A DNA stretch of 64,000 nt, from assembly GCF_040796495.1 (NCBI RefSeq), contig NZ_JBFNQN010000001.1, forward strand, positions 310,001 to 374,000, given 5' to 3'. A program made the translations under genes and the position numbers. Position 1 is the stretch's first letter; each line of letters begins with the position of its first letter. Of the stretch, positions 1 to 64,000 are shown in pieces. The notes beneath the pieces were generated by a model that made no database searches, had not been told where the DNA came from, and saw nothing but the letters and a program-made list of their open reading frames with translations. Origin of the DNA: Kineococcus endophyticus. Lineage in GTDB: Bacteria; Actinomycetota; Actinomycetes; Actinomycetales; Kineococcaceae.

Positions 1-14
1 CGCCGAACGCAGGA

Positions 15-45
15 ACGGCACCTCCCCGTGGTGGGGAGGTGCCGT
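15..45 (-). terminator. Hairpin terminator after the heptad-repeat gene
   Basis: Perfect 13-bp arms (15-27 and 33-45) enclose a 5-nt loop. The hairpin lies about 45 bp beyond the stop of the minus-strand gene at 92-469, so it probably ends that transcript. There is no long T tract, as is usual in such GC-rich DNA. Confidence 0.75.
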
Positions 46-91
46 CCGACCAGCTCGTGTCGGGGGGTGTCGAGCCTTCGGTCCGGTGCGC

Positions 92-469
92 TCAGCGCTC
101 CTTCTCGGCGGTCCAGGACTCCTTGCGCTCGACCGTGCTCTCCTTGCGGGTGACCGTCGACTCCTTGCGGTTGGTCGAGGACTCCTTGCGGTCGGTCGAG
201 CTCTCCTTGCGGTTGGTGGAGGACTCCTTGCGGTCCGTCGACGACTCCTTGCGGTCGGTCGAGGACTCCTTGCGCTGGGTGTCGGAGGAACCCTTGAGGC
301 CGGGCGCCGACTTCGTCACCGTCACGGTGGCGGACGGGGCGGCCGACGCCGACGCCGCCGCACCGAGACCGCCGCCGGCGATGACGGCGGCCGCGGTCAG
401 CGACAGGGCCGCGGTGCGCGCGAGGCGCTGCAGGGAACCGCGGGTGGACGTGGTCTGGCGCGTGGACAT
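92..469 (-). CDS. Secreted RKES heptad-repeat protein (unknown function)
   Basis: A 125-aa product. ATG at 469 is chosen because GGAGG lies 4 nt upstream; a longer in-frame start at 499 lacks this. Residues 1-45 form a signal peptide (Arg-rich start, hydrophobic core, Ala-x-Ala cleavage region). The rest is low-complexity and highly charged: after a short Ser/Thr/Val stretch come eight consecutive copies of a seven-residue unit, RKES followed by STD, STN, TVT or TVE, ending in a Glu/Lys tail. No catalytic motif is visible. The alternating Lys-Glu pattern could form an extended helix or disordered stalk at the cell surface; that is inference. I do not recognise a named family. Confidence 0.75.
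   Translation of the reverse strand: MSTRQTTSTRGSLQRLARTAALSLTAAAVIAGGGLGAAASASAAPSATVTVTKSAPGLKGSSDTQRKESSTDRKESSTDRKESSTNRKESSTDRKESSTNRKESTVTRKESTVERKESWTAEKER
119..286. repeat. 21-bp tandem coding repeat, 8 copies
   Basis: CTCCTTGCG recurs every 21 bp from 119 (119, 140, 161, 182, 203, 224, 245, 266). Each unit encodes one RKES heptad on the minus strand. Copy number may vary between strains by slippage or recombination. Confidence 0.9.
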
Positions 470-488
470 GGTGCCTCCGTGACGTGTG

Positions 489-506
489 CCCCGGTGCACA
501 CCGGGG
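489..506. promoter_or_regulatory. Palindrome in the 5' leader of the repeat gene
   Basis: CCCCGGTG-CA-CACCGGGG is a perfect 8-bp inverted repeat just upstream of the GGAGG site of the 92-469 gene. It could be an operator or an mRNA hairpin near the ribosome site. No regulator can be named. Confidence 0.4.
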
Positions 507-560
507 TGTCTGGTTGAGAGAACCGAACCGGTCGGAAGTGACGCCCCCGAACTAGGCCGT

Positions 561-592
561 CACGGTGAGCATATAGCTAGTTGCTCACCGTG
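561..592. promoter_or_regulatory. Interrupted palindrome, candidate operator
   Basis: CACGGTGAGCA and TGCTCACCGTG (11-bp perfect arms) flank a 10-bp AT-rich spacer, so half-site centres are 21 bp (two helical turns) apart. It sits in the 332-bp gene-free stretch 470-801, about 90 bp upstream of the repeat-protein start. The only other elements I see there are the leader palindrome and the pepA terminator. Confidence 0.45.
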
Positions 593-761
593 TAGGACAT
601 CAGAAGGAAGAGGATCACCCGTCTGGAGCAGTCCCGTCACCACGCCGGAAAGAATGCGGGATGAACATCGTGCGACGCAACGACTCGGCGTCGGAAAACG
701 ATCCCAGGTGATCACTTCCACGGCGCCCTCGCGCATTCCTGCGGCCGGCCTTCCGGAGAAT

Positions 762-787
762 GGACGTCCCCCTTCCGGGGGACGTCC
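762..787 (-). terminator. pepA terminator hairpin
   Basis: GGACGTCCCCC and its exact complement (11-bp arms, 4-nt loop TTCC) lie 15 bp beyond the pepA stop. Confidence 0.7.
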
Positions 788-801
788 GGAAACGGCCCTC
801 C

Positions 802-2304
802 TCAGCGCCGCGCGTGGTCCTCGGCGAGCGCCACGAGGGTGCGCACGGCGACGCCGGTCCCACCGCGGTGCGTGTAGCCCCACGGCTCGCCCGTCGCGAA
901 GGCGGGACCGGCGATGTCCAGGTGCGCCCACGGGATCGGCGTCCCCGCCGGCGTGCTGCCGACGAACTCGCGCAGGAAGACGGCGGCCACGAGCATCCCG
1001 CCGGCCCGGTCGCCGATGTTGGCCAGGTCCGCGACGGGGGAGTCCAGCGTCGCGCGCAGCTCATCGGGCAGCGGCATGGGCCAGAACGACTCCCCGGCCC
1101 GGTCGGCCGCGGCGAGCAGCGCGGTGCGGAACGCGTCGTCGTTGCCCATGACGCCCGAGACCCGGTTGCCCAGCGCGACGACCTGCGCACCCGTGAGGGT
1201 GGCGACGTCGACGACGGCGTCCGGCTGCTCGGCGGACGCGGCGACGAGGGCGTCGCCGAGGACGAGGCGGCCCTCGGCGTCGGTGTTGAGGACCTCGACC
1301 GTCGTCCCGCCGAACATCGTCAGGACGTCGGAGGGGCGGATCGCCGTGCCCGACGGCATGTTCTCGGCGACGGCCAGCCAGCCGGTCACCTTCACGGGCA
1401 GGTCCAGCTCGGCGACGGCGCGCACCGCGGCGAGGACGGCCGCCGCCCCCGACATGTCGCTCTTCATGGTCTCCATGCCGGCCGCCGGCTTGATCGACAG
1501 GCCGCCGGAGTCGAACGTGATGCCCTTGCCGACGAAGGCGAGGTGGCCCTTGGCGCGCGCCGGGGCGTGCTCGAGGACCACCAGGCGCGGCGGGCGCGAG
1601 GAGCCCTGGCCGACGCCGAGGATGCCGCCGTAGCCGCCGGCCGCCAGCGCCTCCTCGTCCAGCACGCGCACCGTCAACCCGGTGCCGGCGGCCGCCTGCA
1701 CGGCGGCGTCGGCGAGGTCGGCGGGCGCGAGGTCCGCGGGGGCGGTGTTGATGAGGTCGCGAGCGGTGTGCACGGCCGCGGCCACCACGCCGGCGCGGTC
1801 GAGCGCCGCGCGCAGCGCCTTGTCCCGCGGCTTGTCGACGAGCAGCGTCACCTCGGCGACGGGTTCGCGGGTCGCGGCGCGGTAGCGGGTGAAGGCGTAG
1901 GCGCCCAGGGCCGCGCCCTCGGCGAGGGCCGCGGCCGCCGTGGCGTCCGCCACCGGCAGGCCCAGCGCCACGCGGCGGTGCCCGGCGAGCGCGCGGATGG
2001 CCGCACCGGTCGCGCGGCGCAGCGCCTCGGCGTCGGGGGAGGCCCCCACGCCCGTGAGGGCGACGAGACCGGTGCCCAGTCCCGCGACGCCCGGCACGAG
2101 GTGGACCTGACCGGCCGCCCCGGTGGCGCCGATGGCGACGGCGGCGTCGACGAGGGCGGAGCGGGTCGCCCGGGGGAGGTCCTCACCCCCCAGCAGGACG
2201 GGCGCGGTGGCCTTCGCACCCGGCGCGGCGGGCGTCAGCCCGAGCACCAGGGCGTCCACCGACACGCTCTTGACCGACTTGCTGCTGAGGAGGAGACGCG
2301 GCAC
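802..2304 (-). CDS. pepA: Leucyl aminopeptidase (M17 cytosol aminopeptidase)
   Basis: A 500-aa cytoplasmic metalloexopeptidase that removes N-terminal residues during peptide turnover. The C-terminal catalytic half carries the M17 signature N-T-D-A-E-G-R-L (about residues 338-345) and the lysine/metal segment VGKGITFDSGGLSIKP (about 257-272). The N-terminal half is the usual, less conserved alpha/beta domain. Length is normal for the family. The GTG start at 2304 lies 6 nt after a TAGGGT hexamer on the minus strand, which suggests a leaderless mRNA. It diverges from the GNAT gene with only 22 bp between starts. Confidence 0.93.
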   Translation of the reverse strand: MPRLLLSSKSVKSVSVDALVLGLTPAAPGAKATAPVLLGGEDLPRATRSALVDAAVAIGATGAAGQVHLVPGVAGLGTGLVALTGVGASPDAEALRRATGAAIRALAGHRRVALGLPVADATAAAALAEGAALGAYAFTRYRAATREPVAEVTLLVDKPRDKALRAALDRAGVVAAAVHTARDLINTAPADLAPADLADAAVQAAAGTGLTVRVLDEEALAAGGYGGILGVGQGSSRPPRLVVLEHAPARAKGHLAFVGKGITFDSGGLSIKPAAGMETMKSDMSGAAAVLAAVRAVAELDLPVKVTGWLAVAENMPSGTAIRPSDVLTMFGGTTVEVLNTDAEGRLVLGDALVAASAEQPDAVVDVATLTGAQVVALGNRVSGVMGNDDAFRTALLAAADRAGESFWPMPLPDELRATLDSPVADLANIGDRAGGMLVAAVFLREFVGSTPAGTPIPWAHLDIAGPAFATGEPWGYTHRGGTGVAVRTLVALAEDHARR

Positions 2305-2310
2305 CCGGGC

Positions 2311-2320
2311 ACCCTAACGT
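2311..2320. promoter_or_regulatory. Overlapping divergent -10 elements of pepA and the GNAT gene
   Basis: Reading right, TAACGT (2315-2320) ends 6 nt before GTG 2327. Reading left, TAGGGT (complement of 2311-2316) ends 6 nt before GTG 2304. The two hexamers share the TA at 2315-2316, so both leaderless promoters occupy the same DNA. Confidence 0.6.
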
Positions 2321-2326
2321 GACCGT

Positions 2327-3040
2327 GTGCGAGCAGCCGGGGACGAGGGTGGGGCGGACGGGACCGGGCCGGAGGTCGTCCCGGGGGTCCGGTGGCGGCC
2401 CGTCGTGCCCGACGACGCCCCGGTGCTGTCGGTCCTGTGCCGGCTGACGGGGGACAGCGGCGCCGACGCGAGCGCCCGCACGGCCTTCCCCGACCTGCTC
2501 GGTGACGTGTACGCCGCGCCCTACGCCCACGCCTACGGCGTCGACGGCGCCTCCTTCGGCACCCTCGTCCTCGACGAGGAGGGCCCGGCGGGCTACGTGC
2601 TGGGCTGCCTCGACACGGCCCGGTTCGAGGCCTGGCGCGAGGAGCACTGGTGGCCGCCGCTGCGCCGCCGGTACCCGCGCCCGGAGGACGGGTTCGCCGG
2701 CACCTACGACGAGTGGCTCCTGCGGATCGTCCACGAGGGCGTGCGGCCGGACCCGCTGTGGGCGGACGACTCCTCGCAGCAGTCACCGCGGTACCCCTCG
2801 CACCTGCACGTCGACCTGCTGCCGCGGCTGCAGGGGCGCGGGCTCGGCCGGCGGCTCGTCGACCGGCTGTGCGCCCAGCTGGCCGCCGCGGGGTCCCCGG
2901 GCGTGCACCTGGGGGTCTCGGCGGCCAACCCCGGTGCGGTGGAGTTCTACCGCCGCACCGGGTTCATCGAGCTGGACCGCTCGGCCACCGGTCACACGTT
3001 CGGGCGGGCGCTGTCCTCGTCGGGGGCGGCCTCGGTCTGA
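2327..3040 (+). CDS. GNAT family N-acetyltransferase
   Basis: A 237-aa acetyl-CoA-dependent acyltransferase of unknown substrate. The acetyl-CoA loop reads GRGLGRRLVDRL (about residues 168-179) and is followed by the typical C-terminal strand and helix LGVSAANPGAVEFYRRTGF. The N-terminal region has the expected first strand (WRPVVPDDAPVLSVL). GTG 2327 fits a leaderless start after TAACGT. The last 49 bp overlap the convergent cobT-like gene, so the two coding ends share DNA. Confidence 0.8.
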   Translation: MRAAGDEGGADGTGPEVVPGVRWRPVVPDDAPVLSVLCRLTGDSGADASARTAFPDLLGDVYAAPYAHAYGVDGASFGTLVLDEEGPAGYVLGCLDTARFEAWREEHWWPPLRRRYPRPEDGFAGTYDEWLLRIVHEGVRPDPLWADDSSQQSPRYPSHLHVDLLPRLQGRGLGRRLVDRLCAQLAAAGSPGVHLGVSAANPGAVEFYRRTGFIELDRSATGHTFGRALSSSGAASV

Positions 3041-4164
3041 GCCTCCGGGGCGGCCTCGGGCTCGGGCTCGATCTCGGGTTCTGATTCCGGCTCGGGCTCG
3101 GGTTCCGGGTCCGGCAGCGGCGGCAGGTCCGCCTCGTCGGCCGCGGCGAGCGTCTGCGCCGCCCGCAGCACCCCGACGGCGGCGAGGGCACCGGCCCCGC
3201 CCCCGCGCCCGGCGCCGAGCTCGAGCACGGGCGGCAGCTTGAGCCGCTCGGCGGCCAGGGCCTGCGCCGGTTCGGCCGTCGAGGCCCCCAGCTGCCACCA
3301 CTTCTCCGCACCCGGGACCCCGCGGGAGGCCAGCAGGGCCGCCGCGATCCCGAGGCTGCCGTCGAGCAGGACGGGGGTGCGGCGGGCGGCCGAGCGGAGC
3401 AGGAACCCGACGGCCGCCGCGACGTCGGCGCTGCCGACGGCCTGCAGGACGGCGGTCGGCCGCGTCGCCAGCTTGCGGCCGCGGCGGACGGCGTCGCGCA
3501 CGGCGGCGGTCTTGCGCATCCAGGCGTCGTCGTCGATCCCGCTGCCGCGGCCCACGACGTCGACCGCGCCCTTGCGCAGGCAGACGGCCACGAGCGTCGA
3601 GGCGACCGCCGTGGCGCCGACCCCCAGGTCGCCCAGCACGAGCAGGTCCACGCCGGCGTCGACGGCGGCGTCGGCCACCTCGGCGCCCGTCCGCACGGCC
3701 GCCTCGACCTCGGCCTCGGTCAGGGCGTCCTCGCGGGCGACGTCGCCGGAGGGGTGCAGGGCCCCGGTCAGGACGGAGGCCGGGACGTCCACGGGTCCGT
3801 CCGCGCCCCAGTCCACACCCAGGGCGTGCACCTCGACGTGCGCGCCGACCTGCGCGGCCAGGGTGGCGACGGGTCCGCGCCCGGCGACCAGGTCGCGGAC
3901 GGCGGAGGCGGTCCAGCCCGGTTCCAGGCGGGAGATGCCGCGCGCCGCGACACCGTGGTCGCCGGCGAAGACGACGAGGCGGACGCGGTCCAGCGGCGCG
4001 GCGACGTCCCGGTCCTGCGTCCCGGCCAGCCACCGCGCGAGCTCGTCGGCGCGGGAGGCCGGGAGCAGGGGCGCCACCCGGCGCGGCCGCGCCTCGGAGG
4101 TGTGCGGGGAGCGCAGGCCCTCCGCGATCTCGCGCAGGTTCAACGGCCGCGGGCCGTCGGTCAT
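2992..4164 (-). CDS. cobT: CobT-like nicotinate-nucleotide:DMB phosphoribosyltransferase, altered active site
   Basis: A 390-aa protein of the family that makes alpha-ribazole phosphate from nicotinate mononucleotide and dimethylbenzimidazole in cobalamin lower-loop assembly. Family features include FAGDHGVAARGIS (about 70-82) and GDLGVGATAVAST. ATG 4164 is taken because the family N-terminus begins there; the upstream in-frame extension looks non-coding. Two oddities stand out. The motif that holds the catalytic glutamate in the Salmonella enzyme (RLGEGSGA-like) reads G-R-G-G-G-A-G-A near residues 316-323, so Glu appears to be Gly. A Pro-Glu-rich tail occupies about 348-390. No other cobalamin gene or obvious cobalamin riboswitch is nearby. 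Family membership is firm; activity is uncertain. Confidence 0.75.
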   Translation of the reverse strand: MTDGPRPLNLREIAEGLRSPHTSEARPRRVAPLLPASRADELARWLAGTQDRDVAAPLDRVRLVVFAGDHGVAARGISRLEPGWTASAVRDLVAGRGPVATLAAQVGAHVEVHALGVDWGADGPVDVPASVLTGALHPSGDVAREDALTEAEVEAAVRTGAEVADAAVDAGVDLLVLGDLGVGATAVASTLVAVCLRKGAVDVVGRGSGIDDDAWMRKTAAVRDAVRRGRKLATRPTAVLQAVGSADVAAAVGFLLRSAARRTPVLLDGSLGIAAALLASRGVPGAEKWWQLGASTAEPAQALAAERLKLPPVLELGAGRGGGAGALAAVGVLRAAQTLAAADEADLPPLPDPEPEPEPESEPEIEPEPEAAPEAQTEAAPDEDSARPNV

Positions 4165-4290
4165 CGGGACTCCTCGTGGACGGGGGCGGGGCGTGGTGCG
4201 GGGAAGGGTCCGCGTGTGCCCCGGCATGGTCCCACCCGCTCGTCCCGGTGGCGGTGCGCCCACCGTCCGGCGGGTCGCACACGGACAGGG

Positions 4291-4319
4291 TTGTCGCGCC
4301 GGAGCGCCCCGCCTACCGT
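4291..4319 (+). promoter_or_regulatory. Sigma-70-type promoter of the GAF regulator gene
   Basis: TTGTCG (4291-4296), a 17-bp spacer, then TACCGT (4314-4319). The predicted transcript starts near 4326, giving a leader of about 38 nt before ATG 4364. The remainder of the 199-bp gap to the cobT-like gene shows nothing else I can name. Confidence 0.55.
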
Positions 4320-4363
4320 GAACGCACCCGGGCCCGAGGACGGCCCCGGGGGGAGGTCGGGGG

Positions 4364-5626
4364 ATGACGTCGGGGGAGTCGACCGGGGCGCGCGAGGACT
4401 GGCTGGCCCGGACGGCCGGTACCGCGGTGGGCACACCGCTGCCCGGAGCCCGTGAGCTCGTCTCCTCCTCCTGGTGGCGCGCCCGGCGCACGGGCCTGGA
4501 CCCCGACCGCGTCGCCCCGCCCGTCGTGGCCGACCCCTCCGACCTGCGCGCCCGTCGCGAGGCGCACCCGCTGGCCGCCGTGCTGCCGACCGCCCGCCGG
4601 CTGCTCCTGGCCGAGCCCCTGGGCGTGCCCGTCCTCATGGCCGTCAGCGACGCCGACGGGACGCTGCTGTGGGTGGAGGGCGACGCGGGTCTGCGGCGGG
4701 CCGCCGACCGGATGGCCTTCACCGAGGGCGCCCGCTGGAGCGAGGACGTCGCCGGCACCAACGCGCCCGGCACGGCGCTGGCCCTGGGACGACCCGTCCG
4801 GGTGAGCCAGGGGGAGCACTACGCCACGGCCGTGGCGGGGTGGAGCTGTTCGGCGGCCCCGGTCCGCCACCCCCTGACCGGTGAGGTCCTCGGCGTCCTG
4901 GACCTCACCGGGGGCGACGACCTCGGCCGCGAGCGGGCCCTGGAGTTCGTGCAGGCCGCCGTCGGGGCCGTGGAGGCCGAGCTGCGGGTGGTGGCCCTGC
5001 GGCGCCGGCTCGCGCCCGGGGTGGCCGCACCGACGCCCACGACACCCCGCCTGTCGGTCCTCGGGCCCGCGCCGACGCTCACGGCCGGAGGTCAGACCCG
5101 TCCGTTGTCGTTGCGGCACAGCGAGGTCCTGCTCCTCCTGGCCCTCGCGCCGGCGTCGGGGCTGTCCGCCGCGCAGCTCGCGGCCGAGCTCGACGAGCGC
5201 GACCTCGCCCCCGTCTCGGTGCGCGCCGAGGTCCACCGCCTGCGGGCGGTCCTGCGCGACCGCACGCACGGTGGCCTGGACCTGTCGCCGGCGCCCTACC
5301 GGGTCGTCGGGGAGCTGCGCTGCGACGCGCTCGACGTGCGCACCGCGCTGCGGGCCGGACGGGTCCGCGAGGCCGTCGCGGACTGGTCGGGGGACCTGCT
5401 GCCGGGATCGGACGCGCCGGGGGTCCGCGACCTGCGCGAGGAGCTGCTCCTGGAGCTGCGCTCGGCCGTCCTGGAGGGCGACGACGACCGCGCCCTGCTG
5501 GAGTTCTCGCGCACCGAGGCCGGTCGCCGCGACGTCGTCGTCGCCCGCGACCTCGTCGCGCGGTTGGGTCCCGGTGACCCCGGCCGCGCGGAGGCGCTGG
5601 CCCGCTGGGAGCGGCTGCGCGGCTGA
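4364..5626 (+). CDS. GAF-domain transcriptional activator of the aldehyde module (AcoR-like)
   Basis: A 420-aa predicted cytoplasmic regulator. Residues about 60-190 resemble the AcoR-type GAF sensor ([38 protein letters not shown]). Unlike sigma-54 AcoR proteins it has no AAA+ domain. A winged-helix-like segment at about 240-330 ([22 protein letters not shown], then [14 protein letters not shown]) probably binds DNA, followed by a helical C-terminus. The aldehyde dehydrogenase and DUF779 genes directly downstream are its likely targets; the effector is probably an alcohol, aldehyde or acetoin. Function is inferred from architecture and position. Confidence 0.75.
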
Positions 5627-5640
5627 CCCTGGCCGGGAGG

Positions 5641-5658
5641 TGCAACGGCGTTGCAACG
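5641..5658 (+). promoter_or_regulatory. Candidate operator upstream of the aldehyde dehydrogenase gene
   Basis: TGCAAC-GGC-GTTGCA (5641-5655) is a perfect inverted repeat. TGCAACG also recurs directly 11 bp later (5652-5658). It lies in the 98-bp gap between the activator and its presumed target and is a good candidate site for that activator. No convincing -10/-35 pair is visible. Confidence 0.4.
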
Positions 5659-5724
5659 CCCGCGGGCGCAGGGTGGGGCCACGGCGACGGAGCAGTCGTC
5701 GTCCCCTCACCGTGGAGGTCTCCC

Positions 5725-7248
5725 ATGCCGGTCTACGAGGCACCCGGACGCGCCGGGAGCGTCGTCGAGTACGCCGACCGCTACGACCACTGGATCGGCG
5801 GCGAACGCGTCGCCCCCGCCGAGGGCCAGTACTTCGAGAACCCCAGTCCCGTCAACGGCCAGACGTTCACCGAGGTCGCCCGCGGCACGGCCGCCGACAT
5901 CGAACGCGCCCTCGACGCCGCGCACGCCGCCGCCCCCGCCTGGGGCCGGACGTCCGTCGCCGAACGCGCCCTCGTCCTGAACCGCATCGCCGACCGCATC
6001 GAGGCGAACCTCGAGAAGCTGGCCGTCGCCGAGTCGTGGGACAACGGCAAACCCGTCCGCGAGTGCCTCGCCGCCGACCTGCCCCTCGTCGTGGACCACC
6101 TGCGGTACTTCGCCGGGGTCGTCCGCGCCCAGGAGGGCGGGATCTCCCAGATCGACGACGACACCGTCGCGTACCACTTCCACGAACCCCTCGGCGTGGT
6201 CGGGCAGATCATCCCCTGGAACTTCCCGCTGCTCATGGCGATCTGGAAGCTGGCCCCCGCGCTCGCGGCGGGCAACGCCGTCGTCCTCAAGCCGGCCGAG
6301 CAGACGCCGGCCTCGATCATGCTGCTCATGGACGTCATCGGGGACCTGCTGCCCCCGGGCGTCGTCAACGTCGTCAACGGGTTCGGCGCCGAGGCCGGCA
6401 AACCCCTGGCGAGCAACCCGCGCATCCGCAAGATCGCCTTCACGGGCGAGACGACCACCGGCCGGCTGATCATGCAGTACGCCAGCCAGAACCTCATCCC
6501 CGTGACCCTGGAACTCGGCGGCAAGAGCCCGAACGTGTTCTTCGACGACGTCGCCGCCGAGCGCGACGACTTCTACGACAAGGCCCTCGAGGGGTTCACG
6601 ATGTTCGCCCTCAACCAGGGCGAGGTGTGCACGTGCCCGTCGCGGGCCCTGGTGCAGAGCGGCATCTACGACTCGTTCCTGGCCCACGCCCTCGAGCGGA
6701 CGAAGGCCGTCAAGCAGGGCAACCCGCTCGACACCGAGACGATGATCGGCGCGCAGGCCAGCAACGACCAGCTCGAGAAGATCCTGTCCTACATCGACAT
6801 CGGCAAGAAGGAGGGCGCGAGGCTGCTGACGGGCGGGGAGCGCGCCGACCTCGGCGGGGAGCTGTCCGGCGGGTACTACGTGAACCCGACGGTGTTCGAG
6901 GGCGACAACTCGATGCGCATCTTCCAGGAGGAGATCTTCGGGCCCGTCGTCTCCGTCACCCGGTTCGACCACCCGGACGACGCCCTGAAGATCGCCAACG
7001 ACACGCTCTACGGCCTCGGGGCGGGCGTGTGGTCGCGCGACATCCACCTCGCCTACCGCATGGGCCGCGGCATCCAGGCCGGGCGGGTGTGGACGAACAA
7101 CTACCACGCCTACCCCGCGCACGCGGCGTTCGGCGGGTACAAGAGCTCGGGGATCGGCCGCGAGAACCACGCCATGATGCTCGACCACTACCAGCAGACG
7201 AAGAACCTGTTGGTCAGCTACTCGACGTCCAAGCTCGGTTTCTTCTGA
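5725..7248 (+). CDS. NAD-dependent aldehyde dehydrogenase (acetaldehyde/AldA-ExaC type)
   Basis: A 507-aa soluble enzyme that oxidises short-chain aldehydes, probably acetaldehyde, to acids with NAD. The Rossmann-type cofactor region includes [21 protein letters not shown] and FTGETTTGR. The catalytic base motif LELGGKSP falls near residue 262, and the nucleophilic cysteine lies in GEVCTCPSR near 302. A GGAGG box 7 nt upstream supports ATG 5725. Length and motifs match the ExaC/AcoD group commonly paired with AcoR-type regulators and DUF779 proteins, as here. The DUF779 gene starts 1 nt after its stop. Confidence 0.92.
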
Positions 7249-7249
7249 G

Positions 7250-7618
7250 GTGGCCGTCGGTCTGACCCCGGAGGCCGCGGCGGAGCTCCGCAGCCTCCGG
7301 GCCCGGCACGGGGACCTGATGTTCCACCAGTCCGGGGGGTGCTGCGACGGCAGTTCTCCCATGTGCTTCGCGGACGGCGACTTCATCCTGTCGGACGCGG
7401 ACGAGTTCCTCGGGAACGTCGAGGTCCCACCGCTCGACGGTGCGGACGGACGGACCGAGGGGTTCACCGTGGGTGTGTGGATGTCGAAGGAGCAGTACCG
7501 GGTGTGGTCGCACACGGAGCTGACCATCGACCTGGTCCCCGGCCGGGGTTCGGGGTTCTCCCTGGAGGCCCCGGACGGGGTGCGGTTCCTCGTCCGCTCC
7601 GACGTCTGCCGCGTCTGA
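7250..7618 (+). CDS. DUF779 domain protein
   Basis: A 122-aa small cytoplasmic protein of the DUF779 family, which is often encoded next to aldehyde dehydrogenases. The conserved segment M-F-H-Q-S-G-G-C-C-D-G-S near residues 24-35 contains a vicinal Cys pair; more acidic and aromatic conserved residues follow. GTG 7250 begins immediately after the dehydrogenase stop, implying translational coupling in one operon. A role in protecting or maturing the dehydrogenase, or handling metal or aldehyde, is plausible but unproven. Confidence 0.85.
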   Translation: MAVGLTPEAAAELRSLRARHGDLMFHQSGGCCDGSSPMCFADGDFILSDADEFLGNVEVPPLDGADGRTEGFTVGVWMSKEQYRVWSHTELTIDLVPGRGSGFSLEAPDGVRFLVRSDVCRV

Positions 7619-7654
7619 GCCCCGCCGGGGGGCGCCGCTCGCTACGGTGGCGCC

Positions 7655-8689
7655 ATGAGCTCCCGTGACGTCGTCTTCGCGCTCGTCGGCTACGGCGGCG
7701 GTGGCCGGTTCTTCCACGCCCCCGTCGTCGAGGGGGCCGTGGGCACCCGGCTGGGGTTCGTCGTCACGACGAATCCCGACCGGGCGGCCCTGGCCCGTGC
7801 CGAGCACCCCGGGGTCGAGGTCGTCGGCTCGACGGCGGAGGCCGTCGCCGCCGGGGCCGAGGTCGTCGTCGTGTCGACCCCGGCCGCGACGCACACGGCG
7901 CTGACGGACGAGGCGCTCGACCTCGGCGCGCACGTCGTGTGCGACAAGCCGTTCGCGCTCGACGCGGCCGCCGCGGAGGCGACCGTCCAGCGCGCCCGGG
8001 CGGCCGGGCGGCTGCTCTCGCCGTACCAGAACCGCCGCTGGGACTCCGACCTGCTGACGCTGCGTCGGGTGCTGGCCGACGGCGAGCTCGGGGACGTGGT
8101 GCGCTTCGAGTCCGCCTTCGAGCGGTGGGAACCGACCGACCCGCCCGCCGCCGGCGGCGGGTTGCTGCGCGACTTCGGCGCCCACCTCGTCGACCAGGCG
8201 CTGCACCTGTTCGGCCCGGTCACCGCCGTCGCCGCGCAGAGCCGCGGCGCGGACGGTGCGGAGCTGGAGTTCCGCCTTCAGCTGACGCACCGCGACGGCG
8301 TGCGCAGCGAACTGTCGGGCTCGTGGAAGCAGCCCGTGCCGGGGCCGCGGTTCCGGCTCACCGGCACGGCGGGGACCTTCGTCGTGGACTCGCCGATGGA
8401 CGTCCAGGAGGAACTCCTCGTCGCCGGCCGGACGCCCCGGGGGGACGGTGCGGCGTGGGGGAGCGAACCGCCGAGCCGCTGGGGTGCGCTCGCCGTCGGC
8501 GGTGGTCAGGTGCGACGGGTGCCGAGCGAGCAGGGTCGCTGGCCCGACTTCTACACGGCGTTCGCGGCGGCCGTGCGCGGTGAGGGGCCCGTGCCCGTGG
8601 AGGCGTCGGACGCCGTGCGCACCTGCCGGGTCGTGGACGCGGCCCGCGAGGCCGCCCGGACCGGCGAGGTCGTCCGTCTCACGGACTGA
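7655..8689 (+). CDS. Gfo/Idh/MocA family oxidoreductase
   Basis: A 344-aa NAD(P)-dependent dehydrogenase of unknown, probably sugar-like, substrate. The N-terminal Rossmann motif VGYGGGGRFFHAP occupies about residues 8-20; the conserved DKPFALDAAAAEATV segment with its active-site Lys lies near 101-115. The C-terminal dimerisation/substrate domain contains GGGLLRDFGAHLVDQALHLFG. ATG 7655 lies 6 nt after TACGGT (7643-7648), so it probably has its own leaderless transcript separate from the aldehyde operon. Confidence 0.87.
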   Translation: MSSRDVVFALVGYGGGGRFFHAPVVEGAVGTRLGFVVTTNPDRAALARAEHPGVEVVGSTAEAVAAGAEVVVVSTPAATHTALTDEALDLGAHVVCDKPFALDAAAAEATVQRARAAGRLLSPYQNRRWDSDLLTLRRVLADGELGDVVRFESAFERWEPTDPPAAGGGLLRDFGAHLVDQALHLFGPVTAVAAQSRGADGAELEFRLQLTHRDGVRSELSGSWKQPVPGPRFRLTGTAGTFVVDSPMDVQEELLVAGRTPRGDGAAWGSEPPSRWGALAVGGGQVRRVPSEQGRWPDFYTAFAAAVRGEGPVPVEASDAVRTCRVVDAAREAARTGEVVRLTD

Positions 8690-8706
8690 GACGCTCATTC
8701 CGGGAC

Positions 8707-8735
8707 TTGGACACCTCACAGGCCGCACGTAGTCT
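8707..8735 (+). promoter_or_regulatory. Sigma-70-type promoter of the MHS transporter gene
   Basis: TTGGAC (8707-8712), a 17-bp spacer and TAGTCT (8730-8735). The transcript would begin near 8742 and carry a leader of about 105 nt. That is unusual here, where many messages look leaderless, and leaves room for post-transcriptional control; no recognisable riboswitch fold was seen. Confidence 0.55.
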
Positions 8736-8847
8736 GCGGGGACACCCGGAGCGGCGACGGCGACCCCGGTGCGCAGCGGGTGTCGACCGCCCGGCCAGGA
8801 GGACCCCTGGGGGCTCCCTCCCGTCCCGATGCCCCGAAGGTTCCGCC

Positions 8848-10161
8848 ATGTCCGCCACGTCAGGCCCCACGCAGACGACGACGCAGACCGCGCCGCCCAC
8901 CAACCCCGTCGGCAAGGTCGCCGCCGCCAGCCTCATCGGCACGACGATCGAGTTCTACGACTTCTACGTCTACGCCACGGCGGCCGTGCTGGTGTTTCCG
9001 GCGCTGTTCTTCCCCTCCGACAACGACACCGCGGCGACGCTCGCCTCGCTGGCCACGTTCGCCATCGCCTTCGTCGCCCGCCCCGTCGGGTCCGTGTTCT
9101 TCGGCCACTTCGGGGACCGGGTGGGGCGCAAGACGACGCTCGTCGCGGCACTGCTCGTCATGGGGATCTCGACCGTCCTCATCGGTGTGCTGCCCACGCA
9201 CGCCTCCGCGGGCAACCTCGCCCCGGCGCTGCTGTGCGTCCTGCGGTTCGGGCAGGGGTTCGGCCTCGGCGGGGAGTGGGGCGGCGCGGCGCTGCTGGCG
9301 ACGGAGAACGCCCCGCCCCACCGCCGGGCCCTCTACGGCATGTTCCCCCAGCTCGGGGCGCCGTTCGGGTTCGTCCTGGCCAACACCCTCTTCATCCTGC
9401 TGGCGACGCAGATGGACGACGCGACGTTCCTGTCCTGGGGCTGGCGCGTCCCGTTCCTGCTGAGCGCCCTGCTCGTCGTCCTCGGTCTGTGGATCCGGCT
9501 GAGCCTGGCCGAGACGCCGGTCTTCGCCAAGGCCCTCGCCGAGGAGCGCGCCGTGCGCGTCCCCGTCGCCGAGACGTTCCGCCGCAGCGGCAAGGTCGTC
9601 GTGCTCGGCGCGTTCTCGGTCATGCTCACGTACACGCTCTTCTACCTGACCACGACGTGGTCGCTGAGCTACGGCACGAAGACCCTGGGCTACTCGCGCC
9701 AGCAGTTCCTGCTCATGCTGTGCGTCGCCGTCCTCTTCATGGCCGCCGCGACGCCGCTGTCGGGCTGGCTCTCGGACCGCTTCGGGCGCCGGCCGGTGCT
9801 GGCGAGCGCGATGGTCGGCGGTGCGGTCGTCGGCCTGCTCACCGGGCCGCTGCTCGGGTCGGGGCAGACGTCCCTCGTCATGGTCTGGCTGTGCGCCGGG
9901 CTGTTCTTCATGGGGCTCGTCTTCGGGCCGATCGGCGCCTACCTGCCCGAGCTGTTCCCGACGAACGTCCGCTACACGGGGGCCTCGCTGGCCTTCAACT
10001 CCGGGTCGATCCTCGGCGCCTCGCTCGCGCCCTACACCGCGGTCCAGCTCGCCTCCGCGCTCGGCGTCGGCTGGGTCGGCTACTACCTCGCCGGCACGGC
10101 CGTCGTGAGCCTCGTCTCACTGGCCCTGCTGCGCGAGACCCGTACCGCCTCGCTCGACTGA
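8848..10161 (+). CDS. MFS transporter, metabolite:H+ symporter (MHS) family
   Basis: A 437-aa inner-membrane secondary transporter with about 12 predicted helices. The start region AASLIGTTIEFYDFYVYATAAVLVFPALFFP and the loop GHFGDRVGRKTTL are typical of the ProP/ShiA/KgtP-like MHS group, which imports osmolytes or organic acids with protons. A second signature, SDRFGRRPVL, lies after helix 8. ATG 8848 is preferred over upstream in-frame starts because family homology begins about here. The substrate cannot be assigned. No functional partner is adjacent. Confidence 0.87.
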   Translation: MSATSGPTQTTTQTAPPTNPVGKVAAASLIGTTIEFYDFYVYATAAVLVFPALFFPSDNDTAATLASLATFAIAFVARPVGSVFFGHFGDRVGRKTTLVAALLVMGISTVLIGVLPTHASAGNLAPALLCVLRFGQGFGLGGEWGGAALLATENAPPHRRALYGMFPQLGAPFGFVLANTLFILLATQMDDATFLSWGWRVPFLLSALLVVLGLWIRLSLAETPVFAKALAEERAVRVPVAETFRRSGKVVVLGAFSVMLTYTLFYLTTTWSLSYGTKTLGYSRQQFLLMLCVAVLFMAAATPLSGWLSDRFGRRPVLASAMVGGAVVGLLTGPLLGSGQTSLVMVWLCAGLFFMGLVFGPIGAYLPELFPTNVRYTGASLAFNSGSILGASLAPYTAVQLASALGVGWVGYYLAGTAVVSLVSLALLRETRTASLD

Positions 10162-10180
10162 CCCCCGTTAGGGTGCAGGC

Positions 10181-11269
10181 GTGGCCGGCGGACGTGCGTA
10201 CAAGACCCTCTACCGGCACGTCCTGACCCGCATCGACGCCGAGGTCGCACACCGCTGGGCGTTCGCCGGGATGCGGCTCGCCGGCCGCGTCCCGGTGGTC
10301 CCGGACGTCTTGCGCCGCAGCTTCACCACCGACGACGACCGGTTGCGGGTGCGGGCCCTCGGGCTCGACTTCCCGACCCCGCTCGGGCTCGCGGCAGGCT
10401 TCGACAAGAACGCGACGGGACTGGGCTCGCTGGGGCACTTCGGGTTCTCCTGCGTCGAGGTCGGCACCGTCACGGCGCTGCCGCAGCCGGGGAACCCCAA
10501 GCCCCGGCTGCACCGGCTCGTGGCCGACCGCGCCGTCGTGAACCGGATGGGGTTCAACAACGACGGGGCCGAGGTCGTCGCGAAGCGGTTGCGGCAGTAC
10601 CGCGCCGTCCCGCCCGCGCACCCCGTCGTCGTCGGCGTGAACATCGGCAAGAGCAAGGTCGTCGAGGAGGACGACGCGGCCGCGGACTACGCGACCTCCG
10701 CGCGGCTGCTGGCCCCCTACGCCGACTACCTCGTCGTCAACGTCTCCTCCCCGAACACCCCCGGACTGCGGAACCTGCAGGCCGTCGAGAAGCTGCGGCC
10801 GGTCCTGTCCGCGGTGCGCGAGGCCGCCGACGGCGCCGCGCACCGGCACGTCCCGCTCCTGGTGAAGATCGCCCCGGACCTGTCCGACGACGACGTCGAC
10901 GCCGTGGCCGACCTCGCCCTCGAACTCGGCCTGGACGGGATCGTCGCGACGAACACGACCATCGGGCGCGAGGGGCTGCGGACCCCCGCGGACGTCGTCG
11001 GGGCCGCGGGCGGCGGGGGACTGTCCGGTGCCCCGCTCAAGGCCCGGTCGCTGGAGGTGCTGCGCCGGCTGGCCGCGCGCACCCACGGCTCGCTCGTCCT
11101 CGTCGGGGTCGGCGGCATCGAGACGGCGGCCGACGTCGCCGAACGCCTCGACGCCGGGGCCTCCCTGGTCCAGGCCTACACGTCGTTCATCTACGAGGGT
11201 CCCGGCTGGGCGCGGCGGGTCCTCGACGAGCTCGCGGCGAGCCGGATGCGCCGGGAGAGCGACCGCTAG
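10181..11269 (+). CDS. pyrD: Dihydroorotate dehydrogenase (quinone)
   Basis: A 362-aa class 2 enzyme that oxidises dihydroorotate to orotate in pyrimidine synthesis and passes electrons to membrane quinone. The N-terminal helical region ([22 protein letters not shown]) is the membrane-tunnel domain of class 2 enzymes. FMN/substrate motifs include [14 protein letters not shown], the [12 protein letters not shown] catalytic-serine loop near 186-197, and [13 protein letters not shown] 10181 lies 6 nt after TAGGGT (10169-10174), so the mRNA is probably leaderless. No other pyr genes are adjacent. Confidence 0.93.
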
Positions 11270-11340
11270 TCCCGAGTTGTGGGGTGGGTCCGCGCGGGTG
11301 ACGCTTCGACGGTTGCCCGAGCGAAACCCCGAGGAGATCC

Positions 11341-12918
11341 GTGACCGACACGGCCCGGCGCCCCACCCCCGAGCAGGACCGGGGCGCCCCCGACCCCAAC
11401 CGTTGGCGCGCCCTCGCGGTGTGCCTCGTCGTGGGGTTCATGACCCTGCTGGACGTCTCCATCGTCAACGTCGCCCTGCCCTCCATCGAGTCCTCCCTCG
11501 GGGCGGGGTCCTCGCAGGTCCAGTGGATCGTCGCGGGGTACGCGCTCGCCTTCGGGCTCGTCCTCGTCCCCGCCGGGCGCATCGGTGACCTGTACTCGCG
11601 CCGGCTGATGTTCGTCGTGGGCCTCGGCGGGTTCGTCCTGACGAGCGCGGCCGCCGGGCTCGTCCAGTCGGCGACAGCGCTGGCCGTCGTCCGGCTGGCG
11701 CAGGGCATCAGCGCCGGCCTGGTCAACCCGCAGGTCCTCGCCCTCATCCAGCAGTTGTTCACCGGCGCCGAGCGGGGCCGGGCGTTCGGCGCCTTCGGCA
11801 CGACGATCGGGTTGTCGACCGCCGTCGGCCCGCTCCTCGGCGGCGGCATCCTCGCCGTCTTCGGCGAGCAGGAGGGCTGGCGCGGGGTGTTCCTCGTCAA
11901 CGTCCCCATCGGGATCGTCCTCATCCCGCTGGCGTGGAAGTGGTTGCCCGGCAGGGACCCGAACCGCTCACCCGGCCGGCTGCACCTCGACGTCCCGGGG
12001 CTGCTGCTGCTCGCCGCCGCCACCGTCCTGGGCATGCTGCCGTTCGTCCTGACCACCGGGCAGGGGGACTCGCCCGCCCGCTGGTGGTTCCTGCTGCCCG
12101 CCGCCGTCCTGCTCGTCGCGTTCGTGGCGTGGGAGCGGTGGGAGGGCCGGCACGGCCGCGAGCCCGTCGTGGACGCCGATCTCGTCAGGACCCGGTCCTA
12201 CCGCAACGGAGCCCTCGTCGGCATCGCCTACTTCGCGGGGTTCACGGGGATCTTCCTCGTGGTGACGCTCTACCTGCAGTCCGGCCTCGGTCTCGCGCCG
12301 TGGCAGGCCGGACTGGTGCAGACGCCGTTCGCCGTGCTGTCCGGGATCTTCGCGCAGGTCGGGGGCCGCCAGGTCGCGACGCGGGGGCGGACCGTCGTCG
12401 TCATCGGGCTCGCCGTGGTCGCGGTGGGGCTGCTCGCCGCCGACCTCGTCGCCGCCTCGGTGCAGGGGACGTCCGGGGCGATCGCCTTGTCCGCGTGCCT
12501 CGCCGTCGCGGGGGCCGGTTCCGGCCTCGTCATCTCCCCGAACCAGACGCTCGCCCTCGCCGACGTCCCCCCGCGGGTCGCGGGCGTGGCCGGCGGGGTG
12601 CTGCAGACGGGGCAGCGCGTCGGCTCGGCCGTCGGCGTCGCCGCCACCACGGCGATCTTCTTCTCCACCGTCGCCGGTTCCGGCCTCGGCGGGCAGGCCC
12701 GTTCGGCCGGGTCGGGGCAGGGGACGCCGCCGCAGGTGCAGGACGTCTTCGGGCAGGCCCTCTCGCACGGGTTGCGCGTCTCGCTCGGCCTCGTGCTGCT
12801 GGCCCTGGTCCTGGCGGTGTTCGACCTGCTGCGTCGCCAGGGGCACGGTCCGGGGGCCGGTGGCCACGGGCACCACGGCGCGCACGACGCCTCGGTGGCC
12901 AAGCACCGCGCCGGGTAG
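11341..12918 (+). CDS. MFS drug:H+ antiporter, DHA2 family (EmrB/QacA-like)
   Basis: A 525-aa membrane efflux protein with about 14 predicted helices. Motif A-type sequence GRIGDLYSRRLMF, the first-helix motif LLDVSIVNVALPSIE and the motif C-like segment of helix 5 match multidrug exporters of the DHA2 family. GAGGAG 6 nt upstream supports the GTG start. The C-terminal tail is Gly/His-rich (HGPGAGGHGHHGAHD), which could bind metal or simply be disordered. No adjacent TetR or MarR regulator is present, so the exported compound is unknown. Confidence 0.87.
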   Translation: MTDTARRPTPEQDRGAPDPNRWRALAVCLVVGFMTLLDVSIVNVALPSIESSLGAGSSQVQWIVAGYALAFGLVLVPAGRIGDLYSRRLMFVVGLGGFVLTSAAAGLVQSATALAVVRLAQGISAGLVNPQVLALIQQLFTGAERGRAFGAFGTTIGLSTAVGPLLGGGILAVFGEQEGWRGVFLVNVPIGIVLIPLAWKWLPGRDPNRSPGRLHLDVPGLLLLAAATVLGMLPFVLTTGQGDSPARWWFLLPAAVLLVAFVAWERWEGRHGREPVVDADLVRTRSYRNGALVGIAYFAGFTGIFLVVTLYLQSGLGLAPWQAGLVQTPFAVLSGIFAQVGGRQVATRGRTVVVIGLAVVAVGLLAADLVAASVQGTSGAIALSACLAVAGAGSGLVISPNQTLALADVPPRVAGVAGGVLQTGQRVGSAVGVAATTAIFFSTVAGSGLGGQARSAGSGQGTPPQVQDVFGQALSHGLRVSLGLVLLALVLAVFDLLRRQGHGPGAGGHGHHGAHDASVAKHRAG

Positions 12919-12927
12919 CGTCGTCCC

Positions 12928-13137
12928 GTGAGACCGACGCAGTGGACGTGGACCTACGAGGACGCCGAGGGCCGGGCCGTCGAGGGGGAGGGCGCCGTCT
13001 TCCCGACGCAGTCCGACGCCGAGGTGTGGATCGGCGAGGCGTGGCGCGGGCTGCGCGAGCAGGGCGTCGAGAACGCCCACCTGTGGGCCGACGGCGCGAA
13101 GGTGTACGGGCCGCTCTCGTTGCGCCCCGCCGACTGA
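12928..13137 (+). CDS. Small conserved-looking hypothetical protein
   Basis: A 69-aa soluble protein, acidic and rich in aromatics (WTWTYEDAEG, EVWIGEAWRGL, HLWADGAKVYGPLSL). It resembles short actinobacterial hypothetical proteins, but I know no function. GTG 12928 lies 6 nt after TAGCGT; the first three bases of that hexamer are the TAG stop codon of the upstream transporter. It can therefore be transcribed independently as a leaderless message. Confidence 0.65.
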   Translation: MRPTQWTWTYEDAEGRAVEGEGAVFPTQSDAEVWIGEAWRGLREQGVENAHLWADGAKVYGPLSLRPAD

Positions 13138-13162
13138 CGCAACCTCCGGGGGAGTCCTCGTC

Positions 13163-13197
13163 GACGCATCCGGCTCATCCTGTGAGCCGGATGCGTC
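13163..13197. terminator. Bidirectional terminator
   Basis: Perfect 15-bp arms (13163-13177 and 13183-13197) with loop TCCTG lie between two convergent genes, so the hairpin can end both transcripts. Confidence 0.85.
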
Positions 13198-13230
13198 AAC
13201 GATCCCACCCCCACGTGACCCGCGGAGGGG

Positions 13231-14241
13231 TCAGGAGGGGCGTTCGGTGGGGGAGGTCGCGGCGGTGCGGGCCGGGTCCCTCTCGACGACGTCGCCGAGG
13301 ACGTCGTCGATGCGCTGCAGCAGTTCGGCCGGGATCGTCACCCCGGACGCCTTGACGTTCTCCTGCACCTGCTCGGGGCGGGAGGCGCCGATGATCGCCG
13401 AGGCGACGTTGTCGTTCTGCAGCACCCACGCCACGGCGAGCTGGGCCATCGACAGCTCGAGCTCGCGCGCGACCGACTTCAGCTCCTGGACCCGCGACAG
13501 CACGTCGTCGCGCATCCAGCGGCTGATCATCTGCTTGCCGCCCTTCTCGTCCGTGGCGCGGCTGCCCTCCGGCGGTGCCCCGCCCGGGGTGTACTTCCCG
13601 GTCAGCACGCCCTGGGCGACGGGGGAGAAGACGATCTGCGAGATGCCGAGTTCCCGCGAGGTCGGGACCACCTCGGGCTCGATGACGCGGTAGAGCGCGG
13701 AGTACTGCGGCTGGTTGGAGATGAGCTGGAACCCCAGCTCGTCGGCGAGCTCGTGGCCCTGCCGCAACTGGTCGGCGGTCCACTCGCTGACGCCGATGTA
13801 GAGCGCCTTGCCCGCGCGGACGACGTCGGCGAAGGCCTGCATCGTCTCCTCGACGGGCGTCGCCACGTCCCAGCGGTGCGCCTGGTAGACGTCGACGTGG
13901 TCGGTGCCGAGGCGGCGCAGCGATCCGTCGATCGACTCCAGGACGTGCTTGCGGGAGAGGCCGGAGTCGTTGTGCCCCTTGGGGCCGGTGGGGAAGTAGA
14001 CCTTGGTGAGGATCTCGAGGCTCTCGCGGCGCTGCCCCTTCAACGCCGTGCCGAGGACCGTCTCGGCGGCCGTGTTGGCGTAGACGTCGGCCGTGTCGAA
14101 CGTCGAGATGCCGGCGTCGAGGGCGGCGTGCACGCACGCGACGGCCGCCTCGTTCTCGACCTGAGAACCGTGGGTGAGCCAGTTGCCGTAGGTGATCTCG
14201 GAGACTTTCAGACCACTGCGACCGAGGTGTCGGAACTCCAT
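13231..14241 (-). CDS. Aldo/keto reductase (Kv-beta / YghZ-like)
   Basis: A 336-aa NADPH-dependent TIM-barrel oxidoreductase. The AKR catalytic set is visible: Asp49 and Tyr54 in FDTADVY, Lys80 in EILTK and His122 in YQAHRWD. The C-terminal cofactor site reads SAIIGASRPEQVQEN. Sequence flavour (GNWLTHG, ADQLRQGHELADELGFQLISNQPQY) matches the AKR6/potassium-channel beta-like group. The start lies 7 nt after TAGGTT on the minus strand, suggesting a leaderless message. The substrate is unknown, probably small aldehydes or ketones. Confidence 0.88.
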   Translation of the reverse strand: MEFRHLGRSGLKVSEITYGNWLTHGSQVENEAAVACVHAALDAGISTFDTADVYANTAAETVLGTALKGQRRESLEILTKVYFPTGPKGHNDSGLSRKHVLESIDGSLRRLGTDHVDVYQAHRWDVATPVEETMQAFADVVRAGKALYIGVSEWTADQLRQGHELADELGFQLISNQPQYSALYRVIEPEVVPTSRELGISQIVFSPVAQGVLTGKYTPGGAPPEGSRATDEKGGKQMISRWMRDDVLSRVQELKSVARELELSMAQLAVAWVLQNDNVASAIIGASRPEQVQENVKASGVTIPAELLQRIDDVLGDVVERDPARTAATSPTERPS

Positions 14242-14289
14242 GGTCGTGAACCTAACCCGACGCCCCGCGGGGGTCGAGGGTCGGGGTTC

Positions 14290-15201
14290 TCAGACGGCCA
14301 GCGCCTCCGGGGCGCGGCGGTCCACGGTGGTGGACCGCGCGGCGAGCAGGACGCGCGTCGCACCGGCCGCGGTGAGGGCCGCCCCACCGAGGTGCAGGAC
14401 GACAGCCAGACCGGGCAGGCCGTCCAGGCTCTGGAACGTGCCGAGCGCGGCCTGGGCCACGAAGAGCACGAGCAGGAGGGTGGCGCGGCGGCGGACCAGG
14501 TCGTCGCCGGCGCGCTTGGCGACCACGACGACCGCGGCCGCCAGGGCCAGGGCGGCCAGCGCGAACACGCCGTGCACGACGGTGATCGTCGCCCAGTGCA
14601 CCGGGATGCGGTGCACCTCGGCGCTGTCGCCGGGGTGCGGACCGGCGCCCGTCACGACGGTGCCGACCACGACCACGACGCCGGTCGCGGCGACCAGCCA
14701 GCGCGCGAGGCGGCGGGTGGCCTCGGCCGGTGCCGGGACGACCGCCCGGTGGGCGATGTCGTAGCTGACGGTCGTGGAGACGAGCAGGGCGATCGCGGCG
14801 AGGAAGTGCAGGGCCACGACGTAGGGGTTCAGGCCGGTGAGGACGGTGATGCCGCCCACGACCGCGTTGAGCAGGACGCCGACGAACTGGCCCCAGGCCG
14901 AGAACAGCAGCGCGCGGTGGCGCGGCCGCTGCAGGAGGCAGGCGATGATGACGGCCCCCACGGCGACGCAGATGACCGTCGTCAGCATGCGGTTGCCGAA
15001 CTCGATCGCGCCGTGCAGGCCGGTGGCGGCCGTGGCGGACGTGAAGGAGTCGTCGGTGCAGCGCGGCCACGTCGGGCAGCCCAGCCCGGAGCCGGTGACG
15101 CGGACGGTGCCGCCGGTGACGATGATGAGGACCGCGACGGCGACGGCGATCGTCGTCGTCCAGCGGACCGCGCGGGAGTGGGTCGTGGGTGCGGGGCTCA
15201 C
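14290..15201 (-). CDS. ctaA: Heme A synthase (COX15/CtaA)
   Basis: A 303-aa polytopic membrane monooxygenase that converts heme O to heme A for the aa3 oxidase encoded about 4 kb away. Eight predicted helices carry conserved features including TGSGLGCPTWPRC at the first loop, HGAIEFGNRMLT (heme-ligand His with Glu), ALHFLAA and VHGVFAL. The two cysteines in the first extracytoplasmic loop match the regulatory disulfide of this family. It starts 10 nt after the DUF3043 stop, forming a DUF3043-ctaA operon. Confidence 0.92.
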   Translation of the reverse strand: MSPAPTTHSRAVRWTTTIAVAVAVLIIVTGGTVRVTGSGLGCPTWPRCTDDSFTSATAATGLHGAIEFGNRMLTTVICVAVGAVIIACLLQRPRHRALLFSAWGQFVGVLLNAVVGGITVLTGLNPYVVALHFLAAIALLVSTTVSYDIAHRAVVPAPAEATRRLARWLVAATGVVVVVGTVVTGAGPHPGDSAEVHRIPVHWATITVVHGVFALAALALAAAVVVVAKRAGDDLVRRRATLLLVLFVAQAALGTFQSLDGLPGLAVVLHLGGAALTAAGATRVLLAARSTTVDRRAPEALAV

Positions 15202-15211
15202 GGCGCGGGGC

Positions 15212-15802
15212 TCAGGCGGGGTGGGCGCCGCGGGCCACCATGGGGACCGGGCGGCGCATGCGGCGGATCTGCAGGGCGCGGGTGACCCCGTAGCCGACGA
15301 GCCCGCGCTCGGGAGCGTCGAACTTGGCGGCGACGGCCCGCTTCACCTTGCGGCCCAGCAAGATGCTGTCGATCACGACGATCGCGAGCATCGCGTAGAT
15401 CAGCAGGGTGGTGCCGAGCACCAGCGTCGTCGACCCCAGCGGGGTGGCGACCATCGACAGGACCAGCGAGATCCCGGCGATGATGAGGAAGTACTCGCCC
15501 ACGTTGCGGCGGGCGTCGACGACGTCGCGGACGAACCGCTTCTGCGGACCGCGGTCGCGGATCGGCAGGTAGCGCTCGTCCCCGGTGAGCAGGGCGGCCT
15601 GCATCTTGGCGCGCTCCTCGCGCTGCGCCGCGCGGTTCGCCTTCTGCGCCTCCTTGCGGTCGGCCGGGACGAGCGGGCGCTGGTTGCGGGCCTGCGCCTC
15701 GCTGCGCTTGGGCGTCGGGCGTCCCTTGCCACCCACCTTCGTCAGCTCGACGGCGGGCGCCTCCACCGTGGGGGCCGACTTGTCCTTCGAGCGTCCGAAC
15801 AC
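15212..15802 (-). CDS. DUF3043 membrane protein
   Basis: A 196-aa protein. About 90 N-terminal residues are hydrophilic and highly charged (FGRSKDKSAPTVEAP, then an Arg/Lys/Glu-rich helix). Two transmembrane helices follow (VGEYFLIIAGISLVLSMVATP and the stretch after it), then a basic tail. It matches actinobacterial DUF3043, of unknown function. The GTG start lies 6 nt after TACCCT on the minus strand. It is co-transcribed with ctaA and diverges from the dipeptidase gene. Confidence 0.83.
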   Translation of the reverse strand: MFGRSKDKSAPTVEAPAVELTKVGGKGRPTPKRSEAQARNQRPLVPADRKEAQKANRAAQREERAKMQAALLTGDERYLPIRDRGPQKRFVRDVVDARRNVGEYFLIIAGISLVLSMVATPLGSTTLVLGTTLLIYAMLAIVVIDSILLGRKVKRAVAAKFDAPERGLVGYGVTRALQIRRMRRPVPMVARGAHPA

Positions 15803-15808
15803 ACGTGA

Positions 15809-15862
15809 AGGGTACGTCACCGGGGGAGGCCGGAACGGCGCTGCGGCGCCGCTGTGTAGCGT
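15809..15862. promoter_or_regulatory. Divergent leaderless promoters, DUF3043 / dipeptidase
   Basis: The minus-strand -10 TACCCT (complement of 15809-15814) is 6 nt from the DUF3043 start. The plus-strand -10 TAGCGT (15857-15862) is 7 nt from the dipeptidase start. No extra operator is evident in the 67-bp gap. Confidence 0.5.
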
Positions 15863-15869
15863 CCCCGGT

Positions 15870-17348
15870 GTGAGTGATGCCACGGTCCCGACCGACGACA
15901 GCCCCCGTCCCGGCACCGACCGCGCGGACGAAGGGGTGGCCGGCCGGCTCGCGACGCTGCGCGCCGCCTCGGCCGCCCAGGACGCCGCGACCCGGGCCGA
16001 CCTCGAGGCCCTCGTCCGCCTCCCCAGCGTCTCGGCCCGCGCCTTCGACGCCACCCACGTCCACGCCAGCGCCGCCGCCGTCGCCGAGCTGCTGCGGGGG
16101 GCCGGGGTGCCGCAGGTCGACGTGGTGACGGCCCGGGCGGCCGGCGTCGGCCCCGACGGCGCCGACCTGGAGTCCCACCCCGCGGTCATCGCCCACCGCC
16201 CCGCCCCGGCCGGGGCGCCGACGGTCCTGCTGTACGCCCACCACGACGTCCAGCCGCCGGGGCGCGACGAGGACTGGTCGAGCCCGCCGTTCGAGCCGAC
16301 CGAGCGCGACGGCCGGCTGTTCGGCCGCGGTGCCGCCGACGACAAGGCCGGCGTCATGGCGCACGTGCACGCGCTGCGGACGCTGCTGCCGACGTGGGGC
16401 CCGGACGAGGGGGTCGGGGTCACCGTCTTCGTCGAGGGGGAGGAGGAGATCGGGTCCCCGACGTTCGCCGCCTTCCTCGACGAGCACCGCGAGGCCCTCG
16501 CAGCCGACGTCATCGTCGTGGCCGACTCCGGCAACTGGCGGGTCGGCGTGCCGGCGCTCACGACGACGCTGCGCGGCCTCGTCGACTGCGACGTGACCGT
16601 CGACGTCCTGTCCCACGCGGTGCACTCCGGGGTCAACGGCGGGCCGGTGCTGGACGCGCTGACCTGCCTGGCCCGGCTGCTCGCGACGCTGCACGACGCC
16701 GACGGGGACGTCGCCGTCGACGGGCTGCACACCTCCCAGGCGCCCGTGGTCGACCTCGACGAGGCCACCTTCCGCGCCGACGCGGGCGTGCTGCCCGAGG
16801 TGCGGCTGGCCGGGACGGGCACGGTCGCCGACCGGCTGTGGACCAAGCCGGCCATCTCGGTCATCGGCCTGGACGCCACGCCCGTGGACCGCGCGAGCAA
16901 CACGCTCGTCCCGTCGGCCCGCGCGAAGATCAGCATGCGGATCGCCCCAGGCCAGGACCCCTCGGCCGCGATGACCGCGCTGCGCCGGCACCTGCTCGCC
17001 AACGCGCCCTTCGGTGCGCGCGTGCGCGTGGACGACGGGGAGCTGGGCCAGGCCTTCTCGGCCGACACCTCGGCCCCGGCCCACGCCGTCGCCCGCGAGG
17101 CGTTCACGGCGGCGTTCGGCGTCCCGGCCGTCGAGATGGGCATGGGCGGGTCGATCCCGTTCATCGCCGAGCTGTCCGCGGTCTACCCGCGGGCCGCCAT
17201 CCTCGTGACGGGGGTCGAGGACCCCGACTCGCGCGCCCACGGCGCCGACGAGTCGCTGCACCTGGAGGACTTCACCAGGGTCTGCCTCGGGGAGGTCCTG
17301 CTGCTGGACGGCCTCGCCGGGCGGGGGACCGCCGCCGGGCGGGCGTAA
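15870..17348 (+). CDS. M20 family dipeptidase / metallopeptidase
   Basis: A 492-aa cytoplasmic zinc exopeptidase of the M20/ArgE/CNDP group. Metal-ligand motif LLYAHHDVQP lies near residues 119-128; the catalytic Glu with metal ligand is in EGEEEIGSP near 187-195. A dimerisation lid domain occupies the middle and a final metal His lies in the C-terminal HGADESLHLEDF segment. GTG 15870 is selected because it follows TAGCGT by 7 nt. It probably hydrolyses dipeptides; the exact specificity is not visible. Confidence 0.88.
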   Translation: MSDATVPTDDSPRPGTDRADEGVAGRLATLRAASAAQDAATRADLEALVRLPSVSARAFDATHVHASAAAVAELLRGAGVPQVDVVTARAAGVGPDGADLESHPAVIAHRPAPAGAPTVLLYAHHDVQPPGRDEDWSSPPFEPTERDGRLFGRGAADDKAGVMAHVHALRTLLPTWGPDEGVGVTVFVEGEEEIGSPTFAAFLDEHREALAADVIVVADSGNWRVGVPALTTTLRGLVDCDVTVDVLSHAVHSGVNGGPVLDALTCLARLLATLHDADGDVAVDGLHTSQAPVVDLDEATFRADAGVLPEVRLAGTGTVADRLWTKPAISVIGLDATPVDRASNTLVPSARAKISMRIAPGQDPSAAMTALRRHLLANAPFGARVRVDDGELGQAFSADTSAPAHAVAREAFTAAFGVPAVEMGMGGSIPFIAELSAVYPRAAILVTGVEDPDSRAHGADESLHLEDFTRVCLGEVLLLDGLAGRGTAAGRA

Positions 17349-17442
17349 CCTGCTGTGGTCCGACCCGCCGGGGAACACGGCGACCGCCCCGGCGGTTGAC
17401 CCCGACGACAGCCCGCCGCGAGCGCTACCGGAGACGATGCTC

Positions 17443-17811
17443 ATGACCACCACCAGCGACACCACCGCGACCGCCGAGCCGGCGACCCACGGAGTCCTGC
17501 TGACCGACGTGGCCGCGACCAAGGTGCGCACCCTGCTCGAGCAGGAGGGTCGCGACGACCTGCGGCTGCGCATCGCCGTCCAGCCCGGCGGCTGCTCCGG
17601 CCTCATCTACCAGCTCTACTTCGACGAGCGCACCCTCGACGGGGACGCCGTGCGCGACTTCGACGGCGTCGGGGTCGTCGTGGACAAGATGAGCGGCCCC
17701 TACCTCGACGGCGCGACGATCGACTTCGCCGACACCATCGAGAAGCAGGGCTTCACCATCGACAACCCGAACGCCGGGAGCAGCTGCGCCTGCGGTGACT
17801 CCTTCAGCTGA
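17443..17811 (+). CDS. erpA: Iron-sulfur cluster insertion protein (HesB/IscA, ErpA-like)
   Basis: A 122-aa A-type Fe-S carrier. The three ligand cysteines are visible: one in QPGGCSGLIYQL (about residue 47) and two in SSCACGDSF at the C-terminus. ATG 17443 is preferred because GGAG lies 9 nt upstream; ATG 17437 would leave only 3 nt. It likely delivers clusters to respiratory and biosynthetic Fe-S proteins; the Rieske protein QcrA is encoded nearby. A TAACCT hexamer overlapping the dipeptidase stop (17346-17351) may be its -10. Confidence 0.9.
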   Translation: MTTTSDTTATAEPATHGVLLTDVAATKVRTLLEQEGRDDLRLRIAVQPGGCSGLIYQLYFDERTLDGDAVRDFDGVGVVVDKMSGPYLDGATIDFADTIEKQGFTIDNPNAGSSCACGDSFS

Positions 17812-18628
17812 CCGAGCCTCCGGCCGACCGGCCCCCGCCCCCTCTCCGGGGACGGGGGCCGCTCGCGTCTGGGCGCTGGCCCCGCCGCGTGAGCCGGTCG
17901 GCCGGCAGCGCTTCGACGTCGGCCGGTCCCGGTTCGCCTTCGGCGACGTCGCCGTCGAGGAGGGCGAGGACCTCGTCGCGGCCGGGGGCGACCTGCAGCC
18001 GGCGACCGTCCTGGAGGCCTACCGCTCCGGCCTGTTCCCCATGGGCCTGGGCGGGGGTGGTCGAGGGCCGCTGGGCTGGTGGTCCCCGGACCCCCGTGGC
18101 GTGCTCGTCCCCGAGCGCGTGCACGTCTCACGCTCGTTGCGGCGGTCGCTGCGCACGTTCGAGGTCCGCCTCGACACGGCCTTCGACGACGTCGTGGCCG
18201 GCTGCGCGGACCCCTCCCGGCAGGGCGCCTGGATCACCGAGGACGTCGCCCGCGCCTACGGCCGCCTGCACCGCCTGGGGTGGGCCCACTCGGTCGAGGT
18301 GTGGCGCGACGGGCAGCTCGTGGGCGGTCTGTACGGCATCAGCCTCGGCGGCCTGTTCGCGGCCGAGTCCAAGTTCCACCGCGTGACCGACGCCTCCAAG
18401 GCGGCCGTGGTGGCGCTGGCGGAGGTCATGACGTCGGACGGCGTCAGCGGCCGTCTCGTCGACGTCCAGTGGCGCACGGAGCACCTGGCGACGCTGGGGG
18501 TCCAGGAGGTGTCGCGGGGTGCGTACCTCAGTGCGCTGGGCACCGCCCTGTCCCGACCCGAGCCCCGGCCCCTGCGTCCGGCGGGCCCGGCGCGCCCCGA
18601 TCGGCCGAACGACTACGACGGGGGGTAG
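17795..18628 (+). CDS. aat: Leucyl/phenylalanyl-tRNA--protein transferase
   Basis: A 277-aa enzyme that adds Leu or Phe to proteins with N-terminal Arg or Lys, creating N-degrons for ClpS/ClpAP. Conserved segments include LEAYRSGLFPMG, LGWWSPDPRGVL, WITEDVARAYGRLHRLGWAHSVEVW and the GGLYGISLGGLFAAESKFHR active region, then LVDVQWRTEHLATLG. The only workable start is GTG 17795, which overlaps the end of erpA by 17 bp. The N-terminal 30 residues and the C-terminal Pro/Arg tail are extra. A strong hairpin lies inside its first codons. Confidence 0.88.
   Translation: MTPSADRASGRPAPAPSPGTGAARVWALAPPREPVGRQRFDVGRSRFAFGDVAVEEGEDLVAAGGDLQPATVLEAYRSGLFPMGLGGGGRGPLGWWSPDPRGVLVPERVHVSRSLRRSLRTFEVRLDTAFDDVVAGCADPSRQGAWITEDVARAYGRLHRLGWAHSVEVWRDGQLVGGLYGISLGGLFAAESKFHRVTDASKAAVVALAEVMTSDGVSGRLVDVQWRTEHLATLGVQEVSRGAYLSALGTALSRPEPRPLRPAGPARPDRPNDYDGG
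17830..17860 (+). terminator. Hairpin after erpA, inside the 5' end of aat
   Basis: GGCCCCCG-CCCC pairs with GGGG-A-CGGGGGCC around a small loop, 19 bp past the erpA stop. It looks like an erpA terminator or attenuator even though it lies in aat codons 12-22. It may reduce aat expression relative to erpA. Confidence 0.45.
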
Positions 18629-18719
18629 TCTCTCCTCCCGAGGGACCACTCTGCTCAGGACCAACGCGTCAGGAGCACGAAACGTCCCCGTTCACTGCTC
18701 GCACGTGGAGAGGCCGACG

Positions 18720-19658
18720 TTGGGTACGCGAGACTCGGGCGCGACGCGTCGTCGCCGTCCCCCCAAGGCGCTGGTCGCCGGCGCCCTCACCGGCGCTGCG
18801 GCGCTGCTGCTGACCGGGTGCGCGGGGGACTGGCCGGAAGCGTCGGCGAGCAACTTCTTCCTGCCGGACGCCAGCATCGGCGCCACCGACATGACCCCGC
18901 GGATCTCCCAGCTGTGGGACGGGTCCTGGATCGCCGCCCTCGTGGTCGGCGTCCTGGTCTGGGGTCTGACGATCTGGTGCGTCGTGGCCTACCGCCGTCG
19001 CAAGGACGACCCGGAGCTGCCCGCGCAGGTCCGCTACAACATGCCGATCGAGATCCTCTACACGATCGTCCCGGTCATGATGGTCGGCGTCCTCTTCTAC
19101 TACGTGGCGCGTGACCAGCAGGCCATCCTCGACACCTCCAAGACGCCGGACGTCACCGTCCAGGTCGTCGGCAAGAAGTGGTCGTGGGACTTCAACTACC
19201 TCGAGGGCAACGGCGACGCCGCCCAGCCGGGCGTCTACGACACCGGCCGCCAGGCGGACCTGACCGGTCGCGCCGGGGTGGAGCCCGAGCTGCCGACGCT
19301 GTACCTGCCGGTCGACGAGACGGTGCAGTTCGACCTGTACTCGCGCGACGTCATCCACTCGTTCTGGATCCCCGCCTTCCTCATGAAGATGGACATGATC
19401 CCGGGCAGCCCGAACAAGTTCCAGGTCACCCCCACCAAGGAGGGCGACTTCAAGGGCAAGTGCGCCGAGCTGTGCGGTGAGTACCACTCCGAGATGCTCT
19501 TCAACGTCAAGGTCGTCTCGGCGGAGGAGTACCAGCAGCACCTCGACGACCTCGCGGCCGCCGGCCAGACCGGGTCCCTGCCCACGACCCTCGCCGGGGC
19601 CGAGGAGCTCGCCGGCGTCCAGGCCGACTCGGTCCACTCGAACGAGGAGGAGAACTGA
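18720..19658 (+). CDS. ctaC: Cytochrome c oxidase subunit II (lipoprotein)
   Basis: A 312-aa membrane-anchored copper subunit of the aa3 oxidase. TTG 18720 is chosen because GGAGAGG sits about 6 nt upstream; GTG 18705 lacks such a site. A lipoprotein signal ends at the LLLTGC lipobox near residue 36, followed by two transmembrane helices. The CuA site is present: His in [10 protein letters not shown] and [13 protein letters not shown] small acidic C-terminal tail follows. Its stop overlaps the ctaD ATG by 1 nt. A TAGTCT hexamer at 18626-18631 may be the operon -10. Confidence 0.92.
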
Positions 19659-21424
19659 TGGCTGCTGAGAGCCTCGACCTGCCCGGCGCGGCAGCGCGCG
19701 TCACCTCGCGCCAGCCGCTCGGTGCGGTCGTCCCGCGCTCCCGCGGTCGCGTCATCGCCAACTGGTTGTCCAGCACCGACCACAAGGTCATCGGCAACCT
19801 GTACTTCATCGTCTCGTTCATCTGGTTCCTGCTCGGCGGGATCATGGCGCTGCTCATCCGCGCCGAGCTCTTCGAGCCCGGCATGCAGGTGTTCGCCACC
19901 AAGAACGAGTACAACCAGGCCTTCACCATGCACGGCACGGTGATGCTGCTGCTGTTCGCGACCCCGCTCTTCTCGGCGTTCGCGAACGCGATCATGCCGC
20001 TGCAGATCGGCGCGCCGGACGTGGCCTTCCCGCGCCTGAACATGTTCGCCTTCTGGCTGTTCCTGTTCGGTGGCCTCATCGCCGGCGCCGGTTTCATCAC
20101 CCCCGGCGGGGCGGCGAGCTTCGGCTGGTTCGCCTACGCGCCGCTGAGCGACGTCGTCCACTCCCCGGGGCTGGGCGGCAACCTCTGGGTCATGGGCCTG
20201 GCGTTCTCCGGGTTCGGCACGATCCTCGGTGCGGTCAACTTCATCACCACGATCATCTGCATGCGCGCCCCCGGCATGACGATGTTCCGGATGCCGATCT
20301 TCACCTGGAACACGCTCATCACGAGCGTCCTGATCCTCATGGCCTTCCCCGTGCTGGCCGCCGCGCTGCTCGCGCTGGCCGCGGACCGCATCATGGGCGC
20401 CCACGTCTTCGAGGCCGCCAACGGTGGCCCGATCCTGTGGCAGCACCTGTTCTGGTTCTTCGGGCACCCGGAGGTCTACATCATCGCGCTGCCGTTCTTC
20501 GGCATCGTGACGGAGATCTTCCCGGTGTTCAGCCGCAAGCCGGTCTTCGGGTACAAGGGACTCGTCTTCGCGACGATCTCCATCGCCGGGCTGTCCGTGA
20601 CCGTGTGGGCCCACCACATGTACGTCACCGGCAAGGTCCTGCTGCCGTTCTTCGCCTTCATGACGATGCTCATCGCCGTCCCGACGGGCGTGAAGTTCTT
20701 CAACTGGCTCGGGACGATGTGGCGCGGGTCGCTGACCTTCGACACCCCGATGCTGTGGTCGGTCGGCTTCCTGGTGACGTTCCTCTTCGGTGGTCTGACG
20801 GGCGTCATCCTGTCCGCGCCGCCGCTGGACTTCCAGCTGTCCGACTCCTACTTCGTGGTCGCGCACTTCCACTACGTCGTCTTCGGCACGGTCGTGTTCG
20901 CGATGTTCGCCGGCTTCTACTTCTGGTGGCCCAAGCTCACCGGGAAGATGCTGCACGAGGGCTGGGGCAAGCTGCACTTCTGGCTGCTGTTCGTCGGGTT
21001 CCACACGACGTTCCTCATCCAGCACTGGCTCGGTGCGGCCGGCATGCCGCGCCGCTACGCCGACTACCTCGTGGGCGAGGGCTTCGAGACGATGAACCAG
21101 ATCTCCACCATCGGGTCGTTCGTCCTGGGCCTGTCCTTCCTGCCCTTCCTCTGGAACGTCTACCGGACCGCCCGCTACGGCGAGAAGGTCACCGTGGACG
21201 ACCCGTGGGGCTACGGCGCCTCCCTGGAGTGGGCCACGTCCTGCCCCCCGCCGCGGCACAACTTCACGTCGCTGCCGCGCATCCGCTCCGAGCGTCCCGC
21301 CTTCGACCTGCACCACCCCGAGGTCGCGGCGCACGACAACCACGACGGTGGCGGCAACCTGCTCGATGCGGTGTACGGCGGCTCCGACCGTCGCGGCCGT
21401 GAAGACGTCCACGGAGGGCACTGA
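19658..21424 (+). CDS. ctaD: Cytochrome c oxidase subunit I
   Basis: A 588-aa, 12-helix catalytic subunit that binds heme a, heme a3 and CuB. Ligand and channel motifs are intact: FTMHGT (heme a His), [13 protein letters not shown] (CuB His with the cross-linked Tyr), VWAHHMY (two CuB His) and [10 protein letters not shown] (both hemes). The C-terminal tail after the last helix is long and hydrophilic, as in other actinobacteria. It overlaps ctaC by 1 nt and precedes ctaF by 3 nt, so ctaCDF is one coupled operon. Confidence 0.95.
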
Positions 21425-21427
21425 CCG

Positions 21428-21829
21428 ATGAAGCCTGAAACCTGGCTGTTCTCCGGCGGGATCCTGTTCTTCATCCCCGTCGCCTTCGTCTACGGGATGC
21501 TGACCCGCTGGGAGGAGTGGGTGGGCTTCATCGCCCTCCTGCTCACCGGTGGTCTGGCGCTCCTCGTGGGGACGTACCTGACCATCACCGCCCGCCGCAT
21601 CGACGAGCGCCCCGAGGACAACCCCCGGGCCGACATCTCCGAGGGTGCCGGGGAGCAGGGCTTCTTCTCCCCGCACTCGTGGTGGCCGCTGTACCTGGCC
21701 GCCGGTGGCGCGGTCACGTTCTTCGGCGTGGCCGTCGGCTGGTGGCTCTGGCTCATCGGCGTCGTCATCACCGTGCCGATGATCGTCGGCTGGGTGTTCG
21801 AGTACTACAAGGGCGAGCACGCCCACTGA
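21428..21829 (+). CDS. ctaF: Cytochrome c oxidase subunit 4 (CtaF)
   Basis: A 133-aa actinobacteria-specific subunit with four predicted transmembrane helices: two near the N-terminus (TWLFSGGILFFIPVAFVYG and the next) and two after a hydrophilic loop of about 30 residues (ISEGAGEQGFFSPHSWWPL). It stabilises the aa3 oxidase in the bcc-aa3 supercomplex. Position and length match the family. A strong terminator follows 13 bp after its stop. Confidence 0.9.
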   Translation: MKPETWLFSGGILFFIPVAFVYGMLTRWEEWVGFIALLLTGGLALLVGTYLTITARRIDERPEDNPRADISEGAGEQGFFSPHSWWPLYLAAGGAVTFFGVAVGWWLWLIGVVITVPMIVGWVFEYYKGEHAH

Positions 21830-21842
21830 GACTGCTCGGCCC

Positions 21843-21875
21843 GAGGGCCCCGCACCGGACCGGTGCGGGGCCCTC
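21843..21875 (+). terminator. ctaCDF operon terminator
   Basis: Perfect 14-bp arms (21843-21856 and 21862-21875) around a 5-nt loop, just beyond ctaF. Confidence 0.85.
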
Positions 21876-21892
21876 GTGCGTTCCGGGGCCGT

Positions 21893-21909
21893 GTCACCGA
21901 TCTGTCACA
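21893..21909 (+). promoter_or_regulatory. GTCACC-N5-GTCACA direct repeat, possible MtrA-type site
   Basis: GTCACC (21893-21898) and GTCACA (21904-21909) are 11 bp apart, the head-to-tail layout bound by OmpR-family regulators. MtrA, which controls cell-wall enzymes in actinobacteria, uses similar repeats. It lies about 120 bp upstream of the L,D-transpeptidase gene. Assignment is inference. Confidence 0.35.
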
Positions 21910-22025
21910 CCGGTCGTGCAACGCGGTGGACCTGCGCGGCGTCCCTCTGGTGGACCGCCGAGGTGACACCATGGTCGGCGGGGGAAGCACGAGAGGGGCG
22001 TTCGCGCCCGGGGGAGAGCACGTCT

Positions 22026-23264
22026 GTGATCCAGAGTCACGTCCAGTCCGCTGCGGTGCGTCGACGCACGCTCGTGGGGGTCCTGCTGGCCGCCGCCGCG
22101 GTCCCGTCCGTCGCGGCCTGCCAGTCCGAGAACGGGACCGGTGCCGCCGCGGGAACGGGCGCGGGACCGTCGGCCTCGCCGTCGGCGACACCGCCGAGCT
22201 TCACCGTGACCCCGGCCGCCGCCGCGGTGGACGTCCGCCCGGACGCCCCGGTCACCGTCGCCGTGGCCGACGGCAAGCTCACGGACGTCACCGTCACCGC
22301 GCCCGACGGCACCCCGGTGCCCGGCGCCCTCGACGCGGCGGGCACGACGTGGTCCTCCCAGGCCCCGCTGACGGTCGCGACGGCCTACACCGTCCACGCC
22401 GTCGCCGCGGGGTCCTCCGGAGCGTCCGCGACGCACGACAGCACCCTCACCACGCTGACGCCGGGGGCGACGGCCTTCCCCGCGGTGGCGCCGCTGTCCG
22501 GGCGGGAGGTCGGGGTCGGCATGCCCGTCATCGTGACCTTCGACTCCCCGGTGGCGAAGGACCGCCGCCGCGTCGTGGAGCAGAACCTGCACGTCACCGT
22601 CACCCCGGCACCGGTCGCCGGCTCGTGGAGCTGGCAGTCCGACTCCAAGGTCGAGTACCGCCCCGAGCAGTACTGGCCGGCCCACTCCCAGGTGCACGTC
22701 GACATCGACCTCGGGGCCGTCGAGGTGGCGCCGGGGGTCTGGGGCAAGACCCGCGACATCGACTTCACGATCGGCTCGGCCATGGTGAGCACCGTCGACA
22801 TCGCCGCCCACACGCTGACCGTCACCCGCGACGGGCAGGTCGTGAAGACCATCCCCGTGACCCTGGGGCAGTCCGGCAGCGGGGGGAAGTTCGTCACTCG
22901 CAGCGGGACCAAGGTCATCATGAGCCTGGAGGCGTCGCGGCAGATGAACTCCGAGACGACGGGGATCGGGCAGAACGACCCCAACTACTACAACGTCAAC
23001 GTGAAGTACGCGCTGCGCGTCACGAACTCCGGGGAGTTCCTGCACGCCGCGCCGTGGTCGGCGTCCTCGCAGGGCCGGGCCAACGTCAGCCACGGCTGCA
23101 CCGGCATGAGCACCGAGGACGCGAAGTGGATGTACGACAACTCCAAGGTCGGGGACGTCGTCGTCTACACCGGCAGCGACCGTGGCATCGAACCGGGCAA
23201 CGGGTTCACCGTGTGGAACGAGACCTACCAGCAGTGGCAGCAGGGTTCGGCCCTGAGCGCCTGA
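22026..23264 (+). CDS. L,D-transpeptidase lipoprotein (YkuD)
   Basis: A 412-aa cell-wall cross-linking enzyme that makes 3-3 peptidoglycan links or attaches proteins. GTG 22026 has GGGGGAGAG about 8 nt upstream. A lipoprotein signal ends at SVAAC (about residue 28). Two Ig-like domains follow (about 55-245; DSPVAKDRRRVVEQNLHVTV is typical of the second), then the YkuD domain with catalytic motif S-H-G-C-T-G-M-S near 355-362. The architecture matches mycobacterial LdtMt2-type enzymes. It is the first gene of a short transcript with the membrane protein at 23273. Confidence 0.92.
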   Translation: MIQSHVQSAAVRRRTLVGVLLAAAAVPSVAACQSENGTGAAAGTGAGPSASPSATPPSFTVTPAAAAVDVRPDAPVTVAVADGKLTDVTVTAPDGTPVPGALDAAGTTWSSQAPLTVATAYTVHAVAAGSSGASATHDSTLTTLTPGATAFPAVAPLSGREVGVGMPVIVTFDSPVAKDRRRVVEQNLHVTVTPAPVAGSWSWQSDSKVEYRPEQYWPAHSQVHVDIDLGAVEVAPGVWGKTRDIDFTIGSAMVSTVDIAAHTLTVTRDGQVVKTIPVTLGQSGSGGKFVTRSGTKVIMSLEASRQMNSETTGIGQNDPNYYNVNVKYALRVTNSGEFLHAAPWSASSQGRANVSHGCTGMSTEDAKWMYDNSKVGDVVVYTGSDRGIEPGNGFTVWNETYQQWQQGSALSA

Positions 23265-23272
23265 GCGGGCGG

Positions 23273-24205
23273 GTGACGGCCCGCCGCCGGGCGTGGCGGG
23301 CCGTCCTCGTCGTCGCCACCGTGGTCGCCGTCGTCGTGCTCGCGCGGCGGTTGGAGGCGGCCGATCTGGGGGAGCGGCTGCGGTCGGCGCGACCGGAGTG
23401 GGTGCTCGCCGCCGCGGTGTGCTCGCTCGTGCCGCTGTTCGGCAACGTCGCCTCGATGACCGCGTTGTCGCCCGTGCGCCTGCCGGTGGCGCGCACGTCC
23501 GTCCTCTGGCTGGCCACGTCGTTCGTCAACCTCGTCACCCCGTCCAGCACCGGCGGGGTGGCGCTCACGGTGCGGTACCTGCAGCGGCGGGGGCTCCCGC
23601 TCGCCGTGGCCGTGACGACCATCGGCATCGTGCAGTCGACGTCCTTCGTCGTCACGGGGGTGCTCGTCGTCGCGGGTCTGCTCGGCGCCGGGCGGTCGAC
23701 CGAGTCCGCCGTCAGCGTCCCCTGGCCCGTCGTGGGGGCGGGCACCGTGGCCCTGGCGACCGCGCTGGTCGCAGTGCGCCTGCACCCGCAGTGGCGACGC
23801 TGGGCGGCCGAGCGGGTGGTCGAGCCCGTGCGCGCGGAGTGGCCCGCCCTGCGCCGCGTCCTGACCCACCCGGGCCGGGTCGTGGTCGCCGTCGCCGGCC
23901 ACCTGGCGGTGCCGCTGGGGTTCGCCGCCACGCTGTGGTGCGCGGCCCGGGCCGTCGGGGGACAGGCGCCCCTGCTGCTGCTGGTGCTCGTCGTGGTGGG
24001 CAGCTCCGCCGTCACGGCTGCCGTCCCCGTCCCCGGCGGCATCGGAGCCTCGGAGGCCGCGCTCACGGCGGGGCTCGTCGCCTGCGGGCTGGCCCCGGAG
24101 GCGGCCCTGTCCGCCGCGCTGCTGCACCGGGCCCTGACCTTCTGGGTGCGGGTGCCGCCGGCCTGGGTGGCGCTGCTGTGGCTGCGGCGCCGGCGGGCGG
24201 TGTGA
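23273..24205 (+). CDS. Flippase-like membrane protein (LPG synthase TM / UPF0104 family)
   Basis: A 310-aa protein with about seven or eight predicted helices. Family marks include VNLVTPSSTGGVALTVRYL and, near the C-terminus, VPVPGGIGASEAALTAGLVACGL. It lacks the soluble aminoacyl-transfer domain of full MprF, so it resembles the stand-alone lipid-flippase or YbhN-like group. GTG 23273 lies 8 nt after the L,D-transpeptidase stop, suggesting co-transcription and a cell-envelope role. Substrate is unknown. Confidence 0.78.
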   Translation: MTARRRAWRAVLVVATVVAVVVLARRLEAADLGERLRSARPEWVLAAAVCSLVPLFGNVASMTALSPVRLPVARTSVLWLATSFVNLVTPSSTGGVALTVRYLQRRGLPLAVAVTTIGIVQSTSFVVTGVLVVAGLLGAGRSTESAVSVPWPVVGAGTVALATALVAVRLHPQWRRWAAERVVEPVRAEWPALRRVLTHPGRVVVAVAGHLAVPLGFAATLWCAARAVGGQAPLLLLVLVVVGSSAVTAAVPVPGGIGASEAALTAGLVACGLAPEAALSAALLHRALTFWVRVPPAWVALLWLRRRRAV

Positions 24206-24241
24206 GCGGGGCCGGGAGCGTCCCGCGGTCTCCGGCCCCGC
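24206..24241. terminator. Bidirectional terminator
   Basis: GCGGGGCCGG (24206-24215) pairs with CCGGCCCCGC (24232-24241) between convergent genes. Confidence 0.65.
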
Positions 24242-24251
24242 CCCTGCCGGC

Positions 24252-25013
24252 TCAGCCGGTGAAGGAGGAGATGTCCCCGACGTAGCGGGTGTGGTCGGCC
24301 GGGATCGGCTCCACGGCGGCGAGCGCGACCTCGGCCGCGAACTCGGCGACGTCGTACAGCTTGCCGGCGGCCTCCTTGCGGGTGGCGAGGGCGCCGGGGT
24401 TGGACCGCTCGAGCAGCGTCGCGGTGATGGTGCCCTCGATCATGTCGCCGGACACGACGACGAACTCGACGCCTGCGGCCTCGATCGTCGGGATGAGGGC
24501 GCGCAGCGCGTCCTCCCCGGCCCGCTTGCTGCGCGCGACCGGTTCGTACTCCGGCATGGTCGGGGTGGTCTTGATGAAGTGGGCCTGGTGGCTCGTCACG
24601 AACACGATGCGCGAGCCCGGCGCCAGCAGGGGCAGCGCGGTCTCCAGCGCGTTGACCTGGGCGTCGCGGTTGAGCTGCATCGCGTAGTCCTCGGCGACGC
24701 CCTGTTCCATGCCGCCCGAGGCGTTGAGGACGAGGACGTCGAGCCCGCCCAGCTCGGTCTGCACGCGGTCGAACATCGCCCGCACCGACGCCGGGTCCGT
24801 GAGGTCGGCGGCGACGGCGGTAGCGGTCGCACCGCCGGCGGTGAGGGAGGCGACGAGCTTCTCGGCACGGACGGCCTTGTTCCGGTAGTTGACGACGACC
24901 GAGGCGCCGGCCTCGGCGACGTACGTCGCGGTCTGGGCACCGATGCCGCGGGAGGACCCGGTGATGAGGACGCGCTTGCCGGAGAGGCTGCCGGGGGCGA
25001 GGGGGTTGGTCAC
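24252..25013 (-). CDS. Short-chain dehydrogenase/reductase
   Basis: A 253-aa Rossmann-fold oxidoreductase. The cofactor motif T-G-S-S-R-G-I-G lies at about residues 17-24, and LDVLVLNASGG occupies the position of the NNAG motif. The usual catalytic Tyr-x-x-x-Lys is not cleanly present: the Lys region reads V-A-R-S-K-R-A-G-E-D-A-L, with a Tyr three residues before the Val, so the active site may be shifted. GTG 25013 lies 8 nt after TAGGCT on the minus strand. The substrate is unknown. Confidence 0.82.
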   Translation of the reverse strand: MTNPLAPGSLSGKRVLITGSSRGIGAQTATYVAEAGASVVVNYRNKAVRAEKLVASLTAGGATATAVAADLTDPASVRAMFDRVQTELGGLDVLVLNASGGMEQGVAEDYAMQLNRDAQVNALETALPLLAPGSRIVFVTSHQAHFIKTTPTMPEYEPVARSKRAGEDALRALIPTIEAAGVEFVVVSGDMIEGTITATLLERSNPGALATRKEAAGKLYDVAEFAAEVALAAVEPIPADHTRYVGDISSFTG

Positions 25014-25078
25014 GGGGGAGGAGCCTAACTGCTCGTCGGGACGGTGTGGTGGGGCGTGGGAGAGGGCTCGCCCACGCA

Positions 25079-25111
25079 GAAGGGCCCCGAGCCGGTGGCT
25101 CGGGGCCCTTC
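25079..25111 (-). terminator. ctaE-qcrCAB operon terminator
   Basis: Perfect 15-bp arms (25079-25093 and 25097-25111) with a 3-nt loop, 11 bp past the qcrB stop. A second smaller hairpin (GCGTGGG at 25054-25060 with CCCACGC at 25071-25077) lies just beyond it. Confidence 0.85.
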
Positions 25112-25122
25112 AGGTGGCGGCG

Positions 25123-26796
25123 TCAGCCGTGGGTCGTCTGCGACGTCCCGATCGCCGGGTTGTCCGCGCGGTCGAGCTCGTCGGCGTGCGCCTGACCGAG
25201 CTCGCTGTGGTGGTCGTGGTGCGCCGCGGCCAGTTCGGCCGGGGTGACCGGCTCCACGCGGTCCTCGAAGTAGAACTTCGAGAGGCGGCGCTGGACCTTG
25301 CCGACGATCGTGTCCGGGTTCCCGGCGTCGACGCGGTCCTCGATCTCCATGGGACGCAGCGAGTCGTGCTGGACGAGCGTCCAGCGCTCGAGGTCCGTCA
25401 GGGGAGCGTGGACCTCGATGAACTCGCCGTGCGGCAGGCGGACGATCCGCCCGGTCTCGCGACCGTGCAGCGCCTTCTCGCGGTCCTTGCGCTGCAGCCC
25501 GAGGCAGATGCGCTTGGTGACGACGAACGCGAGGGCCGGCAACGCGAACACGAGGACGCGCAGCGACCGCGTGATGTCGTTGATCGACAGGTTCATCATG
25601 TGGGCGATGATGTCGTTCCCGCCGGAGATCCAGAGCAGGATGTAGAACGTCAGCGCCATGACGCCGAGACCCGTGCGGGTCGGCTGGTTGCGCGGGCGGT
25701 CCAGCAGGTGGTGCTCACGACGGTCGCCCGTCGCGGCCTGCTCGATCCACGGGTAGAGGACCATCACGCCCATCGTCAGGAGGATGACGACCGTCGTGGG
25801 GATGAAGATGTTCATCGAGAACGTGAAGCCCCACAGCGTGAACTCGAACCACCCCGGCATGAGGCGGACCGCACCGTCGAGCCAGCCCATGTACCAGTCC
25901 GGCTGCGAACCGGCGGTCACGGGGGAGGGGTCGTACGCGCCGTAGGCCCAGATCGCGTTGATCTGCACCAGCGCCCCGAGGGCCGCGATGACGCCGAAGA
26001 CGATGAAGAAGAACCCACCGGCCTTCGCCATGTACACGGGGAACAGCGGGAAGCCGACGACGTTGTCCTCGGTCCGGCCGGGGCCGGGGTACTGGGTGTG
26101 CTTGTGCACGACGACCAGCATGAGGTGGACGGCGATCAGCGCCAGGATGACGGCCGGCAGCAGCAGGATGTGGATGGTGAAGAACCGCGGGATGAAGTCC
26201 GTCCCGGGGAACTCGCCACCGAACAGGAAGAAGCTGATGTAGCTGCCGACCACCGGGACGGCCAGGATGATCGCCTGCGCGATGCGGATCCCGGTGCCCG
26301 AGAGGAGGTCGTCGGGGAGGGAGTAGCCGGTGAAGCCCTCGAAGACGGCCAGGATGGCGAGGATCGAGCCGATGACCCAGTTGACCTCGCGCGGCTTGCG
26401 GAACGCGCCGGTGAAGAACACGCGGGCCATGTGGACGATCGTGGCGGCGACGAAGACCAGAGCCGCCCAGTGGTGGATCTGGCGCATGAGCAGCCCGCCG
26501 CGGATGTCGAACGACAACCGCAGGGAGGACTCGTACGCCTCGGAGACGTGCTGGCCCACGAGGGGGATGTACCCGCCCTGGTAGGTCGTCTCGGCCGCGC
26601 TCGGCTCGTAGAAGAACGTCAGGAACGTCCCGGTCAGGAGCAGGATCACGAAGCTGTACAGCGTGATCTCACCGAGCATGAACGACCAGTGGTCGGGGAA
26701 GATCTTCCGGGCGAACCCGTTGACGACCTTGCTCGCGCCGACGGTGTCGTCGGCGAAGTTGGCGACGCCACCCGCCGCCTTGTCGATGGTGCTCAT
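25123..26796 (-). CDS. qcrB: Menaquinol-cytochrome c reductase cytochrome b subunit
   Basis: A 557-aa membrane protein of the actinobacterial bcc complex. It binds two b hemes and carries both quinone sites. Heme-ligand His pairs lie in RQIHHWAALVFVAATIVHM and in IHILLLPAVILALIAVHL. The Qo-site segment corresponding to PEWY reads Q-P-D-W-Y-M-G-W. A long hydrophilic C-terminus (about residues 420-557) is the actinobacterial extension. ATG 26796 overlaps the qcrA stop by 4 nt. Confidence 0.95.
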   Translation of the reverse strand: MSTIDKAAGGVANFADDTVGASKVVNGFARKIFPDHWSFMLGEITLYSFVILLLTGTFLTFFYEPSAAETTYQGGYIPLVGQHVSEAYESSLRLSFDIRGGLLMRQIHHWAALVFVAATIVHMARVFFTGAFRKPREVNWVIGSILAILAVFEGFTGYSLPDDLLSGTGIRIAQAIILAVPVVGSYISFFLFGGEFPGTDFIPRFFTIHILLLPAVILALIAVHLMLVVVHKHTQYPGPGRTEDNVVGFPLFPVYMAKAGGFFFIVFGVIAALGALVQINAIWAYGAYDPSPVTAGSQPDWYMGWLDGAVRLMPGWFEFTLWGFTFSMNIFIPTTVVILLTMGVMVLYPWIEQAATGDRREHHLLDRPRNQPTRTGLGVMALTFYILLWISGGNDIIAHMMNLSINDITRSLRVLVFALPALAFVVTKRICLGLQRKDREKALHGRETGRIVRLPHGEFIEVHAPLTDLERWTLVQHDSLRPMEIEDRVDAGNPDTIVGKVQRRLSKFYFEDRVEPVTPAELAAAHHDHHSELGQAHADELDRADNPAIGTSQTTHG

Positions 26797-27824
26797 CCGC
26801 GCTCCCAGAAGCTCGGGCCCACGGCTTCGTGGAAGCCGCTCGTCGCCACCAGGTAACCCTCGTCGTCCACTGCGATCGGCAGCTGGGGGAGGGCCCGCTT
26901 GGCGGGGCCGAAGATCACCTTGCAGTCCTGCGTCAGGTCGAACGTCGACTGGTGGCAGGGGCACAGCAGGTGGTGGGTCTGCTGCTCGTACAGGGCCACG
27001 GGGCAGCCCATGTGGGTGCAGATCTTCGAGTAGGCGACGGTTCCGTCGACGCCCCACTCGTTCTGCTTCTCGCTCAGGAGGTCCTGCTCCAGCCGCATGA
27101 TGAGCACGGCGGACTTGGCCTTCTCGTTCAGGGGGTGGTCGACCTCTTCGATGCCTTCCGGCAGCACGTGGACGACCGAACCGAGGGTGACGTCCGCGGC
27201 GCGGATGCGACCGCCCTCGGGGTCCTTGGTGAGGTGCACGCCCTCCTTCCACATGGTCGTGGAGAGGTCGTCGCCCGGCAGCGGCCCGGTGTCGCGGAAG
27301 AAGAAGACCGCGGGGATCGGGAAGAGCGCCAGGGCCCCGATGAGGGTGTTGCGGATCAGCGGGCGGCGGCCCAGGCCGGCCTCGGCGGCACCTTCCTTCA
27401 GGAGCGCCACGGCCTCCTCGCGCTCGGCCGTCGTGCCGCGCTGGCGGTGGCGCATGTCGATGCGCTCGTCGTCGGGCATGAGGGTCTTGGCCCAGTGGAC
27501 CGCGCCGACGCCGAGGGCGAAGAGCGACAGGAACATCGACAGGCCGATGGCCTTCGTCGACCAGCTGACGCGGTCGAAGTCGCCGTTGTACTTGATCCCG
27601 ACGATCGAGACGATGATCCCGATCGAGCCGACGATCGACAGCAGCAGGAAGAACGCGACCTGACGCTCGGCGCGCTTGGCGGCCTGCGGGTCGGTGTCCC
27701 CCATGCGGTGCCGGTGCGGCGGCAGCCCCGGGTTCTCGAAGCGGTCGGGAACGCCGCCCTCGGGCTTGGCCAGGGTGGACCCCGGCTGCCCGTGCGCCTC
27801 CTCGGCGCGTTCGATGTCGCTCAT
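26793..27824 (-). CDS. qcrA: Menaquinol-cytochrome c reductase Rieske iron-sulfur subunit
   Basis: A 343-aa subunit. The 2Fe-2S ligands are visible in C-T-H-M-G-C-P-V and C-P-C-H-Q-S-T-F near residues 274-300. Three transmembrane helices precede the Rieske domain, as in other actinobacteria. The first 60 residues are hydrophilic and cytoplasmic. ATG 27824 has only a weak GGAG nearby and overlaps by 4 nt the stop of a 20-codon ORF between qcrC and qcrA, so translation may be coupled. Confidence 0.94.
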   Translation of the reverse strand: MSDIERAEEAHGQPGSTLAKPEGGVPDRFENPGLPPHRHRMGDTDPQAAKRAERQVAFFLLLSIVGSIGIIVSIVGIKYNGDFDRVSWSTKAIGLSMFLSLFALGVGAVHWAKTLMPDDERIDMRHRQRGTTAEREEAVALLKEGAAEAGLGRRPLIRNTLIGALALFPIPAVFFFRDTGPLPGDDLSTTMWKEGVHLTKDPEGGRIRAADVTLGSVVHVLPEGIEEVDHPLNEKAKSAVLIMRLEQDLLSEKQNEWGVDGTVAYSKICTHMGCPVALYEQQTHHLLCPCHQSTFDLTQDCKVIFGPAKRALPQLPIAVDDEGYLVATSGFHEAVGPSFWERG

Positions 27825-27883
27825 GCTCCCTGCCCGTCCGGTTCCTTCACGTTGCTCACTGCGGTGCTCACTGCGGTGCTCAT
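27821..27883 (-). CDS. Putative 20-aa coupling ORF between qcrC and qcrA
   Basis: ATG 27883 overlaps the qcrC stop by 1 nt (TGATG) and the TGA at 27821 overlaps the qcrA start by 4 nt (ATGA). The product would be 20 residues beginning MSTAVSTAVSN. Codons 2-9 come from a 12-bp tandem duplication (27854-27877). It fills the whole 58-nt gap, so ribosomes leaving qcrC could reach qcrA without detaching. The peptide itself may have no function; low confidence as a gene. Confidence 0.35.
   Translation of the reverse strand: MSTAVSTAVSNVKEPDGQGA
27854..27877. repeat. 12-bp tandem duplication in the qcrC-qcrA gap
   Basis: GCTCACTGCGGT occurs twice head to tail (27854-27865, 27866-27877), followed by a partial GCTCA. 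It encodes STAV twice in the small ORF. Confidence 0.85.
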
Positions 27884-28722
27884 CAGGAGGACTTCATCCC
27901 CAGCCACACCGAGACGCCGATGAGGGCGCCGATGCCGGCGATCCAGGCCACGAGGCCCTCGGACACCGGGCCCAGCGACCCCAGCGTCAGCCCGCCCGGG
28001 TCGACGCGGGTGTCCTCGCCGCCGCGGTCGGTCAGCCAGGCGATGATCGCCTTCTTGTCCTCGGAGCTGATGTTGTTGTCGTTGAAGACCGGCATCGACT
28101 GCGGGCCGGTCTGCATGGCCTCGTAGATGTGCTTGGCCGAGACGCCCGTCAGGTCCGGGGCGTACTTGCCGGCGGTCAGCGCGCCGCCCTTGCCCTGCGA
28201 GTTGTGGCACATGGCGCAGTTGGTGCGGAAGATCGCCGCGCCGCGCGCAACCTCCTCGTCCGAGACGCCGCTCGTGTCGAGCTGCTCCTCGGTCGGGATG
28301 GCCGGGCCGGGGGCGAGGGAGGCGATGTAGGCGGCCATCTGGTCGATCTGCTCCTGCGAGAAGCGGATCTTGTCGACCTCGGGGGCCTGGGCGCCGGACT
28401 GGGCCAGCGGCATGCGGCCGGAGCCGACCTGGAAGTCCACCGAGGCCGCACCCACGCCGATGAGGGAGGGGCCGGGGTTCTTCCCGTCGGTGACGCCGCC
28501 ACCCTGCGCGTTGATGCCGTGGCAGGTCGAGCAGTTGGCGAGGAAGAGCTTCTTGCCGGCCTCGATGTCGTCGGCCGAGGCCGTCGCGGTGGTCGCCTGG
28601 GCCTCGCGGGGAGACAGGGCCGCGTACAGGCCCCCGACGAGGAGCAGCGCCAACGCGATCAGCACGACGACGGCCATGGGGTGGCGCCGTCGCGCGCTGA
28701 GTGCGGTGAGGGTCCTGGTCAC
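27883..28722 (-). CDS. qcrC: Diheme cytochrome c subunit of the bcc complex
   Basis: A 279-aa membrane-anchored protein with an N-terminal signal anchor (VVVLIALALLLVGGLYAAL), two c-type heme sites (C-S-T-C-H near residue 63 and C-A-M-C-H near 176) and a C-terminal transmembrane helix. It replaces a soluble cytochrome c and passes electrons directly to the CuA site of CtaC in the actinobacterial supercomplex. GTG 28722 is 70 bp from the ctaE stop. Confidence 0.95.
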   Translation of the reverse strand: MTRTLTALSARRRHPMAVVVLIALALLLVGGLYAALSPREAQATTATASADDIEAGKKLFLANCSTCHGINAQGGGVTDGKNPGPSLIGVGAASVDFQVGSGRMPLAQSGAQAPEVDKIRFSQEQIDQMAAYIASLAPGPAIPTEEQLDTSGVSDEEVARGAAIFRTNCAMCHNSQGKGGALTAGKYAPDLTGVSAKHIYEAMQTGPQSMPVFNDNNISSEDKKAIIAWLTDRGGEDTRVDPGGLTLGSLGPVSEGLVAWIAGIGALIGVSVWLGMKSS

Positions 28723-28792
28723 GGTGCTGGTGCTCGCTTCCTACGGGGGCGTTCGGGACTGCGTGTGGGGAACGACGTCGAGAGCTCGTTCG

Positions 28793-29452
28793 TCACTTCA
28801 AGACGTAGATGACCGTGAAGAGGCCGATCCACACGACGTCGACGAAGTGCCAGTAGTACGAGACCACGATGGCGCTCGTGGCCTCCTGGTGGCCGAAGCG
28901 CTTGGAGGCGTAGGAGCGGCCGATGACCATGAGGAAGGCGATGAGCCCGCCGAAGACGTGGATGCCGTGGAAGCCGGTGGCGAGGATGAAGACCGAGCCG
29001 TAGGCGTTCGTGGCGATCGTCAGGCCCTCGTGCGCCAGCTCGGCGTACTCGAAGACCTGACCGGCGACGAAGAGGCCGCCGAAGATGTAGGTGAGGATGA
29101 ACCACTCCTGCATGCCCCACTTGGAGAACTGCAGCAGGCCCCCGGTGCGGCGCGGCTGGAAGCGCTCCGCGGCGAAGACGCCGAACTGGCACCAGAACGA
29201 CGAGATCACGAGGATCGTCGTGTTGACGCTCGAGAACGGGACGTTGAGCAGCTCCGGACCCGACTCCCACAGCGCCGGTGCCACGGAGCGGATCGTGAAG
29301 TACATGGCGAAGAGCCCGGCGAAGAACATCAGCTCGCTGGACAGCCACACGATCACGCCGACCGACACCATGTTGGGTCGGTTCACCGACCCGTGTGCAG
29401 GACTCGGGGTACTGCTCTGGACAGCCTGTGCACTCGCCACGGCGCCAATCAT
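28793..29452 (-). CDS. ctaE: Cytochrome c oxidase subunit III
   Basis: A 219-aa protein with five predicted helices, the short form typical of actinobacteria. Conserved segments include [36 protein letters not shown] and [18 protein letters not shown] 29452 is chosen because family similarity begins about 20 residues later and upstream in-frame sequence looks non-coding. It heads the ctaE-qcrC-qcrA-qcrB operon and joins the oxidase to the bcc complex genes, as in mycobacteria. Confidence 0.94.
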
Positions 29453-29758
29453 GCCCCACCCCTGGCGCGGTTCGCCGCTCGGGGACCGACAACGTGTCGT
29501 AGACCACCGTTCCGCCGGGTGGGGGAGGTTCGGCACACGGTGTGCGGAGGTCGTGCGCAGGGTGCCCGGGGCCGCTCGTCCGTGCGGGTGAGGGCCCCGG
29601 AAGTCAGGGGAACCTCAGTCCCGGATCACAGAACGGTCTCGATCTGCGACGGGTGTGCGCGGCGGGGCTCCCGACCCCGTCCGGGGCGTCCTCAGTAGGG
29701 TGCGGAGCGCTCCGGGGCCGCCGGGGCGCGCACCCCACCCGCAGGAGCCGAGGACGCC
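29453..29758. promoter_or_regulatory. Divergent ctaE / trpD intergenic region
   Basis: A 306-bp stretch with no credible gene. TAGGGT at 29696-29701 is the likely trpD -10, giving a leader of about 50 nt with an AGGAG/GAGG ribosome site. On the minus strand I see TTGTCGG near 29486-29492 but no matching TANNNT at the proper distance, so the ctaE promoter is not resolved. Confidence 0.4.
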
Positions 29759-30817
29759 ATGACCACCGCCGCACGCACGTGGGCCGGGCTGCTGACCGAG
29801 CTGCTCGCCGGTCACGACCTGACGGCGGAGCAGACCGGCTGGGCCATGGACCAGGTGATGCGCGGCGACGCGGGCGACGTCCAGCTCGCCGGCTTCCTGG
29901 TGGCGCTGCGGGCCAAGGGCGAGACGAGCCAGGAGCTGACCGGGCTGGCCGAGGCGATGCTCTCCCACGCGGTGCCGCTGTCCGTGCCGGGCCCGATCGT
30001 CGACCTCGTCGGCACCGGCGGGGACCGCGCCCACACCGTGAACATCTCCACGATGGGCTCGCTCGTCCTGGCCGGGGCCGGCCACCGCGTCGTCAAGCAC
30101 GGCAACCGGGCCGCGACGTCCGCCTCCGGCTCGGCCGACGTCCTGGAGGCCCTCGGCGTGCGGCTGGACCTGCCGCCGCGGCGGGTGGGGGAGCTGGCCG
30201 TCGAGGTCGGCATCACGTTCTGCTTCGCCCAGGTCTTCCACCCGGCCATGCGGCACGCCGCCGGCGCCCGCGGCGGGCTCGGCGTCCCCACGGCCTTCAA
30301 CGTCCTCGGCCCCCTGACGAACCCGGCGCGCGCCGGGGCCACGGCCGTCGGCGTCGCCGACCGCCGGATCGCCCCGCTCGTGGCCGACGTGCTGGCCGCC
30401 CGCGGCACCCAGGCCCTCGTCTTCCGCGGCGACGACGGCCTCGACGAGCTGACGAGCACGGGCCCCGCCCGCGTCTGGGTCGTCGACGGCGGCACCGTCA
30501 CCGAGGTCGGCCTGGACCCCGTCGCCCAGCTGGGGTTGGCGCCGACGACCCTGGCGGACCTGCGGGGCGCCGACGCCGCGCACAACGCCGGTGTCGTGCG
30601 GGACCTGCTGGCCGGCACCCGCGGGCCCGTCCGCGACGCCGTCGTCCTCAACGCCGCCGCCGCGCTCGTCGCCGCGGGCGTCCGGGCGCCGGGGGGTGCG
30701 GGGCCGGCCGAGGGGCTCGTGGACCACCTGGCCGAGGGCATGCGGCAGGCGTCGGCCGCGCTGGACTCCGGCGCGGCCGCCGACGTGCTCGACCGCTGGG
30801 TGCGGGCCTCCGCCTGA
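29759..30817 (+). CDS. trpD: Anthranilate phosphoribosyltransferase
   Basis: A 352-aa enzyme of tryptophan synthesis that joins anthranilate to PRPP. The PRPP/Mg motif V-G-T-G-G-D lies near residues 83-88, followed by [14 protein letters not shown] and [22 protein letters not shown]. The distal [16 protein letters not shown] segment is also intact. AGGAG and GAGG upstream support ATG 29759. No other trp genes are adjacent; the trpD/ctaE divergent arrangement is conserved in actinobacteria. Confidence 0.95.
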
Positions 30818-30842
30818 CGCGCGCCCGGTGGGGCCTAGACGC

Positions 30843-31121
30843 TCAGTCGACGCCGAGGGCGAAGGCCGACTCCAGGTCGTGCCGGGAGTAGGCGCGGAAG
30901 GCGATGTTCGTCGTGGTCGAGACGACGCCCTCGACGCGGCTGATGCCGCCGGCGATGACGTCGGCCAGGTGCTCGTGCTCGCGCACCCGGACCATGACGA
31001 CGAGGTCGACGTCGCCCGTGACGGAGTACACCTCGCTGACGCCGTCGATCTCGGCGAGGGCCTGGGCGACCTCGGGGATGCGCCGGCCGTCGCAGGCCAC
31101 GTTGACGATGGCGGTGATCAC
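30843..31121 (-). CDS. Stand-alone Lrp/AsnC ligand-binding (RAM) protein
   Basis: A 92-aa protein consisting only of the RAM effector-binding domain of Lrp/AsnC regulators (NVACDGRRIPEVAQALAEIDGVSEVYSVTGDVDLVVMV, then SRVEGVVSTTTNIAFRAY). It has no helix-turn-helix, so it may bind amino acids or associate with another Lrp protein. GTG 31121 overlaps the upstream nuclease stop by 4 nt, yet TAGCCT also ends 7 nt upstream, so it may have both a coupled and a leaderless message. Confidence 0.85.
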   Translation of the reverse strand: MITAIVNVACDGRRIPEVAQALAEIDGVSEVYSVTGDVDLVVMVRVREHEHLADVIAGGISRVEGVVSTTTNIAFRAYSRHDLESAFALGVD

Positions 31122-32902
31122 GCGGGTGAGGCTACCGCCGTCGCCGCCAGTCGGCTCCGTGCCCAGCCCGCCCCGCGCACCGGGCACGTCCAGGGCGAGG
31201 TGTCCGGGTCCTGCACGGCGACGAGGCGCACCCCCGGCTGCTCGAGCCAGCCGAGGAGCGCGTCGGTCTCCTCCACCAGCAGGCCGGGGCGCCCCGGTCC
31301 GGGCGGGGCGACGACCTCGCCGGTGGCCCGCAGCGCCTCGATGTGCGGCATGGGATCGGACCCGCGCGGGGTCAGGCACGTCCCGGCCAGCCGCCCGTAG
31401 CGGATGAGCACGACCTCCCACCCGCCCGTCGGCCAGCCGGGCGTCGGCGCGCTGCGGCGGGCGGCGACGATCTCCGGGCTCGCCGCCACCGGGCCGCGCC
31501 GCTGGGCGCGGTCGGCGGCCTGCAGGAACGCCTCGAGGCGGTCGCGGGTGCCGGCGGCCTCCTCGTAGCGCTCCTGGGCGGCGAGGGTCGTCAGCCGCGC
31601 CCGCCCGTGCTCCAGCGTGGCGGCGGCGTCCTCGCGCAGGGCCCGGCGGACCTGCTCGACGACCTCGGCGTACGACTGCGCGTCCTGCCCGCCGCGCGCC
31701 GTGCCCAGGCAGGGCGCCCCGCAGCGGCCGATCTCGGCCAGCACGCAGGCTCCCTCCCCGTCGGCCTTCGGCACGCGCGGGATGCGCCGGGTGCACTGCC
31801 GCAGCGGGTGGACGTCGTGCAGCGCGGCGACGGCCAGCTCGGCCGTGCGGGCCGAGCGGAACGGTCCGAGGTACTCCGCGCCCTCGGCCGTGTCGTCGCG
31901 GACCTGCTTGACGAGGGAGAGGCGCGGCCACGCGTCGGCCGTGAGCTTGACCCAGGTGACCTTCTCGGGGGCCTTGGAGCGCCGGTTGTACGGCGGGGCG
32001 TGCTCGGCGATGAGGCGCAGCTCCCGCACACGCGCCTCCAGCGGCGTCTCGCACACGACCGGCACCACCGTCGTCGCCGCGCGGACCATCTCGGTCATGC
32101 GCGGGCGGCTCTCCGAGGCCGTGAAGTAGGACCGGACCCGGCGGTGCACGTCGACCGACGTCCCCACGTAGAGCACGCGGCCGACGGCGTCGCGGAACTG
32201 GTAGACCCCCGGCGCCGACGGCAGGCCGACGGCGAGGTGCTTCTTGGCCCGGCGGGCCGGGTTGACCGCCGTCGCGGTGAACGCCGCCAGGTCCTCCAGG
32301 GAGTGCACACCCCGGTTGCCCACCCGGGCCAGCAGCGCGTGCAGGACGTCGACCGTGGCGCGGGCGTCGTGCAGGGCGCGGTGGTCGGGGGTCGTGGTGG
32401 TGCCGAACAGGCGCGCGAGCGTCCCGAGCTTGCGGTTCGGCGCCTCGTCGCGGTCGACGAGCTGGCGCGCCAGCACGACGGTGTCCACGACCCGTGGACC
32501 CGGCCACGGGCGGCCGGTGAGGGTGCAGGCCGCCTTGAGGAAGCTGACGTCGTACGGGGCGTTGTGGGCGACCAGCACGGCCCCGCGGTCGAAGCCGGCG
32601 AACTCCAGGAAGCTCGGCAGCACCTCCGGCGTCGAGGGGGAGGCCGCCACCATCCGGTTGGTGATGCCGGTCAGGACCTGCACGAAGGCGGGGATGGGGG
32701 AGGCGGGCCGCACGAGCGTCTGGAACTCCCCGAGGACCTGACCGCCGCGGACCTTCACGGCGCCGATCTCGGTGATCTCCGCCCCCGACGGCGGCCCGCC
32801 GGTCGTCTCGAGGTCGAGGACGACGAAGGTCACGTCCGCCAGCGGCTGCCCGAGGTCCTCGAAGCTGGCCTGGAAGCTCGCGGGTGCGGTGGTGCCGGGC
32901 AT
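31118..32902 (-). CDS. DEDD exonuclease fused to GIY-YIG / UvrC-like nuclease (Rv2191-type)
   Basis: A 594-aa two-nuclease protein. Residues about 22-190 form a DnaQ-like 3'-5' exonuclease: first acidic motif V-L-D-L-E-T-T-G, later VAHNAPYDVSFL and the terminal H-x4-D in DHRALHDARATVD. A GIY-YIG domain begins near 228 (GVYQFRDAVGRVLYVGTSVDVHRRVRSYF), with the Cho/UvrC N-terminal layout and a cysteine cluster (QCTRRIPRV, GEGACVLAEIGRCGAPCLG). It resembles mycobacterial Rv2191. Incision plus trimming in DNA repair is the likely role. The promoter carries a DNA-damage-type motif. Confidence 0.9.
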   Translation of the reverse strand: MPGTTAPASFQASFEDLGQPLADVTFVVLDLETTGGPPSGAEITEIGAVKVRGGQVLGEFQTLVRPASPIPAFVQVLTGITNRMVAASPSTPEVLPSFLEFAGFDRGAVLVAHNAPYDVSFLKAACTLTGRPWPGPRVVDTVVLARQLVDRDEAPNRKLGTLARLFGTTTTPDHRALHDARATVDVLHALLARVGNRGVHSLEDLAAFTATAVNPARRAKKHLAVGLPSAPGVYQFRDAVGRVLYVGTSVDVHRRVRSYFTASESRPRMTEMVRAATTVVPVVCETPLEARVRELRLIAEHAPPYNRRSKAPEKVTWVKLTADAWPRLSLVKQVRDDTAEGAEYLGPFRSARTAELAVAALHDVHPLRQCTRRIPRVPKADGEGACVLAEIGRCGAPCLGTARGGQDAQSYAEVVEQVRRALREDAAATLEHGRARLTTLAAQERYEEAAGTRDRLEAFLQAADRAQRRGPVAASPEIVAARRSAPTPGWPTGGWEVVLIRYGRLAGTCLTPRGSDPMPHIEALRATGEVVAPPGPGRPGLLVEETDALLGWLEQPGVRLVAVQDPDTSPWTCPVRGAGWARSRLAATAVASPA

Positions 32903-32909
32903 GGGGCGG

Positions 32910-32933
32910 ACGCTAGGCGAGCGCTCCGACACG
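32910..32933 (-). promoter_or_regulatory. PafBC-type DNA-damage promoter of the DEDD/UvrC-like nuclease gene
   Basis: Minus strand: GTGTCGGAG, 8 nt, TAGCGT, then 7 nt to ATG 32902. This matches the spacing of the RecA-independent damage promoter (TTGTCRGTG-N8-TANNNT) with 7 of 9 motif positions. Confidence 0.6.
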
Positions 32934-32963
32934 ACCCCGCCGCGACACGCGGCGGACCGTCCG

Positions 32964-33593
32964 TCAGGGGGTCTGGAGGGCCGTGGCCGTCCGCACGACC
33001 CTGACCCAGGCGGCGAGGGCGACGCCGAGCACGGCGACCCCGAGGAGCTGGACCGTTCCCGCGGCCGGACCCACCCCGCCGCCCACCCAGCTGCTGGTGC
33101 TGGTCAGTGCCTGGCTCGCCACCCAGGTGCCCCACCACAGCGCCAGCGGGGGCCGGGGCAGCCGCCCCGGGTGGGCCGCGGCCGAGGCGGTCAGGGCGTC
33201 GCGGACGACCTGGAACGGGAACCACCAGCAGACGACGGGGACCATCCAGCCCGCCCACGCCCAGCCGCGCGAGCGGACGTGGTGGTGGAAGGGCGACATC
33301 CGCTCGGCGTTGCGGCGCACGCGCAGCAACCAGACGGAGGTGACGACGAGGGTCGCCAGCCAGCACACCGTCGACAGGGCGAAGACCTCGGGCGCGACGC
33401 CGAAGGCGCTCGTCGGATCGGCGCCGAAGGACGAGAGCGCCGTGAGGAGGTCCACCGCCACCACCACGGCCGACAGCACCAGGACCGCGGTGGCCAGGCC
33501 GCCGACGGGTTCGAGGGGGCCGGCCGGGGGCGGGGTGAGGACCCAGGGCGAGCCCGGGTCCGACTGCTGCCACGAAGCCTGCGGTCCGTCCAC
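32964..33593 (-). CDS. DUF4328 membrane protein
   Basis: A 209-aa protein with four predicted transmembrane helices. The loop LRVRRNAERMSPFHHHVRSRGWAWAGWMVPVVCWWFPFQVVRDAL is typical of actinobacterial DUF4328 proteins. The N-terminus is a short Pro/Gly-rich cytoplasmic region. GTG 33593 has GGGGGA 4-5 nt upstream. Function is unknown. It shares a 220-bp divergent region, containing a LexA box, with the small Cys protein gene. Confidence 0.78.
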   Translation of the reverse strand: MDGPQASWQQSDPGSPWVLTPPPAGPLEPVGGLATAVLVLSAVVVAVDLLTALSSFGADPTSAFGVAPEVFALSTVCWLATLVVTSVWLLRVRRNAERMSPFHHHVRSRGWAWAGWMVPVVCWWFPFQVVRDALTASAAAHPGRLPRPPLALWWGTWVASQALTSTSSWVGGGVGPAAGTVQLLGVAVLGVALAAWVRVVRTATALQTP

Positions 33594-33673
33594 GTGTCCC
33601 CCTCGTCGTCGGTCGTGACGACCGTAGCGAGCGTCCTGCCGGCGCGAACGGCGTTCCCGAGAGGGACCGGGTG

Positions 33674-33689
33674 CCTCAACGGGTTGAGG
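33674..33689. promoter_or_regulatory. Palindromic candidate operator
   Basis: CCTCAAC-GG-GTTGAGG, 7-bp perfect arms, in the DUF4328 / Cys-protein divergent region, 32 bp from the LexA box. No regulator can be named. Confidence 0.35.
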
Positions 33690-33720
33690 GGTGGGGTGGG
33701 CACGTCGCCGGCACGGCCCC

Positions 33721-33736
33721 TCGAACCCCTGTTCGA
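33721..33736. promoter_or_regulatory. LexA (SOS) box
   Basis: TCGAAC-CCCT-GTTCGA is an exact match to the Gram-positive/mycobacterial SOS consensus TCGAAC-N4-GTTCGA. It lies 77 bp before the small Cys-protein start and 127 bp before the divergent DUF4328 start. The rightward gene is the more likely target. Confidence 0.7.
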
Positions 33737-33741
33737 CCCTC

Positions 33742-33764
33742 GTGTCGGAGGTGGGTGCTTCAGT
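33742..33764 (+). promoter_or_regulatory. Degenerate damage-promoter motif next to the LexA box
   Basis: GTGTCGGAG (33742-33750), 8 nt, then TTCAGT. Spacing fits the PafBC-type promoter, but the hexamer lacks the conserved A of TANNNT. It would give a leader of about 45 nt before GTG 33814. Confidence 0.3.
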
Positions 33765-33813
33765 GCGCAGCACCGGTCGCGGTGGCCGGTCCTGACGAGC
33801 TGGAGGTCCCCCG

Positions 33814-34062
33814 GTGCTCATCGACTGCGACAGCTGCACGGCCCGCCCCCTGGCCTGCTCCGAGTGCGTCGTCTCCGTCCTGCTGGGCCCCCCGCAGGAG
33901 CGCTCGCTCGACGCCGAGGAGGTCGGCGCGGTGGAGGTGCTGGCCGCCTCCGGCCTCGTGCCGCCGCTGCGGCTGCAGACCGGTCCCGCGCACCGCTCGC
34001 CCCGGGTGGCGCGGGTCGTGGGGCTGCCGTCCGCCCCGGCGCCGGGACGCCAGGCGGGATGA
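33814..34062 (+). CDS. Small double-CxxC protein (unknown function)
   Basis: An 82-aa protein beginning MLIDCDSCTARPLACSECVV, with cysteines at 5, 8, 15 and 18: two C-x2-C pairs that suggest a zinc or Fe-S site. The remainder is Leu/Val-rich with a Pro/Arg tail. GGAGG 7 nt upstream supports GTG 33814. I believe similar short proteins recur at this chromosomal position in actinobacteria, but no function is known to me. It precedes the peptidase gene by 7 nt. Confidence 0.7.
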   Translation: MLIDCDSCTARPLACSECVVSVLLGPPQERSLDAEEVGAVEVLAASGLVPPLRLQTGPAHRSPRVARVVGLPSAPAPGRQAG

Positions 34063-34069
34063 TGGGCCC

Positions 34070-35245
34070 GTGCCCCCGCGTCCGCCGGTCCCGCGGCGCT
34101 CACTCCTCTTCGTCCCGGCCCTCGCCCTCGCGGCGTGCGGGCCGGGGGACCCCGCCGGCCCCACCGTGCCCCCGTCCCCGGGGGCGGCACTGGCCGCTCG
34201 CCGTCGGGCACTGCTCGCGGGCGACCTCGACCGTGCCGTCGCGGTGGTCGGCCCGGACGAGCGGGAGGCGCTGCGCCGCGCCGACGCCACGGCGCTCGCC
34301 GCGGGGTTGGACGACTGGGCGGTCGAGGGGCTCCCGGGGGCCGTGGAGTCCGCCGGTCAGGGGCGGGGTCTGCTGCGCGTGCGGGTCGCGGGGGAGGCGC
34401 GCGCGGTCGCGTCCGGGGTGGTGGTCCGCTGGGACGGCGCGCTGCACCTCGCCGCCGACACGCCACAGCCCTGGGACCTGTCCGCACCGGTCACGGCCCA
34501 GCGGGTCGCGGGCGGGGTCGTCCTGCACGTGGGCGACCCGTCGGCGGTCGGCCGGGAGGTCGCAGACGGTCTGGCCGACGCCACCGCGCGCGTCGACGCC
34601 GCCTGGGGCACCGACTGGCCGCGGGGGACGGCCGTCGTCGTCGTCCCGGACGCGGCCGACGTCACCCGGCTGGCCGGGACCGGCGGCGACGTCGACGCCG
34701 TCGCGGTCGGGCTCGACGCCGACCTGGCCGACGGGGCGCCCGCCGGTGTCCGCGTGGTCCTGTCGACCGAGCGGTTCACGGCCCTGTCGCCGCTGGGACG
34801 CGCCGTCGTCCTCACGCACGAGCTCGTCCACGTGGCGACCCGGGCGACGCCCCGCCCTCCGGGGGCCGTCGTGCCGCGCTGGCTCACCGAGGGCCACGCC
34901 GACCACGTCTCCCGTCGGGGCCGGGACGTCTCCGCCACGGCCCTGGCCGCCGCCCTGCTCGCCGACCCGGGCCGGCCGCAGGTCCCGGCCGACGCGGACT
35001 TCACCGCGGCCGACCCGGGCCGGGTCCAGATCGCCTACGCCGCCGCGTGGACGCTCGTGACGTCGGCGGCGCGCGCCGTCGGGCCACTGGCCGGGACCCC
35101 GGCCGTCACCGCGCTCGTGCGGGACGTGTGGACCGGCACCCCGCTGGAGGCGGCGTGCTCCGCCCGTCTCGGGCGGCCGTTCGCCGACGTCGTCGCGACC
35201 TGGCGCCGCGACGTCGCGACTCACCTGGTGGGGTGGGTGCCGTGA
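34070..35245 (+). CDS. Lipoprotein with HExxH peptidase-like domain
   Basis: A 391-aa predicted lipoprotein. GTG 34070 is followed by a short signal ending in ALAAC (about residue 23). The N-terminal half (about 30-175) resembles a small NTF2/adhesin-like domain; the C-terminal half has a gluzincin signature: L-T-H-E-L-V-H near 253-259 and the downstream W-L-T-E-G-H-A-D (third ligand Glu). The protease type is not certain; a cell-surface metalloprotease is likely. Its TGA overlaps the pimB' GTG by 4 nt, so the two are translationally coupled. Confidence 0.75.
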   Translation: MPPRPPVPRRSLLFVPALALAACGPGDPAGPTVPPSPGAALAARRRALLAGDLDRAVAVVGPDEREALRRADATALAAGLDDWAVEGLPGAVESAGQGRGLLRVRVAGEARAVASGVVVRWDGALHLAADTPQPWDLSAPVTAQRVAGGVVLHVGDPSAVGREVADGLADATARVDAAWGTDWPRGTAVVVVPDAADVTRLAGTGGDVDAVAVGLDADLADGAPAGVRVVLSTERFTALSPLGRAVVLTHELVHVATRATPRPPGAVVPRWLTEGHADHVSRRGRDVSATALAAALLADPGRPQVPADADFTAADPGRVQIAYAAAWTLVTSAARAVGPLAGTPAVTALVRDVWTGTPLEAACSARLGRPFADVVATWRRDVATHLVGWVP

Positions 35246-36423
35246 GCACCCTCGTCGTCACCAACGACTTCCCGCCGCGCACCGGCGGCATCGAGTCGTT
35301 CGTCCACGCCGTGGTCCGGCGGCTCCCCTCCCAGGGTGGCGGGCCGGTCGTCGTGCACACCGCCCGCCAGCGCGGGGACGCCCGGACCGACGCGGCGCTG
35401 GCGGAGGCGGGCGTCACCGTCGTGCGGGACCCCTCGCCGCTCCTGGTGCCGACCCCCGGGATCGTGCGCCGCGTGCAGCGCACGGCCCGCGAGCACGGTG
35501 CCGACCGCGTCTGGTTCGGGGCGGCCGCACCCCTGGGCCTCATGGCTCCCGCCCTGCGCGCGGCGGGGGTCGGGCGGACGGTGGCCACGACGCACGGTCA
35601 CGAGGTGTGGTGGTCGAGCCTGCCCGGGTCGCGGACGGCGCTGCGCCGCATCGGTGAGGGCAACGACGTCGTCACGTACCTGGGGGACTGGTGCCGCTCG
35701 CAGGTGCAGCGCCCGCTCACGCCCGCCGCCCGGTCGCGGATGCGGCGGCTGACACCCGGCGTCGACACGGACGTGTTCCGGCCCGACGAAGGGGCCCGGC
35801 GCGCGGTCCGCAGGCGGTACGGCCTGGTGGAGCGTCCCGTCGTCGTCTGCGTTTCGCGGCTCGTGGCCCGCAAGGGCCAGGACGTGCTCGTGCGGGCCCT
35901 GCCCGCGCTGCGCCGGCTCGTCCCGGACGCGGCGCTGCTCGTCGTCGGCGACGGCCCGCACCGGACGGTCGTGGAACGGCTCGCGGACCGGACCGGCGTC
36001 CGCGAGCACGTCGTGTTCACCGGTGCCGTCCCGTGGGAGCAGGCTCCCGCGTTCTACGCGGCCGGGGACGTGTTCTGCATGCCGACGCGCACCCGCCTGG
36101 GCGGACTGGAACCGGAGGCGCTGGGCATCTGCTACCTCGAGGCGGCCGCGTGCGGCCTGCCCGTCGTGGCGGGCGACTCCGGCGGCGCGCCCGACGCCGT
36201 CCTGGACGGTGTGAACGGCGTGGTCGTCGACGGCCGGGACGAGGCCGCCGTGGCCCGGGAGGTCGCGGGCTTCCTCGCCGACCCCGTCCGGTCGCAGGCC
36301 TTCGGCGCCGCCGGGCGGGAGTGGGTCAGCCGCCGCTGGAGCTGGGAGGAGCAGACGCGGCGGCTCGCGGACCTCCTGGCCGGGACCGACGTGCCGGCCG
36401 ACCCCGCGGGACCGTCGCGCTGA
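35242..36423 (+). CDS. pimB: GT4 glycosyltransferase, PimB'-like mannosyltransferase
   Basis: A 393-aa GT-B fold enzyme that probably adds mannose from GDP-mannose to phosphatidylinositol mannoside (PIM1 to PIM2). The N-terminus TNDFPPRTGGIESFVH and the donor-site motif E-P-E-A-L-G-I-C-Y-L-E-A (E-x7-E) with CGLPVVAGDSGGAPDAV match PimB'. In mycobacteria pimB' (Rv2188c) sits beside fadD15, as here. It starts inside the peptidase stop. The last 98 bp overlap the convergent membrane mannosyltransferase. Confidence 0.83.
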   Translation: MSTLVVTNDFPPRTGGIESFVHAVVRRLPSQGGGPVVVHTARQRGDARTDAALAEAGVTVVRDPSPLLVPTPGIVRRVQRTAREHGADRVWFGAAAPLGLMAPALRAAGVGRTVATTHGHEVWWSSLPGSRTALRRIGEGNDVVTYLGDWCRSQVQRPLTPAARSRMRRLTPGVDTDVFRPDEGARRAVRRRYGLVERPVVVCVSRLVARKGQDVLVRALPALRRLVPDAALLVVGDGPHRTVVERLADRTGVREHVVFTGAVPWEQAPAFYAAGDVFCMPTRTRLGGLEPEALGICYLEAAACGLPVVAGDSGGAPDAVLDGVNGVVVDGRDEAAVAREVAGFLADPVRSQAFGAAGREWVSRRWSWEEQTRRLADLLAGTDVPADPAGPSR

Positions 36424-37705
36424 GCCGCGGCACCGCGCCGTCGCCGGCGGAGGCGGCAACGGCGAGCAGCAGGAGCGCCCCGACCAGCCAGAACTGGTTG
36501 TAGAACGCCTGCTTGTTGACGAGGTTGGCCGCGAACAGGACCGCTGCGCACCACGTCAGCAGCCCCGCGAGCCCGACGGGGTGCCGGCGCAGGGTCACCA
36601 CGGCCGCTCCCAGCACGCCGAGGACGACGAGTCCCACGACCGGCAGCGGCAGCTGCACCCCCGTCTCGTTGAGCACGAGCGTGTAGAGGGTGTCGGCGAA
36701 GCGCAGCGGCGGCAGCCCGAGCATCGTGCGGACGGTGTCGTGCCAGAACACGCCGAGGTCGGCCAGGATCCACGGGGCCATGAGCACACCCGCACCCCCC
36801 GTCGCCGCGAGCGCGCGGCGCCAGCCGAACCGGGGCCAGACCGCCAGCAGCGGCAGCAGGGCCACGACGTGCTGCTTGCTCGCCAGGGCCACGGCGAGCG
36901 GAACGACCGACCACCACGCCCGGTCGGCCCGGACCAGCCACGCCCACAGCGCCAGGCCCACGAGCACGGTCGGCTCGGTCCACGCCTGCTCGACCAGCGT
37001 GCTCGACCCGGGCGCCAGGAGGAGCAGCGCCGCGGCGGCCACCGCACCCCGGCGCCAGCGCCCGACACCGGCCACGGCGAGCGCGCTGACGACGACGAGC
37101 GCGAGCATCGCCCAGCGGACGTCGCCGGCGATCCAGCGCCCCGGGGCCGACAGCACGGCCGTCCACGGCAGGTAGGCGAACGCGTCGGAGATGCCGGGGG
37201 AGCCCACCCACTGCCGGCCGTACACCGACTCGCCGCGGGCCGTGGCGTCCGCGGCCTGCTGCAGGATCACCCACACGTCGATCCGCGGCGCGGGGTCGCC
37301 GAGCACCACCAGAGCCCCGCTCGCCACCGCACCGACGAGCGCGACGGCCCCCGCCAGGACGCGCGAGGCGCCCCGCCCGGGCAGCAGCAGTCCCGCCGCG
37401 GCGATCGAGGCCACGCCCAGGGTCAGCTGCACCCCGGACAGCGCACGGGCGTCGAGGTAGGAGAACGGCGTCACCGTCAGGTGCACCAGTCCGACGACGG
37501 CCAGGACGGCCGACGGCACCCAGGCCCCCGTCCGGGGGGCTGAGCGGTCGGCGTCGTCGCGGGCCGTCCGGGCGAGCGCCACGACGACCGCCGCGACGAC
37601 GACGTAGCCGGCGACGATCCACCAGCGGTAGCGGACGACGCTGTGGGTGGCCAGAGCCATCAGCGCCGTCCACGCCGCGAGCGCGGCCGCGTCCCGACGG
37701 GTCAC
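36326..37705 (-). CDS. Membrane mannosyltransferase-like protein (GT-C/GT87 type)
   Basis: A 459-aa polytopic protein with about 11-12 predicted helices and large periplasmic loops. The stretch DPAPRIDVWVILQQAADATARGESVYGRQW (about residues 135-165) and SKQHVVALLPLLAVWPRFGWR fit polyprenol-phosphate-mannose-dependent alpha-mannosyltransferases like mycobacterial Rv2181. Its position between pimB' and fadD supports a role in PIM/lipomannan synthesis. The C-terminal 30 residues are a basic Pro/Arg tail, encoded in DNA shared with the end of pimB'. Confidence 0.75.
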   Translation of the reverse strand: MTRRDAAALAAWTALMALATHSVVRYRWWIVAGYVVVAAVVVALARTARDDADRSAPRTGAWVPSAVLAVVGLVHLTVTPFSYLDARALSGVQLTLGVASIAAAGLLLPGRGASRVLAGAVALVGAVASGALVVLGDPAPRIDVWVILQQAADATARGESVYGRQWVGSPGISDAFAYLPWTAVLSAPGRWIAGDVRWAMLALVVVSALAVAGVGRWRRGAVAAAALLLLAPGSSTLVEQAWTEPTVLVGLALWAWLVRADRAWWSVVPLAVALASKQHVVALLPLLAVWPRFGWRRALAATGGAGVLMAPWILADLGVFWHDTVRTMLGLPPLRFADTLYTLVLNETGVQLPLPVVGLVVLGVLGAAVVTLRRHPVGLAGLLTWCAAVLFAANLVNKQAFYNQFWLVGALLLLAVAASAGDGAVPRLSATVPRGRPARRSRPGGPRAAASAPPSSSGG

Positions 37706-37721
37706 CAGGAATACCGGATCG

Positions 37722-39521
37722 TCACGAGCTGTAGAGCGCCTCGACCTCGTCGGCGAGGTCGTGCAGGACCTCGTGCCGCTTCACCTTCAACGACGGCGTC
37801 AGGTACCCGTTCTCCACGGTGAAGTCCTCGGTCAGGACCCGGAACTTGCGGATGGACTCCGCCCGGCTGACCGACTCGTTGGCCTTGTCGACGGCGGCCT
37901 GCAGCACGGCCAGGACGTCGGCGTCGGCGCGTGCGGTGCCCAGGTCCAGCCCCGGCTTGCCGTGGTTGGCGCCCCAGGACGGCAGGGCCTCCTCGTCGAG
38001 GGTCAGCAGGCAGCCGACGTAGTGCCGCTGGTCGCCGACGACGACGGCCTGGGAGATGAGCGGATGGGCCCGCAGCCGGTCCTCCAGCGCCGCCGGCACG
38101 ACGTTCTTGCCGTTGGCGGTGACGATGATCTCCTTCTTGCGCCCGGTGATCCGCAGCAGGCCGTCCTCGTCGATCGAGCCGAGGTCGCCGGTGCGGAACC
38201 AGCCGTCGTCGAAGGCGTCACGGGTCTCGTCGGGGCGTCCGCGGTACTCGGTGAACACCCCGACGCCGCGGGCCTCGACCTCCCCGTCGGGCGCGAGGCG
38301 CAGGTCGGTGCCCGGCAGCGGCGGCCCGACCGTCCCGATCTTCAGCCGCGAGGGGCGGTTCACCGTCAGCGGTGCCGTCGTCTCCGTCAGGCCGTAGCCC
38401 TCCAGGACGACGAGCCCAGCGCCCCGGAAGAAGTGCGCGAGGTGCTCGCCCATCGGGGCGCCGCCGGAGACGGCGAACTCGACGCGGCCGCCCATGAGAG
38501 CGCGCAGCTTGGAGTAGACGAGGCGGTCGAACAGCAGGTGCCGGACGCGCAGCGCGGGCGAGGGCCCGCCCGTGTCGAGCGAGCGCGACCAGGCGTCGGC
38601 GGTCGCGGCGGCCTGCTCGAAGATCCGGGCGCGCAGCTTCCCGCCCGCGGCGGCCTTCTGCTCGGCGCCGTTGTAGACCTTCTGGAAGACGCGCGGCACG
38701 GCGAGGATGAACGTCGGCCGGAACCCGCCGAGGTCGGGCAGCAGGTCCTTGGCGTCCGGGGTGTGGCCCACGCGGATCCGGCACACGAGGCAGAGCGCCT
38801 GGATGAACCGGGCGAAGACGTGGGCCAGCGGGATGAACAGCAGGGTCGCGGCGTCGGGACGGCGCAGCACCTCGGGGATCGCGGCCTCGGCGTTGCGGGA
38901 GAGGTCGAGGAAGTTGCCGTGCGTCAGCACGCAGCCCTTGGGGCGGCCGGTCGTCCCGGAGGTGTAGATGACCGTCAGCGCGTCACCCGGCCCCGCGACG
39001 GCGCGGGAGCGGTCGACGTCGGCGTCGGGGACCTCGCGGCCGGCGGCGCGCAGCTCCTCGAGCCCACCCGACTCCAGCGTCCAGACGTCCCGCAGGCCCG
39101 GCAGCCGGTCGCGCACCGAGGCGATCCGCGCCGCGTTGGCGCTCGTCTCGACGAAGCAGGCGACGGCGCCGGAGTCGGACAGGATCCACTCGAGCTGCTC
39201 GGGGGAGCTCGTCTCGTAGACGGGGACGGTCACCGCACCCGCGAACCAGCCGGCGACGTCGACGAGCGTCCACTCGTAGCTCGTGCGCGCCATGATGCCC
39301 ACCCGGTCACCGGGCGTGATCCCGGCCGCGAGCAGCCCCTTCGCCACGCCCATGACGTCCCCGAGGAACTCGGCGGCCGTGACGTCGCGCCATCTGCCGT
39401 CGGCCAGCTTGCGGCTCGCCGAGACGTGGCCCGGGTCCTCGCGGGCCGTCTCGGCGACGCAGTCCGTCATGTTCCCTGTCGTGGCAGGAGGGACGAGCGG
39501 GGGCTCGCTGCTGCTCGGCAC
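37722..39521 (-). CDS. fadD: Long-chain fatty-acid--CoA ligase (FadD15-like)
   Basis: A 599-aa AMP-forming acyl-CoA synthetase. The P-loop-like motif Y-T-S-G-T-T-G-R-P-K-G is near residues 190-200; A5 motif GYGLTETTAP near 374-383; A8 hinge ITGRKKEIIVTANGKNV near 465-481. Length matches the bacterial long-chain group. GTG 39521 has GGGAGG about 8 nt upstream. The conserved location beside pimB' in actinobacteria suggests it supplies acyl-CoA for membrane lipid and PIM acylation. Confidence 0.92.
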   Translation of the reverse strand: MPSSSEPPLVPPATTGNMTDCVAETAREDPGHVSASRKLADGRWRDVTAAEFLGDVMGVAKGLLAAGITPGDRVGIMARTSYEWTLVDVAGWFAGAVTVPVYETSSPEQLEWILSDSGAVACFVETSANAARIASVRDRLPGLRDVWTLESGGLEELRAAGREVPDADVDRSRAVAGPGDALTVIYTSGTTGRPKGCVLTHGNFLDLSRNAEAAIPEVLRRPDAATLLFIPLAHVFARFIQALCLVCRIRVGHTPDAKDLLPDLGGFRPTFILAVPRVFQKVYNGAEQKAAAGGKLRARIFEQAAATADAWSRSLDTGGPSPALRVRHLLFDRLVYSKLRALMGGRVEFAVSGGAPMGEHLAHFFRGAGLVVLEGYGLTETTAPLTVNRPSRLKIGTVGPPLPGTDLRLAPDGEVEARGVGVFTEYRGRPDETRDAFDDGWFRTGDLGSIDEDGLLRITGRKKEIIVTANGKNVVPAALEDRLRAHPLISQAVVVGDQRHYVGCLLTLDEEALPSWGANHGKPGLDLGTARADADVLAVLQAAVDKANESVSRAESIRKFRVLTEDFTVENGYLTPSLKVKRHEVLHDLADEVEALYSS

Positions 39522-39757
39522 GGTGGTTCCTCCCGGGTCGGCCTCGCCGCTCTGCGAGGACGTGGTGTGCGGTCGTCGTGCGGTGGTGCTGGTGCCGCAG
39601 GTGGCCGGGGGGCCTCGCGGGTGGCAGCGACCCTACCGGCGGGCCCACCGCGCGCCCCGGGCACGCCACCGCGTCCCCCGTCCGGGTCAACGATCGCGGG
39701 CGCCCAGGGTTCCCCGGGCGCTCAAGGTGCGGGGCCCGGTTGCCGACGACGACAGGT

Positions 39758-40438
39758 GTGAGCCAGGACTCCCGCGCGCCGCAGCCCACCTCGTTCCTCG
39801 ACGCGCTGCACCCCGCCGACGGCGACGACACCGACCTCGGCTGGGCCCCCCGCCGCGGCCCCCGGCACGACACGTCGACGTCGGCCGCGTTCGGCGGTGT
39901 CGAGGTCGGGCCGCCCGTCAGCCGGCTCGCTGCCCCCGAGGAGGCGCCCGCCCCCGTCGAGCCCAGCCCCCTCGCGGCGGCCCCCGTCGCCGCCGTGCCG
40001 GAGCGCTGCCCGTCCTGCGGGTCGCGGACCCGCCCCGAGGAGCGGTGGTGCTCGCTGTGCCACACCTCCCTGCTCCCCGTCCCGGCCCCGGTCGTCGCCG
40101 CGCCCGCTCCGACGGCCGTCCGACCGACCGCCGTCCCGGCCCCGGCAGCGCCTCGGGTGCTGGAGGACGAGGACGGCCAGCTCGCCCTCGACCTCGAGAC
40201 CCTCGGCGAGACCTCCGGCAGGACCCCTGGCGGGACCCCTGGTGAGGCGCCCGACGCGCCGGCCCTCGACGAGGCCGAGGTCGACCGGATGCTCGGCGCC
40301 CTGTCCCGCGCGGGCGGCGCGGGCCTGCGGGGCCTCGGCAGCCGTCGCGCGAAGGTGCTGGTGGCGGCCGGCGGTGCCACGGGTCTGACGGCCCTGCTGC
40401 TGGGCGGGATGGCGGTGCTCGGGTCGGTCCTGGGCTGA
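39758..40438 (+). CDS. Zinc-ribbon protein with C-terminal membrane helix
   Basis: A 226-aa protein of unknown function. Residues about 1-85 are low-complexity and Pro/Ala-rich. A zinc ribbon C-P-S-C-x12-C-S-L-C follows at about 87-106, then another Pro/Ala linker, an acidic segment (LEDEDGQLALDLETLGE) and a single hydrophobic helix at the end. GTG 39758 is the likeliest start. The 236-bp gap to fadD contains GC-rich inverted repeats but no clear promoter. Confidence 0.65.
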   Translation: MSQDSRAPQPTSFLDALHPADGDDTDLGWAPRRGPRHDTSTSAAFGGVEVGPPVSRLAAPEEAPAPVEPSPLAAAPVAAVPERCPSCGSRTRPEERWCSLCHTSLLPVPAPVVAAPAPTAVRPTAVPAPAAPRVLEDEDGQLALDLETLGETSGRTPGGTPGEAPDAPALDEAEVDRMLGALSRAGGAGLRGLGSRRAKVLVAAGGATGLTALLLGGMAVLGSVLG

Positions 40439-40552
40439 GGCCACCGGGCGAGGGTCCGACGGCGCCGACCGGGTAGCCTCGGGCGGGCCCCGCGACTGCG
40501 TGGCCGCCCTGCTGCGCCGCGGGGCCGACGTCGCAGGGAGAACCGCACCGGC

Positions 40553-41548
40553 ATGGTCGAGCTGGCAGCCCAGAACCCCGTCCCCCACCCGGTGCAGAAC
40601 GCCGTCGGCGTCGACATCGGCGGCACCAAGATCGCGGCCGGGGTCGTCGACCACCGTGGCGAGATCCTCGTCCAGACCCGGCGCGAGACGCCCGCCTCGC
40701 ACCCCTCGGCCATCGCCGACGCCGTCGCGGACGCCGTCGCGGAGCTGCGCACCACCCACGTCTTCGGCCCGGTCGGCGTCGCGGCCGCCGGCTTCGTCGA
40801 CGCCGCGCGCCGGCAGGTCGTGTTCGCGCCGAACCTGGCGTGGCGCGACGAGCCTCTGGCCGACCACCTCGAGGCGCGGATCGACGCGCCCGTCGTCGTC
40901 GAGAACGACGCCAACGCGGCCGCCTGGGCCGAGTACCGCTTCGGCGGCGGCCTGGACGAGCACGGCAACGCGGTGGACGACCTCGTCATGCTCACGCTCG
41001 GCACCGGCCTGGGCGGCGGCATCGTCACCGGCGGCGTCCTGCAGCGCGGGGCCAACGGGGCGGCGGCCGAGCTGGGCCACGTCCGCGCCGTCCCCGGCGG
41101 GCGCGCCTGCGGCTGCGGGAACTCCGGCTGCTGGGAGCAGTACGTGGCGGGCAACGCGCTCGTGCGCGACGCGCGCGACCTGCTGCGCTCGGGCGACCCG
41201 GACGGTGCGCCGCTGCTGGCGGCCGTCGGCGGGGACCCCAAGGCCGTGAGCGGCCCCGTCGTGACCCGCCTGGCCCAGGCCGGCGACCCCGGCTGCGCGC
41301 GGCTGCTGGCCGACGTCGGCCGCTGGCTCGGGGAGGCCGTGGCGAGCTTCGTCGCCATGCTCGACCCCGAGGTCGTCGTCATCGGCGGCGGCGTGTCGAG
41401 CGCCGGTGACCTGCTCCTGGGCCCGGCACGGGTCAGTCTGGCCGAGAACCTGTCCGGCCGGACCCACCGCAAGCCGCCGCCGCTGCGCACCGCGACCAAG
41501 GGCAACGACGCCGGCATCATCGGCGCCGCGGACCTCGCCCGCGTCTGA
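40553..41548 (+). CDS. ROK family glucokinase (first of a tandem pair)
   Basis: A 331-aa sugar kinase that probably phosphorylates glucose with ATP. N-terminal ATP motif V-D-I-G-G-T-K-I-A-A-G-V near residues 21-32; catalytic Asp in V-V-E-N-D-A-N-A-A-A; ROK zinc site C-G-C-G-N-S-G-C-W-E-Q near 184-194 with its partner His in LGHVRAVPGG. GGGAGA upstream supports ATG 40553. TAGCCT at 40474-40479 may be the -10. Streptomyces carries a single glkA in the similar position. Confidence 0.88.
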   Translation: MVELAAQNPVPHPVQNAVGVDIGGTKIAAGVVDHRGEILVQTRRETPASHPSAIADAVADAVAELRTTHVFGPVGVAAAGFVDAARRQVVFAPNLAWRDEPLADHLEARIDAPVVVENDANAAAWAEYRFGGGLDEHGNAVDDLVMLTLGTGLGGGIVTGGVLQRGANGAAAELGHVRAVPGGRACGCGNSGCWEQYVAGNALVRDARDLLRSGDPDGAPLLAAVGGDPKAVSGPVVTRLAQAGDPGCARLLADVGRWLGEAVASFVAMLDPEVVVIGGGVSSAGDLLLGPARVSLAENLSGRTHRKPPPLRTATKGNDAGIIGAADLARV

Positions 41549-41580
41549 GCCCCGGCCACCTGACGACCCCGGGAGACCGC

Positions 41581-42672
41581 ATGGCCACCCCCCGCACACC
41601 CCGCGTGCCCGGCACCCCCCGCCGCCGACGCGCACCCGACCCGCGGCGCGTCGCGCTGCAGCAGCGGCTGCGGCAGCAGACGCGCCGCGTCTTCATCGGG
41701 GACGGCCCGGCCGTCGGCGTGGACATCGGCGGGACGAAGGTCGCCGCGGGCGTCGTCGACGGGGAGGGCCGCGTCGTCGCGCAGCTGCGCCGCGAGACCC
41801 CCACGACGAGCCCGCAGGGCGTCGAGGACACGATCGCCGAGGTCGTCGAGGAGCTCGCGGCCCACCACGACATCGTCTCCGTCGGCATCGGCGCCGCCGG
41901 CTTCGTCGACGCCGAGCGCGCCAACGTCCTGTTCGCCCCGCACCTGGCCTGGCGCAACGAGCCGTTGCGCGAGGCCGTCGAGCGGCGTGTCCGCACCCGC
42001 CTCGGCCGGCGCGTCGGGCGGCGCACGGTCGTCGAGAACGACGCCAACGCCGCCGCCTGGGCGGAGTACCGCTTCGGGGCCGGCCGCGGGGAGTCCCGTC
42101 TCGTCTGCGTGACCATGGGCACCGGCATCGGGGGCGGGATCGTCACCCAGGGCCGCGTTGTCCGCGGCCGCTACGGCATCGCCGGCGAGTTCGGGCACAT
42201 GATCGTCGTCCCCGGCGGGCACCGCTGCGAGTGCGGCAACCGCGGCTGCTGGGAGCAGTACGCCTCCGGCAACGCCCTGGTCCGCGAGGCGCGCGAGCTG
42301 GCCCGGTCGAACTCGCCCGTGGCCCACCACCTGCTCGACCTCGCCGGCGGCAACCCCGAGGCGATCAGCGGACCGATGGTCACCGACGCCGCCCGCGCGG
42401 GGGACCCGGCCGCCGTCGAGCTCTTCGAGGACGTCGGGCGCTGGCTCGGCATCGGCGTGGCCAACCTGGCCGCCGCCCTGGACCCGGGGACCGTCGTCAT
42501 CGGCGGCGGGGTCTCCGACGCCGACGAGCTGCTGCTCGGCCCGTGCCGGGACGCCTACCGCCGCACGCTGACCGGTCGCGGGTTCCGCCCCGAGCTGACC
42601 ATCGCCCGCGCGAGCCTCGGCCCGGCCGCGGGCCTGGTGGGGGCGGCGGACCTGTCCCGCGGCTGGGGGTGA
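41581..42672 (+). CDS. ROK family glucokinase (second of a tandem pair)
   Basis: A 363-aa paralogue of the preceding kinase that retains all motifs: V-D-I-G-G-T-K-V-A-A-G-V, V-V-E-N-D-A-N-A-A-A-W and C-E-C-G-N-R-G-C-W-E-Q. It differs by a basic N-terminal extension of about 40 residues (rich in Arg and Pro). GGGAG 6 nt upstream supports ATG 41581. Only 32 bp separate it from the first kinase, so both are probably co-transcribed. It overlaps the next gene by 4 nt. Confidence 0.88.
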   Translation: MATPRTPRVPGTPRRRRAPDPRRVALQQRLRQQTRRVFIGDGPAVGVDIGGTKVAAGVVDGEGRVVAQLRRETPTTSPQGVEDTIAEVVEELAAHHDIVSVGIGAAGFVDAERANVLFAPHLAWRNEPLREAVERRVRTRLGRRVGRRTVVENDANAAAWAEYRFGAGRGESRLVCVTMGTGIGGGIVTQGRVVRGRYGIAGEFGHMIVVPGGHRCECGNRGCWEQYASGNALVREARELARSNSPVAHHLLDLAGGNPEAISGPMVTDAARAGDPAAVELFEDVGRWLGIGVANLAAALDPGTVVIGGGVSDADELLLGPCRDAYRRTLTGRGFRPELTIARASLGPAAGLVGAADLSRGWG

Positions 42673-43415
42673 GGACCGCGCAGGCCCCGGTGCGGGTCGC
42701 CACCTTCAACGTCCGGGAGCTGCTCGACGACACCGTCGCCGTCCGTGAGGTGCTGCGGGCGGTGGCCGCCGACGTGGTGTGCCTGCAGGAGGTGCCCACG
42801 CACGTCCTGGCCCGGCACCGGCTCGGGGTCCTCGCCGCCGACACGGGGTTGTGGGTGGCCGCCTCCGGCCCCGAGGGGGCGGGCACCGCGGTGCTCACCG
42901 CGACGCGCGTCGACGTGCGGGCCGCCGGCGTGCGCGCCTTGCCGACCCCGCGGCGGCGCGGTTGGAGGCCGGTCCGACCGCGCGGCACGGCCGAGGCCGT
43001 CGTGCGGGTGCCGGTGGAGCAGGGCTGGTCGGCGGCGGTCCTCGTGCGCAGCGTGCACCTCGGCCTGGATGCGGGGGAGCGGTTCGGCCACCTGTCCCGG
43101 CTCACCCCGGGGTGCGCCGTCGACGGGGAGGTCGGCCGGTGGCGGGACGCGCCCACCGTCGTCGCGGGTGACCTCAACGAGGAACCGGGCGGCCCGGTCC
43201 ACCAGCGGCTGTGCACGGTCCTCGTCGACGTCGCCGAGGCCGTGGGCGACCCGCAGCCCACCTTCCCGGCCCGCTCCCCGCGGCGTCGGCTGGACCTGCT
43301 GCTGGCGGACCGTCAGCTGAGCGTCGTCGGCGCGCACGTCCCGACCGGGCACCCGGGCGCGAGCGACCACCTGCCCGTGGTGGCGGACCTGCTGGTGCCC
43401 GTCGGACCCCGCTGA
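42669..43415 (+). CDS. Endonuclease/exonuclease/phosphatase family protein
   Basis: A 248-aa metal-dependent phosphoesterase. EEP motifs are present: A-T-F-N-V-R-E at the N-terminus, V-V-C-L-Q-E-V with the metal Glu near residue 40, A-G-D-L-N-E-E near 160-167 and a C-terminal S-D-H-L-P-V-V-A-D. The substrate (nucleic acid, phosphoinositide or sphingolipid) cannot be assigned. GTG 42669 overlaps the kinase stop by 4 nt. A similar gene lies beside glkA in Streptomyces. Confidence 0.83.
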   Translation: MRTAQAPVRVATFNVRELLDDTVAVREVLRAVAADVVCLQEVPTHVLARHRLGVLAADTGLWVAASGPEGAGTAVLTATRVDVRAAGVRALPTPRRRGWRPVRPRGTAEAVVRVPVEQGWSAAVLVRSVHLGLDAGERFGHLSRLTPGCAVDGEVGRWRDAPTVVAGDLNEEPGGPVHQRLCTVLVDVAEAVGDPQPTFPARSPRRRLDLLLADRQLSVVGAHVPTGHPGASDHLPVVADLLVPVGPR

Positions 43416-43418
43416 GGG

Positions 43419-44066
43419 TCAGACGACGGCACCGTCGTCATCGTCGTCGTCCCGGCTGCTCGGCAGGCGGATGACGAGGGTCGCGAAGCCGGCGACGAAG
43501 ACCGCCGCCGTGATGGCCGTCATGAGCTGGGGGACGTCGTTCCAGCCCAGCGCGACGACGAGGAGGAACAGCGGGGAGCCGACGACGGCGATCCAGGCGG
43601 CCCAGCCGACGACGTCGCGCGGCAGCGGGGACGGGTCGGCCGGGACGAAGCGGTCCTCCCCGAGCGCCCGCAGCTCGGCGGGTTCGTCGTCGCGCTGACG
43701 GGGGGTCGCGAACCACTCCGGGGACGGGACGTCCTCGCGCGGGGCCGGCGGCAACGGTGCGGCCGGCCGGACGAGCCGGGTGCGGTCCTCGGGGGACTCG
43801 GCCGGTTCCTCGGCTCCGGCGCGGTGCCGGGGGGACCGGTCCTCGGCGGACTCGGTCGCGGTGGTGGCCTCCTCGGCCGCGGCGGGGGAGTCCTCACCCG
43901 CCGGGTCTCCTGCGTCGGGCGCGCCCGTGGGCTCGGCCGGGGTCGTGTCCCGCGCGTCCTCGGTGCGTTCCGGCGCCGCGGCGTCGTCCCCCCAGTGCGC
44001 GACGATCTCGGCGAACGCCGCGTCGACGTCGAGGGGGCCGGATCCGTCGTCCGGGGTGCGGGACAC
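43419..44066 (-). CDS. Acidic membrane protein (unknown function)
   Basis: A 215-aa protein: an acidic, Glu/Asp/Pro/Ala-rich cytoplasmic region (about 1-145) with short conserved-looking pieces (VDAAFAEIVAHWGD, SPEWFATP, ALGEDRFVPADPSPLP), two transmembrane helices (VGWAAWIAVVGSPLFLLVVAL and the next) and an aspartate-rich C-terminus of six consecutive Asp. Actinobacteria carry similar proteins near this locus; function unknown. It converges on the EEP gene with a 3-bp gap and diverges from the acyltransferase. Confidence 0.65.
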   Translation of the reverse strand: MSRTPDDGSGPLDVDAAFAEIVAHWGDDAAAPERTEDARDTTPAEPTGAPDAGDPAGEDSPAAAEEATTATESAEDRSPRHRAGAEEPAESPEDRTRLVRPAAPLPPAPREDVPSPEWFATPRQRDDEPAELRALGEDRFVPADPSPLPRDVVGWAAWIAVVGSPLFLLVVALGWNDVPQLMTAITAAVFVAGFATLVIRLPSSRDDDDDDGAVV

Positions 44067-44100
44067 GCTGTCATCGTGTCACGCCGGGACCGGACCGGTC

Positions 44101-44144
44101 GAGGTCGACGCGAGGTCGACGCGATGTCGACGTGGGCTCGACGC
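44101..44144. repeat. Four 11-bp tandem direct repeats in a divergent promoter region
   Basis: GAGGTCGACGC, GAGGTCGACGC, GATGTCGACGT and GGGCTCGACGC run head to tail from 44101. The 11-bp period places each unit on the same DNA face. They lie between divergent starts at 44066 and 44205, so they may be a cooperative protein-binding array. Confidence 0.6.
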
Positions 44145-44204
44145 GAGCCGGACCTGTGGTCGCGGTGCCCCCTGGTGCCGGTGCTCACAGGTAGCGTTCC
44201 GGAG

Positions 44205-45035
44205 GTGCCCCGGTTCCCGGTCCTGTACTGGCCGATCAAGCTGCTCGTCGCCGAACCGCTGGTCACCGCCGTCTTCCGGCCGTGGGTGCGCGGGCTCGAG
44301 CACGTCCCGACCTCCGGCCCGGCGATCCTGGCCAGCAACCACCTCTCGGCGGCCGACACCGTGCTGCTGCCGACCGTCGTGCGCCGCCGCGTCACGTTCA
44401 TCGCCAAGGCCGACCTGTTCCGGGGCACGGGCGTCAAGGGGAAGCTGACGGCCGGGCTCATGCACGGCATCGGGCAGCTGCCCGTGGACCGCTCCGGAGG
44501 TCGCGCGTCCTCGGCGGCGATCGACAGCGCGGTGTCGGTGCTGCGCGACGGCGAGCTGTTCGGCATCTACCCCGAGGGCACGCGGTCGCCCGACGGACGC
44601 CTGTACCGCGGGCGCACGGGGGTGGCCCGCATCGCGCTGGCCTCGGGGGCCCCCGTGCTGCCGGTCGCGATGGTCGGCACCGAGGACCTCCTCCCGACCG
44701 GCCGCGTGCTGCCCAAGGTGCGCCGCGTCGGCGTCGTCATCGGTGAGCCGCTGGACTTCTCCCGCTACGCCGGGCGGGCCGACGACCAGCTCGTCGTGCG
44801 CTCGGTCACCGACGAGGTGATGGCCGCGATCCAGGCGCTCTCGCACCAGGAGTACGTCGACGCCTACGCCGAGCGCAGCCGGCTGCGCGCCGAGCTGTCG
44901 CGGGGGACGGGCGTGCCCGAACCGACCACGCCGTCCTCCGGTGGGCCCGGTGGCCGTGCCGCCCCGACGGGGGAGCCGCCACGGCCCCCGGCAGCGGGCG
45001 ACGACGCGCCGGGCGGGGGTGCCGCGACGCGCTGA
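44205..45035 (+). CDS. 1-acyl-sn-glycerol-3-phosphate acyltransferase-like (PlsC family)
   Basis: A 276-aa membrane-associated acyltransferase of glycerophospholipid synthesis. Block I reads S-N-H-L-S-A-A-D (the H-x4-D motif, about residues 46-51); block III Y-P-E-G-T-R-S-P-D-G near 124-133; block IV ALASGAPVLPVAMVG. GTG 44205 lies 7 nt after TAGCGT, suggesting a leaderless message. The C-terminal 40 residues are a Pro/Gly-rich tail. Mycobacterial Rv2182c is an equivalent neighbour in this block. Confidence 0.87.
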   Translation: MPRFPVLYWPIKLLVAEPLVTAVFRPWVRGLEHVPTSGPAILASNHLSAADTVLLPTVVRRRVTFIAKADLFRGTGVKGKLTAGLMHGIGQLPVDRSGGRASSAAIDSAVSVLRDGELFGIYPEGTRSPDGRLYRGRTGVARIALASGAPVLPVAMVGTEDLLPTGRVLPKVRRVGVVIGEPLDFSRYAGRADDQLVVRSVTDEVMAAIQALSHQEYVDAYAERSRLRAELSRGTGVPEPTTPSSGGPGGRAAPTGEPPRPPAAGDDAPGGGAATR

Positions 45036-45131
45036 CCGCGCGGTGGCAGAGTGCTGCCGTCCAAGGGTCGTCCCGCGGGTCTTCCCAGGGGTCAGGCACG
45101 CCGGCGAGGACGCCGGGGAGTGGAGTCCAGG

Positions 45132-46163
45132 ATGCGGGTCGGGATCCTCACCGGGGGCGGCGACTGCCCCGGTCTCAACGCCGTCGTGCGGGCGGCGGTC
45201 ATCGCCGGGACGCAACGGCACGGCATGGAGTTCGTCGGCTTCGTCGACGGCTGGCGCGGGGTGCTGGACGGCGAGACCGTGCCGCTCGACGAGGCCGCGG
45301 TCCGGCCGCTGCTGACCGTCGGCGGCACCGTCCTGGGCTCGTCCCGGACCAACCCGCTCAAGGACGGCGAGGAGCAGGGCGTGGCCCGGGTGCGGGCGCA
45401 GCTGTCCGCCCTCGGGGTCGACGCGCTGCTGGCCATCGGCGGCGAGGACACGCTCGGCGTCGCGACGGCGCTGCACGAGGCGGGCGTCCCCGTGGTGGGC
45501 GCGCCGAAGACCATCGACGACGACCTGTCGGCCACCGACGCGACCTTCGGCTTCGACACCGCCGTCCAGACCGCGGTCGACGCGTGCGACCGCCTGCGCA
45601 CGACGGGGGCCAGCCACCACCGCGCGATGATCGTCGAGGTGATGGGCCGGCACGCCGGGTGGATCGCCCTGCACACGGGCATGGCGGCGGGCGCGCACGT
45701 CACGCTGCTGCCCGAGGAGGACGTCGACCTCGACGCCGTGGGTGCCACGGTGCGCGAGGTGCTGGCCCGCGGTGAGGCGCCGCTCGTCGTCGTCAGCGAG
45801 GGCGCCAAGGTGCACGGCGCCGAGGCCGTCAAGAACGCTCCGCGGGACGCCTTCGGGCACGTCCAGCTCGGCGGGGCGGGCGACGCCCTCGAGCACGAGA
45901 TCGCCGCGCGGGTGCCGGGGCTGTCCACGCGCGTCACCGTCCTGGGCCACCTGCTGCGCGGCGGGACGCCGTCGGCCGCGGACCGCATCCTCGCGACGCG
46001 GTTCGGCCTCAGCGCGATCGAGGCGCTCGCGTCTGGGAACCTGGGGACCATGGCGTCGCTGCACGGGGTGGACGTGGTGCAGGTGCCGCTCGCCGACGCG
46101 ACGGGCGTCCTGCGAACCGTTCCCGAGAGCAGGCGCGCGGAGACGGCGGGGCTGCACTGGTGA
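45132..46163 (+). CDS. 6-phosphofructokinase, PPi-dependent-type active site
   Basis: A 343-aa group III phosphofructokinase of glycolysis. Phosphoryl-donor motif T-G-G-G-D-C-P-G-L-N near residues 7-16. At the positions that distinguish donors it has Asp in G-G-E-D-T (about 104) and Lys in P-K-T-I-D-D-D (about 126), the pair typical of pyrophosphate-using enzymes such as that of Amycolatopsis; ATP enzymes have Gly at both. The usual Asn of TIDND is Asp here. M-G-R-H-A-G-W (substrate) is intact. ATG 45132 has GGAG upstream. Confidence 0.88.
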   Translation: MRVGILTGGGDCPGLNAVVRAAVIAGTQRHGMEFVGFVDGWRGVLDGETVPLDEAAVRPLLTVGGTVLGSSRTNPLKDGEEQGVARVRAQLSALGVDALLAIGGEDTLGVATALHEAGVPVVGAPKTIDDDLSATDATFGFDTAVQTAVDACDRLRTTGASHHRAMIVEVMGRHAGWIALHTGMAAGAHVTLLPEEDVDLDAVGATVREVLARGEAPLVVVSEGAKVHGAEAVKNAPRDAFGHVQLGGAGDALEHEIAARVPGLSTRVTVLGHLLRGGTPSAADRILATRFGLSAIEALASGNLGTMASLHGVDVVQVPLADATGVLRTVPESRRAETAGLHW

Positions 46164-46206
46164 ACTCCGGCGCCCGCGGGGGCGCCGGGGTGCGACACTG
46201 GCCCGC

Positions 46207-47616
46207 GTGAGCACGCACACGACCGCGACGACCGCCCCGAGCTCGATCCCGGGTCAGTCCAGCACCAGCTGGCCGGACCTGCCCGCCGCTCAGCAGCCGC
46301 AGTGGCCGGACGCCGCCGCGCTGGCCGAGGTGCAGGCGGAGCTCGCGTCGTATCCGCCGCTCGTGTTCGCCGGGGAGGCCGACCAGCTGCGCGCGCAGCT
46401 GGCCAAGGCGGCCCGCGGCGAGGCGTTCCTGCTCCAGGGCGGGGACTGCGCCGAGACGTTCGCCGGCGCGACGGCCGACGGCATCCGCCGCCGGCTCAAG
46501 ACGATGCTGCAGATGTCGGCCGTCCTGACGTACGGCGCTTCGTTGCCCGTGATCAAGGTCGGCCGCATGGCGGGCCAGTTCTCCAAGCCGCGCTCGAGCA
46601 ACGACGAGACGCGTGACGGGGTGACGCTGCCCGCCTACCGCGGTGACGCCGTCAACGACTACGCCTTCACGCCCGAGTCGCGGACGCCGGACCCCCAGCG
46701 GCTGCTGCGGGCGTACCACACGTCCTCGGCGACGCTGAACCTCATCCGCGCCTTCACGACCGGTGGCTACGCGGACCTGCGCAAGGTCCACGAGTGGAAC
46801 CGCGGTTTCGCGGCGACGGCGGCCAACGCCAAGTACGAGGCGCTGGCCCGGGACATCGACAAGGCGATGAAGTTCATGATCGCTTGCGGCGCCGACTTCG
46901 ACGCCCTGCAAACGGTCGACTTCTTCGCCAGCCACGAGGCGCTGCTCCTCGACTACGAGCGGCCGCTGACCCGCACGCTGGACGAGGAACCGCCGCTCAG
47001 CGGTCCGGCCGGCACCGACGTGCGCCAGGGCGGTCCCTACGACGTCTCGGGGCACATGGTGTGGATCGGGGAGCGCACCCGTCAGCTCGACGGCGCGCAC
47101 GTCGACTTCGCCTCCAAGATCCGCAACCCCATCGGCATCAAGCTGGGGCCGAAGACGTCCGTCGAGGACGCGCTCGCGCTCGTGGAGAAGGTCGACCCGT
47201 ACCGCGAGCCGGGCCGGCTGACCTTCATCACGCGCATGGGCGCCTCGACGATCCGCGAGGCGCTGCCCGCGCTCGTCGAGGGCGTCACCCGCGCCGGGGC
47301 GCAGGTCACCTGGGTCTGCGACCCGATGCACGGCAACACGATCACCTCGACCAGCGGCTACAAGACGCGCCGGTTCGACGACGTCGTGGACGAGGTGCGC
47401 GGGTTCTTCGAGGTGCACCGCGCGCTGGGCACCGTGCCCGGCGGCCTGCACGTCGAGCTCACGGGGGACGACGTCACCGAGTGCCTCGGCGGTGCGTTCG
47501 ACATCGACGACGCGGCCCTGGCGACCCGCTACGAGTCGCTGTGCGACCCGCGCCTGAACCACCAGCAGTCCCTCGAGCTGGCGTTCCTCGCGGCGGAGAT
47601 GCTCTCCCAGCGCTGA
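46207..47616 (+). CDS. aroG: Class II 3-deoxy-7-phosphoheptulonate synthase
   Basis: A 469-aa plant-type DAHP synthase, first enzyme of the shikimate pathway, condensing PEP and erythrose 4-phosphate. Typical segments: LLQGGDCAETF (metal Cys), KVGRMAGQFSKPRS, GFAATAANAKYEALA, GERTRQLDGAHVDF and CDPMHGNT. GTG 46207 begins 7 nt after GACACT, an acceptable -10. It corresponds to mycobacterial Rv2178c and sits, as there, near the Ser/Thr kinase and Rv2175c-like genes. A perfect palindromic terminator follows. Confidence 0.95.
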   Translation: MSTHTTATTAPSSIPGQSSTSWPDLPAAQQPQWPDAAALAEVQAELASYPPLVFAGEADQLRAQLAKAARGEAFLLQGGDCAETFAGATADGIRRRLKTMLQMSAVLTYGASLPVIKVGRMAGQFSKPRSSNDETRDGVTLPAYRGDAVNDYAFTPESRTPDPQRLLRAYHTSSATLNLIRAFTTGGYADLRKVHEWNRGFAATAANAKYEALARDIDKAMKFMIACGADFDALQTVDFFASHEALLLDYERPLTRTLDEEPPLSGPAGTDVRQGGPYDVSGHMVWIGERTRQLDGAHVDFASKIRNPIGIKLGPKTSVEDALALVEKVDPYREPGRLTFITRMGASTIREALPALVEGVTRAGAQVTWVCDPMHGNTITSTSGYKTRRFDDVVDEVRGFFEVHRALGTVPGGLHVELTGDDVTECLGGAFDIDDAALATRYESLCDPRLNHQQSLELAFLAAEMLSQR

Positions 47617-47621
47617 CCGGT

Positions 47622-47665
47622 ACGACGAAGGGCCCGGGACCTCGAGGTCCCGGGCCCTTCGTCGT
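47622..47665. terminator. Bidirectional terminator, perfect 44-bp palindrome
   Basis: The sequence reads identically on both strands over 22-bp arms centred between 47643 and 47644. It lies between the convergent DAHP synthase and kinase genes. Confidence 0.9.
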
Positions 47666-47673
47666 GCTCAGGG

Positions 47674-49551
47674 TCAGACCACCGTCAGGGTGATCGTCGA
47701 GCCCTTCGGGACGCTCTGGCCGGCGGCGGGGTCGCTGCTGCGGACGGTGCCGAAGACGCCGCCCAGGATGTTGTCGCGGGCCACCTTGAAACCCAGGGCC
47801 TGCAGCTGCTGGGTCGCCGCGTCGACGTTCTTGCCCTGGACCTGCGGGACCTGGACGAGCGGGGGTCCGGCGGACACGACGAGCCGGACGGCGTCGCCGC
47901 GGAAGAGGGTCCCGTCGGCGGGGGTCTGGGAGATGACCTGCCCCTTCGGCACCGTCTCGCTGATCTGCTGGTCGACGCCGCCCACGGTGAGCCCGCGGTC
48001 GGTGATCGCCGTGGCCGCCGCGTCCTGCGGCTGGTCCACGACGTTCGGGACGTCGATCGGCTCGCGGCCCTTGGAGACGACGAGCGCGACGGGGCTGTCG
48101 TGGTTCACCACCGTCCCGGCGGCCGGGTCGGTGCGGATCACGGCGCCCTCGGGGACGTCCTCGCTGAATTCCTGGCTGACGGCGCCCACGCCCAGACCCG
48201 TGTCGCGCAGCCGGGACTCCGCGTCGGACTGCGAGGCCCTGACGACGTCCGGGACGGCGAACTGCTGGATCCCGCGGCTGACGACGATGGTCACCGTGCC
48301 GTCCTTGCGGACGCGGTCCCCGTCCTCGGGGTCGCTGGAGGCGACGAGCCCGGTGGCGACCGTGTCGCTGAACCCCTGCTGCTCGTCGACGCCCAGCCCC
48401 GCCGACTGCAGGATCGAGCGCGCCTCCTGCGGTGACTTCCCGGCCACGGCGGGGGTCGTCGTGTACGCGCCGGGCCCGGCGAGGAAGTACCAGGAGATGC
48501 CGGCGCCGACGGCCAGGACCAGCAGCACGAGGCCCACGAGCAGGCCCCGGCGCGAGCGGTGGCCCTCCGAGGACGGCACGGTGTCCGCCTCGTCCTTCGC
48601 CGCCAGGGCCCCGATGCGGGTGGTGCTGCCCGGCGCGGACGGGGTGGCCGGACGGGGTGCCCGGGCGCCGAGCTGCTCCGGCGTCAGGGACGACCGCACG
48701 GCGCGCAGCTGCTCGAGCATCTCCCCGGCGTCGGCGGGCCGTTCGTCGGGGTCCTTGGCCAGGGCGTCGAGGACGAGCGCGTCGAGCGCCTTCGGCAGGC
48801 CCGGCGCCTTCACCGACGGCGGTGGCACGGTCTCGTGGACGTGCTTGTAGGCGATCGTGAACGGGCTGTCGCCGGTGAAGGGCGGCGCGCCCGTGAGCAT
48901 CTCGTAGAGCATGACGCCCACGCCGTAGACGTCGCTGCGCGCGTCGGTCTCGCCGGTCTCGAGCTGCTCGGGCGCCAGGTACTCGGCGGTGCCCATGAGG
49001 TCGCCCATGCCGACGGTGGTGCTCTGCCCGCCGCCGGCGGAGGCGGCCCGGGCCAGGCCGAAGTCGGCCACCTTGACCCGGCCGTCGTCGGCGACGAGGA
49101 CGTTGGCCGTCTTGACGTCCCGGTGCAGGACGCCCTTGCGGTGCGCCTCGGCGAGGGCGTCGAGGACGTCCGCCGTGACGCTGAGGGCCTCGCCGGGAGT
49201 GAGCGCGCCCTTGTCGAGGACGACGTCGCGCAGCGTGCGCCCGTCGATGAGCTCCATGACGAGGTAGGCCGTCTCGGTGCCGCCCTCGTGGTCCACGCCC
49301 TGGTCCAGGACGGCCACGATGCCCGGGTGCGTCAGACGTGCCGCGGACTTGGCCTCCCGGACGAACCGGGAGCGGGCCGTCGGGTCGTGGGCGAGGTCCG
49401 CGCGCAGGACCTTGAGGGCGACCACGCGCTCGAGGCGCTCGTCCTCGGCCCGGTAGACGACGCCCATGCCCCCGCGGCCGACACGGCCCAGGACGTGGTA
49501 CCGCCCGTCCAGGCGTCGTCCGACGAGGGGGTCGGAGAGGGTCGCGTCCAC
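47674..49551 (-). CDS. PASTA-domain Ser/Thr protein kinase
   Basis: A 625-aa transmembrane eukaryotic-like kinase. The catalytic domain spans about residues 12-275: G-R-G-G-M-G-V-V-Y loop, H-R-D-V-K-T-A-N catalytic loop, D-F-G-L motif. A juxtamembrane linker leads to one helix near 335-358 (LLVGLVLLVLAVGAGISWYF). Four extracellular PASTA repeats follow (about 360-625), which bind peptidoglycan fragments. By position it corresponds to mycobacterial pknL, but PknL lacks PASTA repeats; the domain layout is PknB-like. The GTG start lies 8 nt after TAGACT. Confidence 0.92.
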   Translation of the reverse strand: MDATLSDPLVGRRLDGRYHVLGRVGRGGMGVVYRAEDERLERVVALKVLRADLAHDPTARSRFVREAKSAARLTHPGIVAVLDQGVDHEGGTETAYLVMELIDGRTLRDVVLDKGALTPGEALSVTADVLDALAEAHRKGVLHRDVKTANVLVADDGRVKVADFGLARAASAGGGQSTTVGMGDLMGTAEYLAPEQLETGETDARSDVYGVGVMLYEMLTGAPPFTGDSPFTIAYKHVHETVPPPSVKAPGLPKALDALVLDALAKDPDERPADAGEMLEQLRAVRSSLTPEQLGARAPRPATPSAPGSTTRIGALAAKDEADTVPSSEGHRSRRGLLVGLVLLVLAVGAGISWYFLAGPGAYTTTPAVAGKSPQEARSILQSAGLGVDEQQGFSDTVATGLVASSDPEDGDRVRKDGTVTIVVSRGIQQFAVPDVVRASQSDAESRLRDTGLGVGAVSQEFSEDVPEGAVIRTDPAAGTVVNHDSPVALVVSKGREPIDVPNVVDQPQDAAATAITDRGLTVGGVDQQISETVPKGQVISQTPADGTLFRGDAVRLVVSAGPPLVQVPQVQGKNVDAATQQLQALGFKVARDNILGGVFGTVRSSDPAAGQSVPKGSTITLTVV

Positions 49552-49596
49552 GGTCAGCGAGTCTAGGTCGACTCAGCGTCCGATCCGGTCCGCGAC

Positions 49597-50718
49597 TCAG
49601 CGGAAGCGGGCCTGCAACGTCTGGACGTTCGCGACGTAGCGCCGGGTGTCGTCGTACATCCCGCGGGAACGGACCGAGGCCTGCCCCTGGTAGTACGACG
49701 CGATCGCGACGTCCGGCGGGTTGTTGGCGACGAGCGTGCGCAGGATCGCGACGCCGGCCTTGGCGTTGTCGCGGGCGTCGAAGAGGTCGATGGGTTCCCC
49801 GAGCAGGTTCGAGGCCCACTCGCCCGAGCTCGGGATGACCTGCATCGCCCCGATGGCGTTGGCGTGCGAGACGACCTTCATCTGGAAGCCCGACTCCTGC
49901 ATGCCGATGGCCAGGGCGAGGGAGGGGTCCACCCCGAGCCGCACGGCCGTCGAGCGGATGATCTCCCGCATCTCCGCCTTGCTCGGCTGCTTGCTCGCCT
50001 GGATGCGGGCGCGGTTGGTCGAGACGGCGTCCGAGACGGCGGGAGCCTGGGTGGTGGGCTTCGGCGTCGTGGCCGGCTTGGCCGACTGGCCCGCGGCGCC
50101 GGTGCGCAGCGTCTGGCCCTCGACGATGAAGCCGGCCGCGTCGAGGCCGTTGAGGGCCACCAGGTCGGCCACGCTCGTCCCCGTCGTCAGGGCGATGTGC
50201 GAGAGCGTGTCACCGGCCGCGACGGTGTAGGTGCCGCCCGCCGCGGGGGCGCGCCCGCCCGAGGTCGAGGCCCCGGCCGTGCCGCCGGGCAGCGTCAGCA
50301 CCTGACCGGCCCGCAGGAAGCCGTCGGCCGAGAGCCCGTTCGCGTCGCGCAGAGCACCGACGGTCGTGCCCTGCGCCAGGGCGATGTGGGAGAGCGTGTC
50401 GCCGTCCTGCACGGTGTACGAGCCGCCCCCCGACGTGCTCTGCGGCCCCGGGACGCGCAGCTGCTGCCCCTCGACGACGAAGGCGTCCGCACCCAGCCCG
50501 TTGGCCGTGACGACGGCGTCGACGGTGGTGCCGTGCGCGGCCGCGATGGCCCCGACGGTGTCCCCGGCCTCGACGGTCACCACGGTCTCGCCCGGGGCCG
50601 CGGCGGCGTGCGCGGCGGGGACGAGGGCGGTGGGGGCGGCGGCGCCGACGAGCGCGGCGGCCAGCCAGCGTCCGCGACGCGCACCGGGGGTGGGGGTGTC
50701 AGTGGTCTCGTCGGCCAT
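49597..50718 (-). CDS. LysM lytic transglycosylase
   Basis: A 373-aa secreted wall hydrolase. An N-terminal signal peptide (LAAALVGAAAPTALVPAAHA) precedes three LysM peptidoglycan-binding repeats (about 45-90, 98-142, 160-204), a Pro/Thr linker and a C-terminal SLT domain. Catalytic Glu lies in A-I-G-M-Q-E-S-G-F-Q; AIGAMQVIPSS is typical of the fold. ATG 50718 is preferred over upstream in-frame starts because of the signal peptide. It neighbours the PASTA kinase, and its promoter carries the damage-type motif. Confidence 0.9.
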   Translation of the reverse strand: MADETTDTPTPGARRGRWLAAALVGAAAPTALVPAAHAAAAPGETVVTVEAGDTVGAIAAAHGTTVDAVVTANGLGADAFVVEGQQLRVPGPQSTSGGGSYTVQDGDTLSHIALAQGTTVGALRDANGLSADGFLRAGQVLTLPGGTAGASTSGGRAPAAGGTYTVAAGDTLSHIALTTGTSVADLVALNGLDAAGFIVEGQTLRTGAAGQSAKPATTPKPTTQAPAVSDAVSTNRARIQASKQPSKAEMREIIRSTAVRLGVDPSLALAIGMQESGFQMKVVSHANAIGAMQVIPSSGEWASNLLGEPIDLFDARDNAKAGVAILRTLVANNPPDVAIASYYQGQASVRSRGMYDDTRRYVANVQTLQARFR

Positions 50719-50783
50719 GGCGTCCCTCGCAGTCGTGACGGGTGGTGCAGCTGGTGCGGGAGTGCACCGGTGGGGCAGGGCTG

Positions 50784-50806
50784 AACCTAGCGGACCCCTC
50801 CGACAC
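50784..50806 (-). promoter_or_regulatory. PafBC-type DNA-damage promoter of the LysM transglycosylase gene
   Basis: Minus strand: GTGTCGGAG, 8 nt, TAGGTT. The predicted transcript starts near 50777 and has a leader of about 60 nt. On the other side, GGTGACCGG is repeated at 50849 and 50869. Confidence 0.55.
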
Positions 50807-50912
50807 TCCGCCGTCCACGATGTCGGAGGAGCAGCGCCGAGCACGGGAGGTGACCGGGCGCGTCGCGCGGTGACCGGTGTCGTCCCCGCGGCGGACACGG
50901 CAGACTGGTGGG

Positions 50913-51308
50913 GTGGTTGCACCGCTGAGAGCAGAGATCGCCCGGGAGAAGAGCACCGAGGAGCTGGACGGCCTCGTCCCGGAGTGGCTGACCGTCCCCG
51001 ACGTCGCCGAGCGGACCGGCCAGGACCAGCGCGTCGTGCGTCGCTGGCTGCAGGAGCGCGAGCTCGTCGCGGTCCGGCGGGGCGAGCGCTCCGTGGCCCA
51101 GGTCCCGGCCGCGTTCGTCACCGACGAGGGGCCGCTGAACCACCTCAAGGGGACCCTGTCGGTCCTCATGGACTCGGGGTACACCGACGTGGAGGCGCTG
51201 GCCTGGCTCTTCACTCCTGACGACACCCTGCCGGGGACCCCCATCGACGCGCTGCGGGCCAACCGCAAGACCGAGATCCGGCGACGGGCCCAGGCGCTCA
51301 GCTTCTGA
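50913..51308 (+). CDS. Rv2175c-like winged-helix DNA-binding protein
   Basis: A 131-aa regulator. Residues about 27-72 form the helix-turn-helix (WLTVPDVAERTGQDQRVVRRWLQERELVAVRRG), followed by the conserved C-terminal domain (VPAAFVTDEGPLNHLKGTLSVLMDSGYTDVEALAWLF). In mycobacteria Rv2175c is phosphorylated by PknL, encoded next to it; here the PASTA kinase gene lies 1.4 kb away. GTG 50913 is the plausible start. Its target genes are unknown. Confidence 0.87.
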   Translation: MVAPLRAEIAREKSTEELDGLVPEWLTVPDVAERTGQDQRVVRRWLQERELVAVRRGERSVAQVPAAFVTDEGPLNHLKGTLSVLMDSGYTDVEALAWLFTPDDTLPGTPIDALRANRKTEIRRRAQALSF

Positions 51309-51326
51309 GCCGCCCGAGCCCGGTGC

Positions 51327-52286
51327 TCAGGAGGCGGTGGTCCAGCGCGCCTCGTCCCGGCGGGCGAGGCGCGCGCGGACCAGGCCGGGCACGGCGACGG
51401 CGAGCCGCCGGCCCATCCCGACCTTGACGCGGCGCGACAGCACGTCGAAGCCCGCGGCCTCGACCTCCCCGAGGATCCCGCCGTACAGCAGGTAGGCCGT
51501 GCGCAGGCAGTCCCGCGACGTGGGGTGGACCATGTCCAGCCCCGGCTCGGCGTACGCGTACAGCTCCCGCGTCCGCTCGGCCTCGAAGGCGAGCACGTCG
51601 CGGACCGCCTGCGGGGTCGTGCCCGCGGCCCGCGCGGCGAAGAGGTCCTCCCGCGTGAGCCCGAAGCGGGCGAGGTCCTCCTCGGGCACGTACACGCGTC
51701 CGCGGTCCAGGTCCTCACCGACGTCGCGGACGAAGTTCGTCAGCTGGAACGCCTCGCCGAGCGCCCGGGCGCGCGGTACCGCGTCCGGGGTCAGCGGTTC
51801 GAGGATCGGCAGCATCTCCAGCCCGATGACGGCCGCCGAGCCGTAGACGTAGTGGCGCAGGTCCTCGTACGTGGCGTACCCGGTCGTCGTGATGTCCATC
51901 CGCATGGACTCCAGGAACGCCTCAACGTGCTCGCGCGGCAGGTCCCAGCGGCGCATCGTCGCCGCCATCGCCCGCCCCACGGGCTCGGCGGCGTCCTGAA
52001 CGTCGAGGGACGCGAGGAACTCGTCCGACCACCGCACGAGGGCGTCCGGGTCCGGGTCCGTCAGGGAGTCCACGAACTCGTCGGCGTACCGCGCGAAGCC
52101 GTAGAGCGCCCAGACGTACGGCCGCTTGGCCGGCGGCAGGAGGAGCGTCGCGAGGTAGTACGTCTTGCCGTGCTCGGCGTGCAGGAGGCGGCACGCCTCG
52201 AACGCCTCGCGCAGGTCCGGGTCCACCAGGGCCGGGTCGTCCTGCGCGGCGGCGTCGAGGCAGACGGCGCTGCTGCGGGGGATCAC
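51327..52286 (-). CDS. crtB: Phytoene synthase
   Basis: A 319-aa prenyltransferase that condenses two GGPP to phytoene. Squalene/phytoene synthase marks: YYLATLLLPPAKRPYVWALYGFARYADEFVD (first Asp-rich region), YVYGSAAVIGLEMLP, QLTNFVRDVGEDLDRGRVYVP (second Asp-rich region, D-x3-D). GTG 52286 overlaps the crtI stop by 4 nt. It is the last gene of crtE-crtI-crtB. Confidence 0.93.
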   Translation of the reverse strand: MIPRSSAVCLDAAAQDDPALVDPDLREAFEACRLLHAEHGKTYYLATLLLPPAKRPYVWALYGFARYADEFVDSLTDPDPDALVRWSDEFLASLDVQDAAEPVGRAMAATMRRWDLPREHVEAFLESMRMDITTTGYATYEDLRHYVYGSAAVIGLEMLPILEPLTPDAVPRARALGEAFQLTNFVRDVGEDLDRGRVYVPEEDLARFGLTREDLFAARAAGTTPQAVRDVLAFEAERTRELYAYAEPGLDMVHPTSRDCLRTAYLLYGGILGEVEAAGFDVLSRRVKVGMGRRLAVAVPGLVRARLARRDEARWTTAS

Positions 52287-53818
52287 ACGCTCCGCCAGGC
52301 GCGGGAGGTGTAGCTGCGGTCGCGGCCGGTGACGCGTTCGGCGGCCAGTCGGCCCGACACCAGGACCATCGGGACCCCGACGCCGGGCTGGGTGCCGGAC
52401 CCGGTGAACACGACGTTCTCGCCCCAGAGGTTGCCGGGCCGGAACGGGCCCGTCTGGCGGAAGGAGTGCGAGGCCGCGAAGGGCGCGCCGTCGGCCATGC
52501 CGCGCCGCTCCCAGTCGGCGGGCGTCGTCACGTCCTCGACCTCGACGCCCTCGGCGAACCCGGTGTACCCGCGCTGCTCGAGCGTCGCCATGACGTGCTC
52601 GCGGTACCGCGGCGCGATGCGGTCCCAGTCCAGCGGGGAGGACCCCGCCGACAGCGACGGGGTCGGGAACAGCACGTAGTAGATGTGCTTGCCCGCGGGG
52701 GCCAGGGACGGGTCGGACACGGTCGGGCGCGACACGAGCACCGACGGGTCGCTCATGAGGCGGCCGTCGAGCAGTTCGGCGAACACCTCCTTCCACGCGT
52801 TCCCGAAGTGGATGGAGTGGTGCACCGGGTCCGGGTAGTCCTTCGAGGACCCGGCCAGCAGCAGGTAGCAGCTGGGGGAGTACGACAGGTTGCGGCGCAC
52901 CGGCTTGCCGAGCAGCTTCTCGCGGGCCACGGGCAGGTCGGGGTTCAGGACGACGACGTCGGCCGGGAACCGGCGCCCGTCCGTCGTCGTGACGGCCGTC
53001 GCGCGCCCGCCCTCGCGCTCGACGCGGTCGACCGTGGCGCCGTAGTGGAACTGGACGCCGTGCTTCTCGGCGGCCGCCGCCATCGCCGTCGGCAGGGCGT
53101 GCATGCCGCCCTTGGGGAAGAACACCCCCGCGACGGAGTCCATGTACGCGATGACCGCGTACAGCGCCAGGGCGTCGTACGGCGACAACCCCGCGTACAG
53201 GGCCTGGAAGGAGAACATCCGCTGGGTGCGGGGGTCCTTGAGGAACTTGCCGACCTCGGGGGCCAGCTTCTTGAACCCCCCGGCCGCCAGCAGCCGCACG
53301 AGGTTCGGCTTGAGCAGGTCCAGCGGGGTGTCGATGTTGCTGTCGATGAAGTCGCGGATCTCCCACCGGTACAGGTTCGCGACGTGGTCGACGAAGCGGC
53401 GGTAGCCGTCCGCCTCGGCCGCCCCGCACAGCTCACCGATCGCCTGCGCGGTGCGCTCGACGTCCGCCGAGACGTGCAGCGAGGTGCCGTCGGCGTAGTT
53501 GCCCCGGTAGAGCGGATCGACCGGGTGCAGGTCCAGCCAGTCGTGCATGTCCTCGCCGAGCGCGTCGAAGCAGTCGGCGATGAGGTCCGGCATCGTCAGG
53601 ACAGTCGGCCCGGTGTCGAACCGGTACCCGTCCTTGACGACCAGCCCGGCCCGACCGCCCGGGACGTCCTCGCGTTCGAGGACCGTGACGTTGCGCCCGG
53701 CTCCGGCCAGCCGCATGGCTGCGGACAGCCCCGCGAGGCCGGCCCCCACCACCACGACGTCGTCGGTGCGTCCGGCGACGTGCCGGGTGCGGCCCGGCAG
53801 CCAGTCCAGCGCGCTCAC
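52283..53818 (-). CDS. crtI: Phytoene desaturase
   Basis: A 511-aa FAD enzyme that desaturates phytoene to lycopene. The N-terminal dinucleotide motif V-V-V-G-A-G-L-A-G-L-S-A lies at about residues 22-33; E-D-V-P-G-G-R-A-G and D-T-G-P-T-V-L-T-M follow. The C-terminal bacterial-type signature GTQPGVGVPMVLVSGRLAA is intact. GTG 53818 overlaps the crtE stop by 4 nt, giving full translational coupling through the operon. Confidence 0.93.
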   Translation of the reverse strand: MSALDWLPGRTRHVAGRTDDVVVVGAGLAGLSAAMRLAGAGRNVTVLEREDVPGGRAGLVVKDGYRFDTGPTVLTMPDLIADCFDALGEDMHDWLDLHPVDPLYRGNYADGTSLHVSADVERTAQAIGELCGAAEADGYRRFVDHVANLYRWEIRDFIDSNIDTPLDLLKPNLVRLLAAGGFKKLAPEVGKFLKDPRTQRMFSFQALYAGLSPYDALALYAVIAYMDSVAGVFFPKGGMHALPTAMAAAAEKHGVQFHYGATVDRVEREGGRATAVTTTDGRRFPADVVVLNPDLPVAREKLLGKPVRRNLSYSPSCYLLLAGSSKDYPDPVHHSIHFGNAWKEVFAELLDGRLMSDPSVLVSRPTVSDPSLAPAGKHIYYVLFPTPSLSAGSSPLDWDRIAPRYREHVMATLEQRGYTGFAEGVEVEDVTTPADWERRGMADGAPFAASHSFRQTGPFRPGNLWGENVVFTGSGTQPGVGVPMVLVSGRLAAERVTGRDRSYTSRAWRSV

Positions 53819-54939
53819 GAGCGCCTGCTCGTGGCCGCCACGACGAGGGCGTGCAGCGCCCCGCGGGCGTCCTCGGTGAGGTCGGCGCCGTCGAGGGTCG
53901 CGCAGGCCACCCCGACCTGCTGCTCGATCAGCGCCTCCACCCCCGCGAGGGCCCCGGTGTCCGTCAGGACGTCGCGCAACATGTCCACACCTTCCGTCGT
54001 CAGGTCGGGGTCCCCCAGCAGCCGGCGCACCGTCTCGGCCTGCGCGGGGGTCGCGTTCTGCACGGCCAGGCCGACCAGGACGGTCCGCTTGCCCTCGCGC
54101 AGGTCGTCGCCGGCCGGCTTGCCCGTCTCGGCCGGGTCGCCGAAGACGCCGAGCACGTCGTCGCGCAGCTGGAACGCCTCCCCGAGGGCGAGCCCGAAGC
54201 GGGAGTAGTCCGCCAGGAGGTCGGTCGAGGCCCCGGCGAGGGACCCGCCGAGCAGCAGCGGGTGCTCGATGGAGTACTTGGCGCTCTTGAACGTCAGGAC
54301 CCGGCGGGCCCGGTCGACCGCGCCGTCGCTGCCGCGCTGCGTCGAGGACGCCTGCTCCAGCATGTCGAGGTACTGACCGCCCATGAGCTGGGTGCGCATC
54401 GTGTTGAAGACGCGGCGGCCGCGCAGCATCGCCTCGGCGGGCAGCTCGCTGCGGGAGAACAGCTCGTCGCTCCAGCTCAGGCACAGGTCGCCCGCGAGGA
54501 CGGCGCCGGCCAGGCCGAAGCGCGTCCGGCTGCCCTCCCAGTCCTGCTCGCGGTGCAGCGCCTCGAACCGGCGGTGCACGGCGGGCTGGCCGCGGCGCGT
54601 GTCGGAGTCGTCCATGACGTCGTCGTGGATGAGCGCGGCCGCCTGGAACAGCTCCAGCGCCGCGGCGGCCGTGACGATGCCGTCGTCCGGCAGGTCCTCG
54701 GCCACGCCGTGGTACCCCCAGAAGCAGAACGCGGGGCGCAGCCGTTTGCCCCCGCGCAGGAGGGCCGCGATCGCGTCGAGGACGGGGTCGCAGTCGGCGC
54801 TGACCTCGCGCAGGACGGCGGTCTGGTCGTGGAGGAACTCCTCGAGGACCCTCGACACGGCGGTCCGCAGTTCAGCCGTCGCCCGGAGCGGGGAACTCAT
54901 CTCGACAGCCGTTGACTCGACACTGGGGGTGGGCGGCAC
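53815..54939 (-). CDS. crtE: Geranylgeranyl diphosphate synthase (polyprenyl synthetase)
   Basis: A 374-aa prenyltransferase supplying GGPP to phytoene synthase. First Asp-rich motif L-I-H-D-D-V-M-D-D-S-D near residues 107-117, second L-R-D-D-V-L-G-V-F-G-D near 251-261. The GTG start lies 6 nt after TAGAGT on the minus strand, so this operon is probably leaderless. By position it corresponds to mycobacterial idsA2 (Rv2173). It heads the crtE-crtI-crtB operon. Confidence 0.9.
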   Translation of the reverse strand: MPPTPSVESTAVEMSSPLRATAELRTAVSRVLEEFLHDQTAVLREVSADCDPVLDAIAALLRGGKRLRPAFCFWGYHGVAEDLPDDGIVTAAAALELFQAAALIHDDVMDDSDTRRGQPAVHRRFEALHREQDWEGSRTRFGLAGAVLAGDLCLSWSDELFSRSELPAEAMLRGRRVFNTMRTQLMGGQYLDMLEQASSTQRGSDGAVDRARRVLTFKSAKYSIEHPLLLGGSLAGASTDLLADYSRFGLALGEAFQLRDDVLGVFGDPAETGKPAGDDLREGKRTVLVGLAVQNATPAQAETVRRLLGDPDLTTEGVDMLRDVLTDTGALAGVEALIEQQVGVACATLDGADLTEDARGALHALVVAATSRRS

Positions 54940-54943
54940 AGGG

Positions 54944-54972
54944 GCACTCTAGGCATGACCCCCGACACGGGC
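54944..54972 (-). promoter_or_regulatory. crtEIB promoter with PafBC-type damage motif
   Basis: Minus strand: GCCCGTGTCGG, 8 nt, CCTAGAGTGC. It contains GTGTCGGGG-N8-TAGAGT (7 of 9 motif positions, exact N8). The same two blocks at the same spacing occur at the cruF promoter (59060-59088). Confidence 0.65.
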
Positions 54973-55033
54973 GAACGGACGTCGGTGCTGGTCACAGGCA
55001 GGTCACGGGGGGTCGTCTCCTACGGTGGGAGGC

Positions 55034-55684
55034 GTGGTGATGGACCGGGAGGCGTACCTGCAGCGCTGGAGCGCGCTGCACGGCGGCACGCACGCCAACG
55101 CGCTGGTGCGCGGCTGGCTCAGCGGCGCCCACGTCCTGGCCCGACCCCTGGCGGCGGCCGGGACGGCGCCCTGGGTCGTCACCCTGGTCGGCGCGGCGCT
55201 GGCCGTCGCCGCCGCGGCGCTCGCCGTCGCGGGTGGTCGCGGCGGGGCCGCCGCCGTGGGGGCCGGGGTGCTGCTCGCCGCGGCCGGGGTCTTCGACAAC
55301 CTCGACGGTGCCGTGGCCGTCATGACCGGCCGCACCTCCCGGCGGGGCGCGCTGCTCGACGCCGTCGTCGACCGGATCGGCGACGGCGCCTGCGCCGTCG
55401 TGCTCTGGGGGTGCGGGGCCCCGGCGTGGCTCGTCCTCGTCGCCGGTGGCCTGGCGCAGCTGCAGGAGTACGTCAGGGCTCGGGCGCAGGGCCTGGGCGT
55501 GGACGACGTGACCGTCGTCTCGGTCGCCGAACGTCCCGTCCGCCTGGCCCTGGCGGCGAGCTGCGCCATCGCCACGGCCATCGTCGTCTGGCTCGACTGG
55601 GCGACCCTGGGGGCCGGGGTCTGGGCCGTCCTCGGGCTCATCGGCATCGTCCAGGTGACCGGCGCGGTGGTCCGCCGGCTCTGA
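55034..55684 (+). CDS. CDP-alcohol phosphatidyltransferase family protein
   Basis: A 216-aa membrane protein with about six helices. The CDP-alcohol motif D-N-L-D-G-A-V-A-V followed by G-A-L-L-D-A-V-V-D is recognisable, but the usual Arg after the first block (DGxxAR) is Val. It may make a phospholipid from CDP-diacylglycerol or a related CDP-alcohol. GTG 55034 is 7 nt after TACGGT (55021-55026). It lies within the carotenoid region between the two operons on the opposite strand. Confidence 0.78.
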   Translation: MVMDREAYLQRWSALHGGTHANALVRGWLSGAHVLARPLAAAGTAPWVVTLVGAALAVAAAALAVAGGRGGAAAVGAGVLLAAAGVFDNLDGAVAVMTGRTSRRGALLDAVVDRIGDGACAVVLWGCGAPAWLVLVAGGLAQLQEYVRARAQGLGVDDVTVVSVAERPVRLALAASCAIATAIVVWLDWATLGAGVWAVLGLIGIVQVTGAVVRRL

Positions 55685-55696
55685 GCCGCGCCGCCC

Positions 55697-57157
55697 TCAG
55701 GCGGGGCCGACGAGGTCGGTGACGATGCGCGCCGAGAGCCCCACGAGCGGCAACCCCCCGCCCGGGTGCGACGACCCGCCCACCAGGAACAGCCCCGGGA
55801 CGGGAGAGCGGTTGGCCGGGCGCAGGAACGCCGAGCGCGCCCCGTTGCTCGCCGTGCCGTAGATCGCGCCCCCGTCGCTGCCGGTGCGTTCTTCCAGGTC
55901 GGCCGGGGTGCGGACTTCCGCCCACCGCAGCCGGGACCGCACGTCCAACCCGCGGCGGGCGAGCGCGTCGAGGACGACGTCGGTGTGCCGGCGCACCAGG
56001 TCCTCCGAGCGCCAGTCCGTGCCGCCGTGCTGCGGGTCGTGGACGGGCGCGTTGACCAGGACGAACCACGCCTCGGTGTCGTCCGAGGGCCGTAGCGCAG
56101 GGTCGTCCGGGGCGCTGACGTAGACGGTCGGGTCGGCCACGGGACGGCCCGCGGCGAGGTCGGCGAACTCCGCGTCGTAGTCGTCGGGGAAGAGCACGGT
56201 GTGGTGCCGCAGCCCGGGGGTGCGGCCCTCCAGGGCCAGCAGCAGGACGAACCCCGAGCTGGACCGCAGCCGGCGCGGCGGCCGCAACCGGGGCCGGGGC
56301 AGCAGGTCGCCGTAGAGCCGGGCGGCGTCGACGGCCGAGACGACGACGTCGGCCCGCACCTGCCTCCCGTCGGCCAGCCGCACGCCCGCCGCCCGGCCGC
56401 CCTCCTCCAGCACGCGGTCGACGGGGGCGTCCGTCGTGATGCGCGCCCCGCGCTCGCGGGCGCGGTCGGCCACCGCCTGGGCCAGCAGGTGCAGGCCGCC
56501 GCGCACGTACCAGGCGCCGAAGGCCTGCTCGACGAACGGGACGGTGGCCAGCGCCGCGGGGGCCCGGCCCGGGTCGGACCCGGAGTAGGTCGCGTAGCGG
56601 TCCAGCAGTGTCCGCAGCCGCGGGTCATGCAGGTACTGGCGCCCCACGCCCCGCAGCGACGACCACGGCGCGACCGTCCGCAGCCCGCGGACGTCCTTCG
56701 CCAGGCGCAGCAGCGTCTTCGGCCCCTCGAGGGCGGACTCCAGGAACGGTTCGCGCGCCACGTCCCAGATCTCGGCCGCGCGGCGCTGGAACGCCGTCCA
56801 CTGCGCCCCCGTGCCCGCGCCCAGCGCGTCGTCGAGCGCACGCGCCACCTGCGGCAGCCCGCCGCCGGGCAGGTCGACCTCGGTCCCGTCGGCGAAGCGG
56901 TAGTGGGCCACCGGGTCCAGCTGGACGACGTCGAGCACGGACTCGACGGGGTCGCCGGTCTTGAGGAACAGGTCGCGCTGGACCGCCGGGAGCGTCAGCA
57001 GCGAGGGGCCGGTGTCGAAGGAGAAGCCGTCCCGGCTGAACCAGCCGAGCTTGCCGCCCACCTGCGGCCCCTGCTCGAAGACCTCGACCGCGTGCCCCTG
57101 CGCGGCGAGGCGTGCCGCGACCGACAACCCGCCGAACCCGGCGCCGACGACCACCAC
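55697..57157 (-). CDS. CrtI-family carotenoid oxidoreductase (probable CrtD-like desaturase)
   Basis: A 486-aa FAD protein. Dinucleotide motif V-V-V-G-A-G-F-G-G-L-S-V at residues 1-13; DTGPSLLTLPAV and a C-terminal GGSSHPGGGLPLVGLSARIV resemble CrtD/CrtI-type enzymes. Grouping with a CruF-like hydratase and a glycosyltransferase suggests C-3',4' desaturation of a 1'-hydroxy carotenoid; a ketolase-type activity is possible. GTG 57157 is 5 nt after the glycosyltransferase stop. Confidence 0.8.
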   Translation of the reverse strand: MVVVGAGFGGLSVAARLAAQGHAVEVFEQGPQVGGKLGWFSRDGFSFDTGPSLLTLPAVQRDLFLKTGDPVESVLDVVQLDPVAHYRFADGTEVDLPGGGLPQVARALDDALGAGTGAQWTAFQRRAAEIWDVAREPFLESALEGPKTLLRLAKDVRGLRTVAPWSSLRGVGRQYLHDPRLRTLLDRYATYSGSDPGRAPAALATVPFVEQAFGAWYVRGGLHLLAQAVADRARERGARITTDAPVDRVLEEGGRAAGVRLADGRQVRADVVVSAVDAARLYGDLLPRPRLRPPRRLRSSSGFVLLLALEGRTPGLRHHTVLFPDDYDAEFADLAAGRPVADPTVYVSAPDDPALRPSDDTEAWFVLVNAPVHDPQHGGTDWRSEDLVRRHTDVVLDALARRGLDVRSRLRWAEVRTPADLEERTGSDGGAIYGTASNGARSAFLRPANRSPVPGLFLVGGSSHPGGGLPLVGLSARIVTDLVGPA

Positions 57158-57162
57158 GCGGC

Positions 57163-58266
57163 TCAGAGCGACCGCCCCTTCCAGACCAGGCCGCCACGGC
57201 GGCGGCGGCGCCAGGAGTCCCCGAGCAGCCCGAGCAGCAGCGCCACCGAGGCGGGGTGCCAGAACGCGTCCGGCACGGAGCGACCACCGGTGCGCTCGGC
57301 CGCCGCGTACCGCCCGACGACCCCCGCGAGGTAGCCGACGGCGCCGACGGGGGAGCCGGCCAGCGCCGCGGCCGGCGGGACGAGGTACGTCACGACGAGC
57401 CCGGCGCCGACGGCCGCGGCCGCCGGGGCGGAGCCGAACGCGGACCAGAGCGACTTGGTGTACCCGTCCCGCAGGTCCCCCCAGCCGCCGTACATCCGGC
57501 AGGTGGCCAGCGCGGTCCCGTCGGCGACGCCGCCGCGACCGCCGACGGCCTTGACCGCCCGCAGCAGCGCGAGGTCGTCCAGCACCTCACCCCGCACGGC
57601 CGCGTGCCCGCCCGCCCGGCGGTACGTGGCGGCGTCCACGACGAGGAACTGCCCGTTCGCCGCCGCCAGCGACGGCCGGGGCGAGACCTCCGCCCTCCGC
57701 AGCGGCAGCGTCGTCAACCACGACCACTGCAGCAGCGGCTGCACGAGGCGTTCGCTCCACGTCAGCGCGAGCTGCCGGGGGTAGGGGCAGACCACGTCGA
57801 GACCGGTGCGGCGCAGCAGGTCCACCGCCGCCGCCACCGCGTGCGGGGCGAGCACGACGTCCGCGTCCACGAACACGAGCACCTCGCCCGTCGCGTGGCC
57901 GGCGGCCTCGTCGCAGGCCGAGGTCTTGCCCAGCCAGCCCGGGCGCGGCCCGCCGCTGCGGACCAGCCGCACCCGCGGGTCGGCCGCCGCGAAGGCCTCG
58001 ACCACCTCGGCCGTCCGGTCGCTCGAGGCGTCGTCGACGACGACGACCTCGTAGTCGGGGACCTCGACCTGGTCGAGCAGGGAGGCCAGGCACGCCGGCA
58101 GGTCCTCCTCCTCGTCGCGCGCGGGGACGAGGACGCTGACGCGGCCCGGCACCGGGGGCGGGTCCAGGACCGGCACCCGCAGGCCGCGGGCGTTGAGCAG
58201 CGAGTGCACCGTGAGCGCGACGGCGCTCGCCGACCCGGCCCAGGTCAGGGCGCGCCACGCCCTCAC
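57163..58266 (-). CDS. GT2 glycosyltransferase (carotenoid-linked, CruG-like)
   Basis: A 367-aa GT-A enzyme. Donor-binding motifs: SVLVPARDEEEDLPACLASL, VVVDDASSDRTAEVV and the metal D-x-D in V-F-V-D-A-D-V. A hydrophobic N-terminal segment and two to three C-terminal helices suggest membrane association. Its place between cruF and the crtD-like gene makes glycosylation of a hydroxylated carotenoid the likely reaction. GTG 58266 overlaps the cruF stop by 4 nt. Confidence 0.82.
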   Translation of the reverse strand: MRAWRALTWAGSASAVALTVHSLLNARGLRVPVLDPPPVPGRVSVLVPARDEEEDLPACLASLLDQVEVPDYEVVVVDDASSDRTAEVVEAFAAADPRVRLVRSGGPRPGWLGKTSACDEAAGHATGEVLVFVDADVVLAPHAVAAAVDLLRRTGLDVVCPYPRQLALTWSERLVQPLLQWSWLTTLPLRRAEVSPRPSLAAANGQFLVVDAATYRRAGGHAAVRGEVLDDLALLRAVKAVGGRGGVADGTALATCRMYGGWGDLRDGYTKSLWSAFGSAPAAAAVGAGLVVTYLVPPAAALAGSPVGAVGYLAGVVGRYAAAERTGGRSVPDAFWHPASVALLLGLLGDSWRRRRRGGLVWKGRSL

Positions 58267-59054
58267 GGGCGCGTGCCCCGGCCGGCCAGGACCGAGCGCA
58301 GGTAGGGCAGGACGGTGAGGCCCATGGCGACGCCGCCGTAGGCGGCGACCACCGGCCGCCGGAAGAACACCGCGTTGCCGAGCGTGGACCCGAGCCACGT
58401 CCAGCCCAGGAGGACCGCGGGGACGGTCTGCGGCGCGGTCGTGCCGGGGGTGTCGCGGGTCGTGGCGTGCGCAGCGCCGCAGATGGCCACCGCCGTCAGC
58501 AGCCAGCCGGCGTAGTTGGTCAGGGGGATCCCCGGCACGCCGGGCAGGTGCGGCCGCGGCGTCTGGAAGGCCCAGTGCCCGGCAGCCGTCATCTGCGGGT
58601 CGAGGAAGAGGTCCCAGGACGCGAGCGTCCACGCTGCGGTCGCGACCGTCGCGACGTCCCGGACCCCGGCCGGCAGGTCCCTCGCGAGGTGCCGCCCGAG
58701 CCGCACCGAGGGGTGGGCCATCATCGTCCAGGCCAGCGGCACCACGACGGGCACGTCGAGCACCTGGGGGCCCAGCGTCCCCGCGTAGCGGTACGGGCCG
58801 AAGGGGCGGCCCGTCCGCGTCCCGACGGCCTCGGCGACGAGCCCGAGACCCCCGGCGACGGCGAGCGTCGTCGCGGCCGCGCGGGGCCCGCCCCGACGTG
58901 CGGCGTCCGTCACCGACGCCGCCGCGAAGGCGACGACCGACCCGATCGTGGTCCGGCGCAACCTCTCCCCGCGCAGCAACGGGTGAGCGACCTGGGTGAG
59001 CACGGCCCCGGCCGCGAGGGCACCGCTGAGCGTCCGGGACAGGGAGGAGGGCAC
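58263..59054 (-). CDS. cruF: Carotenoid biosynthesis protein (CruF-like hydratase, DUF422)
   Basis: A 263-aa membrane protein with about seven helices, resembling CruF/bisanhydrobacterioruberin hydratase, which adds water across the C-1',2' double bond of psi-end carotenoids. The stretch FGPYRYAGTLGPQVLDVPVVVPLAWTMMAHPS and ASWDLFLDPQMTAAGHWAF (Asp/His-rich) are family marks. GTG 59054 is preferred over 59084 because it follows TAGAGT by 7 nt. It heads the cruF-GT2-crtD operon. Confidence 0.85.
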   Translation of the reverse strand: MPSSLSRTLSGALAAGAVLTQVAHPLLRGERLRRTTIGSVVAFAAASVTDAARRGGPRAAATTLAVAGGLGLVAEAVGTRTGRPFGPYRYAGTLGPQVLDVPVVVPLAWTMMAHPSVRLGRHLARDLPAGVRDVATVATAAWTLASWDLFLDPQMTAAGHWAFQTPRPHLPGVPGIPLTNYAGWLLTAVAICGAAHATTRDTPGTTAPQTVPAVLLGWTWLGSTLGNAVFFRRPVVAAYGGVAMGLTVLPYLRSVLAGRGTRP

Positions 59055-59059
59055 GGCGA

Positions 59060-59088
59060 GCACTCTAGGAGCGGGGTCCGACACGGGC
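59060..59088 (-). promoter_or_regulatory. cruF operon promoter with PafBC-type damage motif
   Basis: Minus strand: GCCCGTGTCGG, 8 nt, CCTAGAGTGC. Identical to the crtE promoter in both blocks (21 of 29 bp fixed, same spacing). GTGTCGG ends exactly 10 nt before TAGAGT. Confidence 0.65.
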
Positions 59089-59126
59089 CCTCCGGGGCCG
59101 GACGACGTCCTCCGGTTCCACGGGGT

Positions 59127-59819
59127 TCACGGGGTGCGACCGTCCAGGGTGCCGCGGACCTCGACCACCCCGAACCGGGCGAACAGCTCCTCGGCGTACC
59201 AGCCCTCCGTGGGCGTGCGCTGCATGACGTCGCGGTGGGCGGCCCGGCGGTGGGCGAACTCGCGCAGCGCGTCCGTCGAGTCCCACAGGGAGAACGTCCC
59301 CTGGTAGCCCAGCGGCGCCTCCCCGATCCCGAACGCGCAGCGCAGGCCCGGCACGGTGTGCAGCTCCTCGGCCACCGGCGGCACCGCCCGCCAGAACGAG
59401 GCCGCCCGGGTCGGCCGGAGCCGGGCGCGGGTGATGGAGGCGACGGGGCCGTCCTGCGGGGGGTGCGCGGTAGCGCCGAAGGGTTCGCGGCCGGACCACC
59501 GCCCGCGGCTGCCGGCCGGGGCGAGGCGGAACTGCGCGTGCTCGCGGGCTATCCGGCCCCAGGCGCGCGCCGGCGCCGAGCCGTCGAACCGGTCGGCGTC
59601 GGCGGCCGAGTCCCACGCCACGAGCGCCGCCCAGCGCAGCGGGTCGGCGTCGCGGACGGTGAAGGTGCGGCCGTCCCCGGTGCCCAGGAGCTTGGCGAAA
59701 CCGGCCCCGGGCAGCCGCCGCAGAGCGCGGCGGTCCGCCGCCATCCGCCACACGGCGCGGGGAACGTCGTGCGCCGCAACGGTCCAGACGTCCAGCGTCA
59801 CGAGTTCCGGGGGTCTCAC
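59127..59819 (-). CDS. Spheroidene monooxygenase-like protein (CrtA family)
   Basis: A 230-aa protein resembling CrtA, the heme-containing oxygenase that introduces a keto group at C-2 of acyclic carotenoids. Two tandem dimeric-alpha/beta-barrel-like halves are visible (MAADRRALRRLPGAGFAKLLGTGDG, then PGLRCAFGIGEAPLGYQGTFSLWDS, HRDVMQRTPTEGWYAEELFARF). GTG 59819 lies 6 nt after TAGCCT. It is next to cruF but has its own promoter. Confidence 0.78.
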   Translation of the reverse strand: MRPPELVTLDVWTVAAHDVPRAVWRMAADRRALRRLPGAGFAKLLGTGDGRTFTVRDADPLRWAALVAWDSAADADRFDGSAPARAWGRIAREHAQFRLAPAGSRGRWSGREPFGATAHPPQDGPVASITRARLRPTRAASFWRAVPPVAEELHTVPGLRCAFGIGEAPLGYQGTFSLWDSTDALREFAHRRAAHRDVMQRTPTEGWYAEELFARFGVVEVRGTLDGRTP

Positions 59820-59828
59820 GCGGTGAGG

Positions 59829-60662
59829 CTATCCGCGGTCGGGACCGTCCACCTGCTCGCGCACCACCCGGGCGCACTCGGCGGGGTGGTCCCACGTCGG
59901 GACGTGCCCGCAGTCCGGCCACTCGATCCAGCGCGTGTGCGCGGGGGCCGCCTCCCGGCGGCAGAACTCAGGCGGCAGCACCCGGTCGCGTCCGCCCGCC
60001 ACCACCGTCACGGGGGCCCGGACCTCGGACGCGCGGGTGAAGGCGCCCGTCGCGATGCCCGCGTCGGCGGCGACGTAGCCGGGCGCGGTGGCGATGGCCC
60101 GCAGGGCCTCGCGCACCACCTCGGCGGGCAGGTTGCGCGGGGCCGTGCTCGTCGTCGCCAGCGCGAGCGTGACCCCGAGCCGCGTGGTGAGGACCTGCGG
60201 CGGCAACCGGCCGGCCCAGCGCGCGAACTGCTGACCGGTGGGCAGCAGCGGTGGCCGCCGTCGCGGGGTGGACCACAACCCCGCCGGGGTGAAGGCCGTG
60301 ACGTCCGCGACCACCCCGTCGCGTTCCCCGGCCGCGGCCTCCAGCGTCACCCACCCGCCGAGGGAGTGACCCACGAGGTGCACCGGTTCGCCCTGCGCCG
60401 TCGCGAAGCGGTGCAACCGGTTCCCCAGCGACCGGGGGGTCATGGAACCCGGCGGGACCGGCGGGGCCTGGCCGTGCCCCGGCAGGTCCAGCAGGAGGAG
60501 GCGGTGGTCGGCGGCGAGGTGGGGCACGACGAGCGACCACGCCGTGGCGGCGCCACCGAGCCCGTGCACGAGGACCAGCAGGGGGTCGGCGGGGTCGGTC
60601 GACCCGGCGCGGTGGACGGCGAAGCCCTCGAGCAGTCCGCTCGTCCCGGTGCGGTGGGTCAT
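59829..60662 (-). CDS. Alpha/beta hydrolase
   Basis: A 277-aa hydrolase with the oxyanion segment V-H-G-L-G-G, nucleophile elbow G-H-S-L-G-G-W (Ser near residue 101), acid in G-G-R-D-R-V-L-P and catalytic His in D-C-G-H-V-P-T-W-D-H-P. The substrate is unknown. ATG 60662 overlaps the YbaK-like gene stop by 4 nt, so both are co-translated. Confidence 0.85.
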   Translation of the reverse strand: MTHRTGTSGLLEGFAVHRAGSTDPADPLLVLVHGLGGAATAWSLVVPHLAADHRLLLLDLPGHGQAPPVPPGSMTPRSLGNRLHRFATAQGEPVHLVGHSLGGWVTLEAAAGERDGVVADVTAFTPAGLWSTPRRRPPLLPTGQQFARWAGRLPPQVLTTRLGVTLALATTSTAPRNLPAEVVREALRAIATAPGYVAADAGIATGAFTRASEVRAPVTVVAGGRDRVLPPEFCRREAAPAHTRWIEWPDCGHVPTWDHPAECARVVREQVDGPDRG

Positions 60663-61210
60663 CCGAGTTCGACGGGGTGTCCGCTCGTGAGGCGGAGGAG
60701 TTCGTCGTAGCGGGTGCGGAAGACGGCGTGCGGGTGGCCCGCCGGGACCCAGACCTGGGGGTGGGGGGCGAGGGCGACGTCGACGAAGGTCGGCAGCGGC
60801 TCGGCCAGTCCCAGCGGTGACGCCGACCCGAGGACGGACCCGGTGCGGCGCAGCACGTCCGTGTCGTCGTCCTGGAACAGCTCCGGTTCGCACAGCACGG
60901 CCGCCAGCGCCGGGGCGAAGAGCGGGTGCGCCGCGGAGGAGATGACGAAGAGGTGCCGGTCGTCCCGGGTGCGCAGGACGGCGGTGGCGGCCACCGCGGC
61001 CAGCGGGACGCCGAGGTGGCGGGCGAGCCCGGCCGGGCCCTGCAGCGTCGCGGGGACCTCGACGACACCGCCTGCCGCGTCGAGGTCGAGGAGCGCCTCG
61101 GCGGTGCTCTCGACGGCCGGGACGGCGAGCACGGAGAGGGAGGGTCCTGAGGGTGCGGTCGTCAGTGAGCCGCCGCCCTCGGCGGGTCCCTGGCGCACCG
61201 TCCACCTCAT
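60659..61210 (-). CDS. YbaK/EbsC-type aminoacyl-tRNA deacylase-like protein
   Basis: A 183-aa protein of the YbaK/ProX editing fold, which hydrolyses misacylated tRNA. Family pattern: ATLQGPAGLARHLGVPLAAVAATAVLRT, HLFVISSAAH, and the end PAGHPHAVFRTRYDELLRLTSGHPVEL. ATG 61210 lies 8 nt after TACGCT. Actual substrate specificity cannot be read from the sequence. Confidence 0.75.
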   Translation of the reverse strand: MRWTVRQGPAEGGGSLTTAPSGPSLSVLAVPAVESTAEALLDLDAAGGVVEVPATLQGPAGLARHLGVPLAAVAATAVLRTRDDRHLFVISSAAHPLFAPALAAVLCEPELFQDDDTDVLRRTGSVLGSASPLGLAEPLPTFVDVALAPHPQVWVPAGHPHAVFRTRYDELLRLTSGHPVELG

Positions 61211-61260
61211 GCACCCTCAGCGTAGAACCGTTCTCGCCCCCCGTCGCGCCGAGCGACGCC

Positions 61261-61315
61261 GTGTGTGACGTTGCAGCACCTCCCGGGTCCTCGGGGGTGT
61301 CGGGACGTCACGCAC
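61261..61315 (-). terminator. Long imperfect hairpin after the PKD-domain gene
   Basis: GTGTGTGACGT (61261-61271) and ACGTCACGCAC (61305-61315) pair at 10 of 11 positions, with an inner GC-rich stem. It lies 14 bp beyond the gene stop. Confidence 0.45.
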
Positions 61316-61328
61316 GAGAGGCGGTCCC

Positions 61329-62195
61329 TCAGTCGTCCGGAGCGGTCAGGACGTTCCGCCCGGCGAGGACGTGGACGCCGACGCCGGGGGAGACGGTGGT
61401 CGCCGTCCCCTCGACGGGTCGGTACGGCAGCCCCGCGATGGAGTACTCCCCGGACCACGTCGTCGTCAGCGTCACCGTCCGGTCGCCGGGGGTGGTGTAC
61501 GTGTGCGTGAGCGTCTGGCGCGGGTACGCCCGTCCCGGGTCGCTCGTCGGTCCGAGCCGGCTGCCGTCGCCCAGGTCCCACGTCCAGCTCGTCGGCGTCG
61601 CCCGGATGCGGACCGGGAAACCCAGGACCGTCGTGTCGCGGACCACCGTCCCGCCCGTCGTGCGCAGGACGAGGGGGACGTTGAGGAGGGCCTGGCCGTC
61701 GTCCGGCTGCAGGTGCACCGGGCTCGCCGGCAACCCCACCCGCCGCAGGTCCGAGACCGTCACCGTCGGCAGGACCACGGGCGCCGCGTCCGCGGCCCCG
61801 GTCGTGCAGCGCGTCCCCTGGTTGATCCACTGCGCCGCGTCGCCCGTCCGCGTCCACGTCGTCGAGAACGTCTGGCCCGGCGGGCAGTTGGCGCGCGACG
61901 CCCCGCAGAAGTCGTCGCCGAAACTCCCCTCCGGTCCGTTGCGACCGCAGGCCGGGGTGCGGACGACGGTGGTGGGTGGGGCGCCTGTTCGGCGAGAGCC
62001 ATGTTGTGGACTTGCAGCGGCGGGTTTCTTGACCCTCCTTGCTGTGATCGAAACATTGTCGTCAGCTGCGATGGCGGAGGAGTCGTGCAGGGGACGCGCG
62101 GCGCTGGCTGGGTTTGCGTCGAGCACCAAGACCAGGGGGGCGGACAGGAGCACTGTCGAGATGTGGACCCGGAGGCGGTTGAGGTGCAATGTCAC
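61329..62195 (-). CDS. Secreted PKD-domain protein
   Basis: A 288-aa exported protein of unknown function. An N-terminal signal peptide (VHISTVLLSAPLVLVLDANPASA) precedes a Cys-containing region (ACGRNG, DDFCGASRANCPPGQ) and a PKD-like beta-sandwich (WTWDLGDGSRLGPTSDPGRAYPRQTLTHTYTTPGDRTVTLTTTW). ATG 62195 overlaps the upstream lipoprotein stop by 4 nt. Its 5' part is clearly lower in GC than its 3' part. Confidence 0.8.
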   Translation of the reverse strand: MTLHLNRLRVHISTVLLSAPLVLVLDANPASAARPLHDSSAIAADDNVSITARRVKKPAAASPQHGSRRTGAPPTTVVRTPACGRNGPEGSFGDDFCGASRANCPPGQTFSTTWTRTGDAAQWINQGTRCTTGAADAAPVVLPTVTVSDLRRVGLPASPVHLQPDDGQALLNVPLVLRTTGGTVVRDTTVLGFPVRIRATPTSWTWDLGDGSRLGPTSDPGRAYPRQTLTHTYTTPGDRTVTLTTTWSGEYSIAGLPYRPVEGTATTVSPGVGVHVLAGRNVLTAPDD

Positions 62196-62848
62196 TCAAC
62201 CTCCAGCGCCATCCAGTGTCCTTGCTGCCAGACGACTTCCATCCAGAACTCGGAGTCGGGGGCGGCTTCATCAGAGCTGATCATCGAACCATTTCGGTCG
62301 AACGTGTTGTATGCCGGTCGATCGACAGTGACCGTGAGTTTCGCGTAGTCAGATGCTGGATCCCATGCGTCGATGCTCGTGCCGGTGAACTGCAACACGA
62401 ACTGAGGAGTTGTGTACCCCTTCTCGCGGTACTCGTCGATGACGTCCGAGTAGAACCTGCATCCGGTGCACGACTCGACCGAGATCGAACGCAAGGTCGA
62501 TGAGTCAGCCGTTTCCCGAGCGTGGTTGAGGACGCGTAGGAAGTATGCAGCGAAGAGGCTTGCTCCAGTTTCGTCCTGCACTTTGGCGCGCTCATCCAGC
62601 GTAGGGACAGAAACTCCTGCTGTCGCGGGAGAAAGAGTCGGGTCGTCCCTCATCTCGGGCGTTCTGGTGGCCTGCGCGTCGCCGTGCTCGTGGTGAGTTC
62701 CCCCAGGTGTCGAGGCCGCTGTCGAGGTCGCCGCCGCGGCGGGTGCCGGGGCCGCCGGCGCCTCCTGCGAACACCCCGCGAGCAGGCCGGCGAGGGCGAG
62801 GCCGGCGGCGGTCGCGACGAGGGGGCGGGCTGGGATCACGCCAGGCAC
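62192..62848 (-). CDS. DUF6318-like lipoprotein
   Basis: A 218-aa predicted lipoprotein: signal ending in LLAGC (near residue 25), an Ala/Pro/Thr-rich linker with His pairs (GGTHHEHGDA), then a folded domain with a C-x2-C motif (SVESCTGCRFYSDVIDEYREKGY) and VTVDRPAYNTFDRNG. It resembles actinobacterial DUF6318 lipoproteins. GTG 62848 and GTG 62839 are both possible starts; neither has a good ribosome site. Coupled to the PKD gene. Confidence 0.7.
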   Translation of the reverse strand: MPGVIPARPLVATAAGLALAGLLAGCSQEAPAAPAPAAAATSTAASTPGGTHHEHGDAQATRTPEMRDDPTLSPATAGVSVPTLDERAKVQDETGASLFAAYFLRVLNHARETADSSTLRSISVESCTGCRFYSDVIDEYREKGYTTPQFVLQFTGTSIDAWDPASDYAKLTVTVDRPAYNTFDRNGSMISSDEAAPDSEFWMEVVWQQGHWMALEVE

Positions 62849-62891
62849 GGTCGCACGTTCCGGGGGCGTGCGGAGCCGCTGGACGGGGTGC

Positions 62892-62977
62892 TGTGGATAA
62901 GTGCTGGGCCGTCCGGGTGACCCCTCGCGGCCAGTGACCCTCCGTCGCCGAGGCTCGACGCTGTGTCGTGTGGACAA
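62892..62977. promoter_or_regulatory. Two DnaA-box-like 9-mers
   Basis: TGTGGATAA (62892-62900; complement of TTATCCACA) and TGTGGACAA (62969-62977; complement of TTGTCCACA, the high-GC form) lie in the same orientation 77 bp apart in a 339-bp gene-free region (62849-63187). Confidence 0.4.
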
Positions 62978-62989
62978 CCCGGTTCGCCG

Positions 62990-63020
62990 TTGACGCGTCC
63001 TGAGGGCGGTGGTGTAGCTT
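62990..63020 (+). promoter_or_regulatory. Promoter of the DUF6504/HEPN operon
   Basis: TTGACG (62990-62995), a 19-bp spacer and TAGCTT (63015-63020) with an upstream TG. Transcription would begin near 63027, directly at the LexA box, leaving a leader of about 160-170 nt. Confidence 0.5.
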
Positions 63021-63030
63021 CGAGATGTGT

Positions 63031-63046
63031 TCGAACCGGTGTTCGA
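63031..63046 (+). promoter_or_regulatory. LexA (SOS) box
   Basis: TCGAAC-CGGT-GTTCGA, an exact consensus match, immediately downstream of the predicted -10, where LexA would block initiation. The operon it controls encodes DUF6504 and HEPN proteins typically linked to error-prone polymerases. Confidence 0.8.
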
Positions 63047-63196
63047 ACATGATGAGACCGCTCGAGGCGCGGTCCGGGGAGAGGGGAAGCTCCGCGGGCC
63101 GCGCCCCGAGTGCGTGCTCGCGAGCCGCTTCCCCCGGCTCGCCGCACCGCGCGCTCCGCCGCGGTGCCGGCTCGAGACAGGGGAAGGGTGACGACG

Positions 63197-63613
63197 GTGC
63201 GACGGTTCTCCGACGCGGTGCACGTCCGCTACGGCGATGCGGACGAGGGGGAGGAGACCCCCGTGCAGTTCATCTGGCGCGGGCGGCTCTACGTCGTCCG
63301 CGAAGTCCTCTCCCGCTGGCGCGAGCGCAGCGCCTGGTGGGAGCACGCGGCCGTGGCCGCTGTCCACGGTGACGTCACCGACTCCGACGCCACCGGCCCG
63401 GGCGGGCGGCCCGCCCGCCGCCGCGTCCTCGAGATCGGCGACCTCGAACGCGAGGTCTTCCGCGTCGAGGCCAGCGTCGGCCGGGCGGGCGGCGCCGGCG
63501 TCTACGACCTCGCCCGCGCCGTCGCCCCGGGGACGGCGGCCGTGTCGGAGGTCGCTGGTACCTCTTCGTCCGAAGCGTCGGGGGACTGGCAGCTGCTGCG
63601 CGTCAGCGACTGA
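63197..63613 (+). CDS. DUF6504 family protein
   Basis: A 138-aa protein with the DUF6504 pattern: RRFSDAVHVRYGDADEGEETPVQFIWRGRLYVVREVLSRWRERSAWW. GTG 63197 is preferred because GGAAGG lies 9 nt upstream; GTG 63188 is also in frame. In actinobacteria such genes often precede Y-family polymerase or DnaE2 genes. The perfect upstream LexA box supports a DNA-damage role, probably as an accessory of an error-prone polymerase encoded beyond this window. Confidence 0.8.
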   Translation: MRRFSDAVHVRYGDADEGEETPVQFIWRGRLYVVREVLSRWRERSAWWEHAAVAAVHGDVTDSDATGPGGRPARRRVLEIGDLEREVFRVEASVGRAGGAGVYDLARAVAPGTAAVSEVAGTSSSEASGDWQLLRVSD

Positions 63614-63658
63614 CACCACCGACCGCCAGACCAGACCGCACGACCGGAGGAGAACGCG

Positions 63659-64000
63659 ATGCCCACCACCTTCGACGTCCCTGCGGGCGTCCCGCGCCCG
63701 CTGACGACGGCCGCCCTCGACCTCCTCGCTCGCTGCGAGGACGAGCTGATCGCGGCGCTGCGCACGGACGACGTCGCCGAGCGCTACGTCCACGCCCACC
63801 TGGCCGCCCTGCGGGCCGGGGCCGCGATCGTCGCCGTGCACGGCCGGCCCGCCCGCGGCCGGCGCAGCGGGGGGCCGCGCAGCGTCTGGGAGATGCTGCC
63901 CGCCCTCGACCCGGGCCTGCAGGAGTGGGCCGACCGGTTCGCCGCGACGGCCGCGGTCCGGTCTGCGGTCGAGGCCGGCCGCACCGGGGTCGTGGACGCC
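63659..64000 (+). CDS. SAV_6107-like HEPN domain protein (partial, runs off window)
   Basis: The first 114 codons of an open frame that continues past position 64000. GGAGGAG 6 nt upstream strongly supports ATG 63659. The helical sequence (TAALDLLARCEDELIAALRTDDVAERYVHAHLAALRAGAAIVAV, then SVWEMLPALDPGLQEWADRFAA) resembles SAV_6107-type HEPN proteins found with DNA-damage polymerase genes. It lies 45 bp after DUF6504 in the same LexA-controlled operon. Confidence 0.75.
   Translation, partial: MPTTFDVPAGVPRPLTTAALDLLARCEDELIAALRTDDVAERYVHAHLAALRAGAAIVAVHGRPARGRRSGGPRSVWEMLPALDPGLQEWADRFAATAAVRSAVEAGRTGVVDA

Follow-up and report, generated by a model that had tools for sequence, protein, structure and literature searches.

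The two carotenoid operons in the 64 kb stretch of DNA analysed here (the window) carry promoters of one build, with the heptamer GTGTCGG placed ten nucleotides before the -10 hexamer TAGAGT, and we consider it quite likely that both operons belong to the PafBC regulon: by promoter design certainly, functionally at least in the case of cruF-GT2-crtD, and in that of crtE-crtI-crtB probably. PafBC is known as a controller of DNA-damage genes, and the genus Kineococcus comprises radiation-resistant as well as desert species.

Both operons are encoded on the minus strand. One comprises cruF, coding for a carotenoid biosynthesis protein (58263..59054; PF04240), a gene for a GT2 glycosyltransferase (57163..58266), and a crtD-like desaturase gene of the amino-oxidase type (55697..57157; PF01593). 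The other consists of crtE, coding for a polyprenyl synthase (53815..54939; PF00348), a crtI-like desaturase gene, likewise of the amino-oxidase type (52283..53818; PF01593), and the phytoene synthase gene crtB (51327..52286; PF00494). The Pfam matches, obtained for the glycosyltransferase too, uphold the crt gene names given to both operons in a sequence-only reading of the window. That reading had also claimed that the operons share a promoter with a spacing of exactly 8 nt, and a search of the window for GCCCGTGTCGG-N8-CCTAGAGTGC, in which up to three mismatches were allowed, indeed returned two minus-strand copies, both of them exact (54944-54972 and 59060-59088); 100 shuffles of the window gave no match. 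The predicted PafBC-type promoter of crtE-crtI-crtB extends over 54946..54968 (minus strand), with the box GTGTCGG at 54962-54968 and the -10 TAGAGT at 54946-54951; that of cruF-GT2-crtD extends over 59062..59084 (minus strand), with the box at 59078-59084 and the -10 at 59062-59067. The proposed distance of 10 nt between GTGTCGG and TAGAGT is thus present at both sites. Since the -10 hexamer ends only 6 nt before an in-frame GTG at crtE (54939) and 7 nt before one at cruF (59054), the start codons being our choice, both transcripts are probably leaderless. As a general -10 class, CCTAGAGTG was discarded, because the genome shows no excess of it (10 sites, as compared to 10 for reversed controls), so that the shared CCTAGAGTGC is particular to the crtE and cruF promoters.

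Judged by its sequence, the GTGTCGG-N10-TANNNT promoter is the PafBC (RecA-NDp) promoter, an assignment that follows from the core TGTCR, the spacing, the repair-rich use of the motif, and the presence of genes for PafB and PafC. The mycobacterial promoter is given as tTGTCRgtg, 8 nt, and TannnT in PMC5656591. The mycobacterial arrangement ascribed to the crt sites was recovered at both of them, with a spacing of exactly 8 nt and an intact core TGTCR; 7 of the 9 letters of the tTGTCRgtg box are matched at crtE, and 6 of 9 at cruF. The Kineococcus sites and the mycobacterial RecA-NDp (P1) regulon have in common this core, the 8 nt to TannnT, recA and repair genes as targets, and the proteins PafB and PafC, but they differ in the first base of the box, which is G here instead of t, and in the two carotenoid operons among the sites. 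The recA and uvr boxes of Kineococcus mostly begin with G as well. AGG follows GTGTCGG at the recA, uvrA and most uvrB sites, and its absence from the crt sites counts against the assignment.

In the complete 5.04 Mb genome (46 contigs), GTGTCGG-N10-TANNNT occurs at 25 sites, and the reversed pattern at three. When TGTCGG and TANNNT were paired at spacings of 6 to 16, 29 of the 38 pairs had N10, the other nine being distributed over ten other spacings. An excess of the motif is found in all 12 genomes of the family that were compared (10 to 25 sites each, controls 0 to 3). The end of the -10 is six to eight nt away from a following start codon at 15 of the 25 sites, and at a sixteenth (L011) as judged by eye. 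According to NCBIfam, 11 of the 25 downstream genes function in replication or repair, namely recA, uvrA, uvrB, uvrC, mfd, ruvA, polA, dnaX, dnaE, and the genes of a RarA-like ATPase and of a DEDD exonuclease that includes a UvrC-like part (matches for RarA-like, mfd, polA and uvrA were below the curated cut-offs, and the mfd, polA and uvrA query sequences were partial). The motif is therefore rare and repair-rich in the genome search that the sequence-only reading had proposed, and the notion that it might be equally common at promoters with no role in the damage response does not agree with this share of replication and repair genes. The site of the DEDD exonuclease gene (start 32902) lies within the window, at 32910..32932 on the minus strand, and is exact in the sister genome G003, too. 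The remaining 14 sites precede genes which NCBIfam puts in neither repair nor replication; two of these sites are those of the crt operons, and for none of the 14 is a part in repair obvious. Further genes downstream of the motif are ftsH, dprE1, a drrA-type ABC transporter gene, an S9 peptidase gene, a LysM/transglycosylase gene, and oxidoreductase genes; for one of the 25, a calcineurin-like phosphoesterase match was the sole match. The gene names FprA-like, SbcD-like and DinB-like are assumptions of ours. In G001, the 18 sites are those of uvrA, uvrB, polA, ruvA, mfd, recA, recO, recR, dnaG, a SNF2-type helicase gene, cruF, and seven others. The 11 sites of G003 belong to recA, uvrA, uvrB, polA, ruvA, mfd, the DEDD gene, a presumed recO-like gene (L217, so named because its initial residues resemble those of L204), crtE, and two others.

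The genome contains eight WYL matches, two of which form an adjacent PafB/PafC pair (G000:C8). Compared with solved PafBC chains, PafB matches 9fnd (5.7e-68) and 6sj9 (1.2e-61), and PafC matches 6sj9 (7.8e-63) and 7p5x (2.7e-56). The same stretch presumably also carries genes for a proteasome subunit and PafA as well as tatA and tatC. The rarity of the motif, its preference for N10, the repair genes behind it, the boxes of orthologous promoters, and the PafB/PafC pair all support the reading as a RecA-independent, PafBC-type promoter.

For the analysis of conservation, the genus was taken as Kineococcus without G011, which is named K. xinjiangensis and is assigned to another genus of the family; its members include G006 (K. 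rubinsiae), G008 (Kineococcus sp. TRM81007), G010 (K. vitellinus), and G004, which is probably K. radiotolerans. The recA box is exact, with the same spacing, in all 12 family genomes, and the uvrA box in 11, with one change in the remaining one. The uvrB box is exact in the 10 stretches in which the gene was found (it was not found in two of 12), and the uvrC box retains 5 to 7 of its 7 bases in the seven in which uvrC was found (not found in five of 12). The cruF box is kept about as loosely as that of uvrC: 5-7 of 7 bases are present, at exactly N10, in nine of nine genus genomes with the gene (G002 and G007, fragmented assemblies with no CruF match, are outside this count), three of which have GTGTCGG, those of G001 and G009 being exact as well as that of the genome under study. 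Sliding GTGTCGG along the nine aligned cruF promoters resulted in a mean of 6.0 of 7 matches at N10, of 3.4 at the next-best offset, and of 2.2 (sd 0.8) over all offsets; there is no well conserved block at -35 in these promoters. G011 has neither box, with 3 of 7 bases at the cruF position, and no such box was seen, judging by eye, in the cruF promoters of more distant relatives within the order.

At crtE, the box is exact in two of the nine genus promoters that could be anchored, those of the genome under study (G000) and of its sister G003; G005 has 5 of 7 bases, and the other six have 1 to 4 (anchoring failed for G010 and G002, and the counts do not include G011). Far better conserved in the genus than this box are the -10 TAGAGT and the start region; also conserved is a -35-like element located 18 bp before TAGAGT (54970..54976, minus strand), which reads GTTCGCC here and G[TCG]T[CA]GC[CA] in the genus, in columns -25 to -19 of the nine aligned crtE promoters. 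G000 and G003 are sisters with a support of 1.000 in a tree of RecA, UvrA and CrtE, and both have 7 of 7 box bases at the exact spacing despite differences in two of the 10 spacer letters. The own genome is the one with an intact box at both operons; G003 combines the exact crtE box with a 5-of-7 cruF box (CCGTCGG), and the other species of the genus possess the cruF box only, often in degenerate form, such as GTGCCGC in G004. Because the cruF box is found genus-wide and the exact crtE box in two sisters alone, the simplest history is that the cruF box is ancestral and that crtE acquired its box within this clade. PafBC control of the pigment-tailoring operon (cruF) thus looks ancestral in the genus, and that of crtE-I-B newly gained in the G000/G003 clade.

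How specific the box is to such promoters was assessed in 363 kb composed of the window, crt regions and uvr regions, which were picked by gene position and are therefore rich in target genes. Among 116 leaderless-type promoter candidates, 44 showed at least five box matches, and these comprised uvrA (11), uvrB (10), uvrC (7), cruF (9), crtE (2), the DEDD gene (1), and four others. Outside the 40 listed boxed promoters there were 76 candidates, four of which had at least five matches, one of these having six and none seven. A scoring matrix of 14 positions, trained on 41 repair promoters, assigned 21.0 of a possible 23.1 to both crt promoters of the own genome (uvrB range, 19.0-22.6). Of 724,936 positions, 40 scored at least 16, the three outside the training and crt sets being two sites of the window, one before the DEDD gene and one before the LysM gene, and a site in G009 before a LysM-like gene. 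With the threshold lowered, matches outside these sets amounted to 12 of 51 (score of at least 12) and 34 of 74 (at least 10); since background is common at scores of 10-12, the score alone does not suffice to call the cruF site in G003 (12.9) or in G004 (11.5). An earlier matrix comprising all 23 positions had given 3.6 to 5.8 for cruF in G004, G006 and G008, and at least 19.7 for repair promoters; it was judged to be over-fitted to the spacers, and was replaced by the 14-position one. Orthologous promoters are non-independent counts, hence no combined P value was calculated.

That GC-rich DNA reads GTGTCGG by accident before two ordinary SigA promoters is very improbable. The strong conservation of TAGAGT and the start codon region at crtE, as compared to the box, would be consistent with such a coincidence, but the nine pairs at ten other spacings correspond to about one chance site expected per spacing genome-wide, yet both operons of the pathway are boxed, and at least five of seven cruF box bases are present in nine of nine genomes. 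The spacing and reversed-pattern controls likewise disfavour chance. It is also improbable, if less so, that the box is real but read by another regulator, either another WYL protein or one of the ClgR type, so that the crt operons would share a promoter class with the repair genes without being controlled by PafBC. PafB and PafC account for just two of the eight WYL matches, and ClgR is said to recognise the P1 promoter in mycobacteria, in work cited by PMC5656591; against this, the box is found at recA, uvrA and uvrB just like the PafBC motif, and studies summarised in PMC11804915 put PafB itself on the -26 motif.

A narrower explanation, which overlaps with the one we prefer, carries more weight than these two, but is still rather unlikely: PafBC might act on the cruF operon alone, with the crtE box as a recent and perhaps neutral gain and with crtE-I-B driven by the -35-like element. 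The genus-wide cruF box, the restriction of the exact crtE box to two of nine anchored promoters, and the conservation of G[TCG]T[CA]GC[CA] at crtE are in line with this explanation. However, the crtE box is complete and exactly spaced in both sisters though their spacers have diverged, and seven of seven matches were reached by none of the 76 other leaderless-type candidates.

From the promoter sequences we infer that PafBC would bind and activate the crt promoters, and that pigment would rise after damage. Mycobacterial PafBC is activated by single-stranded DNA, with the helix-turn-helix of PafB placed at the -26 motif and PafC at SigA domain 4 (PMC11804915). If Kineococcus PafBC acts likewise, single-stranded DNA arising from damage would load PafBC, and the loaded protein would link SigA domain 4 to the -26 box by sigma adaptation, as in mycobacteria. 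Each crt promoter combines a SigA-type -10 (TAGAGT) with a PafBC box near -26, and leaderless crt transcription would be raised alongside recA and uvrABC. For cruF, the PafBC-box promoter would be the main promoter. The crtE box sits between the conserved -35-like element and the -10, and basal and damage-induced modes would both be possible; having been gained inside a promoter with a conserved -35-like element of its own, it may leave crtE to be read without PafBC as well. We favour, with more reserve than the regulon assignment itself, the broader idea that carotenoid synthesis in Kineococcus is part of a RecA-independent DNA-damage response, in which control of cruF would be ancestral, the seven-base crtE box would have brought the whole pathway in for one clade, and repair and antioxidant pigment would rise together. 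If so, the relation between carotenoids and survival of radiation or desiccation would be a direct regulatory link and no longer a mere correlation, and a regulon would have grown by gaining one short promoter box. According to PMC2587704, K. radiotolerans is an orange-pigmented bacterium of extreme radiation resistance, and crtB and crtI homologues appear in its table of radiation-resistance genes.

In Actinobacteria, crt operons are under transcriptional control by CrtR, of the MarR type, and by LitR/CarH, of the MerR type (PMC5401885, PMC6739363). These regulators respond to isoprenoid pyrophosphates or light, whereas the signal proposed here is DNA damage. A Pfam scan of 20 proteins of the window, which covered part of the genes at about 40.5-63.8 kb, gave no match named as MarR or MerR family. 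DNA-damage control would also be shared with the SOS (LexA) regulon; the LexA-type palindromes of the window are located at 33721 and 63031 only, with none at the crt promoters, and SOS control was rejected on this ground. Within 1.1 Mb from 87 CruF-relative loci, consisting of seven order relatives and the best 80 of 410 CruF relatives (four of the 80 being named Kineococcus), [TG]TGTC[AG]G-N10-TANNNT matched three times, and the reversed control not at all. Two of the matches are not followed by the start of a frame of at least 90 codons within 120 nt, and the third has a weak start 107 nt on; the loci scanned thus give no sign of a box-carotenoid link elsewhere at the sensitivity of the exact pattern. 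CruF relatives were not found in the plasmid collection. A literature search limited to titles and abstract openings, with subscription papers mostly outside its scope, retrieved no published link between PafBC and carotenoids; one paper, on Bacillus and relatives, mentions both but does no more than name PafBC. Reports tying carotenoid genes to DNA damage or to RecA-independent or SOS control, or Kineococcus irradiation transcriptomes, yielded nothing similar in titles and abstract openings.

The crt cluster is adjoined by two further genes of interest. A Rv2175c-like gene coding for a winged helix-turn-helix protein (50877-51308; weak HTH_17 match in Pfam) is located beside crtB, and could, being of a DNA-binding type, encode a local regulator. 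The LysM/transglycosylase gene (start 50718) has its own GTGTCGG-N10-TANNNT site at 50784..50806 (minus strand), 65 nt before the start, and in G009 a similar site is located ahead of a similar-looking LysM-like gene.

At the crtE promoter, the element G[TCG]T[CA]GC[CA] (window 54970–54976, minus strand), located 18 bp before the -10 hexamer, is conserved in the genus, and it is kept at crtE promoters also in those species of the genus that do not have a PafBC box. The Rv2175c-like winged-helix protein encoded by the gene facing crtB (50877–51308, plus strand) is a possible candidate for a local regulator of the pigment genes.

A third match to the PafBC-type pattern near the crt cluster (50784–50806, minus strand) is located upstream of a LysM/transglycosylase gene (49597–50718); genome G009 of the same family has a comparable site ahead of a gene that looks similar (stretch L055, minus strand, position 392). 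The site GTGTCGGGGC[TC]CGGGACTAGCAT is common to the genomes G001, G002, G005, and G008, and in G001 it is located upstream of a Clp ATPase gene (G001:C1:1761812–1761834). Both in K. endophyticus and in G001, the PafBC-type pattern also precedes dprE1 and the gene of a drrA-type ABC transporter, neither of which is a repair gene.

LexA-type palindromes of the form TCGAAC-N4-GTTCG occur in the window at 33721–33735 and at 63031–63045, the latter just before a DUF6504 gene (63110–63613). Farther to the right of this gene lies a DinB-like gene, named by eye (stretch L226, position 7105).
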